Assembly (NCBI GenBank): GCA_003136315.1
Contig: PLDW01000112.1
Location: forward strand, 1 to 53,451
DNA: 53,451 nt
Direction: 5' to 3'
Origin: Gemmataceae bacterium
GTDB lineage: Bacteria; Planctomycetota; Planctomycetia; Gemmatales; Gemmataceae
Shown: piece by piece, positions 1 through 53,451 of the stretch
How the letters are laid out: every line of letters begins with the position of its first letter
Position numbering within the stretch: position 1 is the first letter of the stretch
The notes under the pieces: model-generated
Told to the model about the DNA's origin: nothing
The model's database searches: none
What the model saw: the letters and a program-made list of their open reading frames with translations, nothing else
Translations under genes and position numbers: made by a program

Positions 1-76
1 TCGTGGTAGGTCATTTCCTGGCGACTGCCTGAATTGCCCTCGTTCCGTCTTGCCGACACTCTCTCGGGTTCCCGAA

Positions 77-1246
77 TTACCCCCGGTGAGCAACGGGGGC
101 AGTCCGGTTTGGCAGCGACGATGAGTCCTGCAGTGATCCCTGGTCGGATCGCTCACTCAGGGTCGGCAGATCGGCCGTTGTGGGCAGGCTGATCGTGGAA
201 TCGGCCTTCTGGACCGAGCTGACGGAATCACCAAAGGCAACAGCATACGGGGCCAGGGCGGCGGCCGCCTCGGCTGCCGTCGCGAAACGAGCTGATCGCC
301 GCAGGCTCATCAGTCGGCGGAGCACATCTCCCAGCCCGGCAGGCAAATCAGGCCGCAATTCCTCGATAGACCGCGCAACCGCAGTCAGGTGTTGTTTCGC
401 CTTCTCGCTCGCCGTCCCACCTGGAAATGGAACGTGTCCGGCGAGCATGTGATAGAGGGTACAACCGAGAGCGTACTGGTCGGCACGGGGGTCCACTCGT
501 CGCGAGTCGACGACTTGCTCCGGAGCAACGTAGTCCGGGGAGCCAAGAAGCTTGCGACGACGCCTTTTCCGCGAGGGCGCATCACCGTTGCGTTGGACCC
601 GGGCGAGCCCCACGTCAAGGATCTTCACCGTCCGCCCCCCCCGCGCCAGGCCGAGGTTCGAGGGCTTCACGTCCCGATGGATCATGCCCTGATCGTGAAT
701 GTGTTGGAGGCCAAGAAGGGCCTGCCGTGCATATTCACACGCCCGACCCACTGCAAGCGGCGCTTCGGAGGCGATCACCCTCGCCAGGTCGAGCCCGGGA
801 ACAAATTCCATCACGAGGTACAAGGCCCGGTGATCGATCCCGGCGTCGTGGGAGTGAACCACATTCTCGTGGTTCAGCCGCGCAGCGAACAGGAATTCCC
901 GGAGGAATCGAGTGCGGATGGTGGGGCAATGGCGTCGGTCGAGTCGGACAAGTTTCAGTGCGACGACTCGGTCGAGTCCGGGGTCTCGGGCGAGGAAAAC
1001 GCGCCCCATCCCTCCTGCCCCGAGCCGTTCGAGCAAAACGTAGCGTCCGACCACGAGGTGGTGCCCGCGGTTGCGGCCGATCTGGACCGCCTGGAGAGGG
1101 GTTAGCCATCCCCGCCGCACAAGGTCGGTGAGGAACGCACGGGGATTCGGTGCCAGGCGTTCGAGTCGGGTTGCTTCGGCAATCCGCCCGGCGGGGAGAA
1201 TCCCGAGCCGGGCCATCAGGTTGGTCAGGGTGTCTGTCTGGTTCAC
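77..1246 (-). CDS. Ser/Thr protein kinase, planctomycete type
   Basis: A 389-residue Hanks-type protein kinase that should phosphorylate Ser/Thr on partner proteins. About 65 N-terminal residues form the short helical domain common before planctomycete kinases (WLTPLQAVQI). The catalytic domain follows: glycine loop GAGGMG near 76-81, Lys98 in VALK, HRDVKPSN with catalytic Asp192, DVG at 211-213 in place of DFG (the metal-binding Asp is kept), and a SPDYVAPEQ activation segment. After about residue 335 the tail is Ser/Thr-rich. I see no membrane segment, so it is probably cytosolic and its sensor is unknown. It is transcribed away from the unknown-gene cluster that starts at 1422. The kinase call is secure; substrate and role are not visible. 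Confidence 0.93.
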   Translation of the reverse strand: MNQTDTLTNLMARLGILPAGRIAEATRLERLAPNPRAFLTDLVRRGWLTPLQAVQIGRNRGHHLVVGRYVLLERLGAGGMGRVFLARDPGLDRVVALKLVRLDRRHCPTIRTRFLREFLFAARLNHENVVHSHDAGIDHRALYLVMEFVPGLDLARVIASEAPLAVGRACEYARQALLGLQHIHDQGMIHRDVKPSNLGLARGGRTVKILDVGLARVQRNGDAPSRKRRRRKLLGSPDYVAPEQVVDSRRVDPRADQYALGCTLYHMLAGHVPFPGGTASEKAKQHLTAVARSIEELRPDLPAGLGDVLRRLMSLRRSARFATAAEAAAALAPYAVAFGDSVSSVQKADSTISLPTTADLPTLSERSDQGSLQDSSSLPNRTAPVAHRG

Positions 1247-1421
1247 ACCTCCAAGACGACTCCGGCGGCCGAATGGTTCTTGAGAATTCCATGAGGAACC
1301 GGGTTACGGATGGGTAGAGGCCGAGAATCTTTTCCAGTTGAGAGTTCCGTCGGAATGTTATCGACGGGGGAGGAGGCTTTGCGGTAGAATCCAACCAAGT
1401 CGCCGGTCGTGAGGGTTCAAC

Positions 1422-2228
1422 GTGTCCGATGAACTTCCGAGTCTCGGGGAAATAGCCGGGTTGCCGCGTTGGGCGCGGGTTGCATTTGCCGCTCGTTGCG
1501 CAAGTCGAGTCTTACCGCTATTCAGGCACCGCCAGCCTGACACCTCCGACGGGCATGCCCAAGCGGTTGCTTCGGCGGTGAAGGTTTCGGAACGGGCCGC
1601 CGCTAACGCTGTCCGCCCCGACCACCCCCCCCCCACCACCCCATTTGCCGAACCCTCGGTCATTGAGAGGTTCAAGGCAGCTAAGACTGCTCTAAAGGGT
1701 AGCTACAACTCCCCAATCGACGACCTCTCGCTCGGCCACCCCTCTGACGTCTACGCCGAGCGTACCGCGAACTACGCCGTTCTCACGGCTATTATTCACG
1801 ACCACCATATCGGAGATAATGTCGGCATCATTGGCAATACTCATCACTTCCGTTACGTGTTAAGAGCCGCTCATGCCGCAGTCCTCGCCGGCGCACCAAT
1901 CTCTAACATTCTCAAAGACTTCCAGACCCTTCGTGAGCGGGCCAAGGCTGGAGGCTGGACCGATGAGACACCGGTTCCTCCCTCGGTCTTCGGTCCGATG
2001 TGGCCGGAGGGACCACCACCCGGCTGGCCGCGTGATCCCGAGGCCGACATCCTTCGTCTGAGGATCGCCATACCGGACGATGCCACCGAGGACGATGTCA
2101 AGCGTATGGTGCGGGAATTGGCCGGTGCAATGACTGACGTCCACCGCGCAGCGGGTGGGAGGGGGCTCCAGGTTGATACCCTCCGCTTGTTCGACACAGC
2201 CGACGTGTCGGTGGGGGTGCCGCAATGA
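1422..2228 (+). CDS. conserved hypothetical, first gene of a four-gene cluster
   Basis: A 268-residue protein of no function I can name. Near residue 10 it has LPRWARVAFAARCASRVLPL, a helical motif that I recall only from uncharacterised planctomycete proteins. A run of prolines lies around 68-72, a helical middle part follows, and the C-terminal third (HRAAGGRGLQVD) looks like a compact alpha/beta domain. There is no signal peptide or membrane segment. The start is a GTG. Its stop overlaps the next start by 4 nt (ATGA), so the two are very likely translationally coupled. It is divergent from the kinase at 77-1246 with a 175-nt gap that should hold both promoters. Confidence 0.8.
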   Translation: MSDELPSLGEIAGLPRWARVAFAARCASRVLPLFRHRQPDTSDGHAQAVASAVKVSERAAANAVRPDHPPPTTPFAEPSVIERFKAAKTALKGSYNSPIDDLSLGHPSDVYAERTANYAVLTAIIHDHHIGDNVGIIGNTHHFRYVLRAAHAAVLAGAPISNILKDFQTLRERAKAGGWTDETPVPPSVFGPMWPEGPPPGWPRDPEADILRLRIAIPDDATEDDVKRMVRELAGAMTDVHRAAGGRGLQVDTLRLFDTADVSVGVPQ

Positions 2229-2647
2229 GCGACCAACCTCGCCCCAAGCGATACATCGACCTCACCCTTGTCACGCAGGTTCCAGGTGACTCCACCGAGG
2301 CGATGGAGGCGGTCCGTCAACATCTTGCACCGGCCCCGACCGCGGAGCCGGGCTTCACGCGGCAGGAACAGCTCGAAACGGAGGCACGCGAGGCCGCGGC
2401 AGAGGAGTTGAACGCTCGGAATCGCAGCAGAGACGAACTTCTCACAGCAGCAGCACAACTCAGGGTGGAGGGGGCGGCAGTCGTCGGCCGCTTTGGCAGC
2501 CTGCTCATGGAGCATGTGGCCCATGTTGGGAGTGTCTCCGATCAACAGCAAGCCGGAACGGCGTACAGGAGAACCCTTCAAAGATTGGCTACTCTGGGCT
2601 ATCGTATTGGTATTTCCACCGATGACGAACCTGGTGAATCGCCATGA
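2225..2647 (+). CDS. hypothetical protein, second gene of cluster
   Basis: A 140-residue protein I do not recognise. Residues about 45-75 are rich in Glu, Ala and Arg and probably form a long helix. The C-terminus is acidic. It overlaps the genes on both sides by 4 nt (ATGA junctions at 2225 and 2644), which indicates one operon and suggests that the three products act together. No signal peptide, membrane segment or catalytic motif is seen. Confidence 0.75.
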   Translation: MSDQPRPKRYIDLTLVTQVPGDSTEAMEAVRQHLAPAPTAEPGFTRQEQLETEAREAAAEELNARNRSRDELLTAAAQLRVEGAAVVGRFGSLLMEHVAHVGSVSDQQQAGTAYRRTLQRLATLGYRIGISTDDEPGESP

Positions 2648-3180
2648 ACCTCGCACTCTCTTTGCCTCAAAACTTGGACACATTCCGCACCGCACTCTTG
2701 AAGCCAGACCACACGGCCGACCAACTTGCCGAACTGGAACGCTTGCTAGCTGCCGAGGACAAATGGTTTGGGAATCTCGAAGACCTCCACGAACAGGTGT
2801 GGAACCTCACCGAGGCCGACGAGTCTACATCGGAAGTTATTGAGTCACTCTGGACGGGTGCTTGCTTCAGCATGACCCTCTACCAGGATCTCCTCCGTCT
2901 GACTTACCAACTCGCTCGCGGGCGGTTCCGACGGAGGTTTCGCAATGAGGTGGGGAAACGGGCCGATCGCCTGGCCGAGTTCATGCGAACGATGGTCGTT
3001 GTTTGGGAAGAACCCGAACTGAAGTGCCCGCCGGAAATCTTCGAGGCCGTCTGGACTATTCGGATTGCTCCACTCGCCTACCTGCGCGCGATGGGGAATT
3101 TGTTCTGGTCCTCGATCCGACACCCGCTATCGGAAACCAAAATCGAACTGAAGACTGGTCGGGTGTTATCCCAAATGTGA
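2644..3180 (+). CDS. hypothetical helical protein, third gene of cluster
   Basis: A 178-residue, mostly helical protein of unknown function. The pattern of hydrophobic and charged residues suggests a soluble helical bundle, with no clear membrane helix. A basic stretch (RGRFRRRFRNEVGKR, about 96-110) could contact nucleic acid or a membrane surface, but that is a guess. The start overlaps the preceding stop by 4 nt, and the next gene begins 15 nt after its stop, so all four genes read as one transcription unit. Confidence 0.75.
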   Translation: MNLALSLPQNLDTFRTALLKPDHTADQLAELERLLAAEDKWFGNLEDLHEQVWNLTEADESTSEVIESLWTGACFSMTLYQDLLRLTYQLARGRFRRRFRNEVGKRADRLAEFMRTMVVVWEEPELKCPPEIFEAVWTIRIAPLAYLRAMGNLFWSSIRHPLSETKIELKTGRVLSQM

Positions 3181-3195
3181 ACGAGGGATCGCCGC

Positions 3196-3561
3196 GTGCC
3201 CACCGACGCAGAGCCGCCCAAGTCGCCGAGCGACCCCAAACCGTCGCGACCCCCACGGAAATCGGCGGGGGCCAAGAACCATCGGTCCGGCGGGAAACGG
3301 CAAACTGCCTTTCCGATGATCACCAAGAATCGCCTCTTCGCGGGGTTGATTGTCGCCGTGTTCTTGTTTGCGGTGTTGTCGCTTGGGATCCTCGTGGCAC
3401 TCGCGTTCTGGGGCAAGGAGCCGCCGACCCAGCAACAGACCAAGCTGGGCGACCTGTGCCACTTCATCATCACAACCACGATTGGGGCTCTGGTTGGCTT
3501 GCTCGGGGGTCGGGCTGCGAGTCCCGATACCCTTGAACTTGAAGATAAGAAGCCTGTTTGA
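3196..3561 (+). CDS. small membrane protein, fourth gene of cluster
   Basis: A 121-residue protein with a basic, proline-rich cytoplasmic N-terminus of about 40 residues and two membrane helices: about 46-72 (LFAGLIVAVFLFAVLSLGIL) and about 90-107 (IITTTIGALVGLLGG). I do not recognise the family. The start is a GTG 15 nt after the preceding stop. It could anchor the products of the three upstream genes at the inner membrane. It converges on the kinase/HD-GYP gene, with only 20 nt between the stops. Confidence 0.7.
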   Translation: MPTDAEPPKSPSDPKPSRPPRKSAGAKNHRSGGKRQTAFPMITKNRLFAGLIVAVFLFAVLSLGILVALAFWGKEPPTQQQTKLGDLCHFIITTTIGALVGLLGGRAASPDTLELEDKKPV

Positions 3562-3581
3562 CCGCAAAGTCAATTCCCCAA

Positions 3582-5837
3582 TCAGACCCCCTGGTGGATC
3601 TGCTCGAAGCGGGCGGCTGAGGAGACGAATGCGGCCAGGAGAGTCGGGTCGAACTGGCCGGCGCACTCGGTGGTGATCATTTTGACAGCCCGAATGTGGC
3701 TCAGAGGCGGACGGTGTGGTCGACGGGACCGCAACGCCTCGTACACGGTGACCACCGATATCACCCGCGCTGCCAGCGGGATCTCTGTCCCCGACAGCGC
3801 GTCTGGATACCCGGTCCCATCCCAGCGCTCGTGGTGCCCGCGGGCCACCTCCGCCGCCAGCGGCAGACTTGGCATGTCCGCTGCGAACTTCCCCGCGACT
3901 GTAAGCATCACTTCCGCACCAGCCGTGGTGTGTGTCTGTACCACACTCCGTTCGTCCGGATCGAGCTTGTCTGGCTTCATCAGCACATTCCGCGGAACGG
4001 TCAGTACACCGATGTCATAGACCGGTGCGATTGCTGCCAACAGGTCGACGTACTCTGGGTTCTTCAGCCGGGCGTACTCACCCGTTCCGTCCACTGCCCC
4101 GGTCAGCGCCCGGACGTAACGAATGACCCGCGACCAGTGCCCGTCGGCGGCCAGGTTTGTCTCGGTCAAAAGCCGCGAGATCGTGTACGACAGGGCTTCC
4201 GCCCCGGACGTCGGGCGGATTGACGAGGCGGGCCGCTCATTCGTCCGGTGGTGCCCCCCCGAGAGGGTGCCGAGATTTCCAACCGACGAGTGCCCGGTGG
4301 CACCTCGCGATCCCCGACGGAGAACCAGAGACCGGACCCGGGAGAGGAAGTCCGAAGAGCTGAAGGGCTTGGAAAGGAAATCGTCCGCCCCAGACACGGC
4401 CAGCCCGCCGAGTGCTTCCGCCGGGAGGGCTCCCGATACAAGCAGGATCTTGACGCGGTCGGGCTCGGGGAACGCGGTCCGGATTCGGTCGACCAGTTCC
4501 GGTCCGCTGAGCCCCGGCAGGTTCACGTCCGCGATCACCACATCAGGTGGGTTCTGGACCATATCGGCCAGGGCCGATTCCGCATCCTCCGCTTCCCGAA
4601 CTTCGTACTGCCCCTTCAACAGGATCGTCATCCATCGCCGCAATGACGGCTCGTCATCGACGACGAGCACCCGCTCTCGCCCGCCAACCCGGTTGCCGGC
4701 TTCAGGGATCGGGTTGGAGGCCGGAAGCCAGAGGGTGAACCCGGTCAGGGCGGCGACGACGGTTCGGGCCGACGGGTATCGGGCGTCCGGGTCGGTCTCC
4801 ATCAGCCGGGCGACCAGGTCGCTCACCTCGGCAGGAACTTCCGGCCGAACCTGGCGGACACGGTCCGGGCAGGTAGAGAAGCGTCGGTGCAGATCCCGGA
4901 CTGGGTTGCCGGTCTCCGGGTACGGCTCCTGCCCGGTGAGTGCCCAATACATCGTTGCTCCCAGGCTCCACAGGTCGGCCCGGGCGTCTACCCCGTGCGG
5001 GTCCCGTGCCTGCTCCGGTGCCATGTATCCAACCGTCCCCAGCAAGGTGCCTGCCTCGGTCACGTTCCGATTCGGGAGGCGGGCGAGCCCGAAGTCGAGT
5101 ACCTTGGCCTGCCAGTCTGGGGTGACCAGGATGTTGCCCGGCTTGATGTCCCGGTGGACCAACCCGTGCCGGTGAGCCTCGGACAGGGCGTCGGCAATCT
5201 GCCGGAACAGGTCACATGCCCGGTGCGGCGAGAGCGGACCGTGTTCCCGAATGAGCGCGTACAGATCGTGGCCGGGGATAAACTCCATCACGAAGTAGTC
5301 CCGGGTCTGACCGGGCCGTCCGGTCCGGGGTGCCCTCCCAGCGTCGAAGCATGTGACGATGTTTGGGTGCTGGAGCCGGGCGACAGCGCGAGCCTCGGCG
5401 TAGAACCGGTGGAGGAGCCGCGGATTCCCCTCGACCGCACGGGCGATCACCTTGAGCCCCACCTGGCGGCGGAGTTGGAGGTGTTCGGCCCGGTACACCG
5501 TCCCCATCCCACCCTGGCCGAGCACATCCAGGAGCCGGTAGTGACCGAGGATCAGGTCGTCTCCGTTCCCGTCCCGGACAGCGTCGGCCTGGAACTGCGT
5601 GAGCAACCGCCCATCGACAAGCTTCGCCAACAGTGCATCGGTGTCGTGCACCTGAGTGAACTCGTCCCGCTCCTGTGGGGGCAGTTCATCCCATTCCTCC
5701 GGCAGCACGACCAGGCGATCGAGCAGCCAGGTGAGCATGGTGTAGGCATTCGAAATGGACAGCTCGGTGGTCCCGTCGGCCGTGTCGGGACCCGCCAAGC
5801 GGGCACCGCGGGCGGGTTCGGCGGGGTACGATCGCAT
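3582..5837 (-). CDS. Ser/Thr kinase fused to receiver and HD-GYP-like domain
   Basis: A roughly 751-residue signalling fusion (the open frame runs up to 6035, and starts at 5885 or 5738 are also possible because no good ribosome site marks one). In order: a short planctomycete N-terminal domain; a protein kinase (GQGGMGTV, HRDIKPGN, DFGLAR, GYMAPEQ); a response-regulator receiver (VDDEP acidic pair, phospho-acceptor Asp in VIADVNLPG, Lys in LSKPF); and an HD-GYP-type output domain (HHERWDGTGYP) that in other proteins hydrolyses cyclic di-GMP. In the output domain the HDIGKI metal motif reads YDIGVL, so the His ligand is missing and activity is doubtful. It joins Ser/Thr phosphorylation, two-component input and a possible c-di-GMP output in one chain. 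The cognate histidine kinase is not nearby. Confidence 0.9.
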   Translation of the reverse strand: MRSYPAEPARGARLAGPDTADGTTELSISNAYTMLTWLLDRLVVLPEEWDELPPQERDEFTQVHDTDALLAKLVDGRLLTQFQADAVRDGNGDDLILGHYRLLDVLGQGGMGTVYRAEHLQLRRQVGLKVIARAVEGNPRLLHRFYAEARAVARLQHPNIVTCFDAGRAPRTGRPGQTRDYFVMEFIPGHDLYALIREHGPLSPHRACDLFRQIADALSEAHRHGLVHRDIKPGNILVTPDWQAKVLDFGLARLPNRNVTEAGTLLGTVGYMAPEQARDPHGVDARADLWSLGATMYWALTGQEPYPETGNPVRDLHRRFSTCPDRVRQVRPEVPAEVSDLVARLMETDPDARYPSARTVVAALTGFTLWLPASNPIPEAGNRVGGRERVLVVDDEPSLRRWMTILLKGQYEVREAEDAESALADMVQNPPDVVIADVNLPGLSGPELVDRIRTAFPEPDRVKILLVSGALPAEALGGLAVSGADDFLSKPFSSSDFLSRVRSLVLRRGSRGATGHSSVGNLGTLSGGHHRTNERPASSIRPTSGAEALSYTISRLLTETNLAADGHWSRVIRYVRALTGAVDGTGEYARLKNPEYVDLLAAIAPVYDIGVLTVPRNVLMKPDKLDPDERSVVQTHTTAGAEVMLTVAGKFAADMPSLPLAAEVARGHHERWDGTGYPDALSGTEIPLAARVISVVTVYEALRSRRPHRPPLSHIRAVKMITTECAGQFDPTLLAAFVSSAARFEQIHQGV

Positions 5838-6194
5838 GGGAGTTCGTGGCCTGGGCAGGTGGGATCGATCAAGACGATTCAGCATGGAACCGGTATGCCC
5901 GGGGCACAACCGAGCGTGAGTGAAATGGTGTCGACAGGGGACGGTTTTTCCGCCGAACTCCCGCCCCCCGAGAATCATGCGGTGTCGGCGGAACGTGACC
6001 CAATCACAGTCAACTCGGGGGACAATTGCTGCCACCTGAGTTTTCCGGCCGGGGTCGTTGGGTGAGTCCGCGCTGAACCCGACCCTCCGGCAATCGTGAG
6101 CCGATCGACCTCCTGACCCTCTCCAAGAAATCGGGCGGTAAATTGGAAGTGGGAGCGTGGACCATCGCCCTACCCAGCCGCGAGGAGACCGCTT

Positions 6195-6935
6195 GTGATC
6201 CGAAAGTTTCGCACGAATCTGCGCTGTCGCGGGTGTGTGAATACGATCTCTCCGCTCCTGAACGCGGCTCCCGGCATCCGCTCCTGGGCAGCGGATCTCG
6301 AGAACCCCGACAAGGTTCTCACTGTGGAGGGAGATGACGTTTCCGGCGACCGGGTCAACGGTTTGTTGGGTCGGGCAGGGTATCAGGTTCTGGGTGAAAT
6401 CTCCGCTGAACGACCCGAGCCCCTGCCAGCCGCCCCCACGGCCGCAACGGCCGGAAAAACGAGCTATTTCCCGCTCGTCCTGTTGGTGGGGTACATTCTC
6501 TTTGTCGTGATTCTCGTTGAGTTAGGGGCCGGAGATGTCCTCTGGCCACGGGCCATGACAAACTTCATGGCAGGCTTCTTTCTGGTGTTCAGTTTTTTCA
6601 AACTCCTGGACCTGCCAGCGTTTGCGGACGCTTACCAGACGTATGACCTGATCGCTGCGCGGTCGCGACCGTACGCCCTGGCTTACCCATTCATCGAACT
6701 GGCCCTCGGAGTCGCCTACGTTGCCCGATTTCATCCCGTGGTGACGAACGCAGTCACACTGGTGGTGATGCTCATCGGTACAGCCGGTGTGGTGAACACT
6801 CTCATCGCCCGGCGAAAAGTGCGGTGCGCTTGCCTGGGAGCGGTGTTCAACCTGCCGATGTCATACGTCACCCTGGCCGAGGACGGCCTGATGGCTCTGA
6901 TGGCTGCGGCCATGCTCCTGATGTCTGTGGGGTAA
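6195..6935 (+). CDS. HMA-like plus MauE/DoxX-type membrane protein
   Basis: A 246-residue protein starting at a GTG. Residues 1-70 resemble a heavy-metal-associated domain with CRGC at 11-14, the position of the usual CxxC metal site. A proline/alanine linker follows, then about four membrane helices resembling the MauE/DoxX family (FKLLDLPAFADAYQTYD, then YPFIELALG), with CACLG near the C-terminus. MauE-like proteins are linked to disulfide redox work in the envelope, and the HMA-like domain suggests copper or another soft metal as cargo or signal. It stands alone: the next gene, an SDR, starts 230 nt later. Family assignment is moderately firm; the metal is not determinable. Confidence 0.78.
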   Translation: MIRKFRTNLRCRGCVNTISPLLNAAPGIRSWAADLENPDKVLTVEGDDVSGDRVNGLLGRAGYQVLGEISAERPEPLPAAPTAATAGKTSYFPLVLLVGYILFVVILVELGAGDVLWPRAMTNFMAGFFLVFSFFKLLDLPAFADAYQTYDLIAARSRPYALAYPFIELALGVAYVARFHPVVTNAVTLVVMLIGTAGVVNTLIARRKVRCACLGAVFNLPMSYVTLAEDGLMALMAAAMLLMSVG

Positions 6936-7113
6936 CCAAATTCTCGGTTGAAAGGCGCTGAGGCCCAGTTTTGGGAACAGGAAATGCGGTGATCATGGGC
7001 CTGAGAATGGAGTTGTGACGACTCACGAATATCAGCATGGGGGCCGAAAAATCCTTGTATCCGGCCCTTCCACCGAGCTTGTGATTTTTTTCACTTGCCA
7101 CTGAGGGCAGTTC

Positions 7114-7137
7114 AGACGATATTCTTAAAAATCGTCT
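7114..7137. promoter_or_regulatory. small hairpin in the SDR leader
   Basis: AGACGAT (7114-7120) and ATCGTCT (7131-7137) form a perfect 7-bp stem with a 10-nt A/T-rich loop, ending 29 nt before the chosen SDR start. It could be a leader hairpin or an operator, and no further evidence is visible. Confidence 0.25.
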
Positions 7138-7166
7138 CCGCTCCGAATTTGGGAGGGAAAGGTTCG

Positions 7167-7931
7167 ATGCCGCTCCCTCTCTTTGATCTGACTGGTCGCG
7201 TTGCCCTCGTCACTGGGGGGAATAAAGGGCTGGGCAAGGCGATGGCCCGAGGGTTCGCAGAGGCCGGGGCCGATGTCGTCATCGCCAGCCGACACGGCGA
7301 TGAACTTCGAGCCGCACTCGACGAAATCCTCACGGGAACCGGACGACGCGGGGCTTACATCGTCGCCGACATGTCGAACCGGGACGATGTCCAGAAGATG
7401 GCCCAGACCGCCATCGAGACGATGGGGCACGTTGACATCCTGGTGAACAATGCCGGGATGAACGCTCCGCAAGCAATTGACGAAGTGACGGATGAAACCT
7501 GGGACCGGGTGGTCGAAGTGAACTTGACCTCGGTTATGGCCTTGACAAGAGGGATTGTCCCGCAGATGAAAAGTCGTCGCTGGGGCCGGGTGGTCCACAT
7601 CTCCTCGATAATGGGGCAGGTGTCGAAGGAGCGGCGAAACGTCTACTCCGCGACCAAGGCGGCACTGATCGGGATGGCGCGGGCGAGCGCTCTGGACCTC
7701 GGCCCTTACAACGTGACTGTCAACTGCATTGCCCCTGGTCCGTTCCTGACCGATATGCCCATGTCGGTCCTCTCGGATGCGGAGAAAAAGATCTTCGCCG
7801 ACCGAACAGCCCTCGGTCGATGGGGTCAGCCCGGGGAGTTGGTCGGGCCAGCACTGATGCTGTGCAGTGATGCGGGTAGCTATGTGACAGGCCAGGTTCT
7901 GTTCGTGGACGGCGGCTATCTGGCCCGGTGA
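7167..7931 (+). CDS. SDR-family NAD(P)-dependent oxidoreductase
   Basis: A 254-residue classical short-chain dehydrogenase/reductase. It has the cofactor motif TGGNKGLG at 14-21, NNAG, a catalytic Ser in HISSIMGQ, the YSATK pair (Tyr and Lys of the active site) and IAPGPFLTDM after it. The C-terminal YVTGQVLFVDGGY is typical of FabG- and gluconate-dehydrogenase-like members. The open frame extends upstream to 7095, but the ATG at 7167 follows a GGGAGGGAAAGG purine tract and gives the standard family length. The substrate cannot be read from sequence. The SDR call is secure. Confidence 0.93.
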   Translation: MPLPLFDLTGRVALVTGGNKGLGKAMARGFAEAGADVVIASRHGDELRAALDEILTGTGRRGAYIVADMSNRDDVQKMAQTAIETMGHVDILVNNAGMNAPQAIDEVTDETWDRVVEVNLTSVMALTRGIVPQMKSRRWGRVVHISSIMGQVSKERRNVYSATKAALIGMARASALDLGPYNVTVNCIAPGPFLTDMPMSVLSDAEKKIFADRTALGRWGQPGELVGPALMLCSDAGSYVTGQVLFVDGGYLAR

Positions 7932-8135
7932 AAGTGTTTCGCCATTGTTGGATGTCCGCGGATTTCGGCTATGCCTGACACGCGACTTGTCAGGTAATGA
8001 CTTGATTACTCCGATGATTTGCAGCTAAGATAGCTAGGTCTCCGTCGTCGCTCCACCGCCCCTCTCTCCGGACGGCGACAATCGGAGATCTGGTAGCGTC
8101 AGAAAGGTGGCAGAGCTTAACGTTTTGTGGTGGCA

Positions 8136-8204
8136 GTTTCAAGTTGAAGACGCGATGCCATGTAACGGCCATGCGCACCGCAAAAGCGGTATTCAACTTG
8201 AAAC
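8136..8204. repeat. 13-bp perfect inverted repeat upstream of the unknown gene
   Basis: GTTTCAAGTTGAA (8136-8148) is repeated inverted as TTCAACTTGAAAC (8192-8204) with a 43-nt spacer. It ends 41 nt before the start at 8246. It may be a leader stem, an operator pair or a repeat remnant. Confidence 0.5.
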
Positions 8205-8245
8205 CGTCAACCTTGAACTGGAAACTCCGCCAGAAAGGTGATCCC

Positions 8246-8701
8246 ATGAGCACCTGCCTTTACCTGGCAGACTCAGACGCCTCGCCCAGTGACGACAGGC
8301 ATCCGGCTTACGTGAAAAGCGTCTATTCGGACTGCGAGGAGGAAGCCGCCCGTTACAAGTGGATCCAGAGCGAGAAAGCCGGTTACGACCTCGGTGAAGC
8401 AGCCATCCGGCAGTGGGTCAAGGAGCACTGGACCGGGTATTTACGGGCGAAGTGGGTCGAGCACCTCCAGGGGAAATGCTTCTGGATCGAACTGGACCGT
8501 GGTGACTTCGGCCTGCTCCAGCATGAGTTCCGGGACCGGGCGCAACTCCTCGACGCGATTCTTGAACGCCTCAAGGCCGGCAAAGAAAACCTCGACGTCC
8601 TCGACTGGGCTCATTCCTGCCTCATCCCGATCGATCCTGTCATCGAAATCCTTACCGCACTCGACGTCAACAGCCGCCGTCTCTTCTTCCGGTTCCACTG
8701 A
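8246..8701 (+). CDS. conserved hypothetical protein
   Basis: A 151-residue protein without a recognisable catalytic motif. It is rich in Trp and charged residues (KAGYDLGEAAIRQWVKEHW, then WVEHLQGKCFWIELDRGDFG), which suggests a compact soluble alpha/beta domain. The ATG at 8246 was chosen over the longer frame from 8144 because it follows GAAAGGTG and because the upstream part lies within an inverted repeat. It is isolated: 314 nt separate it from the SDR gene upstream and 384 nt from the pilin-like gene downstream. I cannot assign a function. Confidence 0.7.
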   Translation: MSTCLYLADSDASPSDDRHPAYVKSVYSDCEEEAARYKWIQSEKAGYDLGEAAIRQWVKEHWTGYLRAKWVEHLQGKCFWIELDRGDFGLLQHEFRDRAQLLDAILERLKAGKENLDVLDWAHSCLIPIDPVIEILTALDVNSRRLFFRFH

Positions 8702-9085
8702 CTCCCCATCACTTCTCTTCTGCCTCGCCTCAACCTTCGTTTGCATTCGCTCGTGAGATCGGTCGGGGAGGTTGGTCCCTTCCACCCCGGTGTGGATCTG
8801 AAGCCGAACCGTGAGCATGTAACGAACCTGGGGGGCAGACTTCGAAGCTCAGCGATTTTCTCTTCCGGAATTCCCGAAATTCCTTGACGCCCAGGGTGAG
8901 AGGTTGTTATTGTGAAGATGGGTGATAAGTTGGGGAGACTCGCCCCTTCTAAACCACTCACCAACAGATCCGTAAGCACATGGCAATGGGTGTTAATCCG
9001 AACTGGATCTGACCCTCGACTCGGTAGACTGACATTCGTCGAACTACCCAGGGCGGGTTTTTCTCTCTCATGAGGTGCCGTTTTC
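8702..9085. other. intergenic region before the pilin-like gene
   Basis: No gene is supported here. A weak sigma70-like pair, TTGACG (8884-8889) and TTATTG (8907-8912) with a 17-nt spacer, could drive the gene at 9086. Minus-strand open frames here have no coding features. Confidence 0.3.
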
Positions 9086-10003
9086 ATGCTCCTCTCCCCT
9101 TCTCGTCAGGGCCGACGTGGGTTCACGCTGATCGAGCTGCTGGTTGTGATCGCGATTATTGCGATCCTGATCGGCCTGCTCCTCCCCGCTGTTCAGAAAG
9201 TCCGTGAGGCTGCGGCCCGGTCCCAGTGTACGAACAACCTCAAACAGATGAGCCTCGGGACAATTAACTGTGCTGGCGAATATCAGGGGAAGCTTCCCCC
9301 CTCGATCGGGCTCTTTCCCAGCAATGGAACTCCGGCACAGGGCAATGGTGACGGTGGGATCTTCCTCCACATCGAACCCTTCGTCGAACAGCAGGGCGTT
9401 TACCAGGCATCCTTTGCCCAGCCAGAGCCGAACGATCGGAACGGTGGGTTGGGGGCTTACTCGGAGTGGGAGCCTTCGCAGCAGAATGCCCGGATCAAAA
9501 CGTACATCTGCCCGTCGGACTACACCCAGGCCAACAATCTGGGCGGCTACGGCAGCTATGGTGTGAATGGTCAGGTGTTCCGGCACAATTACAACTGGGG
9601 GAATGTTGGCCTCGCGATGTACCCAACAACCATCCAGGACGGCACCTCGAACACCCTCATGTACACGGAAAAGCTGGCCGTCTGCACCGGCACAACACCC
9701 AGTGGCGAGACGGGTGGCCCGTACACCAATAACTACTGGCCCGATTGGGGTCCGATCATCGCCTCTCCGGATTGCCCCGGCGGGTTCTGCGCCCCGACTG
9801 GTCCGCTGAATATCTTCCAAATGCAGCCACCAGGCAATCCCGCGGCATGCGTCGATTGGCGTGCGAGTTCTCCGCACGCGGGGGGCATCGTTGTGGCTCT
9901 GTTCGATGGCAGCACGCGATTTGTCAATAACAACGTCGATCCGAATACCTGGTGGTACATTTTCACCCCAGCGGGTGGCGAGATTCTCAGTAGCACCTTC
10001 TGA
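9086..10003 (+). CDS. DUF1559 pilin-like secreted protein
   Basis: A 305-residue member of the large planctomycete DUF1559 family. The N-terminus has the type IV prepilin cleavage and methylation motif ([19 protein letters not shown], about 11-29), so a prepilin peptidase should process it and export it as a pseudopilin-like envelope protein. AAARSQCTNNLKQ follows, as is usual. The family H-x9-DG signature is intact near residue 270 (HAGGIVVALFDG). Planctomycete genomes carry many copies; their exact role is unknown. A strong hairpin terminator lies 20 nt after the stop and a small lipoprotein gene follows. A second, truncated member is at the window end. Confidence 0.95.
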   Translation: MLLSPSRQGRRGFTLIELLVVIAIIAILIGLLLPAVQKVREAAARSQCTNNLKQMSLGTINCAGEYQGKLPPSIGLFPSNGTPAQGNGDGGIFLHIEPFVEQQGVYQASFAQPEPNDRNGGLGAYSEWEPSQQNARIKTYICPSDYTQANNLGGYGSYGVNGQVFRHNYNWGNVGLAMYPTTIQDGTSNTLMYTEKLAVCTGTTPSGETGGPYTNNYWPDWGPIIASPDCPGGFCAPTGPLNIFQMQPPGNPAACVDWRASSPHAGGIVVALFDGSTRFVNNNVDPNTWWYIFTPAGGEILSSTF

Positions 10004-10022
10004 GGTCAGCTGTACCTCGTGA

Positions 10023-10048
10023 ACCCGGCCGGAAGTTCCCGGCCGGGT
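10023..10048 (+). terminator. hairpin terminator after the DUF1559 gene
   Basis: ACCCGGCCGG (10023-10032) pairs perfectly with CCGGCCGGGT (10039-10048) around a 6-nt loop. It sits 20 nt after the stop. There is no T-run, but stem strength and location fit a transcription end or attenuation site before the lipoprotein gene. Confidence 0.65.
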
Positions 10049-10091
10049 GGGTTGATTCCATTTCTCGTTTGACACCAAGCAGGTGTTGACC

Positions 10092-10613
10092 ATGTGTCTC
10101 TCCTCTCCCCCGCAGATGGTCCGCTTGTGTTGTCTGCTTGTCGTGGCATTGGCGTCCTCTGTCCTTGCAGGCTGTGGTCGCCCGGTCGGGTCGGTGAGTG
10201 GGAAGGTGACGATCATGAACAAGCCCTTGAAGGGGGGGTATGTCACCTTCGTCAGTACGGATGGACAGCAAACCCATCCCGCGCAGATCAGCGAGGAGGG
10301 CACTTACAGCATCCCCAAAATCACCGCCGGACCCTACCAAATCTTGGTTGAGACCGCTTCGCTGGCTCCGCGGCCCGTTCCAATGTCAGCGAATAAGGGA
10401 ACCCCCAAAGGGGGTAAATTGGATGAGGGTACTGCGGTTCCCGAAGGATATCACCCGAGTAACGCCGCGGAGGCCTCGATCGCGAACGCGAACGCGAAGA
10501 ACGCCAAACGCTATGTTGCGATCCCGGCTCGCTACGCAGCGACCTCATCGTCGAATCTGACTTACGAAGTGGTCGGTGGCAATCAGACCTACAACATCGA
10601 ACTGGTGAACTGA
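10092..10613 (+). CDS. small lipoprotein with a carboxypeptidase-regulatory-like fold
   Basis: A 173-residue predicted lipoprotein. The signal peptide ends in a lipobox (LAGC, Cys about 25). The mature part (GSVSGKVTIMNKPLKGGYVTF, then GTYSIPKITAGPYQILVET) matches the beta-sandwich pattern of planctomycete transthyretin/carboxypeptidase-regulatory-like lipoproteins that commonly sit beside DUF1559 pilin-like genes. The ATG at 10092 is preferred to the GTG at 10083 because it gives a clean signal peptide. A frameshifted relative is at 52596-53080, again beside a DUF1559 gene. The function is unknown, and it probably sits on a membrane face in the envelope. Confidence 0.85.
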   Translation: MCLSSPPQMVRLCCLLVVALASSVLAGCGRPVGSVSGKVTIMNKPLKGGYVTFVSTDGQQTHPAQISEEGTYSIPKITAGPYQILVETASLAPRPVPMSANKGTPKGGKLDEGTAVPEGYHPSNAAEASIANANAKNAKRYVAIPARYAATSSSNLTYEVVGGNQTYNIELVN

Positions 10614-10648
10614 CCCGGGAACGGGTCACCCAGTTCCCCTTGATCGAC

Positions 10649-12031
10649 ATGGCAGAGTCTGGGATCACTTCGCTTGTCTCCCCGCCCTCCGTTCCAGACC
10701 GTTCACCCGGTCGGGTCTGGTGGGCGGTCGTGTTTGCATTGCGTCCGGTCCGTCTTGCGTATCGTCGTCCCCTCCGCGCGTTCCTGGTGTGCGGAGCCAT
10801 CCTGGTGGCAACCGCCGCGCTCCTGGTCGGGGGACTGCTGGCCTATTTTGAGTACCACCTGCGAGTTGCCCGACGGGAAGTGGACCTTGGGCACAATGCG
10901 GTCGCGACCCGACACCTCTGGTCCTGCCGGTGGGTGCGACCCGAGCAGCGAGAGGTGCTGCTTTTGGCGTCCCGCGTGGCTCGTCGCAGTGGTTCCTGGT
11001 CCGAATCCGAACTCCTCCTCGACCGTTATTGGGAGCGTTATGGAGACGACGAGGCGCTCGTCCTGGAACGGCTCCTCGATCGCGCAACGAGGGGCGACGT
11101 TGATAGTGCAGCCCCGCACCTTCTGAGCCGCATCGAGCAGGGTGGACCGGAGGCCAACCTTGCCCGCGAGGCCCTCATCACCGGTCTGGTGTACCGTTTC
11201 CGGTGGGCGGAGGCAGTGGGGCTTCTGGACAGTTGGCTTTCCCAGGCACCGGATACCACAACGGCCCTCCTCCTGCGTGGGAAACTCCAGGAACAGCGCC
11301 GGCAGACAAGCGAGGCTCTGCTCACCTACCGGCGGATGCTCGAACTCGACCCCGCACACGATGAGGCCCGGCTGCGTCTGGCAACGTTACTGTTGATACT
11401 CCGCCAGGGAGGGGAGGCGGCGACCCACCTGGGATATCTCCGACAAACGCTTCCGGACAACCCCATCATCCACACCCAGTGGGCGCAGGCGCTCGCCCTC
11501 CAGGGTCGGACGGCAGAGGCTCGTGCGGCACTCGACGACTGTCTCCGGGCTCATCCGGACCAACCCGCGGCCTTGACCGAACGTGGCCGGTTTGCACTGA
11601 CCGATGGAGATGACCGGGCGGCCGAAGAGTATTTCTCTCACGCCCTCCGACTCGATCCCGGCAACCTCGCGACCCGCAACCTGCACCTGATGGTTCTTGT
11701 CCGGAGTGGTAAGACGGCTGAGGCGGACAAAGAACGGGTCCGTATTGCGACTCTGGAGGCGGATGGGGAACGGATCGATAAGCTGATTTCCGGCCCGCTC
11801 CAGAACACACCCAACGACCCGGCGGTCCATCATGAGATCGGAATGATCGCCCTCCGGGCGGGCCAGCCAATCGAAGCGTTGCGTTGGTTCCAGAGTTCCC
11901 TCCAGGTCGGTCCGAATTACTTGCCGACACACCAGATTCTCGCGACCTACTACCACGAGACGGGAAATCCGGTTCTTGCCGCCAAACATCGGGCGATCAG
12001 CCAGCGGCTGAGCGCGCCGAAAGGGCCGTAA
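10649..12031 (+). CDS. membrane-anchored TPR protein
   Basis: A 460-residue protein with one N-terminal membrane helix (about 48-70, FLVCGAILVATAALLVGGLL) and then a long array of tetratricopeptide-like helical pairs. Recognisable TPR repeats (EALLTYRRMLELDPAHDEAR, then AEEYFSHALRLDPGNLATRN) give a superhelical protein-binding surface, probably periplasmic. The next two genes are also membrane-anchored and TPR-bearing, spaced 25 and 124 nt, so the three may form one complex. The ATG at 10649 is preferred to the TTG at 10640. Partners are unknown. Confidence 0.85.
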   Translation: MAESGITSLVSPPSVPDRSPGRVWWAVVFALRPVRLAYRRPLRAFLVCGAILVATAALLVGGLLAYFEYHLRVARREVDLGHNAVATRHLWSCRWVRPEQREVLLLASRVARRSGSWSESELLLDRYWERYGDDEALVLERLLDRATRGDVDSAAPHLLSRIEQGGPEANLAREALITGLVYRFRWAEAVGLLDSWLSQAPDTTTALLLRGKLQEQRRQTSEALLTYRRMLELDPAHDEARLRLATLLLILRQGGEAATHLGYLRQTLPDNPIIHTQWAQALALQGRTAEARAALDDCLRAHPDQPAALTERGRFALTDGDDRAAEEYFSHALRLDPGNLATRNLHLMVLVRSGKTAEADKERVRIATLEADGERIDKLISGPLQNTPNDPAVHHEIGMIALRAGQPIEALRWFQSSLQVGPNYLPTHQILATYYHETGNPVLAAKHRAISQRLSAPKGP

Positions 12032-12056
12032 TCTGGCCAGTCACGGAGCATCCCGA

Positions 12057-13391
12057 GTGTCGATTCTGAGGATCTTGCGACCCCGTCGGAGTTGGTTGAC
12101 CATCGCGGCGGTCGCGCTGGCGTGTGGGCTCGCTGCTCCTCAGCTCTGGGCCTGGGCACACCTCCGCCTGGCTCAGGCCGCTGTCGCCGCATCAGACACC
12201 AATGCCGCCCAGGTGAGCGTGGCGGTCTGTCTGGGAGTGTGGCCGGACCGGGTCGATGTCCACCTGATCGCCAGTCGAGCGGCACGCCAGGCAGGTGAGT
12301 TTGAGCAGGCGGATCGCGAACTGCGCACCTGCCAGAAACTGAATGGGGGGAGTTCAGACGAGATTGCGTTTGAGTGGGCCTTGCTCCAGGCAGCGGCTGG
12401 GAATGTGCGCGAGGTCGAGGATTTTCTCCAGGCGAAAGTCGAGAGGGATCCGCGCCTGGGTCCGATCGTGTGGGAATCGCTTGTGGAAGGCTATTTGAGG
12501 GTGTTTCGGACGATCGATGCGATGGCGACCGTCGACCACTGGCTCGGGCAGGATCCGGAAAACCTCCGCGCTCTCGAATTGAGGGGGATGACGTTTGTCA
12601 TCGGGAAGGGGGTGAAGCGGGGGTCCGACGATCTTCGGCGGGTTGTTGAGAGAGATCCTAACCGGCTCACAGCGCGGGCACAACTGGTACGGTGTCTGCT
12701 GGATCTGGGCGGTTACAAGGAGGCCACAACCCACCTGGAATGGCTGGCTCGGGACCGGCCTGATGACCCGGAGGTATTGGCCCGTTTAGCCCGCTGCCGG
12801 ATCATGCTGGACAGTCGAGAGGAGGCCCGCCAGGCACTCGATGCCGCCCTCGCCGTCGACCCCGACCACGGGCTGGCCCTCCGGACCTATGGCCAACTGG
12901 CCCTCCTCGAATCACAGCCTGCGGAAGCCGAGAGGTGGCTCCGTCGAGCCGTGGCGTCGTTCCCGAACGACTACCAAACCCAGTTCATGCTGGTCCGCGC
13001 GCTCATCCAACAGGGGAAGCAGAGCGAAGCGGTCGCCCAGTTACGGATCACCGAGGAGGTGAAGGATCGGGCGGAGCGAGTCGGCGAGTTACAGAGCCGA
13101 AAACTGGGCGAGCAACCTCTCGATCCGGCCTTGCATGTGGAAATGGCGCTCATTCTGTTTCGGACGGGACAGCCAGCGGAGGCCGAGCGCTGGCTATTCA
13201 GTGCTCTGAGCCTCGATCCGGACTTCGCACCGGCCCACGCCGCCCTGGCCGATCATTACGAACGAACCGGTGACAAGGCGCGGGCTGCCGAGCATCGCAG
13301 ACGGGTTGCTGATGTGGCGATTCAGAATCGCCCGCAGATTCAGAATGGGCCGCAGAGGACGCAGACTTCGACGCAGATAAAATCCAGATAA
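12057..13391 (+). CDS. membrane-anchored TPR protein, C-terminus made of repeat DNA
   Basis: A 444-residue paralogue-like neighbour of the preceding gene. It starts at a GTG and has an N-terminal membrane helix (about 12-32, SWLTIAAVALACGLAAPQLW) followed by TPR-like repeats (AEAERWLFSALSLDPDFAPAH among the last). Roughly the last 20 codons, beginning around RPQIQNGPQRTQ, lie inside one arm of a 55-bp inverted repeat. This tail is therefore probably acquired rather than ancestral. It likely acts with the adjacent TPR proteins at 10649 and 13516, but the role is unknown. Confidence 0.85.
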   Translation: MSILRILRPRRSWLTIAAVALACGLAAPQLWAWAHLRLAQAAVAASDTNAAQVSVAVCLGVWPDRVDVHLIASRAARQAGEFEQADRELRTCQKLNGGSSDEIAFEWALLQAAAGNVREVEDFLQAKVERDPRLGPIVWESLVEGYLRVFRTIDAMATVDHWLGQDPENLRALELRGMTFVIGKGVKRGSDDLRRVVERDPNRLTARAQLVRCLLDLGGYKEATTHLEWLARDRPDDPEVLARLARCRIMLDSREEARQALDAALAVDPDHGLALRTYGQLALLESQPAEAERWLRRAVASFPNDYQTQFMLVRALIQQGKQSEAVAQLRITEEVKDRAERVGELQSRKLGEQPLDPALHVEMALILFRTGQPAEAERWLFSALSLDPDFAPAHAALADHYERTGDKARAAEHRRRVADVAIQNRPQIQNGPQRTQTSTQIKSR

Positions 13392-13467
13392 GACAGAGTT
13401 GGTTTTGATCAAGATTTTATCTGCGTCGAAGTCTGCGTCCTCTGCGGCCCATTCTGAATCTGCGGGC
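13330..13467. repeat. 55-bp perfect inverted repeat over the TPR gene 3' end
   Basis: Arms 13330-13384 and 13413-13467 are exact reverse complements by base-by-base reading, with a 28-nt loop (13385-13412). The left arm encodes the last residues of the TPR protein and its stop lies in the loop. CGCAGA/TCTGCG motifs recur within each arm. As RNA it would form a very strong hairpin, and it may act as a terminator. Its length and motif reuse suggest a dispersed palindromic element. Confidence 0.95.
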
Positions 13468-13515
13468 CATTTCGTCTGACCGACAGGTTGGTTCTTCCTT
13501 TGCCAGAGACTCTGA

Positions 13516-16500
13516 ATGCCAACGCCTCCCGAGACTACACCGGCAACGCGAAGATCGCCGGCTGGCATTGGGTGGGCAGGCCGAGTTGATCTCCTCCTTC
13601 TTGCTCTGGTCCTCGGGTTTGCGTTCCTGGCGGCATCGTTCACGGCCCGTAACTCCGACCTGTGGCTCCACCTGGCAACGGGCCGCCTCCTCGCCCACGG
13701 GGACTACACTTTTGGAGTCGACCCTTTTGCCTACACCACCCGGAACATCTACTGGGCCAATCATGCCTGGCTGTTCGACCTGGGGTTGTACACTGCCAAC
13801 TCGTTTGTCGGTGGGGCCGGTTTGGTGATTTTGAAGGGCCTGGGGATCGCCACCCTCGCCGCCGTCATGCTCCGAACATCTCGGGCCACAACACACGTCT
13901 GGATGGCTGCGGCCTGCACACTCCTTGCTGTGCTGGCGATGAGTCCGCGATTGATCCTTCAGCCCGCGTGTTTGTCGATTCTTCTCCTGGCGGTGTGCGT
14001 GGAACTCCTTCGCATCGGGGGTCGGGCCTATCGAGCTGTTCCCGTGTTGATCGCTCTTTGGGTGAACCTGGATGGGTGGTTTGTCCTCGGCCCGATTGTT
14101 GTTGCACTGTTTTGGGTCGGCCGTCGTCTCGAATCGGACGTCCCTGTCAATTCGCCCCTTCCGGTATGGTTGTTGCCTGCATGTCTACTTGCTTGCCTCC
14201 TCAGTCCCCATCACATCCACGGCTTCACCCTGCCTCCCGAGCTTTCCCCGGCAGTCTGGAGAAGTGAAATGCCTGACGACCCTCGGCTGGCCGGTCTCTT
14301 CGCGTCCCCGTGGCGACTCGCTTCCTTCGGCCCTGCCGGCGGGTCCAGCCTGGCCGCCTGGGCATTCGTTACCCTACTCGTCGTGGGAGTCGGATCGTTC
14401 CTCGTCAACCTCCGATCTCTCCGAACCTGGCGGGGACCGGTGTGGCTGGTGTTCGCAGCGCTGGCAGCGTGGCAGGTCCGGCTCATCCCATTCTTCGCAG
14501 CGGTCGCGGGACCGATCACGTCAATGAACTTCGGCGAAATGTTGGGTTCGCGGTTTCCAAACCGGACTGGGCGCGGCCTGACGGGACTGGCCGCAGGGAC
14601 ATTGTTGGTGCTCGGCTGGTTGGGGTGTCTCCAGGGGTTTTCGAGCCGAGACCGGGCCGCTGCGTGGGCGGTCTACACCGACCCCTCGCTGGAAAAGATG
14701 GCTCGCGAACTTGCTCGCTGGCGGGCTGAGGGGATTCTCCCGGCGACTAGACACGTTGCCGAGTTACATCCGGATGTAGCCCACTACATGGTCTGGTTCT
14801 GTCCCGGGGAGAAGGTGTTCCTTGATTCGCGTCTGACGCTCTTCACGTCTGTTGCGGCCGACTACCTCCGAGTGGCGCAGGGGTTTGGGATCGTTCCGGA
14901 GGAGTCCCGCCCGGATGGCCGTTCGTGGGACTCGGTGTTCCGAGACAACGAGATTGTGGTTGCGGTTCTCTTCGATCCAGACGGCCGCAGGTACGCAGAC
15001 GGATTGTGGCATGTGAAAACCCGAGCGGATCAATGGAAGATCCTGCGCGTGGAGGGCGCGGCGGTCATCGTTGCGCCGAATGGAGAGGGCTACTACCGGC
15101 CGTCGGTCGAACCCTTCAATCCGGACCGCGAGGCGTTTGGCCGAACAGGAAACCCCGCCGCGCTGGCTGAGGGCCCGCAGTCACTCCCTGAGCCGGCCGA
15201 GTGGTGGAACGGGTTCACACGCCGCCCGCGAGTGGACTCCGCTGAGGCCGGGGCCGCCGGGGTGTATCTCCGTCTGTTCCCGGTTGCCCCCTCCCGGCAA
15301 GACCAGCCAACCAAGATCGCCGGTGTAGGTCGCTCGCCTGCTTTACCTCTTCTCGCCATCCGGGCTGGCCGGGCGGCCGTGGTAAACGATCCCGCGGATT
15401 CGGCCGCCTGGTTCGCGCTCGGTCGGGCGTATCTGGATCTCGGCCGGGGCACCTGGGAGGCCGACACTCAACCCGGGCTCTCGCTTCTCGGGCCGCTCCG
15501 ACACGTTCAGACGGTCGCAGCTTTTCATCAGGTGACGCTGCTGGATCCGAGCTATTTTCCGGCCCACGATCTCCTCGCCAATGTGTTCGCAGAGCGGCAA
15601 TACCACGATCTGTCGCTGCGTCATCGTGAGACCCATCTGCGGCTCGTCCGACGGGCTGGCCGGCTGCCCGGAGAAACCCCGGCCGAGTTTGCTGCGCGGT
15701 TGGCTCCCCTGGAAGCCGCCGTGGAACAACTGGAGCGCGTGGTCCAGGATGGTGAAAACCGGTTCCTCGTCCATACCTACGCCTCTGCGGGAGATCCCCT
15801 CGCCCGGGCGCGAGTGGCTTTGCAATATGGATTGGTCGCGAAGGCGCAAGACGTTCTCCTCAAGTCGCACCCCGATCTGTACGGGGCCGAAGGAGTCGCA
15901 CTTCTCCTGCGCATCCTGGTTCAGACCGGCCAGGTGGACGAAGCCCGGGTTCTCCTCGAACGGGAGGAACTTGTGCGAAACCCCAGCGCACTTGGGCAAT
16001 ACCAGTTACCCGGTGGGACGTGGGAAGGCAGGGTGTGGGAATACCGTCTTTCGGCGTATAACTGGTACGAACTCTGCCAGGCGGCCAGCTCGGGGCGATA
16101 TAATCGCGCCGCAACGGCGCTGGAACGCCTCGGGAGTCGGCTCGAACGGGAACAGGCCGCGCTCGTTCCGCAGGTGCGATCGATACTCGCACGCCAGATT
16201 GGTTCGGAAGTCGGATTATCGGCTCCACCGGGCTCACCACTGGCGCGGATGCACGTTGGTCGGGAGCGTGGTCGCTTGATCGGATACGCTGCCGACGCAG
16301 TGTTCCTGGGTATCCAGCGGGCCGACCTGCATACAATCGGGGGGCTCCTTCTCGCCGAGCAGGGCAACCCGACCGCAGCATTGACAGAGTTCGAGCGAGC
16401 GATGGAGCTATACACTCGTGCCGAATCTGTTGCCAAGTCCCCTCCCGGTCGTGACGTGGCGATAAAATACCGTGATGCCATCCGTCGTGATTCGCGCTGA
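13516..16500 (+). CDS. large polytopic membrane protein with TPR-like C-terminal half
   Basis: A 994-residue protein. The N-terminal part (about residues 20-380) has about nine hydrophobic helices. Motifs such as NSDLWLHLATGR, DPFAYTTR and WANHAWLFDLGLY resemble loops of GT-C/PMT-like glycosyltransferase-fold membrane proteins, where acidic and His residues near the outer face are important. The C-terminal part is soluble and TPR-like, probably outside the cytoplasm. It follows two membrane-anchored TPR genes and may share their complex. I cannot tell whether it is a transferase: no lipid-sugar binding motif is certain. The start is the ATG at 13516, just past the long inverted repeat. Confidence 0.8.
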   Translation: MPTPPETTPATRRSPAGIGWAGRVDLLLLALVLGFAFLAASFTARNSDLWLHLATGRLLAHGDYTFGVDPFAYTTRNIYWANHAWLFDLGLYTANSFVGGAGLVILKGLGIATLAAVMLRTSRATTHVWMAAACTLLAVLAMSPRLILQPACLSILLLAVCVELLRIGGRAYRAVPVLIALWVNLDGWFVLGPIVVALFWVGRRLESDVPVNSPLPVWLLPACLLACLLSPHHIHGFTLPPELSPAVWRSEMPDDPRLAGLFASPWRLASFGPAGGSSLAAWAFVTLLVVGVGSFLVNLRSLRTWRGPVWLVFAALAAWQVRLIPFFAAVAGPITSMNFGEMLGSRFPNRTGRGLTGLAAGTLLVLGWLGCLQGFSSRDRAAAWAVYTDPSLEKMARELARWRAEGILPATRHVAELHPDVAHYMVWFCPGEKVFLDSRLTLFTSVAADYLRVAQGFGIVPEESRPDGRSWDSVFRDNEIVVAVLFDPDGRRYADGLWHVKTRADQWKILRVEGAAVIVAPNGEGYYRPSVEPFNPDREAFGRTGNPAALAEGPQSLPEPAEWWNGFTRRPRVDSAEAGAAGVYLRLFPVAPSRQDQPTKIAGVGRSPALPLLAIRAGRAAVVNDPADSAAWFALGRAYLDLGRGTWEADTQPGLSLLGPLRHVQTVAAFHQVTLLDPSYFPAHDLLANVFAERQYHDLSLRHRETHLRLVRRAGRLPGETPAEFAARLAPLEAAVEQLERVVQDGENRFLVHTYASAGDPLARARVALQYGLVAKAQDVLLKSHPDLYGAEGVALLLRILVQTGQVDEARVLLEREELVRNPSALGQYQLPGGTWEGRVWEYRLSAYNWYELCQAASSGRYNRAATALERLGSRLEREQAALVPQVRSILARQIGSEVGLSAPPGSPLARMHVGRERGRLIGYAADAVFLGIQRADLHTIGGLLLAEQGNPTAALTEFERAMELYTRAESVAKSPPGRDVAIKYRDAIRRDSR

Positions 16501-16864
16501 CCGTTCACCGCAGGCTGATCCCGACCCTTCCAGGCAACGTCGTCAACGATCCTTCGGCCTGGACTCGTGAAAACGGCCTCTCAGGCCGAAGATTCGGATC
16601 GCACGCCCAATCCCGGTGGTGTTCCTGGACGAGTTCTTACCAATCCCCAGACCAGCTCAATAAGGCGAAGATGTTGCAAACCGTTAACAAACGTAACCCC
16701 AGTTCCGGTCGGAGGAGAACTCTATCCTGAAATTTCCACATTCGTGGTATTTCGGGCTGTTCCACTTTGCGCCGGGACGGTAATTACTAATCTTTATAGG
16801 TTGGGGTTTAATCCCGGACCTACCCCCCCCTCAACCCCTCGCCCCCTCGCGGGAGGATCGGGAA
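16501..16864. other. leader region of the first thioester-type gene
   Basis: No gene is seen. The last 60 nt, a C-rich tract followed by GCGGGAGGATCGGG, resemble the leader of the second paralogue (C-rich, then GCGGGAGGTCC at about 18453-18463), so the ribosome site region seems conserved between the two copies. Confidence 0.4.
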
Positions 16865-18070
16865 ATGACTCCTCGACGCACAGACCGGCGCAAGCGCCAT
16901 CCCATCCGGCGACTCGCGGCAACAGCCGTTGTCGGGCTCCTCGATCCTGGCTCGGCGTTTGGCCAAAACCCCGAAGTGATCGCGACCTACCAGGGGCTGG
17001 ATGGTCGGGCGAATTTCGCCTTTAAGCTGAAGGATCAAAGCCACACTCGCCCGGTCGGGTTGCTCAACTGGGTCATCCCGGACGATCAGTTCAGTACGGC
17101 CGGGCTGCCTCGAACCTTCCCCGCCTTCTGCGCCGAGCCTCTCGTTGGCGTCACGGCAGGAAACACCTACCGGTTCGATCTTCAGAACCCGGAAGACCCA
17201 GCTGCGTATGGGTTGCCCAACACCGAAGCCGGGCAAAAAGAAGCAAAACTCCGCGGCGTCTACATCCGCGAGTTATTTGGCCGCTACTATCTGACCTCTG
17301 TCAACGCGACCACACCCGACGCTGCGCGTGCTTTCCAGGTCGCTCTGTGGGAGATCGCGTTTGAGACCCAGTTGCCGGCCGACCTCGATCCGGCCGCAGC
17401 AAAGTTCAACCTGTTCAACGGAACGTTCCAGGCGGACTATCCGAACCCGGGCCAGGCCCCGACGTTCGTTTCCACCGCCCAGACCTACCTCACCGGTCTG
17501 ACCGGAAATGACACACTCTTTTATGGCCCGGGACTGGCCGGATACGAACTCGTCCGTTTGAATGGGCTCCCCAACGCGGCGGGTGTGGTGGCCCAAGACC
17601 AGTACGCTCTGCGAATGGCGCTTGGCGGAGCCGCGCTCGGCCCAGCAGGAACCACGGCGGGCGGTCTCGCAGGTGGGATTGGAGGACTCGGTGGCGGCAT
17701 CGGTGGCGGTGGCGGCGGGTTCGGCGGCATCGGTTTTGGGGGAGTCGCTCCGGCACTCGCGGGAATCGGAGCGGGAGGGGGGTCAGGTTCCTCGTCACCA
17801 CCCACCACGACCACCTCGTCAAGCCCACCAACCTCACCGCCCACCACAACCACCGGGGGAAGCCCCCCGACCTCTCCGCCCACCAACACAATCCCCCCAA
17901 CCTCGCCGCCACCCCCTGGGCTGCCACCTGGGCCGCCTCCCCCACCTCCGATGCAATTCGTGCCCCCAACGAATCCGGTGCCGGGTCCGTCCGGGGTAAT
18001 TCTCGGAGGAATCGCCGCGATGGCTCTCGCCGGGCGCAGGAGTCTGAAGCGAGTCTTCAGCCCCAAGTAG
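16865..18070 (+). CDS. putative thioester-domain surface protein, copy 1
   Basis: A 401-residue exported protein with a basic signal peptide ending near residue 33. The N-terminal domain (about 35-255) carries TFPAFCAEP with Cys89 and AFQVALWEI with Gln158. This spacing and context fit the Cys and Gln that form the internal thioester in TED-type adhesins, which bind covalently to surface amines. A glycine-rich segment and a Thr/Ser/Pro-rich stalk (about 265-365) follow. The C-terminus is VPGPSG, then a hydrophobic helix, then basic RRSLKR, like a PEP-CTERM-type sorting tail. A paralogue follows at 18466. The thioester assignment is by motif reading; no exosortase is in the window. Confidence 0.75.
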   Translation: MTPRRTDRRKRHPIRRLAATAVVGLLDPGSAFGQNPEVIATYQGLDGRANFAFKLKDQSHTRPVGLLNWVIPDDQFSTAGLPRTFPAFCAEPLVGVTAGNTYRFDLQNPEDPAAYGLPNTEAGQKEAKLRGVYIRELFGRYYLTSVNATTPDAARAFQVALWEIAFETQLPADLDPAAAKFNLFNGTFQADYPNPGQAPTFVSTAQTYLTGLTGNDTLFYGPGLAGYELVRLNGLPNAAGVVAQDQYALRMALGGAALGPAGTTAGGLAGGIGGLGGGIGGGGGGFGGIGFGGVAPALAGIGAGGGSGSSSPPTTTTSSSPPTSPPTTTTGGSPPTSPPTNTIPPTSPPPPGLPPGPPPPPPMQFVPPTNPVPGPSGVILGGIAAMALAGRRSLKRVFSPK

Positions 18071-18465
18071 TGAGAGAGTCACTGGTTGCACCCAATTGAG
18101 TTTCGCCCGAGAGGACCAAGTTGCCCGTCAGTTTGTGGATCTCTCCTCCACAAGCTGGCTTCAAGAAGACTTGATGCTCCTCTCCGCAGATTCGGAGTTT
18201 TGAGACCCGTCGCACGAACTCCTCCCATTTTCTCACCGACCCCCCATCACAACTGGAATTCCCTCTCGCAACGTGCAGGCGGTTGCCGATGATTTACAGG
18301 TGGTAAGCGGTTCGGTTGAGCCCGTAACTGCGGTACGAATTATGATTCGGAATCACGTTTCGGACTTTTCTTCGGCCAGTTCGAGAGCTAACTTCAATCC
18401 CTAAGCTTTCGGGGTATCCCCTCATACCCCACCCAGCACCCTCGCGCCGTCCGCGGGAGGTCCAT
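18071..18465. other. intergenic region between the two thioester-type genes
   Basis: No convincing gene is seen. The region ends with a C-rich tract and GCGGGAGGTCC just before the GTG start of copy 2, like the leader of copy 1, so copy 2 probably has its own promoter here. Confidence 0.4.
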
Positions 18466-19734
18466 GTGGACCACGTTTGTAATTACAACAGATTATCATT
18501 CGTTCTCTATTGTGTTGTCACCGTTCTGGCATGTGGCTCCTTCGTTACCCAGGTAAAAGGGCAATCACCCCCCCAGATTTCCGCCACCTACCGCGGTTTG
18601 ACCCCAACCACGCCCGCAAACGATGGCCTGCCAGCCATGTTCCGTTATCGCTGGGTGGAACGGGACAAGTGGGTCGAGCGGGTTGCGGGGGTTGTACCGG
18701 GCATCCCGAACAACGAGCCGTCGGTTGGCATCCTCAACTGGGATGTCCCATCATCGGAGTTCACCACAGCGGGACTGGACCGGACCTTTCGGACCTATTG
18801 TGCTGAGGCACCAATCGGGGTCACCTCCGGGAAGACCTATCGGTTCCAGGTCCAATCACCGAGTCTACCTGAGGCCTTTGGCCTCCCTGAGACGCCTGAT
18901 GGTCGGGCCGAAGCTGTTCGACGAGCCAGCTATATTCGGGAACTCTATGGCCGCTATTACCTGACCTCCTTGGACGACCCCAATGCGACCCGGTCCTTCC
19001 AGGTCGCTCTTTGGGAGATCATTCACGAGACCCAGCTTCCCCCCGCGAAGGCTGCCCCGTTCGATCTGACGACCGGGAATTTTCAGGCCGACTACGCCAA
19101 TTTGGCCGCGGCTCCGAGCTTTGTTCGACAGGCTCAGGACTATCTGAAAAGCTTGACCGGTAACGAAAATCTGTTCTACGACAACCCGGGCCTGGCCGGG
19201 ATGGAATTGATCCGCTTGAAGGGACTGGCCGGAGCAGGCGCGGGAGACATTGCAGCCCAGTCTCAGTTCGCGCTCCAATCAGTGCAAGCATCAGCCAGTA
19301 ACAACGCAGTTGCAACGGCCGGGTCGGGTGTGACGAGCGGACTCGGTGGTTCTGGATCGGGAGGGCCGGGTGGCGGCAGTCCCTCACTTGGCGGTGTGCC
19401 GACGGGGTTTGGTCCTGGAGCTGGGTTTGGTGGGGTGGGGAGCCCAGGGACGACCGGAGGGTCCTCGACAACGGGAACCTCGACTGGGGCCGGTTCGACC
19501 ACTGAACCCACAACCACGAGTTCAACACCGTTTCAGCCACCCACAACATCAAGTAACGACCCCCCGATTAACCAACCGCCGAACAACTCCGTTTTACCGG
19601 CGATTGACCAATTACCGCCGACACCTCCGCAGACCAGTCCGGTCCCGGCCCCCGCGGGGGTCGTTCTTGGGCTCGTCGCCTGGGGAATTGTGGCTGGTCG
19701 CCGGAGCCTGGGCCGGGTGGCCAGGTCGAAGTAA
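18466..19734 (+). CDS. putative thioester-domain surface protein, copy 2
   Basis: A 422-residue paralogue of the preceding gene with the same order: signal peptide (about 1-33), domain with TYCAEAPIGV (Cys112) and SFQVALWEI (Gln179), a Gly-rich region, a Thr/Ser/Pro-rich stalk, then VPAPAG, a hydrophobic helix and RRSLGR at the end. Shared blocks such as YIREL-GRYYLTS and NFQADY confirm common descent, while the domain N-terminus has an insertion around residues 48-85. The GTG at 18466 is used because the nearby ATG at 18464 is in a frame that stops early. It probably works as a surface adhesin or matrix protein alongside copy 1. Confidence 0.75.
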   Translation: MDHVCNYNRLSFVLYCVVTVLACGSFVTQVKGQSPPQISATYRGLTPTTPANDGLPAMFRYRWVERDKWVERVAGVVPGIPNNEPSVGILNWDVPSSEFTTAGLDRTFRTYCAEAPIGVTSGKTYRFQVQSPSLPEAFGLPETPDGRAEAVRRASYIRELYGRYYLTSLDDPNATRSFQVALWEIIHETQLPPAKAAPFDLTTGNFQADYANLAAAPSFVRQAQDYLKSLTGNENLFYDNPGLAGMELIRLKGLAGAGAGDIAAQSQFALQSVQASASNNAVATAGSGVTSGLGGSGSGGPGGGSPSLGGVPTGFGPGAGFGGVGSPGTTGGSSTTGTSTGAGSTTEPTTTSSTPFQPPTTSSNDPPINQPPNNSVLPAIDQLPPTPPQTSPVPAPAGVVLGLVAWGIVAGRRSLGRVARSK

Positions 19735-19756
19735 CTTCACGCGGGGACTTTCCGCG

Positions 19757-19786
19757 GGCGGCTGGCATGGTAAGATGCCGGCCGCC
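19757..19786 (+). terminator. hairpin terminator after thioester copy 2
   Basis: GGCGGCTGGCAT (19757-19768) pairs with ATGCCGGCCGCC (19775-19786) through 12 bp with one G-U pair and a 6-nt loop. TCTTCGTTTTCC follows. This is a good intrinsic terminator 22 nt after the stop. Confidence 0.75.
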
Positions 19787-19833
19787 TCTTCGTTTTCCGT
19801 CCCCGCCTCCACTTACATGAAAGGATCGAACGG

Positions 19834-20157
19834 ATGGCCAAGTCGAAATCAACCCTCGCCATCACTCGGGATCAGTTCCGCTCGGATGCCAAACCGCTGC
19901 CTGTTGTGATCAACGGGAAGGAACTGGTGGCAATGGCAAAGGAGTTCTCCACGGGATCGCTTGGGTGGAACATCAACGACAAACTCCAGGTGGAAGTCGG
20001 CGGCCACATCGTGACTGTCCAGGTTGGGCTCAACCTGACGATCATCGGTAGCAAGGATCTGCCTGGTTCACCCGTAGCGGCGACCGCAGCTTCTCCACCA
20101 CCCCCGGCAACTGCAACCGGCGATGTCTCGACCGGGGGTGGGCAGGCCGATTTCTGA
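19834..20157 (+). CDS. small conserved hypothetical protein
   Basis: A 107-residue soluble protein. Residues 1-78 look like a small beta-rich domain (ELVAMAKEFSTGSLGWNIND, then LQVEVGGHIVTVQVGLNLTI), followed by a flexible Ala/Pro/Gly tail. I do not recognise the family. It starts 48 nt after a terminator and ends 22 nt before the DUF4380-like gene, so it is probably co-transcribed with that gene. Confidence 0.7.
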   Translation: MAKSKSTLAITRDQFRSDAKPLPVVINGKELVAMAKEFSTGSLGWNINDKLQVEVGGHIVTVQVGLNLTIIGSKDLPGSPVAATAASPPPPATATGDVSTGGGQADF

Positions 20158-20179
20158 TTTCTCCCGACGAGGACACATC

Positions 20180-21124
20180 GTGGACGTTGTCGAGTATCGC
20201 GGCTGGAAGAACAACCTCCGGCTGAGCAACAACGACGTGGAACTGATTGTCACCCTGGATGTTGGACCCCGGGTGATCGCCTACCGCCTCCCGGGCGGGT
20301 TCAACGTGATGAAAAATTACGAAGCCCAGATGGGAGGCACCGGGGAAACGGAATGGCAGATCCGCGGCGGGCACCGATTCTGGCTCGCTCCGGAGGATCT
20401 CAGCCGGACCTACTACCCGGACAACCGACCGGTTGCGTATGAGTCGATCGGTCCTGAGACAGCGCGGATCGTCGCTCCGCCCGAGGATGAGTATGGTGTC
20501 CAGAAGACAATGGAATTGCGACTTGCCAGCACCGGAACCCGTGTGGATGTCAAGTTGACGGTGACGAACACCGGGCGAGAGCCAACCGAACTTGCACCGT
20601 GGGGGCCGACAGTGATGGCCCCTGGCGGGGTAGAGGTGATCCCCCTTCCACCCAAGGCCCCGCACCCAGGGAACCCAAAGAACGCACAGTCCGCTGCCGA
20701 TTTCGGCCCAAACCAGGAGTTGATCCTCTGGCCCTATTTCGATTTCGCCGACACTCGCTGGACCTTTGGGAGCCGGTATCTCTTCCTCCGCCAGGATGTG
20801 AACAAGGGGCCGACGAAAATCGGGCTGGCACACCGAATGGGATGGGTCGCCTACCTGAACTCCGGTGTTCTCTTTGTGAAGCGGTTCGACTATCGAGAGG
20901 GTGCCTTATATCCCGACCGGGGAACCCGGTATCAGACCTTCACCTACCAGGAAATGCTGGAGATGGAGACGGTCGGAGAATTGGTGACGCTCTCGCCCGG
21001 CGGGTCGGCCGAGTTGTCCGAATCGTGGGAACTCTACGGTCACGTCCCACCGATTCGGTCGGAAGAAGATGTCGACCGGATCATCCTCCCGCTGATTAAT
21101 AATAGTTTAAAGTTTAAAGTTTAA
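20180..21124 (+). CDS. DUF4380-like (aldose-epimerase-fold) protein
   Basis: A 314-residue protein with an all-beta pattern like the galactose-mutarotase-type fold of DUF4380 proteins. Motifs include LDVGPRVIAYRLPGG, GGHRFWLAPED and WGPTVMAPGG. Such proteins bind sugars, but the reaction is not established. The open frame extends to 20123; I chose the GTG at 20180 because the longer version overlaps the previous gene and has no better ribosome site. The last residues (SLKFKV) are encoded by AT-rich repeat DNA. The neighbours mannose-1-phosphate guanylyltransferase and RuvX follow on the same strand. Confidence 0.75.
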   Translation: MDVVEYRGWKNNLRLSNNDVELIVTLDVGPRVIAYRLPGGFNVMKNYEAQMGGTGETEWQIRGGHRFWLAPEDLSRTYYPDNRPVAYESIGPETARIVAPPEDEYGVQKTMELRLASTGTRVDVKLTVTNTGREPTELAPWGPTVMAPGGVEVIPLPPKAPHPGNPKNAQSAADFGPNQELILWPYFDFADTRWTFGSRYLFLRQDVNKGPTKIGLAHRMGWVAYLNSGVLFVKRFDYREGALYPDRGTRYQTFTYQEMLEMETVGELVTLSPGGSAELSESWELYGHVPPIRSEEDVDRIILPLINNSLKFKV

Positions 21125-21250
21125 GAGTTTAAAGTGGATAATATGTTTTGATCCAAGAGTAAAACATATGGCTACATTCACGGTGACCTTCCCGAGATCA
21201 CGCTTTAAACTCTTAGCTTTAAACTCTTAAACTCTTAAACTTTAAACTTC
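21104..21250. repeat. AT-rich inverted repeat of TTTAAA units
   Basis: GTTTAAAGTTTAAAGTTTAA and following bases (21105-21136) recur inverted in 21204-21250, with extra CTTAAACT units. The two arms are near-complementary with small indels. The left arm covers the end of the DUF4380-like gene. It may serve as a terminator, but the iterated unit suggests a repeat element. It contrasts sharply with the GC-rich surroundings. Confidence 0.85.
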
Positions 21251-21259
21251 TAAAAATCG

Positions 21260-22348
21260 ATGCTTCACGCGATGATCATGGCCGGTGGCGGAGGAACCCG
21301 ATTCTGGCCCCGCAGCCGTGAGCGGCGGCCGAAACAGTTCCTCTCGTTTTCTGGGGACCGCACCCTCCTCCAGGAGACCGTCGACCGGATCTCTGCCCAG
21401 ATTCCGCCGGAACGGACGTGGGTGCTGACTGCTGAACCCTACCGCGCAGCGACAGCCGAACAACTGCCCGAACTTCTGTCCGAGCATGTCGTCGGTGAGC
21501 CGGCTCGGCGCGACACGGCCCCCTGCATCGGGCTTGGGGCTGCCTTGATTGCCAGGGACGACCCGGACGCGACGATCATCGTCATGCCCGCCGATCACCT
21601 GATTGAGCCGGTCCAGGAATTCCACCGGGCGGTTCATGCGGCCGAGCAATTCGCCGCGGAGTTCCCAACCTCGCTCCTCACCTTCGGCATTCCCCCGAAT
21701 TACCCATCCATCGGATACGGATACATCAAATTCGCCGAGCAGGTGGCCATCCGACAGGGGGTGCCGGTGTCCCGGGTCACGGAGTTTGTCGAGAAGCCCG
21801 ACGAACAGACGGCCGAGCAATATGTGGCAAGTGGGCAGTACTTCTGGAACAGCGGGATATTTGTCTGGAAGCCGGCCACGGTGTTGGGTGAGTTGAGGGC
21901 CAATAAGCCGGAACTCTACCAGATCGTGATGCGAATTGCCGACGCCTGGGACACCCCGCGAGGGCCAGAGGTGTTCCGGACCGAATACGAGAAGGCCGAG
22001 AAGATCAGCATCGATTACGCAGTGATGCAGGATGCGGGGAAAGCCGGCAAAGTGTTGGTGATGCACGCACCCTACCAGTGGGACGACGTGGGGAGTTGGC
22101 TCGCCCTGGAACGTCGTAATCCCCAGGATCCGCAGCGAAACACCGTTCAGGGTCTGCACTGCGGCGTGACCACGAGTGGGTGTGTGATCGTCTCGGACGG
22201 TGACCACCTGATTGGAACCATTGGGGTGAAAGATCTGATCATCATTCAAAACGGAAACGCCACCCTGGTCGCCACCCGAGAGAACGAGGGCGAAGTGAAG
22301 AAACTGGTGGACGAAATCAAGGCGAAGGGCCTGGGGCGGTTTCTATGA
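21260..22348 (+). CDS. manC: mannose-1-phosphate guanylyltransferase
   Basis: A 362-residue enzyme making GDP-mannose from GTP and mannose 1-phosphate for surface glycans. The nucleotidyltransferase signature is intact (AGGGGTRFWPRSRERRPKQ at about 8-26), with MPADHLI carrying the metal-binding region, FVEKPD, and WNSGIFVWK. The length fits the single-domain form without a fused isomerase. The start is only 10 nt after the AT-rich repeat. Its stop overlaps the RuvX start by 4 nt, so the two genes are co-transcribed. The symbol is used for function; orthology to a named manC was not tested. Confidence 0.92.
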   Translation: MLHAMIMAGGGGTRFWPRSRERRPKQFLSFSGDRTLLQETVDRISAQIPPERTWVLTAEPYRAATAEQLPELLSEHVVGEPARRDTAPCIGLGAALIARDDPDATIIVMPADHLIEPVQEFHRAVHAAEQFAAEFPTSLLTFGIPPNYPSIGYGYIKFAEQVAIRQGVPVSRVTEFVEKPDEQTAEQYVASGQYFWNSGIFVWKPATVLGELRANKPELYQIVMRIADAWDTPRGPEVFRTEYEKAEKISIDYAVMQDAGKAGKVLVMHAPYQWDDVGSWLALERRNPQDPQRNTVQGLHCGVTTSGCVIVSDGDHLIGTIGVKDLIIIQNGNATLVATRENEGEVKKLVDEIKAKGLGRFL

Positions 22349-22920
22349 GTGAAGAACCGACTCCCTCAACGGCAGGCCCAATTGGCCAGGGAGGAGAAGA
22401 TCCCTCGGCGGCTGGCCCCACCTCCGGGGCCGGTGAAAGAACCTTCCCCTCCCACGGCCGACTCCTGGGTGTCGACTTTGGCACTGTCCGCGTCGGTCTG
22501 GCCATTTCCGACCCGGACCGGGTGATCTCCTCCCCACTCGACACTTACACCCGAAAGGGCGAAGCCGCTGATGGCACCTTTTTTGCCAGGTTGATAGTGG
22601 CCGAACGGATCGCTGCGCTGGTGGTCGGGTTGCCCCTCCACACGGGCGGCGAGGAAGGGAAGAAGGCCGCCGAAGCCCGGCGATTCGGGGCCTGGCTTGC
22701 GGTTGTGACAGGGCTTCCAGTCGTATTTTGGGATGAGCGATTCACCACAGCCGTCGCCGAAGACGCTCTGCGGGCTGCTGGGCTCAACCCTCGGAAACGC
22801 AAGGAGCGCCGGGATCGGGTCGCCGCCCAACTGATCCTCCAGGGGTTCATCGAGGCGGGTTGCCCGGCTGATGGCACCCCGTCAGGTCCACTTCCGCCAG
22901 ACGATGCGATGTCGAGTTGA
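22345..22920 (+). CDS. ruvX: RuvX/YqgF RNase H-fold nuclease
   Basis: A 191-residue member of the YqgF/RuvX family, which acts on Holliday junctions or in 16S rRNA 5' maturation. It has LLGVDFGTVRVGLAISD at about 40-56 with the first catalytic Asp, VVGLPLHTGGEEG, and WDERFTT with the second acidic residue. The final D in RRDRVAAQLILQGF completes the site. It has an unusual 38-residue Gly/Pro/Ser-rich N-terminal extension, and no later start gives a clear ribosome site. Its start overlaps the preceding stop (ATGA). Confidence 0.92.
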   Translation: MSEEPTPSTAGPIGQGGEDPSAAGPTSGAGERTFPSHGRLLGVDFGTVRVGLAISDPDRVISSPLDTYTRKGEAADGTFFARLIVAERIAALVVGLPLHTGGEEGKKAAEARRFGAWLAVVTGLPVVFWDERFTTAVAEDALRAAGLNPRKRKERRDRVAAQLILQGFIEAGCPADGTPSGPLPPDDAMSS

Positions 22921-23091
22921 GCGTTTATTGATGTTTAACTTCCAGCTCAGGAATAAGTTAGGTCACGATGCCAAGTCGGAATTGAAACTCGTCACAACCC
23001 GCCTAAACTACCCCCGTCGTCATTCCGGACCCGGTCGCCCCGCTCCGCGGGCACTCGCCCGACCGCCCGGCAGTTCCCGTGAGGTTCCGGT

Positions 23092-25707
23092 ATGCCTGTG
23101 CGATCGATCCGGACGTACACTGTTCTGCCTTGCCTGCCCGAACGACTTCATACTCTTCAGACGCTTGCGTACAACCTTTGGTGGTGTTGGAACGCGGATG
23201 CAGTCGCCCTGTTCCGTCGCATTAACCCCGATCTCTTTGAAGCCCTCGACCACAGTCCCATCCGCCTCCTGGGCGCGACGGAACAGAAACGGTTCGAGCA
23301 ACTCGAACAGGACGATGGTTTCCTCGCCCACATGGACAGGGTGGCTGCCGCTCTCGATCACTATCTCAGCGCCCGGACCTGGTTCCACGAGACATTCCTC
23401 GGACGTGCCGAGTCGAGTCGGCTTGTCGACCCGACTAACCTGATCGAGGGTGACATCCGGGTTGCCTACTTCTCGGCAGAGTTCGGCATCCACGAAAGCG
23501 TACCGGTCTATTCCGGAGGCCTTGGGGTGCTGGCGGGCGACCACCTGAAAAGCGCCAGCGATCTGGGCATCCCGCTCGTCGGGGTCAGCCTGATGTACCG
23601 GGAGGGGTATTTCCGTCAGTACCTGAACGTCGATGGGTGGCAGCAGGAGCGTTACCCCGAAAACGACTTCTTCACGCTCCCCCTGGTTCTTGAGGAGAAC
23701 TCAGACGGGTCGCCTATGCTGGTGACGGTCCCACTCCCTGGGCGGGAAGTGCGAATACGAGTGTGGCGGGTGCAGGTCGGTCGAGTGCCGCTCTATCTCC
23801 TCGACGCCAACATCGCCGAGAACCGACAGGAAGACCGGGGGATCACCGCTCAGTTGTACGGTGGGGACCAGCACACCCGCATCCAGCAGGAGATCATCCT
23901 CGGAATTGGTGGCATCCGGGCTCTCAAGGCACTCGGGAAAATGCCAACTGTGTGCCACATGAACGAGGGGCACTCGGCGTTCTGCGGCCTGGAGCGTGTG
24001 CGGATGATGATGGAGGAGCATCGCCTCGACTTTGCCTCCGCGGCCGAGGCGGTCAAGGCCGGAACCTGCTTTACCACCCACACTCCCGTTCCGGCCGGGA
24101 ACGATGCCTTCCCGATCCAGATGATCGAGCAATATCTCGGGGAATATCTGCACGGGATGGGTGTGGACCGCAACACCCTGACCACACTGGGTCGCCAGCA
24201 CCCGCGCAACGAGGGCGAGCCATTCGGGATGACAGTCCTGGCGCTGAGGATGGCGAACACCAGCAACGGGGTGAGCAAGCTCCACGGCAGTGTGTCGCGG
24301 AAGATGTGGCACGAGATCTGGCCGGGCCTCCCTACCGCCGAGGTGCCGATCACTTCCATCACCAACGGTGTCCACACCCAGAGCTGGCTGTCCCCTGAAA
24401 TTGGGCAACTTTATGACCGTTATCTCGGCGTCCAGTGGGAGGAGAAGCCAACCGAATTTGCCATCTGGAAACGGGTCGAGCAAATCCCGGACGCCGAACT
24501 TTGGCGGACTCACGAGCGCGGCCGGGAGCGCTTGGTTGCCTTCGCACGGCAGCGGTTGCGCGCCCAGCTCAAGCGTCGGGGTTCACCCCCGAGTGAGGTC
24601 GAGGCAGCCGACGAGGTGCTCGATCCAGACGCCTTGACGATCGGTTTCGCCCGCCGATTCGCAACCTACAAGCGAGGCGATCTGATCTTCCGTAACCCGG
24701 ACCGGATCAAGGCTCTACTGAATGACTCAAAGCGACCGGTCCAGATCATCTTCAGCGGTAAAGCGCACCCGAAGGATCAGGGCGGGAAAGAGTTGATCGC
24801 CCGGGTGGTGCAGATGGCCCGACGTCCGGAGTTTCGCCGCCATGTCGTGTTCCTGGAGGACTACGACATGAACGTCGCCCGGCATCTGGTTCAAGGAGTC
24901 GATGTCTGGTTGAATAATCCCCGACGCCCGCTTGAAGCGTCGGGCACAAGCGGGATGAAAGTTCCGTGTAACGGCGGGCTCAACCTCTCGATCCTGGATG
25001 GCTGGTGGGTGGAGGGATACGACGGGGACAATGGATGGGTGATTGGGGCCGGTGAGGAGTACACCGACCTCGGCTATCAGGACGACGTGGAGAGCCGGGC
25101 CCTCTACGACCTGATCGAGCAGGATATTGCGCCACTATTCTATACACGGGGGAACGACGGGCTCCCCCGAGGTTGGATCCGTCGCATGAAACGCTCGATC
25201 ATGACCCTGGTTCCGGTGTTCAACACCAACAGGATGGTCGAGGAATACACAGAACGGTGTTACCTCCCCAGTCACCATCGGTATGCCCGGCTGATGGCAA
25301 ACCGCTTGACCGCAGCGAAGGACTTGGCGGCATGGCGACGGAAGATGTCGGCCGACTGGGGACAGATCCGGATCGAGTCGGTGGACGCCCCGGCCGGGGA
25401 GATGCACAAGGTGGGCGGCGTGTTCCCCGTCGAGGTCCGAGTGAACCTGGGCACGTTGACTCCGGATGATGTCGAGGTGCAACTCTGCCACGGCGTGCTG
25501 GATGCCATGGGGGAGATCGCCGACCCCCATGCGCTGGCCCTGCACCCCGAGAGTCCGTTCTCAGCGAACGGCACTCCCCGAATCCTCACCTTTGCGGGCA
25601 AAGTGCCATGCCTCGCCAGTGGGCAGTTCGGCTTCAGCGTCCGGGTTCTCCCGAAGCACCCCCACCTGCCCCACCCGTTCGAGCCTGGCCTGGTCACGTG
25701 GGGATGA
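23092..25707 (+). CDS. glgP: alpha-glucan (glycogen) phosphorylase, DUF3417 type
   Basis: An 871-residue GT35 enzyme that releases glucose 1-phosphate from glycogen or other alpha-glucans using PLP. The N-terminus (TYTVLPCLPERLHTLQTLAY, then NLWWCWN) is the DUF3417 domain of the short alpha-glucan phosphorylase family. VAYFSAEFGIHES, YSGGLGVLAGDHLKSASDLG and MNEGHSAF follow. The PLP site is intact (EASGTSGMKVPCNGGLN, with Lys binding PLP). The C-terminal about 100 residues form a beta-rich extension. The ATG at 23092 gives the family N-terminus. It stands alone and ends 64 nt before a convergent gene. Confidence 0.95.
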   Translation: MPVRSIRTYTVLPCLPERLHTLQTLAYNLWWCWNADAVALFRRINPDLFEALDHSPIRLLGATEQKRFEQLEQDDGFLAHMDRVAAALDHYLSARTWFHETFLGRAESSRLVDPTNLIEGDIRVAYFSAEFGIHESVPVYSGGLGVLAGDHLKSASDLGIPLVGVSLMYREGYFRQYLNVDGWQQERYPENDFFTLPLVLEENSDGSPMLVTVPLPGREVRIRVWRVQVGRVPLYLLDANIAENRQEDRGITAQLYGGDQHTRIQQEIILGIGGIRALKALGKMPTVCHMNEGHSAFCGLERVRMMMEEHRLDFASAAEAVKAGTCFTTHTPVPAGNDAFPIQMIEQYLGEYLHGMGVDRNTLTTLGRQHPRNEGEPFGMTVLALRMANTSNGVSKLHGSVSRKMWHEIWPGLPTAEVPITSITNGVHTQSWLSPEIGQLYDRYLGVQWEEKPTEFAIWKRVEQIPDAELWRTHERGRERLVAFARQRLRAQLKRRGSPPSEVEAADEVLDPDALTIGFARRFATYKRGDLIFRNPDRIKALLNDSKRPVQIIFSGKAHPKDQGGKELIARVVQMARRPEFRRHVVFLEDYDMNVARHLVQGVDVWLNNPRRPLEASGTSGMKVPCNGGLNLSILDGWWVEGYDGDNGWVIGAGEEYTDLGYQDDVESRALYDLIEQDIAPLFYTRGNDGLPRGWIRRMKRSIMTLVPVFNTNRMVEEYTERCYLPSHHRYARLMANRLTAAKDLAAWRRKMSADWGQIRIESVDAPAGEMHKVGGVFPVEVRVNLGTLTPDDVEVQLCHGVLDAMGEIADPHALALHPESPFSANGTPRILTFAGKVPCLASGQFGFSVRVLPKHPHLPHPFEPGLVTWG

Positions 25708-25771
25708 TGCGAGCGATAGGCTCTGCCCGCGGAATGTCGGATGGTGCTGGAGAACGCCTGACCAGACTCCA

Positions 25772-26557
25772 TCAACTCACTGTGACGGACTTCTCGCGTA
25801 ACAACTTGTCGATCACAGCCAGTTTCCGGTGGATGTGGAGGACATTCTTCAACTCAATCGCTGGGGTGGTGTGAATACTCGACCGGATCTCCAGATCCCC
25901 GGCTCCCAGCCCCAGAACCCAGTGACGGAACGCATCGCTCCGCTTCTTCTCCACGGTGGCCCCCTCGGCTGGAGTCACCACTTCGCTGTCACCGACCTCC
26001 AGGACGTACCGGATCTGGCCTCGACCAAAGATGACGTAGTGCTGCTTATCGTAGAAACAGATCACAGCGATCCAGGCCAGAAGCAGCGGGATACCGACGC
26101 ACAGATACCCAGCCGCGTTGATCCGAATCTCTAGACCTCCCAGAAACCCGAGGATCGGCCCCCACCAGCCTAACCAGGCGAAGAGCACGGCCACGGCGAT
26201 CAGTGATATGGCCGCGACAACCGACACCATCCCCCGGAACAGCACGGTGCTGGAGACAGCAACCGCAAGAAGGGTAATCACGAAGATTGCGCCTGGGACG
26301 TTGGTGTCACTGACCGTCACGCCTCCGGAGCGATCCCCTTCAGCGTATGACACAATGGCCAGGATGAACGAGATGAGCCAGACCGGCCACCAGTACACGA
26401 GACTCGAGTGGCCATATATGACGATCTGGTTCGCCTCCTCTTTCGGCTTGGATGGGAGAACATTGTACACAGCGACGGGACCTGGCGGGGCTGCCGTGGG
26501 AGTCGTGGGTGCCGTGGGAGTCGTGGGAGTCGTGGGAGTCGTGGGTGCTGTGGACAT
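25772..26557 (-). CDS. membrane protein with a bacterial PH-like C-terminal domain
   Basis: A 261-residue protein. Residues 1-25 are a Thr-Pro-rich tail made by a tandem 9-bp repeat. Residues about 50-165 hold several membrane helices (SSLVYWWPVWLISFILAIVS, then PGAIFVITLLAVAVSSTVLF, and others). The soluble C-terminus (GDLEIRSSIHTTPAIELKNVLHIH) has the pattern of bacterial PH-like domains, in which IELKNV is typical. It is convergent with the phosphorylase gene. It probably sits at the inner membrane, role unknown. Confidence 0.75.
   Translation of the reverse strand: MSTAPTTPTTPTTPTAPTTPTAAPPGPVAVYNVLPSKPKEEANQIVIYGHSSLVYWWPVWLISFILAIVSYAEGDRSGGVTVSDTNVPGAIFVITLLAVAVSSTVLFRGMVSVVAAISLIAVAVLFAWLGWWGPILGFLGGLEIRINAAGYLCVGIPLLLAWIAVICFYDKQHYVIFGRGQIRYVLEVGDSEVVTPAEGATVEKKRSDAFRHWVLGLGAGDLEIRSSIHTTPAIELKNVLHIHRKLAVIDKLLREKSVTVS
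26496..26549. repeat. six tandem 9-bp units coding for Thr/Pro/Ala
   Basis: Units read GTGGGAGTC or GTGGGTGCC on the plus strand, six in a row without gaps. On the minus strand they encode the three-residue TPT/TPA repeats of the N-terminal tail of the PH-like membrane protein. Whole units keep the reading frame, so copy number could vary between strains. Confidence 0.9.
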
Positions 26558-26659
26558 TGTCGTTCTCTGGAATGGCTGGCAGTTATCCCTCCACGATGTG
26601 GGGGGAGTGGGACTAAGAACCCGCAGGACATTTGGTATGTTGGCTTCTCAGGGAATGAA

Positions 26660-27361
26660 TCACTCTTTGGATGCAAAGAACTCCCGTGCCTGAGCCAGCA
26701 ACTGGCCCTCGGTGAGGTGATGACTGTCGACCACAATCGTGCCGACGATGTGATCGGCGACATCGCGATGGTGGTGCTTCAATTCGGCGACCAACTGATC
26801 CATCGCACTGCTTTCACCGGTACCGCTGCCGAAGATCAGGATTCGCTCCGCACCCCGCAAGGTTTTGGCAATCGCTTCGTAATCACTTTTCCGCTCCGGC
26901 TTCCGTTTGCCATCGGATTCTTCGTTCTGGGTGTGCAGGTGCCGACGATAGCCATACGGGTCGTACGGAACCAGATGCTGCGGAATGGAACCGTTCATCT
27001 CGGTGCGGTAGACCTTCGCCTCGTGGTGATCAATGATGACCAACAGGGGAACGCCTGGCCCAACCAGTGTGGGGCTGACTTCCGCGGCCGACTCCTCCAG
27101 AAAGCGGCGAATCGCCAGCAAGTCTTCCACTGTGGCGATGTCCTTGTGTTTCGGAACATGCAAGAATGCGACCCGTCCATTCCGAATCACCTGGATGGAG
27201 CCACTGGCCTCGTCAGTCACTTCTCCCAGAGAAGCGAGCAGCGATCGCACATCGTGCCATTCCAGGTTGTGCGCTGCTGGATGACGGAAGATCGCCTCAT
27301 ACGTGTGTCGGTGACGCCCATTCAAGTGGGGTGGGGCCTGGAGCCGGCCTTGAGTCGTCAT
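26660..27361 (-). CDS. protein with HicA-like N-terminal domain and eRF1-like C-terminal part
   Basis: A 233-residue protein. Residues about 10-85 (TYEAIFRHPAAHNLEWHDVR, then VAFLHVPKHKDIATVEDLLA) resemble the small dsRNA-binding-like fold of HicA. The rest (LLVIIDHHEAKVYRTEM and ERILIFGSGTGESSAMDQL, ending near HLTEGQLLAQAREFF) resembles bacterial proteins of the archaeo-eukaryotic release-factor-like group. The ATG at 27361 was chosen over 27397 because GAGGG lies 8 nt before it. No HicB-like antitoxin is beside it, so it is probably not a classical toxin. Domain names are by eye and uncertain. Confidence 0.6.
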   Translation of the reverse strand: MTTQGRLQAPPHLNGRHRHTYEAIFRHPAAHNLEWHDVRSLLASLGEVTDEASGSIQVIRNGRVAFLHVPKHKDIATVEDLLAIRRFLEESAAEVSPTLVGPGVPLLVIIDHHEAKVYRTEMNGSIPQHLVPYDPYGYRRHLHTQNEESDGKRKPERKSDYEAIAKTLRGAERILIFGSGTGESSAMDQLVAELKHHHRDVADHIVGTIVVDSHHLTEGQLLAQAREFFASKE

Positions 27362-27397
27362 GGTGTTGCCCTCGAAATTGGATTCGGTACGCCGCAC

Positions 27398-27670
27398 TCA
27401 GAGAGACTGATCAACCGCGACCGGGGACTCGTGCCTGCGTGCCGGGGCGCTGCTGGAGTGCCACCATCCGCCCCCAGGTTTCCCGCTCGCCTGGAGGGCT
27501 CCCAGTTGGCGGATGTAAAGGATCAGAAGGGTCAGCGGTCCCAGCAAAAGGCCGGCTATCCCCCAGAGGATCTGTCCGAGTTGACTGAACCTCAATTCCA
27601 TCGCCCACTTGGCTGATATGATGCCGCAAATCAACGCAAGAATTCCTAAGTTGATATGCACGTGTTCCAT
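27398..27670 (-). CDS. small membrane protein
   Basis: A 90-residue protein with two hydrophobic helices (INLGILALICGIISAKWAM at about 5-23 and ILWGIAGLLLGPLTLLILYI at about 34-53) and a short polar tail. The ATG at 27670 is chosen because the 22 residues above it in the longer frame are polar and do not resemble a coding extension. It is 36 nt upstream of the HicA-like gene on the same strand. I do not recognise a family. Confidence 0.6.
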   Translation of the reverse strand: MEHVHINLGILALICGIISAKWAMELRFSQLGQILWGIAGLLLGPLTLLILYIRQLGALQASGKPGGGWWHSSSAPARRHESPVAVDQSL

Positions 27671-27828
27671 AGCTTTTGCTTTTCTGTCTTCGGTAAGCGA
27701 AAACAGGGGGCATGATGACCCGCGCTGGTTCATCACTCCCCAGTTTTGATCACAGTTGCTGAAACGATGAATCGAATCGACATCTGCTAGATCAGTCCAT
27801 TTCTTGGAGATCTTGATAAATTGCGGAA

Positions 27829-28365
27829 CTATACGCCAACGGTTTCCGATTCGGCATGGACCGTCGCTGACATCGCCTGAGTCTGCTGAAGGAGCTCCCT
27901 GGCGTGCTCCACGTCATCGGCTGTTCCGTGCGCCACCAGGAGGAGTTTGCCGTTCTTTACCTCAGTCTCGTATTGCACGATCGTGTTCCTCGGAATACCC
28001 AGGCTGGCCAGCCCGGCACCGAGAGCACTGAGGCCGCCCACGATGACAGCCCCTTCGAGAGCGCCCACAATCCAGCTCACCAGTGGGCCAGCCACGAGCA
28101 ACGGGCCAATACCTGGAACCCAGAAAAACGCGGAGCCGAACAGGAGCCCCCAGAATCCGCCCCACAACGCCCCCCGCGTACCCCAGTACGTCATGCGATC
28201 GCACGCGTTGTAATAGCCGACGACGTGCTCCTCCGTGTGATAATCCTTGCCAACGATCGATAGATTCTTCATATTGAATCCATCTTTCTCCAGCTCGCGG
28301 ATGGCGCTGTCGACCTGCTCGTGCGTCTCAAAGACAGCGACGACGGAGTTTGTGTTCGATACCAT
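27829..28365 (-). CDS. YflT/general-stress-type membrane-associated protein
   Basis: A 178-residue protein. Residues 1-55 (VVAVFETHEQVDSAIRELEK, then GFNMKNLSIVGKDYHTEE) form the alpha/beta domain seen in heat-induced stress proteins of the YflT/general stress protein 17M group. A long glycine-rich hydrophobic middle (LWGGFWGLLFGSAFF and GPLLVAGPLVSWIVGALEGA) follows. The C-terminal part (GKLLLVAHGTADDVEHAREL) repeats the alpha/beta pattern. The ATG at 28365 with GAGGT about 10 nt before it is chosen. Neighbours on the same strand include a ferritin-like gene, which fits a stress cluster. Confidence 0.75.
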   Translation of the reverse strand: MVSNTNSVVAVFETHEQVDSAIRELEKDGFNMKNLSIVGKDYHTEEHVVGYYNACDRMTYWGTRGALWGGFWGLLFGSAFFWVPGIGPLLVAGPLVSWIVGALEGAVIVGGLSALGAGLASLGIPRNTIVQYETEVKNGKLLLVAHGTADDVEHARELLQQTQAMSATVHAESETVGV

Positions 28366-28499
28366 CGGATTCTGACCTCGTGTTGTCGAGTTCCATGCAT
28401 CCCTCGCCAGAAGCACATGCTCTGCGGCAAGGGGTTCGGCACTTTCCGAACCCCGTGGGCCGACTGATCGCTGGCCCACGGCTTTGATCGGGACGACGA

Positions 28500-28763
28500 C
28501 TACGCCTTGTGGCCAGCCGCCGGGATGTGCTTCCCGGAGTCAACCGCCGTCGCCACGTTCTTGTCATCCTTGTGTGTTGTCACGCGGACATGCGTCCCGG
28601 CCTTCAGATCCCCGGCCTTGCTCGCTTGCCCGTCGCAGGTCACCTTGGCGTCCTTGGCCATTGTGTGGCAGTGCTGCTTGCCTTCGCTGCAGGTCGTGGT
28701 GAGCTGGTCGCCGGTAACGCTCACAACCTTGCCGTCGTGCGTCTTCGCAGTTTTGTCCGACAT
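28500..28763 (-). CDS. small conserved hypothetical protein (Gemmata type)
   Basis: An 87-residue protein with an all-beta pattern: GKVVSVTGDQLTTTC, then AKDAKVTCDGQASKAGDLKA and GTHVRVTTHKDD. It resembles small planctomycete proteins in which two short beta-hairpins precede a KAGTHVRVTT-like strand, perhaps an OB- or SH3-like barrel. Three His and two Cys could bind metal, but this is speculative. AAGGAG lies just upstream; the second of two adjacent ATGs (28763) gives better spacing than 28766. It lies in the minus-strand stress cluster. Confidence 0.65.
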   Translation of the reverse strand: MSDKTAKTHDGKVVSVTGDQLTTTCSEGKQHCHTMAKDAKVTCDGQASKAGDLKAGTHVRVTTHKDDKNVATAVDSGKHIPAAGHKA

Positions 28764-28957
28764 CATTGTCTCCTTGGCTTAAGATGGAACCTGGACTTTC
28801 GGGGGGATGCCCCCGCAGCAACCTGTCCCCCCCACCTACGAGGGATGACGGCGAGTTGCCTCGCCATCGCTGGGCATTGTCGACCCCAGGGGTCAACTTC
28901 GGCTGTTCATCACTCTGGATCGCGATGGATCGATCCTGGCCCCGAAGCGGTCGTCGA

Positions 28958-29725
28958 CTACTTCTTGGCGACGGTGAACTTGAACTCGTGGCTGGCGTCG
29001 ACCCCCTTCTTCGGGTGCCCCGTCGCCGTGACGGCGAAGTCACCCAGGCCAGCGTCGTCGGCAGCCTTGAGGACGAACTTGGCGTCCGCCTCCCCAGGCT
29101 TGACGACTGCTGAGGCGGGTTCGACCGTGATGCCCTTTGGCAAACCGTCGATCTTGACGGTCACCTCCTGGTCGAACCGCTTTTCCCGGTTGATGGCGAT
29201 CGAGACGGCTTTGGCTTCCCCCTGCTTGAGGCCAGTTGTCCAGAACGGCATGCTCAGAGTGAATGAGTCCTTCTTGGCGACCGTGATCTTGAAGGTGTTG
29301 ATCGCATCGCCCCCCTTCGCCGGGTGGCCGACCACCTTGACCGTGAAATCCCCCGGCGTGGCATCATCGCTGGCCGTCAGGGTGAACTTGACGTCGCTTC
29401 CCCCACTCTTGATAACGGGTCCACTGGGGTCGAGGGTGACGCCCTTCGGCAGATCATCGAGCGTGATCGCGACGTCCTGGTCGAAGTTCGTGCCCCGCTT
29501 GATCCCGATCGTGCCCTTCTCGGCATCCCCTTGCTTGATGGACATCGAGGATGTGGTGAGGTTGAACGTGTTGTCGGCCTCGCCGTACAGAGGCGGCTTG
29601 ACCCCCTTGTCGGTTGCCCCGGGGCCGCCTGCGGAACCGGACCGGTCGCACCCTGCGAGCATGAGGATGGCAAGGGCACTGGCCCCGGCCGTGAATCGGG
29701 CCATAAGGCCGTGAATCGTGGTCAT
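28958..29725 (-). CDS. lipoprotein with two repeated beta-sandwich domains
   Basis: A 255-residue predicted lipoprotein (signal peptide, LAGC lipobox with Cys about 25). Two similar units follow, each with a helix-poor beta pattern: the first has FDQDVAITLDDLPKGVTLDP and the second FDQEVTVKIDGLPKGITVEP. Each is followed by a GDFTVKVVGHPAKG- or GDFAVTATGHPKKG-type strand. Such Ig-like repeats are common in planctomycete surface proteins. The ATG at 29725 gives the signal peptide, and the frame above it is not export-like. It lies in the same minus-strand run as the ferritin-like gene. Ligand unknown. Confidence 0.78.
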   Translation of the reverse strand: MTTIHGLMARFTAGASALAILMLAGCDRSGSAGGPGATDKGVKPPLYGEADNTFNLTTSSMSIKQGDAEKGTIGIKRGTNFDQDVAITLDDLPKGVTLDPSGPVIKSGGSDVKFTLTASDDATPGDFTVKVVGHPAKGGDAINTFKITVAKKDSFTLSMPFWTTGLKQGEAKAVSIAINREKRFDQEVTVKIDGLPKGITVEPASAVVKPGEADAKFVLKAADDAGLGDFAVTATGHPKKGVDASHEFKFTVAKK

Positions 29726-29942
29726 TACGTGATGTCCTATCTGGAAGGAGTCTCCCACCTGTCGCCCGGGACGTCCGGGGCGGATGGGAGACATTGGAAC
29801 GAATACCGTCGTCATTCGCTGGACTGACGGGAGGCGATCTGCGGCAGAACTGAAAGGAATGTTAACCCACGATCGGCCCGGCCACTGTCAGGAGTTGTTC
29901 CCTTCTCGTGAGAGGATTCACCTGACTGGATGGCTGTCCCCC

Positions 29943-30434
29943 TCAGCGGTTGTCCCAGCCGGCAAGGATCCGCTCAAGCTCCTCCTTGTGCCGGGTCTCG
30001 TCGGCGACCTGATTCTCCAGTCCCACCTTCAGGCCGATCTCTCCAAGCTCCTCAGCCTGCTTGATCCGCCTCGTATAGCCTGTGATGGCCTCGCCTTCGG
30101 CTGCCAGGGCTTCATCGAGCATCTCCCGCGGCTCACTTGCAGGGGAGACTGGCCGGGGTTGTGTGGTTGGCTCGCCGCCAAGCGCAGCGATCTTGTCCGC
30201 CAGGTACTGAGCGTGCCCCAGTTCATCGACTACTTCGGCCAGGAAGAGCGATCGGAGTTCCCGGCGGTAGGGTCCAGTCAGCGTGGCCGAGTAGTGGGTG
30301 TACATCAGTATCGCCTGGTACTCGCCTGCCAGGTCGCGGTTGAGACCCTCGACCAACTCTTCTCGGGTAACGGCTGCCGCAGTGGCCACACTGCTAACCT
30401 CCCTCGGTGTTCGCACGAGATTGCTCACGGTCAT
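29943..30434 (-). CDS. ferritin-like (bacterioferritin/Dps-type) protein
   Basis: A 163-residue four-helix-bundle protein. Residues that can make a di-iron site are spread over the helices: GLNRDLAGEYQAILMYTHY, EVVDELGHAQYLADKI, EGEAITGYTRRIKQAEELGE and DETRHKEELERIL. The pattern E, E-x-x-H, E, and D-E-x-x-H fits a ferritin-like protein that oxidises or stores iron or protects DNA. The ATG at 30434 is preferred to the TTG at 30470 because GGAGGA lies 5 nt before it. It heads the minus-strand cluster that includes the YflT-like stress gene. Whether it forms 12- or 24-mers cannot be read here. Confidence 0.88.
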   Translation of the reverse strand: MTVSNLVRTPREVSSVATAAAVTREELVEGLNRDLAGEYQAILMYTHYSATLTGPYRRELRSLFLAEVVDELGHAQYLADKIAALGGEPTTQPRPVSPASEPREMLDEALAAEGEAITGYTRRIKQAEELGEIGLKVGLENQVADETRHKEELERILAGWDNR

Positions 30435-31111
30435 CAGTTCCTCCAAGTTGGGGTGACTGTTCTTCGCCAAATGGCCCGATCGTTGCGGGACGGAAGGGCC
30501 ACGGCCATGCGCAGCGTCGGGCGATCAGTGCTGAGCACGTTCCGGGCCATTTGGCCCGGGAATATCTGGATTCCGGTCAGCGACTGCTAGACCGAATTAG
30601 TATCGCAGAATGCCGGGTGTTATCGGACGGGTGATCAGGCAGGAATGCGTCAGGGAAAGTGGGAGAATTGCGATCAGGAGGTGTGGCCCAGCGCGTCAGG
30701 TTGCTTCCCGACGGCTGTCATCGTCGATTTGGCCACATGAGACTCAAAAACCAAGCTAAACGTGACACGTCTCGCCTGCCGCGACAACATCGCCCTGGTT
30801 CCCACGCTCCGCACTCTCCATTACCCATAACGTCTGCATTGGAGCCCAGAGCAAACTCTCCAGGTTTCCTACAGCCGTGGGCATGGAACCCGGCGCACCC
30901 TGGGTCAGCTGTTGATACCGCAGCGCTTCCCCAGGGTGGCGCTGACCCTGGCCTTTTCTATACAGTCCGTCCGAAGTAAGAACAAAAAAATCGGCAATTA
31001 TTCTCAATGATACAGATGCATTCGCTGCTCGGGTCGCCCTCCGTGGCAGCCCAGCCTTGGTACTACCAACTCCTGTCCCTGATGGTGGGAATCTTTCTAC
31101 TTTCGCTGGTC
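30435..31111. other. intergenic region with nested inverted repeats
   Basis: No gene is well supported. CACCCTGGG (30896-30904) pairs with CCCAGGGTG (30930-30938), and GGGTCAGC (30902-30909) with GCTGACCC (30941-30948), so alternative stems compete. CCGGGCCATTTGGCCCGG at about 30542-30559 is a further palindrome. The region around 30788-30955 looks like a dispersed repeat. Confidence 0.4.
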
Positions 31112-32191
31112 CTAATACTGGAGTACAATCCGCGGCAGGGGCTTGTGTCCGCGTCGATCCAACCAGGATCGTACGAGAATTGCCAGAACGATCAGGATAT
31201 GAAGAATGACCGCTAGATACAGCCAGGTGGTCCGCTCCAGCTTGAATCGGGCGAGTTCCTCTTTCTCCTCAAAGTCGATCAGAACGGGATCCGACGGGCT
31301 CGTGGTCTTGTTCTTCTCCTCGCTCGCGGTCTTACGCTTTTCCTCAAACTTTTTACTCACAGCTTTTTGCATTGCTCCTTCCAGACCAAATCCGCTCGAA
31401 ACCTGGATCACCAGACAGAGGAGAGCGACAGTGGCCAGACCGGCGATGATCGCGATGCGGTGGGGCCAGACGACTGCAACCCAATGAAGTTGTTTGGGCA
31501 GGTGATGGGGGTCCAGCGTGGCGACAATTCGCTCGGCCCAGGCAACGGCAGTCGCCAGGAGCAAGGCGAGCAGGTAGGGGAGCATGATCCAGTCCCCCCG
31601 CACATGATCCACGACTCCCTCAGGCCACGCGGACTGTGGGTTCGCCGCCCCGGCGCTTTTGACCAACTTCTCCTGCTCCAGGTTTCTGGACACGCTGCCG
31701 ATCAACGCACGCCAGGCGTTCTGCGTGTACACCGGGGAGCCGGCTGAGTACGCCCCAATCCAGTCGAACACAGACAATACAAGGATCAAGGTGAGGCAAA
31801 TCGCCGGAACCCAGGCCATCACCCGTGGGGAGATTGTGATCCCGTGCGAGCGGGTGTATCCGTCGCCGAGCAGGAGCTGTGTGAGCGGGTCCGGATGAGT
31901 ATTCGGTGACGGGTAGACCGGCGGGACCAGGCCAGGCGGGGGCGGGGGGCGGTCGTTCGGGGCAGGTGACATCGTCGCGGGCTCCGAAATGACGGATGTG
32001 GTGGGGCTGGGGGCCGAAGGGGGGACCGGCAGGACAGGGGGCGGCGGCGCGGCCACCACCGGGTTGTAACGGACCGGGACCGGAAATGGCTTCTGGCACT
32101 CAGGGCAAGGAATCTCGGTCCCAGCCACATCATCCGGGACCGAGACGGATTTCATGCAGTTCGGGCAGAGCAACTTGATCACAGGCAACAT
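31112..32191 (-). CDS. zinc-ribbon membrane protein
   Basis: A 359-residue protein. Residues about 7-40 form a zinc ribbon (LLCPNCMKSVSVPDDVAG, then IPCPECQKPFPVPV). A Pro-rich cytoplasmic linker to about 115 follows, then membrane helices near 128-146, 205-220, 240-262 and 325-342, with a charged stretch (EEKRKTASEEKNKTT) between the last two. Planctomycetes carry many such ribbon-plus-membrane proteins of unknown role. It lies 10 nt downstream of nnrD on the same strand and is probably co-transcribed with it. Confidence 0.78.
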   Translation of the reverse strand: MLPVIKLLCPNCMKSVSVPDDVAGTEIPCPECQKPFPVPVRYNPVVAAPPPPVLPVPPSAPSPTTSVISEPATMSPAPNDRPPPPPGLVPPVYPSPNTHPDPLTQLLLGDGYTRSHGITISPRVMAWVPAICLTLILVLSVFDWIGAYSAGSPVYTQNAWRALIGSVSRNLEQEKLVKSAGAANPQSAWPEGVVDHVRGDWIMLPYLLALLLATAVAWAERIVATLDPHHLPKQLHWVAVVWPHRIAIIAGLATVALLCLVIQVSSGFGLEGAMQKAVSKKFEEKRKTASEEKNKTTSPSDPVLIDFEEKEELARFKLERTTWLYLAVILHILIVLAILVRSWLDRRGHKPLPRIVLQY

Positions 32192-32201
32192 CTCGTGAAG
32201 T

Positions 32202-33086
32202 TCACCAGCGGGCTTCCAACTCCCGGAACACGGCCGGGAGAGAGTCGGGAAGGTCGGCAGAGGTCAGTCCGGTCTGGCCGAGTTCGGTTGCTGCGAGATC
32301 CCCGGCCCGGCCGTGGACCCACGCCCCCAGAATGGCCGCCTCGAATGGGGAGAGGTGTTGTCCAAGGAGCGCAGCGATCACGCCAGTGAGGACATCACCG
32401 CTTCCACCCGTCGCCATTCCTGGGTTGCCAGTTGAGTTCTGGTAGACCCGGCGACCATCGGTGACCACCGTCCCGGACCCTTTCAGGAGCAAGACGACCC
32501 CGAAGCGGGCCGCAAATTCGACCGCCAGCGTCTCGCGGTGGGCATGAATTTGCGACATCGAAGCCCCGGAGAGCCGGGCGAACTCTCCGGGGTGGGGGGT
32601 CAGGATCAGGGGGATCGGCCGGGTCTTGAACTCGTCGGTGAATGGTGCCAGGGCGTTGAGTCCATCGGCATCAATCACGATTGGAGTGCGAGGCAACCCC
32701 TGGACCACTTCCCGGATCAGGCAGGCGGCATCGGGTGTGTGCCCCAAACCCGGTCCGATGGCCACAACCGTCGCCGCCCGCCCCCATTCGATCACGTCGG
32801 CTGCGGCCCCCTCGCTAAGCGCCCCGTCCGCGTGCTGGCGTATGCCAAGGGTCATGTAACACGGGTGCCCGGCCGCGACCACCGATTGCACAGATTGCGG
32901 GCAGGCCACCCGAACCAGACCGGCTCCGGCCCGCAGCGCGGCCCGACCGCAGAGGATCGCTGCCCCGGCCATCCCCCGACTGCCGGCAACGATCAGCACC
33001 GTCCCATAACTTCCCTTGTGACCATCGGTTGCTCGTTGGCCCCAGTGCGGCAATTCGTCGATCGGAGTGACATTCACAGCGGCCAT
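32202..33086 (-). CDS. nnrD: ADP-dependent NAD(P)H-hydrate dehydratase
   Basis: A 294-residue YjeF C-terminal-type carbohydrate-kinase-fold enzyme that dehydrates damaged NAD(P)HX back to NAD(P)H using ADP or ATP. It has GSYGTVLIVAGSRGMAGAAI, ILTPHPGEFARL with the typical His-Pro-Gly, KGSGTVV, and the catalytic GTGGSGD-type loop (ATGGSGDVLTGVIAALLGQ). It has no fused epimerase domain, so the partner NnrE must be elsewhere. The start at 33086 gives the full domain. It lies between the zinc-ribbon gene and an unknown gene on the same strand. Confidence 0.92.
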   Translation of the reverse strand: MAAVNVTPIDELPHWGQRATDGHKGSYGTVLIVAGSRGMAGAAILCGRAALRAGAGLVRVACPQSVQSVVAAGHPCYMTLGIRQHADGALSEGAAADVIEWGRAATVVAIGPGLGHTPDAACLIREVVQGLPRTPIVIDADGLNALAPFTDEFKTRPIPLILTPHPGEFARLSGASMSQIHAHRETLAVEFAARFGVVLLLKGSGTVVTDGRRVYQNSTGNPGMATGGSGDVLTGVIAALLGQHLSPFEAAILGAWVHGRAGDLAATELGQTGLTSADLPDSLPAVFRELEARW

Positions 33087-33237
33087 CCGTTACCCCCTTG
33101 GTCCGCGGTCCATGCAGGGGTTATACCTACTGAGTCCGTGGTCGGTAACCTGCACACGAGCGGCAGATGAGGTCTCCATAATCTGGGAAGGCCGCGACTC
33201 AGCCAACAGTCCACTCACGGGAGGGGCAGTTGGGGGG

Positions 33238-33729
33238 CTACAACCGGGTCATGATGGTCTGCATCCGCGTCTCGACGTCTTCGGGGGACAGGTTGCACAC
33301 CCGCGTTACGAGTTGTCGGCCATGAAAGCCGGCTGCGGAGTCCACGAACTTGCCATCGTTCCAGTAGCCGGCAACTGGCGTGTGGGTCGGTGGTTCCAAC
33401 TCGGGAATCGCTCGACTCAACTCGTCCAGAGTCTGGCCCGAATCGACATCGAAGACGTCCACCCAAATCCCGTTCGCGGGGGCTTCCTCGATCTGGTCCA
33501 GGAGGTTCATGTCGTAACCCGACCATGTCGCCACGCCGATCAGAAGCCTCGGCCCCTGCTCGGGAATCGGTTGCCCGGATGACCAGAGGTGCAGCTTCGG
33601 GCTCTGCTCGACGAACCCCGGGAACAGGGCTCTCCGCCGGTCCGGGACGAACGTATCCCCCGTCCGCCGGGTCGATTGCCGGAAGAGGTCGTGAAACGTG
33701 TTCATGGCTTCGTGTAATACAGCATCCAT
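33238..33729 (-). CDS. hypothetical protein
   Basis: A 163-residue soluble protein I do not recognise. The middle (GPRLLIGVATWSGYDMNLLD, then NGIWVDVFDVDSGQTLDEL) has an alpha/beta pattern, and VAGYWNDGKFVDSAAGFHGR precedes the C-terminus. No signal peptide is seen. A start at 33705 is also possible. It ends 152 nt from nnrD on the same strand; a repeat-rich gap lies upstream. Confidence 0.6.
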   Translation of the reverse strand: MDAVLHEAMNTFHDLFRQSTRRTGDTFVPDRRRALFPGFVEQSPKLHLWSSGQPIPEQGPRLLIGVATWSGYDMNLLDQIEEAPANGIWVDVFDVDSGQTLDELSRAIPELEPPTHTPVAGYWNDGKFVDSAAGFHGRQLVTRVCNLSPEDVETRMQTIMTRL

Positions 33730-34075
33730 GCACCACCCGGCTCAGGAACCCCAGGGCGTTGTTTTGGGCCAAGAAATCTTACCTTTTCAGGGTGAAGAAG
33801 GTCAGATCACAGCCTCCAAATTGGTGGGTTTTCGACGGACCCAAAGCGTTGCCCTGGGCTGAGTGATCTCAGCCTTTCAGGCTGAATACCCATCAACGTG
33901 GAGGCTACGGTCCGATCGTCTTCACCCTGAAGGCCACCCAGAGCGTTGCCCCGCCCTGGGTTCGGTGGCCAACGCCCTGGGTTCGGGATCGACTCTCTGC
34001 CCTCACGCATCTAACCCAGAGAACGCTCCTGGTCGAGGTCTGGAATCCGAAACCAATCGGTTACACCCTTTGGCG
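33730..34075. repeat. repeat-rich gap with two or more palindromic units
   Basis: No gene is supported. GCGTTGCCCTGGGC and CAGCCTTTCAGGCTG recur in variant form across the interval: GGGCGTTGTTTTGGG at about 33748, GCGTTGCCCTGGGCTG at 33846-33861, GCGTTGCC at about 33939 and AACGCCCTGGGTT at about 33971. The 33846-33890 unit has a near-identical inverted relative at 44017-44061. This is a dispersed repeat family, function unknown. Confidence 0.75.
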
Positions 34076-35881
34076 TTAGCCCACATAGACCCCGTAAGCG
34101 TTGGTCGGGTCGTTCGGATTGAGTTGGATCGGCGTACCAGACATGCCTGTGAACCCCAGAACGGACACATCGTCGCCGGAGCCGTTGCCGACGAGCAACT
34201 CGTCCGGCGTCCCGCCTGCCCCACGTAACACCCCCAGACGCACTCCCCCGAGGTTTGTTGTGGGTCCGGCCAGGAAATTCCCGAGATCCGAGCCGGTGAG
34301 TGGATCGTAGACGTGATACACCGGCTGGCCGCTGACCGCCCCCACGATCACCTGATCCGACCCCGTCCCGGCAAGGTCCGCTGCAGCCACGGCCAGACCA
34401 CCCTGGTCAGTCGGAGTACCTGCGTAGAACGACGTGGCCGGGGTCATCGAGCCATAGGTGAACAGCTCGACTTGCGGACCCCCACCAGTACCGGGCACGG
34501 TCACAATCGCCGATCCGATCCCGGCGAACATCCCGGTTGCCACCTCGACCCCCCCACGGAACGACGGATTGTACGCATAGAATCGCTCGGCCAGGCTGAA
34601 GTCCCCGCCGTGGAAGACCGCCACCACGGGGCCACCACCGGCCGCCGCTCCGACCACAATGTCGGCTTTCCCATCCCCCTCCAAATCAGCCGCCGAGACG
34701 GAACTGATGCCGTTGCGGAAGTTCGGATCGAAGGCAAAAAAGCTCGCCAATTCCGACCCATTCGCACCCGAGAACACCGCCACCTCCGGCCCGCCTCCCG
34801 GCCCGGCGGCGACGATGATGTCGGGGATGCCGTCGCCGTTGACATCCGCCACGGTCACCCGCACCCCACCGGTGAAGTTCGCGGCGAAGGGGAGGAACTG
34901 GTCGATCTCCTTGCCGGTGGCAGAGTCGTACACCGACACCGCCGGGGTCTGTCCTTCTCCGCGGCCAACGGCGTACACCGCCTCTCCCGACTGGAGGGGA
35001 GTCCAGGATGAGAACGGGGCCACCGCTGGCGGAGCGCCGAGAACCTGCGTCTGATACCAGTTCAGAATCTCGAGGGCTTCGAGGTTACGGACATTCTGTC
35101 CGTACTGGAGATCCGCCGGGGTGAAATTGCCCCCACCGTTTGGGGAAACGGTCACGTGCAGACCGTCTGCCTGGATGCCGTTGTTTGGCAATCCGGTGAG
35201 ACTGGCCCAGGCGTTCCACAGGGGGATATTGTACTCCTGAGCGAGGTTCGCGATGGTCTGGTTCACGATCGCGACACCGGGCTCGTGGATGCCTCCCTGG
35301 TAATGCGTGTCGGGAATGGTACTGAGAACGGGCACGACACCCGAGGACGATAGTATCTGGACGAGTTCCAGGAGTTCGGAACTGAGCTTGGTTTGGCTTG
35401 TCTCCGCGATGTTATCGTTGGTTCCGATCATGATGAGGGCGATCCCGGCATCTGTGATCGACACTTCACCACTGATAAATGGCAACACACCATCCACTCT
35501 GGCCCCAGGTATGGCCGCGATGCTCCGGTGATAGAACGAGTTCAAGCCACCTGCGACCGGAGCGTCGAAGGTTGCCAGGGTGCCGAGCAAGTTCGGATAG
35601 TACTCAGCCAGACCCGAGGCAACCGGGTTGTAACCGGGTGTTCCGAGCGGGACAAGGTAGCCCGGGGCGTTGGGATTGAACTCGGCCGAGTTGCTGTCGC
35701 CGACGTCCATGAATACGTCCGTGCGACGACCCAGCGTTGCACCCAGGGTCGCGATCGCGCGAGCGTTATCCAGCGCAGCCGGATCGCTTGGAATAATCGG
35801 CAGGGTGTTGAACGCCGCGTAGGGGACATCCCGGGCTTCGAGATCTCCCACCAGAAGCATTGTGCGGGTGTGCTGTGGCAT
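34076..35881 (-). CDS. SGNH-hydrolase/beta-propeller surface protein, copy 1
   Basis: A 601-residue protein. The N-terminus (LVGDLEARDVP, about 10-20) matches the planctomycete LExLExRxVP-type export-associated motif. The SGNH/GDSL hydrolase domain (about 25-300) has GDS with Ser63, IMIGTND and DGLH at 238-241, so the predicted Ser and the DxxH Asp/His pair are present. From about 305 come repeated FG-GAP/VCBS-like blades (DVNGDGIPDIIVAAGPGGGP, then DLEGDGKADIVVGAAAGGGP) with calcium-type DxNGDG loops. The open frame extends to 36073, but the ATG at 35881 matches the paralogues. It probably acts on surface glycans or esters. Copies 2 and 3 follow at 36565 and 38629. Confidence 0.88.
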   Translation of the reverse strand: MPQHTRTMLLVGDLEARDVPYAAFNTLPIIPSDPAALDNARAIATLGATLGRRTDVFMDVGDSNSAEFNPNAPGYLVPLGTPGYNPVASGLAEYYPNLLGTLATFDAPVAGGLNSFYHRSIAAIPGARVDGVLPFISGEVSITDAGIALIMIGTNDNIAETSQTKLSSELLELVQILSSSGVVPVLSTIPDTHYQGGIHEPGVAIVNQTIANLAQEYNIPLWNAWASLTGLPNNGIQADGLHVTVSPNGGGNFTPADLQYGQNVRNLEALEILNWYQTQVLGAPPAVAPFSSWTPLQSGEAVYAVGRGEGQTPAVSVYDSATGKEIDQFLPFAANFTGGVRVTVADVNGDGIPDIIVAAGPGGGPEVAVFSGANGSELASFFAFDPNFRNGISSVSAADLEGDGKADIVVGAAAGGGPVVAVFHGGDFSLAERFYAYNPSFRGGVEVATGMFAGIGSAIVTVPGTGGGPQVELFTYGSMTPATSFYAGTPTDQGGLAVAAADLAGTGSDQVIVGAVSGQPVYHVYDPLTGSDLGNFLAGPTTNLGGVRLGVLRGAGGTPDELLVGNGSGDDVSVLGFTGMSGTPIQLNPNDPTNAYGVYVG

Positions 35882-36264
35882 GGGTGTCACTTGCAGGGGG
35901 AGACGACTTCCTACTGCAACTGTGACCCGACTGTCGGTCTTCTTCAAACCCCTGGCCAGGGTTCTCAGCAGCCCGGGACATCCCGAGACTGACCTCGCGC
36001 CCCAACCCCGATCACACGAACGACCCCCCCGATCGGACACCAGCAGGGTCGGTATAAGTGGCAGAAACATCACCGATCGGCGAACCGGACCACGTCGGAC
36101 CGTTTATCCTCCCTCTCGTCTTTTCTGGTCGGTCTTTATGGTCTTTGTGATTTCGTGGTGAATAGGAATAAGTTAAAGACAGTTCTCACTGGACGCGACA
36201 ATATCCCCGCCGCTGGGTCGGGTGTGATCCCGCCACTGCGCCAAATACCAGGCAATTTGCGATA

Positions 36265-36407
36265 GTGTGGCCGGGATTAAGTCTTCGAAACCCCGGTCAG
36301 CAACCTCACACGTCCGATTCCAAGCAAGACCAGCCGCTGAGAACCCCTTTTACACGCGGCCTCTGTTCCGGCTTGCCAGGGTTTCGAGGACTCAACCCCG
36401 GCCACAC
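36265..36407. repeat. 29-nt imperfect inverted repeat, MITE-like
   Basis: Arms 36265-36293 and 36379-36407 are complementary at 26 of 29 positions by reading (both include GGCCGGG or CCCCGGCC and TTTCGA or TCGAAA). The element is about 143 nt and holds no gene. It lies in the 683-nt gap between divergent SGNH genes (35882-36564), where I see no other feature. Confidence 0.75.
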
Positions 36408-36564
36408 CGCCATCTGGCGGCCCGAGCGGTTCCGCCCGATTGTGCCGGGCAGACGGCACTGGCCAACTTGAGGGATCGCGGATTTCTGACACGAGCGTTG
36501 ACAAGGGTGCGCAGTAGCACAGAGTTGGGGGGGTAGTCCACCATTCCACGAACGAGCCGCATTT

Positions 36565-38379
36565 ATGCTGCGACGCGTCCTCGGCCTTCACCCCATCGAA
36601 GCACTCGAACCCCGGGACCTGCCCGCAACCGCCTTCCAGAATTTTCCGATCATTCCCGCCGATCAGGCCGCACTCGACCACGCCCGCGCGATCGCGGCCG
36701 TCGGACAGACCGACGGCCGCCGAACCAATGCGTTCATGGACATCGGTGACAGCATCTCGCAAGAGTTTAACCCCTACCTTGACGGTGGCGTGACCGGATA
36801 TTTGGCCCCCCTCGGGGCGCCCGGCTACAACCCCATCGCGTCCGGCCTGGCCGCGTCGTATCCGCAACTCCTCGGCACTCTGGCGACGTTCCAGGCCCCT
36901 GTCCCGGGCGGGACCAACTCGTTCTACCACACCAGTCTGTCCGCCGTGGCGGGGTACAACGCGAGCAACGCGCTGGCGACCTTCCCCAGCGAGTTGGCCG
37001 TCACCGACGCCGGTATCGCCCTCATCATGATCGGCACCAACAACCTGGAAGTCACGCCCCCGACCACGTTCCAGGCCGAGATTCAAACGCTTGTTCAGGG
37101 CCTGGCGGCCGACGGCGTGGTCCCTGTCCTGAGCACAATCCCGGACAATTACCGCAACAGCACATTCGAATCGTCCGTTTTCGCCCTGAACCAGGCGATC
37201 GCGAACGTGGCGGATCAGGACAACATCCCGCTGTGGAACGCCTGGCTGGGCCTGCAATCGCTGCCGAACCACGGCGTCCGGACGTTCGATGAGACTCACC
37301 TGACGGTTTCGCCCAACGGGGGTGGCAGCTTTGGCCCCACCGACCTCCTCTACGGCGAAAACCTCCGGAACCTGGAAGCCCTGCAGGTACTGAACTGGTA
37401 CCAGACCCAGGTGCTTGGCAGCCCGCCGCCCGTCGCGCCGTTGCCGGGCTGGACACCGATCCAGCCCGGGGAGCAGGTGTATGCCGTCGGCCTGGGGGAA
37501 GGCCAAACACCCTCGGTTTCGATCTACGACGCCAAGACCGGCCAGGAGATCGACCGGTTCCTGGCGTTCGCCCCGTCGTTCAGCGGCGGCGTGCGGGTGG
37601 CCGTCGGCGACACGAACGGGGATGGCATCCCGGACATCATCGTCGGGGCCGGCCCGGGCGGCGGTCCCGAAGTGAGAGTGATTTCTGGGGCGGACGGGTC
37701 GACGCTGGCCAGTTTCTTCGCCTTCGACCCGTCGTTTCGAGATGGCGTGAGCAGCGTCTCGGCCGGCGACCTGACGGGGGATGGGAAGGCCGATATCGTG
37801 GTCGGAGCGGGTGTGGGCGGCGGCCCTGTGGTGGCCGTGTTCAACGGCGGCGACTACGCCCCGGTCGAGCAGTTCTTCGCCTACGCCCCGTCGTTCCGGG
37901 GTGGGGTCAGCGTGGCGGCCGGGGTGTTCGCAGGGGTCGGGCCGGGAATCGCCACCGCCCCTGGCCCCGGTGGCGGCCCGGTGGCGGAGGTGTTTGCGTT
38001 CGGGGCCACCACCCCGACCGACTCGTTCCTGGCTTCCACCACCGGGAGTGCAAGCGGGTGGGCGGTCGCAGCGGCCGACCTCACCGGAATAGGTACGGAC
38101 CAGGTGATTATCGGCCCAGAGAGCGGACAGCCGGTGGTGTCGGTCGACGACCCGCAGTCCGGGACCAACCTGGGGAACATCACCGCCGGGCCGACCACGA
38201 ACTCGGGTGGCGTTCGCCTGGGGGTGATCCGGGGGGTGTCCGGGGCAGGGGACACGTTACTTGTCGGGAACGGGAGCGGCGACCCCGTGGCCGTGGAAGG
38301 GTTGACCGGACTGAGTAGCACCCCCACCCTCCTTCCGCCCAACGACCCCTCCCGCGCCTACGGCGTCTACGTCGGGTAA
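36565..38379 (+). CDS. SGNH-hydrolase/beta-propeller surface protein, copy 2
   Basis: A 604-residue paralogue on the opposite strand to copies 1 and 3. The N-terminal motif is IEALEPRDLP. The hydrolase part keeps GDS (Ser63), MIGTNN and DETH before LTVSPNGGG. The blades (DTNGDGIPDIIVGAGPGGGP, then DLTGDGKADIVVGAGVGGGP) are like those of copy 1 but more divergent at the DNA level than copies 1 and 3 are from each other. It seems more GC-rich at third positions (runs of GTC, GCC, GGC). It converges on copy 3 with a strong hairpin between them. Confidence 0.88.
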   Translation: MLRRVLGLHPIEALEPRDLPATAFQNFPIIPADQAALDHARAIAAVGQTDGRRTNAFMDIGDSISQEFNPYLDGGVTGYLAPLGAPGYNPIASGLAASYPQLLGTLATFQAPVPGGTNSFYHTSLSAVAGYNASNALATFPSELAVTDAGIALIMIGTNNLEVTPPTTFQAEIQTLVQGLAADGVVPVLSTIPDNYRNSTFESSVFALNQAIANVADQDNIPLWNAWLGLQSLPNHGVRTFDETHLTVSPNGGGSFGPTDLLYGENLRNLEALQVLNWYQTQVLGSPPPVAPLPGWTPIQPGEQVYAVGLGEGQTPSVSIYDAKTGQEIDRFLAFAPSFSGGVRVAVGDTNGDGIPDIIVGAGPGGGPEVRVISGADGSTLASFFAFDPSFRDGVSSVSAGDLTGDGKADIVVGAGVGGGPVVAVFNGGDYAPVEQFFAYAPSFRGGVSVAAGVFAGVGPGIATAPGPGGGPVAEVFAFGATTPTDSFLASTTGSASGWAVAAADLTGIGTDQVIIGPESGQPVVSVDDPQSGTNLGNITAGPTTNSGGVRLGVIRGVSGAGDTLLVGNGSGDPVAVEGLTGLSSTPTLLPPNDPSRAYGVYVG

Positions 38380-38428
38380 GGACTGGTGCATCAACACGTG
38401 TCGTAATATCTGATATATTGGCCGATCT

Positions 38429-38469
38429 ACCCCCCCAACCCCCCCTTTCGAAGGGGGGGTTGGGGGGGT
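38429..38469. terminator. perfect 19-bp palindromic hairpin between convergent genes
   Basis: Arms 38429-38447 and 38451-38469 pair perfectly through runs of seven C, AA and seven C against the reverse, with a 3-nt loop. It lies 49 nt after copy 2's stop and about 160 nt from copy 3's stop, so it could end both transcripts. The sequence also resembles a palindrome dispersed in many bacterial genomes. Confidence 0.8.
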
Positions 38470-38628
38470 GAATTGACGATATCAACCAACCTCACACTCA
38501 TTGATACGATGTTCCTAAGAGCCTATCTCAAAACCCAAAGGGGATGGATAAATCGTTATGGTGGATCGCCCGTCGGGAGGTGGGCTATGACCGTGACCGC
38601 GTCAATGGTGCCCGAGTCGTTCCGCATC

Positions 38629-40434
38629 TTAGCCGACATACACCCCATAGGCACGACTGGGGTCGTTCGGGAGGAGTGGGATCATTGTGCCGGAAAGGCC
38701 TGTGAAACCCGTCACGGAGACCGCATCTCCTGAGCCGTTGCCGACAAGCAACTCGTCCGGCGTCCCGCCCGCCCCGTGCATCACCCCCAGACGCACTCCC
38801 CCGAGACTGGTTGTTGGCCCAGCGTAGAAGTTCCCCAGATTCGACCCGGTCACCGGGTTGTACACCTGAACGATCGGTCGGCCGCTGACTGAGCCCACAA
38901 TCACCTGATCCGACCCCGATCCGGTGAGATCCGCTGCGGTCACGGCCAAACCACTCGGATCGGAGGGGTCGACCGTGTAGAACGATGTCGCCGCGGTCAT
39001 CGAGCCATAGGTGAACAGCTCGATTTGCGGCCCCCCACCAGGCCCGGGTACGGTCACGATCGCTGGCCCAATCCCGGCGAACGTCCCGGTTGCCACCTCG
39101 ACCCCACCACGGAACGAGGGGGCATACGCATAGAATCGCTCGGCCAGGCCAAAATCCCCACCGTGGAAGACCGCCACCACTGGGCCACCGCCGGCCGCCG
39201 CTCCGACCACAATGTCGGCTTTCCCATCCCCCTCCAAATCAGCCGCCGAGACGGAACTGATGCCGTTGCGGAAGTTCGGATCGAAGGCAAAAAAGCTCGC
39301 CAATTCCGACCCATTCGCACCGGAGAACACCTCCACCTCCGGCCCGCCTCCCGGTCCGGCGGCAACGATGATGTCGGGGATGCCGTCGCCGTTCACATCC
39401 GCCACGGTCACCCGCACCCCACCGGTGAAGTTCGCGGCGAAGGGGAGAAACTGATCGATCTCCTTGCCGGTCGCAGAGTCGTACACCGACACCGCTGGGG
39501 TCTGTCCCTCTCCGAGGCCAACGGCGTACACCGCCTCTCCCGACTGGAGGGGAGTCCACGATGAGAATGGGGCCACCGGTGGTGGAGCGCCGAGAACTTG
39601 CGTCTGATACCAATTCAAAACTTGAAGGGCTTCGAGGTTGCGAACATTCTGACCGTACTGGAGGTCGCCAGGGAAGAAACTCCCGCCTCCGTTCGGAGAG
39701 ACATCGAAGTGGATACCGCTCGCCTGGAGTCCGTGGTTTGGCAGTGACTGGAGTCCGAGCCAGGCGTTCCAGAGCGGGACATTGTTCTGGCTCGCCACGT
39801 CTGCGATCGCCTGGTTGATTGCCAACACGCCCGGCTCATCAATATCCCCCTCGTAGTAACAATCCGGGATGGTGCTGAGAACCGGGACCACACCCTCGGC
39901 GGCAAGAGTCTGGACCATCGTTGTGAGTTGAGACTCGAACACCGCGATAGGGGTCGCGAAGAACACATCGTTCGTGCCGATGGCGATGAGCGCGATCCCC
40001 GCGTTGGTGGTCGCGAGTTCGGACTGATAGGTTGCGAGCAAATCAATGGCGCGATACCCCGGAACCGCCGCCACGCTGGTATGGTCGAACGAGTTGAGCC
40101 CACCAGCGACCGGATCCTGGAAAGTGGACAGCGTGCCGAGGAGTTCGGGATGAGAGGTTGCGAGCCCGGAAGCGACTGGGTTATATCCAGGTGCCCCAAG
40201 AGGACTCAGGAACCCGGGGGCGTAGGGAGAAAATTCGGCCGAGTTACTGTCCCCCAGGAGCATGAAGGCATCGGTGCGCCGGCCCTGCGTTTGACCGACA
40301 GTGGCGATGGCTCGGGCGTGATCGAGTGCGGCCTGATTGTCGGGGATGATGGGGTCTGTCTGGAACGCGGCGGATGGGACATCCCGGGCTTCGAGGGCCT
40401 CCACGATCAGCGTTGTCGCGGTGCGGGACGGCAT
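38629..40434 (-). CDS. SGNH-hydrolase/beta-propeller surface protein, copy 3
   Basis: A 601-residue paralogue with IVEALEARDVP at the N-terminus, GDS (Ser63) and IAIGTND. The DxxH motif reads SGIH at 239-242: the Asp of copy 1 (238) is Ser239 here, so the catalytic site may be weakened. The propeller blades are nearly identical to copy 1 over long stretches, including 39210-39310 against 34640-34750, as if recently converted. It is the last of three paralogues in a -,+,- arrangement. Confidence 0.88.
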   Translation of the reverse strand: MPSRTATTLIVEALEARDVPSAAFQTDPIIPDNQAALDHARAIATVGQTQGRRTDAFMLLGDSNSAEFSPYAPGFLSPLGAPGYNPVASGLATSHPELLGTLSTFQDPVAGGLNSFDHTSVAAVPGYRAIDLLATYQSELATTNAGIALIAIGTNDVFFATPIAVFESQLTTMVQTLAAEGVVPVLSTIPDCYYEGDIDEPGVLAINQAIADVASQNNVPLWNAWLGLQSLPNHGLQASGIHFDVSPNGGGSFFPGDLQYGQNVRNLEALQVLNWYQTQVLGAPPPVAPFSSWTPLQSGEAVYAVGLGEGQTPAVSVYDSATGKEIDQFLPFAANFTGGVRVTVADVNGDGIPDIIVAAGPGGGPEVEVFSGANGSELASFFAFDPNFRNGISSVSAADLEGDGKADIVVGAAAGGGPVVAVFHGGDFGLAERFYAYAPSFRGGVEVATGTFAGIGPAIVTVPGPGGGPQIELFTYGSMTAATSFYTVDPSDPSGLAVTAADLTGSGSDQVIVGSVSGRPIVQVYNPVTGSNLGNFYAGPTTSLGGVRLGVMHGAGGTPDELLVGNGSGDAVSVTGFTGLSGTMIPLLPNDPSRAYGVYVG

Positions 40435-40566
40435 CGGCGTGACTCACGGGTGAGGAAATCGAGTGTCCCGCAAATCTGACCCAGCTTGCCGCCCTTTTCA
40501 AACTCCCGAATCCTGGATCTCATCAATCCCCTCGGCCACCGGTCCGACCCCTTGACACAATCGACC

Positions 40567-41610
40567 TCACGCGGACGACCGGCCCGATAGGGCGCCCACA
40601 GGATCGGCAAAAACGGCAGGGACGCCACCGGTGTGAATAAACACAAGGACCGCTCCCGGAGCATAGCGACCAGCCCGAACATCCGCCATCAGGCCAGCCA
40701 TTGCCTTGGCCGAGTAGACCGGATCGAGGAGGATCGCTTCGGTGGTGGCGAGCAGGTGGAGTGCCTCCTGACCAGCCGGCGATGGGATGCCGTATCCCGG
40801 CGCAACGAACGCTTCGTCGGCATCCACATCGGTCGCGGTCAGGCGGTGGGACAGGCCGAGCCGCTCAGCAGCGTCGTTGGCGTCTCGCGCCAGTGCGGTT
40901 GGGATGTGCCACGGCCAGTGCATCGGGCAGATGAGGCGGGCTGGACATTCCAGCCCGAGAACAGCCTTTCCAAGAGCAACACCGGCACCGGTCGCCCCGG
41001 AGGACGAAACGTAGAGCGCATCCGGCTTCAAACCCCGGCTTGTCAGTTGCTCGACGATCTCGGCGATGCACAGTGCGTAACTGACTGCTGCGAGTGGAAT
41101 CACGCGGGGTCGATGCCAGGCGTAGGGCTTTCGACCGGCCGCCCGGAACTCGGCAGCCTTGGTCGCGAGGAGGGCATCCAGTTCCGGACCGATGGCAGCG
41201 TCAGTGAATTCGACCTTGGCCCCGACCAAATAATCGAGGAGCAGGTTGCCCTGCGCCTCCAGGCTGTAATGCCCCTTGCTCAGGTAAAGTCGGCATTCCA
41301 ATCCCAGACGGGCACAACCGGCGGCCGTCTGGCGGCAGTTGTTCGACTGGACTCCGGCTCCCCAGACCACCAGATCGCACCCCTGGTTGACGGCGTCGCC
41401 CAGGAGGAATTCATTGTGTCGGGCCTTGTTGCCGCCGAGGAGCAGGCCGGTGCAATCGTCTCGCTTGACGAACACCCGCACACCGCCGCCGAGACGGGCC
41501 GCAAACCGGGGCAACTCCTCCAGCGGTGTGGGGAGGTGTGCAAGCGGCACCCGGGGCAACCGGGCCGCCGCCGCACGGAGGTCCGAAGGAGCAAGTTTCG
41601 GGAACGACAT
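40567..41610 (-). CDS. PLP-dependent ACC deaminase/D-cysteine desulfhydrase-family enzyme
   Basis: A 347-residue PLP enzyme. It has FVKRDDCTGLLLGGNKARHN with the PLP Lys in GGNK, GAGVQSNNCRQTAAG (the SNxxRQ block that contacts PLP and substrate), and SSSGATGAGVALG as the phosphate loop. It should break a C-S or C-N bond in a D-amino acid or ACC-like substrate; substrate cannot be decided by eye. The start at 41610 (ATG) gives the family length, and the frame to 41742 runs through repeat DNA. It is minus-strand, upstream of SGNH copy 3 in the same direction. Confidence 0.88.
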   Translation of the reverse strand: MSFPKLAPSDLRAAAARLPRVPLAHLPTPLEELPRFAARLGGGVRVFVKRDDCTGLLLGGNKARHNEFLLGDAVNQGCDLVVWGAGVQSNNCRQTAAGCARLGLECRLYLSKGHYSLEAQGNLLLDYLVGAKVEFTDAAIGPELDALLATKAAEFRAAGRKPYAWHRPRVIPLAAVSYALCIAEIVEQLTSRGLKPDALYVSSSGATGAGVALGKAVLGLECPARLICPMHWPWHIPTALARDANDAAERLGLSHRLTATDVDADEAFVAPGYGIPSPAGQEALHLLATTEAILLDPVYSAKAMAGLMADVRAGRYAPGAVLVFIHTGGVPAVFADPVGALSGRSSA

Positions 41611-41647
41611 GGTGATATCCCGGGCCAGAAGCGGGGCGACCCAAGTA

Positions 41648-41826
41648 TTCTCCGATGGTTGCGTGAGGGGGCAAGCCGGGATCTCAACTGAAGAGTTGCA
41701 GATATCGTGGAACCCGCACCGTAGTCCTGCCTTCATGCCCACTCAAAGCAGTGGTCATGGCACCCCGGGTATTCTCCGATGGTTGTGTCAGGGGGCAAGC
41801 GGGAGCTCACCCGAAGATTCGCAGGG
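41648..41826. repeat. two direct copies of a ~55-bp unit, plus palindromic motif
   Basis: TATTCTCCGATGGTTG begins both copies (41648 and 41768), each followed by AGGGGGCAAG and CCGAAGA- or TGAAGA-type ends. CATGCCCACTCAAAGC (41733-41748) also occurs inverted near 41838-41853. These are probably parts of a dispersed repeat. The rest of the 41611-42315 gap has only a weak small frame. Confidence 0.75.
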
Positions 41827-41980
41827 TGCCATGCCCACAGCTTTGAGTGGGCATGCTGACACCATGACGAAATGACCGATCCACACGAGGTCGTGAATAG
41901 CCGACCAGGTGCCTCTCGGGGAATCGGCCGCAACCGAGTCGGGATCGCTGCCTTGGTTCGCTATGGCTGCCGATTTTCCA

Positions 41981-42157
41981 CTACGATATGCCCTGAAGAG
42001 ATCTCAATGCGGTAATCAGGAGCCTGCCGTGGACGATCTTCGCAAGAAGTACCGCCCCTGGTACGCCCATCAGAACTGCCAGAAGGTCGTTTCGTTTCGC
42101 CCCGCGACGCCTTGCCCGAAGGCGATTCTGACGGCTCTGTTGGGGCGTCAGTTTCAT
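41981..42157 (-). CDS. possible small membrane protein
   Basis: A 58-residue frame: a basic N-terminus (MKLTPQQSRQNRLRARRRG), then a hydrophobic segment (LLAVLMGVPGAVLLAKIV), then a short tail. The layout is plausible for a membrane-anchored small protein. Ribosome-site support is weak, and the opposite strand also has an open frame ending near 42190, so this is a tentative call. Confidence 0.3.
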   Translation of the reverse strand: MKLTPQQSRQNRLRARRRGAKRNDLLAVLMGVPGAVLLAKIVHGRLLITALRSLQGIS

Positions 42158-42315
42158 GTTTTTCCGCCCCAACAAGGCGGTGGATACTAGCCCTGGGAGC
42201 CGGAAGAGCCTGACTGGCCAAGCCCAAATTCAATGATGGGACCAAGCGGGTGGTCCACCTTTGGGCCGACCCTGCGAGGCATCCTGCTTGCACACAATCG
42301 GAAAGGTGGTCGGCC

Positions 42316-43908
42316 GTGGGTTCTGCTCTTCGAGTCGTGTGGGGGATGGTCATCTCGACTCTGGTTGCCGTGGGGCTATGTGCCCTCCCGGCCCCGGCTG
42401 CTCCGCCCCAAGCAGCAGTAGCAACTGGGTTGGCCACGCTGGTCGATGAGGTGGTTGACGGGCCGGAATACAAGCACGCCTCCTGGGGCATTCTGGTCGT
42501 CAAGGCGTCCGGCGAAACCGTCTACGCGCGGAACCCGGACGCGATGCTCGCGCCAGCCTCGGTCACGAAGTTGTTCACCTCTGCGGCGGCCTTGATCGCC
42601 ATCGGCCCGGAGCACACCTACGAGACCAAAGTCTACCAGCGGGGGCGTGTGTTGAGCGGGACGCTCCGCGGCGACCTGATCCTTGTTGCGTCTGGCGACC
42701 CAACTCTCGGGGGGCGAACCAAGGATGGGAAGATTGTGTACCGCGACAAGGACCACACTTACGCGAACAGCGGGCTGATGGAGTCGGAACTGACTGATAC
42801 CAACCCGCTCGCCGGGTTGGAAGACCTCGCCCGGCAAGTGAAGGAAGCCGGGGTGAAGCAGATCGATGGAGAGGTTCTCATCGACGACCGGCTATTCACT
42901 CGGACTCAGGCCACCGGGAGCGGACCATCTGCGGTCACTCCGATCACCGTGAATGACAATGTGGTCGATGTCCTGGTGAAACCAGGCGAAAATGTGGGCG
43001 ACCTGGCAACAGTGACCATCCGGCCGGTGACGGCGTTCGCCCAGGTCGACGCGCTCGTGAAGACCGGCGAGGAGGGATCGGCAGTCGAGATCAGTTTGCA
43101 CGAGATCGGAGCGAACCAGTTCGCTGTTCGTGGCCGGGTTCCGAAGGGGGGCAAGCCGATTCTCCGGATCTATCAGGTCGGTGATCCGGCCCTGTTCGCC
43201 CGGGCGCTCTTCATTGAAGCACTGCGGCGAAACGGGGTGCAGGCGAATGCCGCGATCCTCCGACCGGATCACGCCGACCTCCCTGAGCGATCGGCCTACG
43301 ACGCGCTCAAGACAGTGGCGACATTCACCTCCCCACCGTTGAAGGATGCGGTCACGGTGACGATGAAAGTGAGTCACAACCTTTACGCGAGCATGCTCCC
43401 GTGCCTGGTTGCAGCATCGCGCGGAGAAACGACTGCCGAGGCAGGGCTGCGGGCAGGGCGGAAGATCTTCGCCAAGGATCTGGGGGTGGATGTCGGGGGA
43501 GTATCGTTTGGTGGCGGGGCAGGAGGGTCACCGGCGGATTTCGTGACGGCCCGGGCGACAGTCGACCTGTTGCGGGGGATGGCGAATCGGCCGGAGTGGG
43601 AAGTGTACAAGGCCGCGATGCCCATCCTGGGTGTGGATGGAACGCTGGCGGAGTCCGTAAAACCGGACAGCCCCGCCCGTGGGAAGGTCCGTGGCAAAAC
43701 GGGAACGCTGGTCTGGGTCGACTCAGCGAACGACCGACTCTTCCTCAAGAGCAAGGCACTCGCGGGGGTGATGACAACGAAGGCCGGAACCCCGCTCACC
43801 TTCGCGATGATGGTCAACAACGTCCCATTGCCGAAGGGTGTCTCCGCAACCCGCGAGGGGAAAATGCTCGGCCGACTCTGCGAGATCCTGTACGAGAATG
43901 GACCGTGA
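42316..43908 (+). CDS. dacB: D-Ala-D-Ala carboxypeptidase/endopeptidase, PBP4 type (S13)
   Basis: A roughly 530-residue peptidase family S13 protein, exported and acting on peptidoglycan peptides. The signal peptide is MVISTLVAVGLCALPAPAAP-like. The three penicillin-binding motifs are present: SxxK in ASVTKLFT, SxN in SHNLYASML, and KTG in GKTGTLVW. The GTG at 42316 with GGAAAGGTGG upstream is preferred; a start at 42250 or 42346 is possible. Its presence fits the view that these planctomycetes have peptidoglycan. It is single, with no co-directional neighbour. Confidence 0.92.
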   Translation: MGSALRVVWGMVISTLVAVGLCALPAPAAPPQAAVATGLATLVDEVVDGPEYKHASWGILVVKASGETVYARNPDAMLAPASVTKLFTSAAALIAIGPEHTYETKVYQRGRVLSGTLRGDLILVASGDPTLGGRTKDGKIVYRDKDHTYANSGLMESELTDTNPLAGLEDLARQVKEAGVKQIDGEVLIDDRLFTRTQATGSGPSAVTPITVNDNVVDVLVKPGENVGDLATVTIRPVTAFAQVDALVKTGEEGSAVEISLHEIGANQFAVRGRVPKGGKPILRIYQVGDPALFARALFIEALRRNGVQANAAILRPDHADLPERSAYDALKTVATFTSPPLKDAVTVTMKVSHNLYASMLPCLVAASRGETTAEAGLRAGRKIFAKDLGVDVGGVSFGGGAGGSPADFVTARATVDLLRGMANRPEWEVYKAAMPILGVDGTLAESVKPDSPARGKVRGKTGTLVWVDSANDRLFLKSKALAGVMTTKAGTPLTFAMMVNNVPLPKGVSATREGKMLGRLCEILYENGP

Positions 43909-43922
43909 GACGGGGCAAACTC

Positions 43923-43956
43923 GGAACGCGGAACGCGGAACGCGGAACGCGGAACG
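43923..43956. repeat. 4.9 tandem copies of GGAACGC
   Basis: The 7-nt unit runs uninterrupted from 43923 to 43956, 15 nt after the dacB stop. A non-multiple of three, it is probably a slippage-prone microsatellite. It is not coding. Confidence 0.95.
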
Positions 43957-44016
43957 ACATCGACCGGTTCTGTTTCCACTCTGAACGGGGTGTGGCAAGT
44001 ATTCCGGGAGGTGATT

Positions 44017-44061
44017 GGTTTTCAGCCTGAAAGGCTGAGATTCCTCAGCCCAGGGCACCGC
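44017..44061. repeat. inverted copy of the 33846-33890 repeat
   Basis: GGTTTTCAGCCTGAAAGG begins a unit whose reverse complement is close to 33846-33890 (common core CAGCCTGAAAGGCTGAGAT, then CTCAGCCCAGGGCA). Variants continue to about 44140 (CAGCCTGAAGGGCTG). It fills the gap between dacB and ribH. Confidence 0.8.
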
Positions 44062-44147
44062 CCTGGGGAGACGACCACCCACACTCTTCCAGCCTGAAGG
44101 GCTGGGATCACGTCTTCTCTGCCCAGGCAACGTCCTGGGTACCGGTC

Positions 44148-44612
44148 TCATCCCGGCAATTGCTTGAGCAGATTGACCATCTCGACGGCAGTGACGGCAG
44201 CCTCGAACCCCTTGTTCCCGGCCTTGGCCCCGGCCCGATGGATGGCCTGTTCGAGGGTCTCGCAGGTGAGCACACCGAAAATCACCGGTATCCCGCAGGC
44301 GAGGGCCGCGCTGGCAATCCCGCTGGTGGCTGCCCCGGCGACATGGTCGTAGTGGTCGGTGTCCCCTCGGATTATGCACCCCAGACAGATGATCGCTGCG
44401 TACCGCCCCGACTTCCCGAGCCGCTGGGCGACGAGCGGGATCTCGTACGACCCCGGAACGCGGACGAGGTCGACTCGGTCGTCGCTCACCCCATGCCGTT
44501 TCAGGGCGTCGACCGCCCCGCCGACGAGTTGGTCGACGACGAATGCATTGAACCGGGCCGCGACCAGCGCGAACCGGCCAGCCGGGGGAGAGAAATCGCC
44601 TTCATAGAGCAT
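44148..44612 (-). CDS. ribH: 6,7-dimethyl-8-ribityllumazine synthase
   Basis: A 154-residue riboflavin-pathway enzyme that joins the pyrimidinedione and dihydroxybutanone phosphate. It has [44 protein letters not shown] (with the catalytic His region), and GVLTCETLEQAIHRAG. The length is standard for the icosahedral or pentameric form. The open frame extends to 44840, but the ATG at 44612 gives the family N-terminus (MLYEGDF). A degenerate copy of its first part lies at 45104-45236. No other rib genes are in the window. Confidence 0.95.
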   Translation of the reverse strand: MLYEGDFSPPAGRFALVAARFNAFVVDQLVGGAVDALKRHGVSDDRVDLVRVPGSYEIPLVAQRLGKSGRYAAIICLGCIIRGDTDHYDHVAGAATSGIASAALACGIPVIFGVLTCETLEQAIHRAGAKAGNKGFEAAVTAVEMVNLLKQLPG

Positions 44613-44776
44613 GAGTGCAGTTACCGGAGGTTGTTTTCCTCGTTGTACGGACCCTGGCAGCGAGTCGTTAGCCGGGTTGCCAGGCCCGGATCTTCCGACC
44701 CGATGACCCATCAGGCTTACTGGGCCGTGAACACCCGATTCGCGACGGGTATCATGTCTATGAGGAGGAACAAGCC

Positions 44777-45007
44777 GTGCAGACCGCAACGATCGAAGAC
44801 GTCCAGGCTCGGTTGCCCGAAATCCTGGACGCTCTCGCACCCGGGGATGAAGTCGTCATCACTCGCGATGGGAAACCCATCGGCCGGTTGGTGGCACCGT
44901 CTGAGCTTCCGAAAGGTGTTCCGATCTTCGGGCGTGCGAAGGGGATGCTGATCGTCCATTCCGAAGACGACGACCACCTCAAGGATTTCGCGGAGTACAT
45001 GCCGTGA
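44777..45007 (+). CDS. Phd/YefM-type antitoxin
   Basis: A 76-residue antitoxin. Residues 1-45 ([20 protein letters not shown], then [16 protein letters not shown]) match the Phd/YefM DNA-binding domain. The C-terminus (acidic, [15 protein letters not shown]) is of the kind that wraps the toxin. The start is a GTG with AGGAGGA 9 nt upstream. Its stop overlaps the toxin start by 4 nt (GTGA). As the toxin is broken, this antitoxin now probably has no partner here. Confidence 0.85.
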
Positions 45008-45150
45008 ACCTCCTGCTCGACACCCATGCATTCCTCTGGTTCGTGCTGGCCGATGCCCAGTTGAGCGCAGTAGCCAGTTCCCATATCCAAGACCCGGCGA
45101 ATCGTCGCTCACACCATGCCGCTTCAGGGCGTCAACTGCCCCGTCAATGA
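45004..45150 (+). pseudogene. truncated PIN/VapC-type toxin
   Basis: The frame begins [19 protein letters not shown], and the first PIN-domain Asp ([10 protein letters not shown]) and the IQDPANR block are as in VapC-like RNases. Homology stops at about 45104, where ribH-related DNA begins, and a stop follows at 45148. About 35 of 130 residues remain, so later acidic residues of the active site are missing. The toxin is very likely inactive. Confidence 0.85.
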
Positions 45151-45236
45151 GTTGATCGACGACGAACGCATTGAACCGGGTCGCGACCAGTGCGAGCTGG
45201 CCAGCCGGGGGGAGAAGTCGCCTTCGTAACCGATGG
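45104..45236 (-). pseudogene. duplicated 5' fragment of ribH
   Basis: Plus-strand DNA 45104-45236 matches 44481-44612 across about 130 nt (shared GTCGCTCAC, CATGCCG, TTCAGGGCGTC, CGACGACGAA and GCATTGAACCGGG). On the minus strand it encodes [19 protein letters not shown], versus [19 protein letters not shown] in ribH. A one-base shift breaks the first codons. It ends exactly where the PIN toxin loses homology. Confidence 0.9.
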
Positions 45237-45241
45237 GCAGG

Positions 45242-45568
45242 TCAGGTCTCAAGCTGGTCTGCCCGTGCATCGGCGAGGAACGCTTTGACGGCTGAGGTCA
45301 GTTTTTCCCTAAGAGTCGTCGCCCCCCGGGCAGTATTCTCGTACTTGATGCAATTAAGGTTCCGCAGGTACAAAGGGAGTTCGTCCTGGTTCCGAACCAG
45401 AAGAATCGGACTGCGGTGGAGTCCGTAGCACAATCCAAGCGAGAAAATAATATTCTGATCATTATGAGATAAATCAGCGACGACCACCTCACTACTGAGG
45501 ATTTGCTGCCACACCTGGTTTAGGATAAAACCTGTCTTATAAATATATTTGTCTTCGTCACATGAATG
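45242..45568 (-). pseudogene. frameshifted C-terminal half of the ClpC-fused TIR-like domain
   Basis: This frame overlaps the end of the ClpC-like gene and continues its homology in another frame. It reads YIYKTGFILNQVWQQILSSE, then VVVADLSHNDQNIIFSLGLC. This fits the second half of TIR/nucleoside deoxyribosyltransferase-like domains (usual ADLTGRNPNVFYELGLAHA), and its start would complete EFDGIFEDYIRPAM in the ClpC frame. A single-base shift near 45550 would join the two. The usual catalytic Glu in YELG is replaced by Ser (FSLG), so even if repaired it would probably be inactive. No separate start gives a full domain. Confidence 0.75.
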
Positions 45569-47280
45569 TTATTGGCTGTCATCGCGGGTCGGATGTAGTC
45601 CTCGAAAATTCCGTCGAACTCGGGGGTGGGGGGGAGCAAGACGAACCCGGTCCCCGGCTGGATCTGGACTTCGCCGCGCTGGAGAACCGACTCGGCCTGT
45701 TTCCGCTCATACGCAGAAACCCCATGAGTCACGAGAGGCTTGACTGGTAACACCGAGGTGTCACGGTTCCTGACAGCTTCTCGAGCAAATCCGGTCAAAT
45801 AGCTAACGATTTCAACCACCGTCTCTTCGTTAACAACACCCTCTATCGCGTCTGCCTTGTTCCGCCACTCCTTGATGGTCAGTTCCTTCTTCTTGCAGAG
45901 TTTTTCGGCCTGGTCGCGAAGGTGAACGGCCTTCTCGAGATCCTGCTCCATCACCGCCGCTTCCTTCTCTTGGTTGAGCTTCTCGATCTGCTCATCCAGT
46001 TCCTTCAGATCCGGCGGCCGGTTCATGGTCCTCAACCGTTCCCGGGCACCGGCCTCGTCGATCACATCAATTGCCTTACGGGGCAAGACCCGCTCTGGCA
46101 TGAAGACGCAGGTCAACTCGACCGCAGTATGGATCGCTCCATCGGTTATTCGTACCCGATGGTGAGCTTCGTATCGGTGACGACATCCCATGAGAATAAC
46201 CTCGGCCTCTGAACGGGAGGGCGGGCTGACGAATACCTCATGGAACTGATCGGCCAGAGCCGCGTCTTTCACGATGTGCCTGCGGTAGTCGGCGGGGGTG
46301 GTCGCCCCAATACATTGGATCTCGCCGCTGGCAAGCGCTGGCCTCAATAGGTTGCTCGCGTCGAAACCACCATCTACGCCGCTGGCGCTCATGAATGTGT
46401 GGAGATCGTCGATAAAGAGGATGGTGGTGCTGACTTCGCGCAACTCCTGGATCACTGCCTTGACACGCTTCTTAATCCCTTCGGGAGAATCCATCCCGGC
46501 TACGATCTTTTCGAGGTCTAAGGCGACGATCCGCTTTTCCCGGAATAATTTGGGTTTGTTCTCATCGACGACGAGCTGCGCGAGCCCCTCGACTATCGCA
46601 GTTTTGCCGACCCCTACCTCGCCGAGCAATACGGAGTTCTTTTTCTGTCTGCGCGACAGAATCAGGAAGAGTCGCTCAATTTCAGTCGCTCGACCTATGA
46701 CCGGGTTGAGCTTGCCTTGCCGGGCCAACTCGGTTAGGTCGCGGCCGAAGCTATCGAGCACTGGAGTATTCTTTCCGGTGGAACTGGGCGATGGTTTGGG
46801 AGCGCTCGCGCCGCCGGGTTCGCTTTCTGTCGGCATGTTGTGCCCCAACAGGTTCAGGACTTCCTCGCAGACACCCTCGAGTTTTAGCCCCAGGTTCATC
46901 AGAACCTGCGCAGCGACCCCCTTCTGTTCCCGGAGCAGCCCCAGGAGCAGGTGTTCGGTGCCGACATAGTTGTGGTTGAGGTTACGCGCTTCCTCGACCG
47001 AGTATTCGATGACTTTCTTGACTCGCGCGGTGTACGGGAGTTGGGCCATCACGACCTGCTCCCCGCCAGGTCCGTGCTGGACAAGCTTCTCTATCTCCAG
47101 GCGGATCTTCCGCAGATCGATGCCCAGGTTCTGTAAGACTTTGGTGGCGACCCCCGAGCCCTCCTGGACGAGGCCGAGCAAGATGTGCTCAGTCCCGACA
47201 TATTCGTGGTTGAACTGCCGGGCCTCTTGGACGGCGAGTTGCATCACCTTTCTGGCCCTGTCGGTGAAGCGTTCATACAT
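45520..47280 (-). CDS. D2-less ClpC-like ATPase with start of a fused TIR-like domain
   Basis: A 586-residue protein. Two Clp-N repeats (1-146), a Pro/Ser linker, a D1 AAA+ domain (about 175-415), a UVR-type M domain (about 425-465), then TGFVLLPPTPEFDGIFEDYI (544-563) like the start of a TIR/deoxyribosyltransferase-like domain instead of D2. D1 keeps Walker A (GEVGVGKT, 220-227), but Walker B ends DD (291-292) not DE. The pore-loop KYRG region reads GMDSPEG (262-268), and the ERRF Arg finger reads ADQF (343-346). It starts 8 nt inside the previous gene's end. It is therefore probably not a threading unfoldase; a nucleotide-dependent scaffold is more likely. Confidence 0.85.
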   Translation of the reverse strand: MYERFTDRARKVMQLAVQEARQFNHEYVGTEHILLGLVQEGSGVATKVLQNLGIDLRKIRLEIEKLVQHGPGGEQVVMAQLPYTARVKKVIEYSVEEARNLNHNYVGTEHLLLGLLREQKGVAAQVLMNLGLKLEGVCEEVLNLLGHNMPTESEPGGASAPKPSPSSTGKNTPVLDSFGRDLTELARQGKLNPVIGRATEIERLFLILSRRQKKNSVLLGEVGVGKTAIVEGLAQLVVDENKPKLFREKRIVALDLEKIVAGMDSPEGIKKRVKAVIQELREVSTTILFIDDLHTFMSASGVDGGFDASNLLRPALASGEIQCIGATTPADYRRHIVKDAALADQFHEVFVSPPSRSEAEVILMGCRHRYEAHHRVRITDGAIHTAVELTCVFMPERVLPRKAIDVIDEAGARERLRTMNRPPDLKELDEQIEKLNQEKEAAVMEQDLEKAVHLRDQAEKLCKKKELTIKEWRNKADAIEGVVNEETVVEIVSYLTGFAREAVRNRDTSVLPVKPLVTHGVSAYERKQAESVLQRGEVQIQPGTGFVLLPPTPEFDGIFEDYIRPAMTANNIHVTKTNIFIRQVLS

Positions 47281-47677
47281 GATTGGGTCTCTCCAACTCG
47301 TTGAGAACTCGGGCCAGATTCTGGCGGAGGGCCTTGGCCCCCCCGATCGTGTCCGCGTACTCGATCACTCGCCGCCCGATCAGGTCCACCGGAACATCCG
47401 CGGCGTTCTGGGTGAGTAGAACGGCCGGCTTCCCGAGGGCGTGGGCGAACCCGAGTTCGTAGAACACATTCGCGTTTCGCCCGGTCAGGTCGGCGATGAT
47501 GTAGTCGGCCCCGCGAATCAGGTCACACACGCTGGAAATGATCGTTCCCGGTCGGAACAGGTCATCCGCCCGGATGCACTCGTCGCCCTCTCCCACAACT
47601 GCTGTTCGGATGACATCCGTCCAAAGAGCCGAGAACTCTGGGGCGAACGGCATAACGACGAAGCAGCGACGGGCCAT
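47273..47677 (-). CDS. TIR/nucleoside deoxyribosyltransferase-like protein
   Basis: A 134-residue protein with CFVVMPFAPEF at the N-terminus, RADDLFRPGTIISSVCDLI in the middle and ADYIIADLTGRNANVFYELG near 57-75. This is the pattern of the deoxyribosyltransferase/TIR-like superfamily, in which the Glu of YELG (Glu74) is catalytic in cleavage of N-glycosidic bonds. GFAHALGKPAVLLTQ follows. Members act as NADases or nucleotide hydrolases in some defence systems. The ClpC-like gene starts 8 nt inside its end, so the two are translationally coupled. The enzymatic target is inferred. Confidence 0.8.
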   Translation of the reverse strand: MARRCFVVMPFAPEFSALWTDVIRTAVVGEGDECIRADDLFRPGTIISSVCDLIRGADYIIADLTGRNANVFYELGFAHALGKPAVLLTQNAADVPVDLIGRRVIEYADTIGGAKALRQNLARVLNELERPNHV

Positions 47678-47910
47678 TGGACGGGAACCGTTTGGGAATC
47701 AACTTGACCTCGCGGAACAATATGGAAGTATACCAGATGTCTGGGTCAAGAGGAAATACCCGAGGCGGGTAAAAGACTTGGTTGGGGTCAATTGGCTCAG
47801 CAGCACCCGTTTCGACAGAATCTCGACGTTCGGCTGAGTTTCGCCATCCCTTATTCAGATCGGAGCGATGACGGCAGCCAGCAGACCATCAGGTCTCCCC
47901 GTTATCGGAT

Positions 47911-48432
47911 TCACTTTGTGTTATACCCCAACAGGTTCAAGACTTCCTCGCGGACGCCTTCGAGTGTGAGCCCAAGGTTCACGAGAACCTGGGCGGCAAC
48001 CCCCTCCTGTATCCGGAGCAGGCCAAGAAGCAGGTGCTCGGTGCCGATGTAGTTGTGACCGAGATTGCGGCTCTCCTCAACCGAGTACTCGAGCACCTTC
48101 TCGGCCCAGGCGGTGAGCGGCAGTCGCTCCAATCTCTGTTGACGCCAACTCTCAAGCACGATCGCTTTCAACCTCCCCCAGACCCCCTGCGGCGGCCGAT
48201 CCATTGTCGGCTTCCCGCCAGGTTCGTGTGGGTGGATCTTCTCGACTTCCAACTGAATTTTCAACAGGTCGATATTCAAATACTTGAGGACATTCGCAGC
48301 GACCCCCGAGCCCTCCTTGACGAGACCAAGGAGGATGTGTTCGGTGTCAAAGCACTCGTGGTTGCATCGGTGAGCCTCCCAGTTGGCGAGTTGCATCACC
48401 TGACGGGCTCGGTCGGTGAACCGTTCGTACAT
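47911..48432 (-). CDS. Clp-N-only protein (ClpC N-domain repeats)
   Basis: A 173-residue protein consisting of two Clp-N-type repeats (MYERFTDRARQVMQLA, then EHILLGLVKEGSGVAANVL; repeat 2: LGHNYIGTEHLLLGLLRIQE) and no ATPase. It starts like the ClpC-like gene (MYERFTDRAR) and ends where the ClpC N-domains end (EEVLNLLGYN). It could be a truncated copy or an adaptor that binds the same partners. It lies 233 nt upstream of the TIR-like gene on the same strand and starts 9 nt after the preceding stop, so it may belong to that transcription unit. Confidence 0.8.
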   Translation of the reverse strand: MYERFTDRARQVMQLANWEAHRCNHECFDTEHILLGLVKEGSGVAANVLKYLNIDLLKIQLEVEKIHPHEPGGKPTMDRPPQGVWGRLKAIVLESWRQQRLERLPLTAWAEKVLEYSVEESRNLGHNYIGTEHLLLGLLRIQEGVAAQVLVNLGLTLEGVREEVLNLLGYNTK

Positions 48433-48441
48433 AAACCGCCC

Positions 48442-50574
48442 TCACTTCACCAATTCGTTGAGCGTGTAGTACGCTTCGTCGTGGAGGAGTGGCTCGCCGT
48501 CCGGGGTTTTCGCGCTGTCCAAGCGGATCTCGTAGACCCGACCCTTCCGTAAGCCCGGGACGGTCAGCGACAGTGTCTTTCCGTCGTCCGAGAGGGTCGA
48601 TTCCGTGATCTTCTCGGCCCGTCGGTCGGTCTCCGGGCCGCCGTAGTTACTGTTGTAAATGTAGGTGTACGAACTCACCGACGCCCCTCCTTTCACACCC
48701 GCCACCTTTGGATCAACTGGCTTGGTGAAGATCAGATCGAATCCATCCGCGGTCAGTGTGATGTGGTGGATTTCAAACGGGACGGTTCCGGTGTAGACCA
48801 ACCGCTGGACTCCGTAGGGCTTCCCTCCGAGCGACCCCCAGCCCCGGTTCGTTTGCCCTGCGAAGAGGCTGCCGTCCGGAGCGAAAGCGAGTCGGTTCAC
48901 CCCACATTGAAGTCCGCTACGGAATGGGAAACACGCCCCCTGATACACCCCGTTCACTTTCTCCATCGCCACCCGCATCACCGTCGATTTGGTCTGATCG
49001 CCAACAAAACACTGGCCCGTGAATGGGCCGAATTTCCCGCCGGTCGTGTCCCAGACCGGTTCGCTCACCGACTGTCCCATTCTCCCATACGGGAACCAGA
49101 TGCACGGCGGATCGAGGTCTGGGAACCCGGATGGCGCACCGGCCCCTGGTCCTTTCTGCCCATCGTAGAGCATCCCGCTCACCACCTTCTCCGGCACCTT
49201 CCCCGCGAACGGAGAATCTTTCAACCATCGCAGCCCGGCCTGGTGGCCGTAGAACTTGCCCCTCTTGAGATGGTTGAGTTTGTTCGTTGCCACCCACTCG
49301 CCCTGGTTGTCTGCGTAGAACAGCTCCCCAGACGGGTCGAACGCAATTCCATTCGGCGACCGCAAGCCATACGCCCACGGCTCCATTGTCCCATCCGGCG
49401 AGATCTTCACACACCACCCCCGCCACGCGGCCTTCGCCTGGTGCCCGCCACTAAACCCGACATTCAGGGTGACGTAGAAGTTCCCCTCCTTGTCGCGGGC
49501 CGGGCCGAACGCGAATTCGTGGTAGTCGCCCGATACCCCCCACTTGTCGCATACGGTCAGATATTCGTCCGCCACACCGTCCCCGTTTCGGTCGACCACT
49601 TTCGTCAATTCCGGTCGCTGGGCCACGTAAACCGTGTTGTTGTCCAGGACCGACAGCCCCAACGCTTCATGCAGCCCGGTAGCGAACCGGGTGAAGGTGA
49701 TGTCCGCGGGATTCTCGGCCGTTGGGTTGTGAATGAGCCAGATTTCGCCGCGACGGGTACAGGCGAGTAACTTCCCATCGGGCCGGAAGGCCAGCCCCCC
49801 CACCTCCAACACACAGTCGGCGGGTTGGGCCAAAGTGACCATCCGGTAGAAATTGCTCTCGGCCGAAGCGGCGACGATCAACATCTTGGGGATCGCCGGT
49901 GGGGGAAAATCGCTGTCGGCCCGCTTGCGAATCGCCTCCGGGATGATGTCAGGAAGTTCCGGGTTGACGTAAACCTCCCAATCGAAGGTATATTGACAAA
50001 TTTTGATGAGCAACTGATTCTTCCCAGGTATGACATCCAGCATCACGCGATCCTGGTCTGGGGCGGCTGGTCGCTCGTAGGGCTCGTGCAACACCCGTTT
50101 ACCGTTGAAGAAGACAGAACAGGTGTCGTCACTCCCGAGGAAAAGCGGGAGACGATACTTCCGGCTGGCTTCAAACTCGTGGTACAGGTAGACTGCGGAG
50201 TTCGTCTCATCTCCGGGAAAAAGTTTCGCCAGATTCACCATCTTCCCCACAGGGAAGTTCTTGAATACTTTCCAGCCAATCGTCTTTCCCAACTTGCCGG
50301 TGTACGTATCCTTGAGGTTGACTTTTTTCTCCGGCGGGTAGGCGGTGTCGAACGCCTGTCGTTTGGAATTGTCGAACGGGCCAGCGTAGTACCACGGCCC
50401 GGTCAGATCGGGGAGGTGGTGGGATTCAAGGATGGCGCGGACCGTTTCGCTGCGGGTCGACTTCTTGACATACTCGCCTTTCGGGTCGGCTTTCGGCTGC
50501 CGTGTGGAGGAAAGGGCGACGGTCGCGATCAGGCCAATGAGAGTGAGGACGATGAGTGATCGGGGGCGGATCAT
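48442..50574 (-). CDS. secreted beta-propeller dehydrogenase-like protein
   Basis: A 710-residue exported protein. The signal peptide (about 1-22) is followed by a PA14/GLEYA-like or galactose-binding-type beta domain (about 50-210; FFNGKRVLHEPYERP). A six-blade propeller (about 245-590) of the glucose/sorbosone dehydrogenase/NHL-like type follows: AFRPDGKLLACTRRGEIWLI, ALGLSVLDNNTVYVAQRPEL, and GLRSPNGIAFDPSGELFYAD. There is no CxxCH, so it carries no haem. A C-terminal Ig-like domain closes the chain. The substrate is probably a sugar or polymer; PQQ dependence is not shown. It ends 9 nt before the Clp-N-only gene on the same strand. Confidence 0.82.
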   Translation of the reverse strand: MIRPRSLIVLTLIGLIATVALSSTRQPKADPKGEYVKKSTRSETVRAILESHHLPDLTGPWYYAGPFDNSKRQAFDTAYPPEKKVNLKDTYTGKLGKTIGWKVFKNFPVGKMVNLAKLFPGDETNSAVYLYHEFEASRKYRLPLFLGSDDTCSVFFNGKRVLHEPYERPAAPDQDRVMLDVIPGKNQLLIKICQYTFDWEVYVNPELPDIIPEAIRKRADSDFPPPAIPKMLIVAASAESNFYRMVTLAQPADCVLEVGGLAFRPDGKLLACTRRGEIWLIHNPTAENPADITFTRFATGLHEALGLSVLDNNTVYVAQRPELTKVVDRNGDGVADEYLTVCDKWGVSGDYHEFAFGPARDKEGNFYVTLNVGFSGGHQAKAAWRGWCVKISPDGTMEPWAYGLRSPNGIAFDPSGELFYADNQGEWVATNKLNHLKRGKFYGHQAGLRWLKDSPFAGKVPEKVVSGMLYDGQKGPGAGAPSGFPDLDPPCIWFPYGRMGQSVSEPVWDTTGGKFGPFTGQCFVGDQTKSTVMRVAMEKVNGVYQGACFPFRSGLQCGVNRLAFAPDGSLFAGQTNRGWGSLGGKPYGVQRLVYTGTVPFEIHHITLTADGFDLIFTKPVDPKVAGVKGGASVSSYTYIYNSNYGGPETDRRAEKITESTLSDDGKTLSLTVPGLRKGRVYEIRLDSAKTPDGEPLLHDEAYYTLNELVK

Positions 50575-50784
50575 TGCAGCTCCAGAGGCGGCAGGAAGAA
50601 ACAGGTGCGGGCGGGCAGGAGGGTGAATCCGTGAGAGTGAGCCTGGGAGAATCAGTTTACGCCATCAGAACGCCCTCCACAACCGCGAGAACTCGGCTGC
50701 GAACAGGGCGTTACCCTCCGAAGCCAGGGCATTCCCACACTGACCGCTTTGCAGGCGGCGGGAAAACAATCGACCAGCGGGATC

Positions 50785-50848
50785 GGGTGCCAGCGGCTAG
50801 TCCGCCCGTGAAGGCGTTGCACAGGCGGACTAGCCGCCCGTGGCACCC
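50785..50848. repeat. composite inverted repeat in the 423-nt divergent gap
   Basis: GCGGCTAGTCCGCC (50793-50806) pairs with GGCGGACTAGCCGC (50824-50837). Outside it, GGGTGCCA (50785-50792) pairs with TGGCACCC (50841-50848). GGGATCGGGTGCCA (50779-50792) recurs at 51863-51876, so the same repeat flanks the PhyH gene. No gene is seen in 50575-50997. Confidence 0.8.
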
Positions 50849-50997
50849 ACAAGCGTGGTCGGTCATTTCCCGCCGTCTCCTTGACATCCGTTCAAGTTCC
50901 GTGGGCGGGGTTTCGGCGCGGTGTTGTCCCATCGTAGACTGGCCCCGCACGAACTATAATGCCTGTGGCTTGATGATCACCCGCTCGGAATCCCTCC

Positions 50998-51834
50998 ATG
51001 ACCCCTCCCACCACCTTTCGGGCCGTTCCAGGACAGGACGAACTGGCCGCGATGAATCGCGACCTGTCATTCCACCCCCGCACGAACCCGAACCCGAAGG
51101 TTCTGACAGCCTCCCAGATCGACAGCTTCAACCGGGATGGCTATCTCATGCCGTTCCGGGTCTTCTCAGATGCCGAAATCGCCAACCTCCGCCACTACTT
51201 CGATGGGCTGCTCGCGCGATACACGGCCGAGGGGAAAGATAGTTACTCGATCAGTTCCGCCCATCTGCGACACGGCCGTGTGTGGGATGTGCTGACGAAT
51301 CCCCGGGTGGTCGGGATTGTCTCCGACTTGCTCGGCCCCAGTGTGATCGCGTGGGGGTCGCACTTCTTCTGCAAGATGCCTGGAGACGGCAAGACGGTGA
51401 GTTGGCACCAGGACGCGAGTTACTGGCCGCTCACGCCGTCGAAGGCGGTAACGGTCTGGCTGGCGGTCGATGATGCCGACCACGGGAATGCCTGCATGAG
51501 GTACATCCCGAAGACTCACACGCTCGGCCACCTGACCTGGCAACTGAGCGAGACGGACGAGAGCAATGTGCTGAACCAGACAATCCCGGGAGCCGAGCAA
51601 CTTGGCGACCCGGTTGATGTCGAACTGCGGGCCGGGGAAGCGTCGGTCCACTCCGACCTGCTGTTGCACGGGTCCGAGGCCAACTCCTCGTCCCGTCGGC
51701 GGTGCGGCCTCACGCTCCGGTATACATCAGGAGACGTGCGGGCCTACCTCGGCTGGGCCGAGAAGGGAGTGGTCGTTGCTGGCGACCCACCGCCGCACTG
51801 GGGAAACCGACCCCGCCCGGATGATGAGGCGTAA
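50998..51834 (+). CDS. PhyH-family Fe(II)/2-oxoglutarate dioxygenase
   Basis: A 278-residue phytanoyl-CoA dioxygenase-like enzyme. The 2-His-1-carboxylate triad can be read as H137 and D139 in WHQDASYW and H224 in LLLHGSEAN; R241 (LRYT) fits the 2-oxoglutarate-binding Arg. NRDGYLMPFRVFSDAEI near 45-61 is the usual N-terminal block. It hydroxylates or oxidises an unknown substrate. The ATG at 50998 opens the frame. Both flanks carry GGGATCGGGTGCCA repeats, so the region may have been mobilised. Confidence 0.88.
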   Translation: MTPPTTFRAVPGQDELAAMNRDLSFHPRTNPNPKVLTASQIDSFNRDGYLMPFRVFSDAEIANLRHYFDGLLARYTAEGKDSYSISSAHLRHGRVWDVLTNPRVVGIVSDLLGPSVIAWGSHFFCKMPGDGKTVSWHQDASYWPLTPSKAVTVWLAVDDADHGNACMRYIPKTHTLGHLTWQLSETDESNVLNQTIPGAEQLGDPVDVELRAGEASVHSDLLLHGSEANSSSRRRCGLTLRYTSGDVRAYLGWAEKGVVVAGDPPPHWGNRPRPDDEA

Positions 51835-51870
51835 GGCAGTTGGTGAGAGGAAATCTCCCAGTGGGATCGG

Positions 51871-52146
51871 GTGCCACGGGCAGTGATCGCTGCCCGACGG
51901 GCAGCCGAACTCAAGCCCGATCACAGGTTCGCCCACCTCTACCTGGGCCTGGCGCAGAAACACCTTGGTCAGAAGGCTGAAGCTCTCATCACCCTGCGTA
52001 CGTCTGCCCGTCTCAGCTTGGAGACGGCCGACCCGCACCATCACCTCGGCCGACTGCTGGGTGAGGACCGAAAACTCGAGGAGGCGGTTGCGGAACTGGA
52101 AACCGCGCGCGGCTCGCCAGTCCGTGCGACTCTCGCCCGAAAGTGA
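51871..52146 (+). pseudogene. remnant of a TPR protein
   Basis: The frame encodes about 1.5 TPR motifs (AAELKPDHRFAHLYLGLAQK, then ADPHHHLGRLLGEDRKLEEA) with no proper start. Its beginning lies in the repeat copy (GTGCCACGGGCAG) that also forms a local stem. It is probably the surviving 3' end of a longer TPR gene. Expression is doubtful. Confidence 0.65.
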
Positions 52147-52341
52147 CTCTGGAGCGGGTGCGAAAAGGCGATCCAGGGCAGGGAACCATGCCATAAATAT
52201 GAAAATACTGGGAGAGATTCTGAACTTGTCCTTGATCTCGTGCAGAGAGTGGGCGATAACTACTTTTAGTACCCGCGAAGCCACTTCCAGGACCAGTTCC
52301 TGGATGGGTGACAGTTCCCGTTACCAGATCGCTTGGTGGGC

Positions 52342-52412
52342 TTGGTGGAAATTCCACCAAAATAAATTGTTCCAGTGGATTATTGGGTAGTTGTTCGCTA
52401 CCCAATGGAACA
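52342..52412. other. two adjacent hairpins in a 449-nt gap
   Basis: TTGGTGGAA (52342-52350) and TTCCACCAA (52352-52360) form a perfect stem with one central base. TGTTCCA (52368-52374) and TTGGGTA (52383-52389) pair with TGGAACA (52406-52412) and TACCCAA (52399-52405) to give a bulged stem. CTGCCCAAAT repeats near 52435. I see no gene in 52147-52595. A structured RNA or operator is possible. Confidence 0.55.
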
Positions 52413-52595
52413 CTTATGTTTATTGTCTATCAGTCTGCCCAAATCTGCCCAAATCTGACTGACTGAACACCACCAAACCTCCGCCAGACGATATTCTCAC
52501 CTGCCTCTAACTCCTTATTTGGAGAACACCTGCGGAAACTCAGAATTCGGCTGAGTCACTCCCTCGAACGGACCGGAGCCTTCCTGAACACACGC

Positions 52596-53080
52596 ATGAT
52601 AAACCCACTCTCCTCCCATTGGCTCCTCCTCTGCCTCCCTTTGCTCCCTGGCCTGGCAGCCATGACCGACAGCGGCCGCGATACCGAGAAACCCGTGCCT
52701 GTCACGGGGAAGGTCACTCTCCACGGTGAGCCCTTGACGGCGGGAATCATCACTTTTGAGCCAGACGACTCGAAGGGGAACAACTCGTAGGCGTCGGCCG
52801 GAGGGATGGTGATGGGGACGGCAACTACAAGTTGTTCACGGGCGAGCAGCAGGGTGCAGCGATCGGGTGGTGTAAGGTCGGGGTGAGTCCGGTGGGAATA
52901 CTGATGGGTGGGATGGCGCCGCTGCCGGAATCTCGGAAGCTCACGGATCCGAACAAGAACGTCTCCCCAAGTGGTGGAGCGGTCCACAAGAAATACCAGA
53001 CCCCGACGACGTCGGGACTGAGTGTTGAGGTCGTCGAGAAGTCCAATGATTGGGCTTACGATCTCAAGGTAACGAAATGA
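52596..53080 (+). pseudogene. frameshifted lipoprotein-like (transthyretin/carboxypeptidase-regulatory-like) gene
   Basis: The first frame (52596-52790) has a signal-like start and PVTGKVTLHGEPLTAGIITFEPD, as in small planctomycete lipoproteins, then stops. The second frame (from about 52790 to 53080) continues with DGNYKLFTGEQQGAAIGW, then [20 protein letters not shown], the usual second half. The lipobox Cys is absent (LAAM). A frameshift near 52779-52800 and the lost lipobox suggest decay, although a sequencing error could explain the shift alone. It lies 59 nt upstream of a DUF1559 gene. Confidence 0.75.
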
Positions 53081-53139
53081 CTGGTTGGGGAAACCCTGCG
53101 TCATTTCTGGCTGATTTCTCTCCTCTATGGAGTCTCCTG

Positions 53140-53451
53140 ATGCAGTCCCGTTCCTCCGTTCGGCGTCGCGGCGACGCCTTCACGCTGATCGAGCTTTTGG
53201 TGGTGATCGCGATCATCGCGATTCTCATCGGCCTGCTCCTGCCCGCCGTGCAGAAGGTTCGCGAGGCTGCGGCCCGCACCCAGTGCTCCAACAACCTCAA
53301 GCAGATGAGTCTGGCTGTCGCCAACTACGACAGCACCTACTCGAAGATCCCCCCGGCGTGGACCAGCAGTGGTCCTGCTAACACCGCTCCCAACGGTGGT
53401 GGTACTTACGGCGTGGTCCACTTCTGGATTCTCCCGTACAACGAGCAGAAC
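53140..53451 (+). CDS. DUF1559 pilin-like protein, truncated by window end
   Basis: The first 104 codons of a second DUF1559 protein. [20 protein letters not shown] (about 14-33) is the prepilin motif, followed by [20 protein letters not shown], as in the 9086 gene. The start at 53140 (ATG) is close to the family N-terminus. The C-terminal H-x9-DG lies outside the window. The upstream neighbour is a decayed lipoprotein-like gene, the same pairing as at 9086/10092 but in reverse order. Confidence 0.93.

Follow-up and report, generated by a model that had tools for sequence, protein, structure and literature searches.

The locus considered here raises the question of whether two adjacent genes of a planctomycete encode surface proteins that attach covalently through an internal thioester and, if so, which residues would form the bond. 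Planctomycetes are diderm, Gram-negative-type bacteria. In the literature found, thioester domains (TEDs) belong to Gram-positive adhesins, mostly LPXTG-anchored, a number of which attach to host proteins by a covalent bond, and a survey of fibrillar adhesins names the TED for Firmicutes and Actinobacteria (PMC8286594). A literature search covering few subscription journals returned no report of a TED together with PEP-CTERM, exosortase or Planctomycetes. An earlier note on this DNA had proposed a pair of TED adhesins with PEP-CTERM-like tails. The predicted fold, the motifs, the Pfam matches of relatives and the exosortases of the genome favour the TED and tail parts of this proposal, and adhesion is retained as a putative function. 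The two proteins, here called TED1 and TED2, are probably (at roughly four chances in five) paralogous, exported, exosortase-sorted TED surface proteins with an internal thioester for covalent attachment.

The gene pair and its neighbourhood

The window, that is, the whole stretch of 53,451 nucleotides that was analysed, contains the following features at and next to the gene pair:

16865..18070, + strand: TED1, 401 aa, predicted to be secreted, ATG start; signal sequence about 1-33, TED-like domain 35-255, Gly/Pro/Thr stalk about 255-371, PEP-CTERM-like tail 372-401
17978..18067, + strand: putative C-terminal sorting tail of TED1, VPGPSGVILGGIAAMALAGRRSLKRVFSPK, from the tail alignment; tail type common to four proteins of the genome
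18466..19734, + strand: TED2, 422 aa, predicted to be secreted, GTG start; TED-like domain 35-276, stalk about 276-392, tail 393-422
19642..19731, + strand: putative C-terminal sorting tail of TED2, VPAPAGVVLGLVAWGIVAGRRSLGRVARSK, from the tail alignment
19756..19787, + strand: terminator-like hairpin 3' of TED2, 13 pairs (9 G-C), from a pattern scan only; such hairpins are no more frequent in the window than in shuffles
19834-20157, + strand: 107-aa protein without a Pfam match, between the TED and mutarotase-like genes; three related genomes encode homologues with 58-88% identity over 67-108 aa
20123-21124, + strand: mutarotase-like gene (DUF4380/TTE1925-like), downstream of a TED gene in conserved order in six related genomes

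The start codons of both TED1 and TED2 are preceded by a GGGAGG Shine-Dalgarno-like sequence. The two TED-like domains, of about 220-240 aa each, are 54% identical. The stalks of TED1 and TED2 consist of 25% and 16% Pro and of 28% and 22% Gly, respectively, with charged residues nearly absent; a Pfam scan found no stalk domain in these low-complexity Gly/Pro/Thr regions. The open reading frames, coordinates and residue numbers (Cys89/Gln158 and Cys112/Gln179) given in the earlier note were all found as claimed. Its Pro/Thr/Gly stalk is borne out by the composition, and the tail that it described as VPxPxG followed by a helix and RR is likewise present, with a C-terminal hydrophobic stretch and a basic cluster in both proteins.

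Six other genomes have a single TED gene upstream of this mutarotase-like gene (DUF4380), and in three of them the small conserved open reading frame sits between the two genes. Among the loci compared, only the window carries two TED genes at this position. This TED-mutarotase gene order is seen at L064 (contig JAIXLE010000034.1). In a tree of the family, TED2 groups with a gene of genome G002 (91/92), and the remainder of the tree is mostly without resolved branching. No matrix genes lie adjacent to the TED pair, the conserved neighbours being the mutarotase-like gene and the small protein. Upstream of the pair (10640-16500, + strand), the window encodes three consecutive TPR proteins, the last of which has a long hydrophobic, membrane-like N-terminal part.

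Predicted thioester-domain fold and the wider family

Pfam and NCBIfam scans of TED1 and TED2 gave no match up to E = 10. The check with TED profiles that the earlier note had envisaged was thus negative for the two proteins themselves and positive for many of their relatives. When the 41 domains of the family alignment (15-64% identical to the TED1 domain) were scanned singly, PF08341 (TED) was the recurrent Pfam match (27 of 41, best 5e-6). One relative, L037, scored 24.7 bits, above the curated cut-off of 22, and automatic Pfam annotation must therefore already mark some planctomycete proteins as TED. The TED of pLS20, whose Cys has been shown to be required for function (PMC8092201), scored 23.6 bits against the same profile, and L002, the closest relative of TED2, scored 14.7 over profile positions 2-93. 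Two family alignments used as profiles against PDB sequences retrieved no TED, which might be expected given an identity of 7-12% to class I TEDs. An alignment by hhalign with seven Bacillus and Carnobacterium class II TEDs scored weakly, with a probability of 2%; the Cys was nonetheless aligned on the Cys. As TED1 and TED2 have no direct Pfam match, their TED membership is transitive through their relatives and is joined by the evidence of the predicted fold.

Both domains were modelled with AlphaFold2 from input alignments of 11 and 28 sequences, respectively:

16967..17629, + strand: TED-like domain of protein 1, with Cys89, Gln158, Trp162 and Gln244; pLDDT 91.5; VIA-align Z 8.2-10.9
18568..19293, + strand: TED-like domain of protein 2, with Cys112, Gln179, Trp183 and Gln265; pLDDT 87.4; VIA-align Z 8.2-10.1

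Foldseek by itself found no significant match for these models in the PDB (E-values above 0.1) or in BFVD. When the chains that it ranked highest were re-aligned with VIA-align 2, the best 12 entries for each model were thioester-domain proteins only (Z 8.2-10.9 over 145-167 residues), including 6fwy, 6fwv, 5a0d, 5a0g, 5dcq, 5a0l, 6fx6 and entries of Cpa; the first non-TED entry followed at Z 4.4 for model 1 and 4.2 for model 2. The absence of a direct Pfam match and the high Foldseek E-values would also fit an unrelated beta/alpha PEP-CTERM domain in which Cys and Gln are conserved by coincidence. However, two separate models place TED entries alone at the top, with a clear gap in Z, and PF08341 recurs among the relatives, at least once above its cut-off, which makes such a coincidence very improbable. 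The predicted models thus lend good support to a TED fold, a beta-barrel with a helical insert (three-helix bundle), for the heads of TED1 and TED2.

With class I TEDs (PF08341: SfbI, PnTIE, CpTIE, FbaB and Cpa), TED1 and TED2 share this predicted fold and the N-terminal position after a signal sequence. The predicted fold also matches the upper lobe of class II TEDs (BaTIE, EfmTIE86, SaTIE and pLS20 p34; Z 8.2-10.9), the Cys motif of which (YCID/FCID) is similar, but the inserted seven-stranded beta-sandwich that these proteins carry after the helical bundle and ahead of the Gln strand is absent. Model 1 has just two strands (193-202 and 212-217) after its helical part, and model 2 is alike, so that neither contains a class II insert and both are in this respect like class I TEDs. 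A one-turn helix (78-81 in model 1, 101-104 in model 2) at the place of Alpha0 of class I TEDs, between strand D and alpha1, is a candidate equivalent of it.

By protein and profile searches, relatives were found in the same genus, in the same family and across the phylum Planctomycetota. Of 392 sampled genomes, 25 had matches at E <= 0.001, among them the genome of the window itself (20 with a narrower profile), and close homologues with named records are mostly from Gemmataceae (Gemmata, Fimbriiglobus). A scan of the genome contigs returned eight loci with the family profile and none with a single-protein query, and two family domains queried against plasmids by tblastn gave no match. The majority of the distant relatives are proteins of 220-350 aa in which a signal sequence and the domain are followed directly by a PEP-CTERM tail (VPTPGA...RRRR), with no long stalk. 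Adjacent pairs of genes for TED-like PEP-CTERM proteins, about 1 kb apart, were also observed in distant planctomycetes (L022/L040, L023/L041, L021/L038, L025/L039, L031/L044 and L029/L042), which indicates that gene pairing recurs beyond the family of the window.

Two relatives have larger, adhesin-type architectures, which count in favour of the preferred reading of TED1 and TED2. L010 (838-3156, + strand, genome G046) is a 773-aa open frame that combines a TED-like domain with pAdhesive_15 (4e-49) and CBM2 (1e-17). L138, from the same genus as the window (1-2505, - strand, G003:C888), is an open frame of about 1556 aa with a TED-like domain after a SpaA-like domain and before SdrD_B repeats. 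It has a weak match to DUF7507, a family that is mentioned where predicted intramolecular isopeptide bonds were surveyed (PMC12617251). By analogy, the L138 layout resembles that of Gram-positive TIE proteins and would suit a TIE-like fibrillar adhesin.

Residues of the predicted thioester

The codons of the residues that bear on the bond are as follows:

17129..17131, + strand: Cys89 (FCAE), predicted thioester Cys, from family conservation; sole Cys in protein 1
17336..17338, + strand: Gln158 (FQVALW), Gln of the helical TQxxPhiW motif, not a likely bond former; in helix 117-132 of model 1
17594..17596, + strand: Gln244 (AQDQY), predicted thioester Gln, from family conservation; 155 residues from the Cys
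18799..18801, + strand: Cys112 (YCAE), predicted thioester Cys, from the family alignment; sole Cys in protein 2 apart from the N-terminal signal region
19258..19260, + strand: Gln265 (AQSQF), predicted thioester Gln, from the family alignment; 153 residues from the Cys

Over the 41 family domains, the Cys is conserved in 40, and the helix Gln, the Trp and the C-terminal Gln are conserved in all 41. F or Y precedes the Cys in 39/41 domains, E, D or Q stands at +2 in every one, and exactly one Cys is present in 35. In a wider set, 47 rows reach the C-terminal column and every one of them has Gln there. To judge from these alignments, the conservation of Cys, Gln and Trp is not due to chance.

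In characterized TEDs, the Cys lies in a [YFL]CPhi-zeta motif and the Gln that bonds to it belongs to a weak PhiQzetaPhiPhi motif near the C-terminus, while a helical TQxxPhiW motif is common, the Gln and Trp of which have been shown by mutagenesis to be dispensable for the thioester (PMC4450167, PMC6194298). The Cys motif of TED1 and TED2 fits the class I form [YFL]CxE/D. The earlier note had assigned the bond to Cys89-Gln158 and Cys112-Gln179, a pairing that would accord with the invariance of Gln158 in the 41-row family alignment. However, both models place FQVALW in the central helix, it is a TQxxPhiW-like motif with Phe instead of Thr, and mutation of the corresponding Gln leaves the thioester intact in Cpa (PMC4450167). 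The helix Gln is replaced by His or Ser in three relatives, L124, L127 and L134, the first two of which retain the Cys and also the C-terminal Gln, a position that the L134 match does not reach. Moreover, the helix Gln is only 69 (TED1) and 67 (TED2) residues from the Cys, compared with Cys-Gln spacings of 152 in SfbI, 153 in PnTIE and 129 in CpTIE. This assignment is therefore rejected as very unlikely to be correct.

A second invariant Gln (Gln244 in TED1, Gln265 in TED2), overlooked in the earlier note, is the better candidate partner. It follows the Cys by 155 and 153 residues, a spacing close to those of SfbI and PnTIE. In both models the Cys ends a strand and this Gln stands directly before the last strand, as in TEDs. 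When positions are counted back from the ends of the VIA-align ranges, Gln267 of CpTIE, Gln261 of SfbI and Gln247 of PnTIE fall on residues 209-210 of model 1 (Q210 is Gln244), and the Gln of CpTIE and SfbI on residues 230-231 of model 2 (Q231 is Gln265); the count assumes an ungapped last strand and places the residue to within about 1 position. AQDQY and AQSQF fit PhiQzetaPhiPhi loosely, differing from class I TEDs in the Asp or Ser that follows the Gln. Taken together, the identity of the helix motif, the spacing, the strand position and the loss of the helix Gln in L124 and L127 suggest that the thioester pair is likely Cys89-Gln244 in TED1 and Cys112-Gln265 in TED2.

It is also conceivable that the domain has kept the TED fold without a reactive thioester, in which case the proteins would be exosortase-sorted structural or matrix proteins whose lone Cys is free, buried or engaged in intermolecular disulfides. 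One relative, L028 (1-2208, + strand, genome G192), is a natural Cys-less variant that retains the domain, with Asp at the Cys position (FKAFDLELE) and with the helix Gln, the Trp and the C-terminal Gln kept. Adhesive modules are moreover lacking in most relatives, which are short PEP-CTERM proteins. Against this explanation, the Cys and the C-terminal Gln form a near-universal pair while mean column identity is otherwise about 25%, and a Cys that is invariant although unpaired, in a domain that is secreted, needs a special role to explain it. We consider loss of the thioester unlikely for TED1 and TED2, though less so than the helix Gln as partner.

Proposed sorting and mechanism, and their meaning

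The tails of TED1 and TED2 consist of VPGPSG or VPAPAG, a hydrophobic stretch and RR...R/K, and thus share with PEP-CTERM proteins a proline-containing motif, a transmembrane helix and a C-terminal basic cluster. One tail type is common to four TED proteins of the genome (TED1, TED2, L046 and L047). The variant lies below PF07589 detection: a scan with this profile, the cut-off of which is 20.7 bits, gave no score for the TED1 and TED2 tails, 12.0 for the paralogue L047 and 19.3 for the relative L022. The genome does have five PEP-CTERM matches above the cut-off. A search for exosortases, proposed in the earlier note, returned three above the PF09721 cut-off, all on other contigs, of which two are above and the third just below the cut-off of TIGR02602. 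Because PF07589 gives the tails of the pair no score, we infer exosortase sorting from the anatomy of the tail and the presence of the enzymes.

The computations support the fold, the residue conservation, the tail anatomy and the presence of exosortases, from which we infer bond formation, processing, a ligand and adhesion. The signal sequence would direct export, and the head (residues 35-255 or 35-276) would fold as a TED in which the Cys89-Gln244 or Cys112-Gln265 thioester forms with loss of ammonia. An exosortase may then recognise the VPxPxG-TM-RR tail and remove or transfer it, so that the protein would end up in the exopolysaccharide matrix or on the outer surface, where the Gly/Pro/Thr stalk would present the head. 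A nearby nucleophile, such as a protein lysine or an amino sugar, could attack the thioester and form a covalent bond with the side chain of the Gln, and the outcome would be attachment to a surface, a neighbour cell or the matrix. The head, stalk and anchor recall fibrillar adhesins and TIE proteins, but TED1 and TED2 differ from these, and from class I TEDs, in that a Pro/Gly/Thr stalk takes the place of isopeptide or ester domains. They further differ from class I TEDs in the PEP-CTERM-like tail in place of LPXTG and in the diderm planctomycete host, and from other PEP-CTERM proteins in that the head is a TED.

Since the habitat is apparently free-living, a matrix or environmental surface is a more likely partner than a host protein. 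Given that the majority of relatives are short and secreted, with a PEP-CTERM tail but no long stalk, a matrix or sealing role instead of adhesion is possible. In one form of the preferred reading, the active thioester would crosslink the matrix of the producing cell itself (PEP-CTERM proteins or exopolysaccharide) rather than attach to foreign surfaces. The apparently free-living lineage, the presence of four TED paralogues with one tail type in one genome and the link between PEP-CTERM/exosortase systems and exopolysaccharide (PMC1569441) are consistent with such a role, which we put forward only tentatively, as the pair has no matrix genes beside it.

For the phylum as a whole, we lean slightly towards the view that diderm Planctomycetota use Gram-positive-type TED chemistry in an exosortase-sorted PEP-CTERM protein family, spread over many families of the phylum, to form covalent crosslinks with surfaces or with the exopolysaccharide matrix. 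If true, covalent adhesion would be restricted neither to Gram-positive bacteria nor to sortase anchoring, and PEP-CTERM proteins, the functions of which are mostly unknown, would gain a testable biochemical activity.
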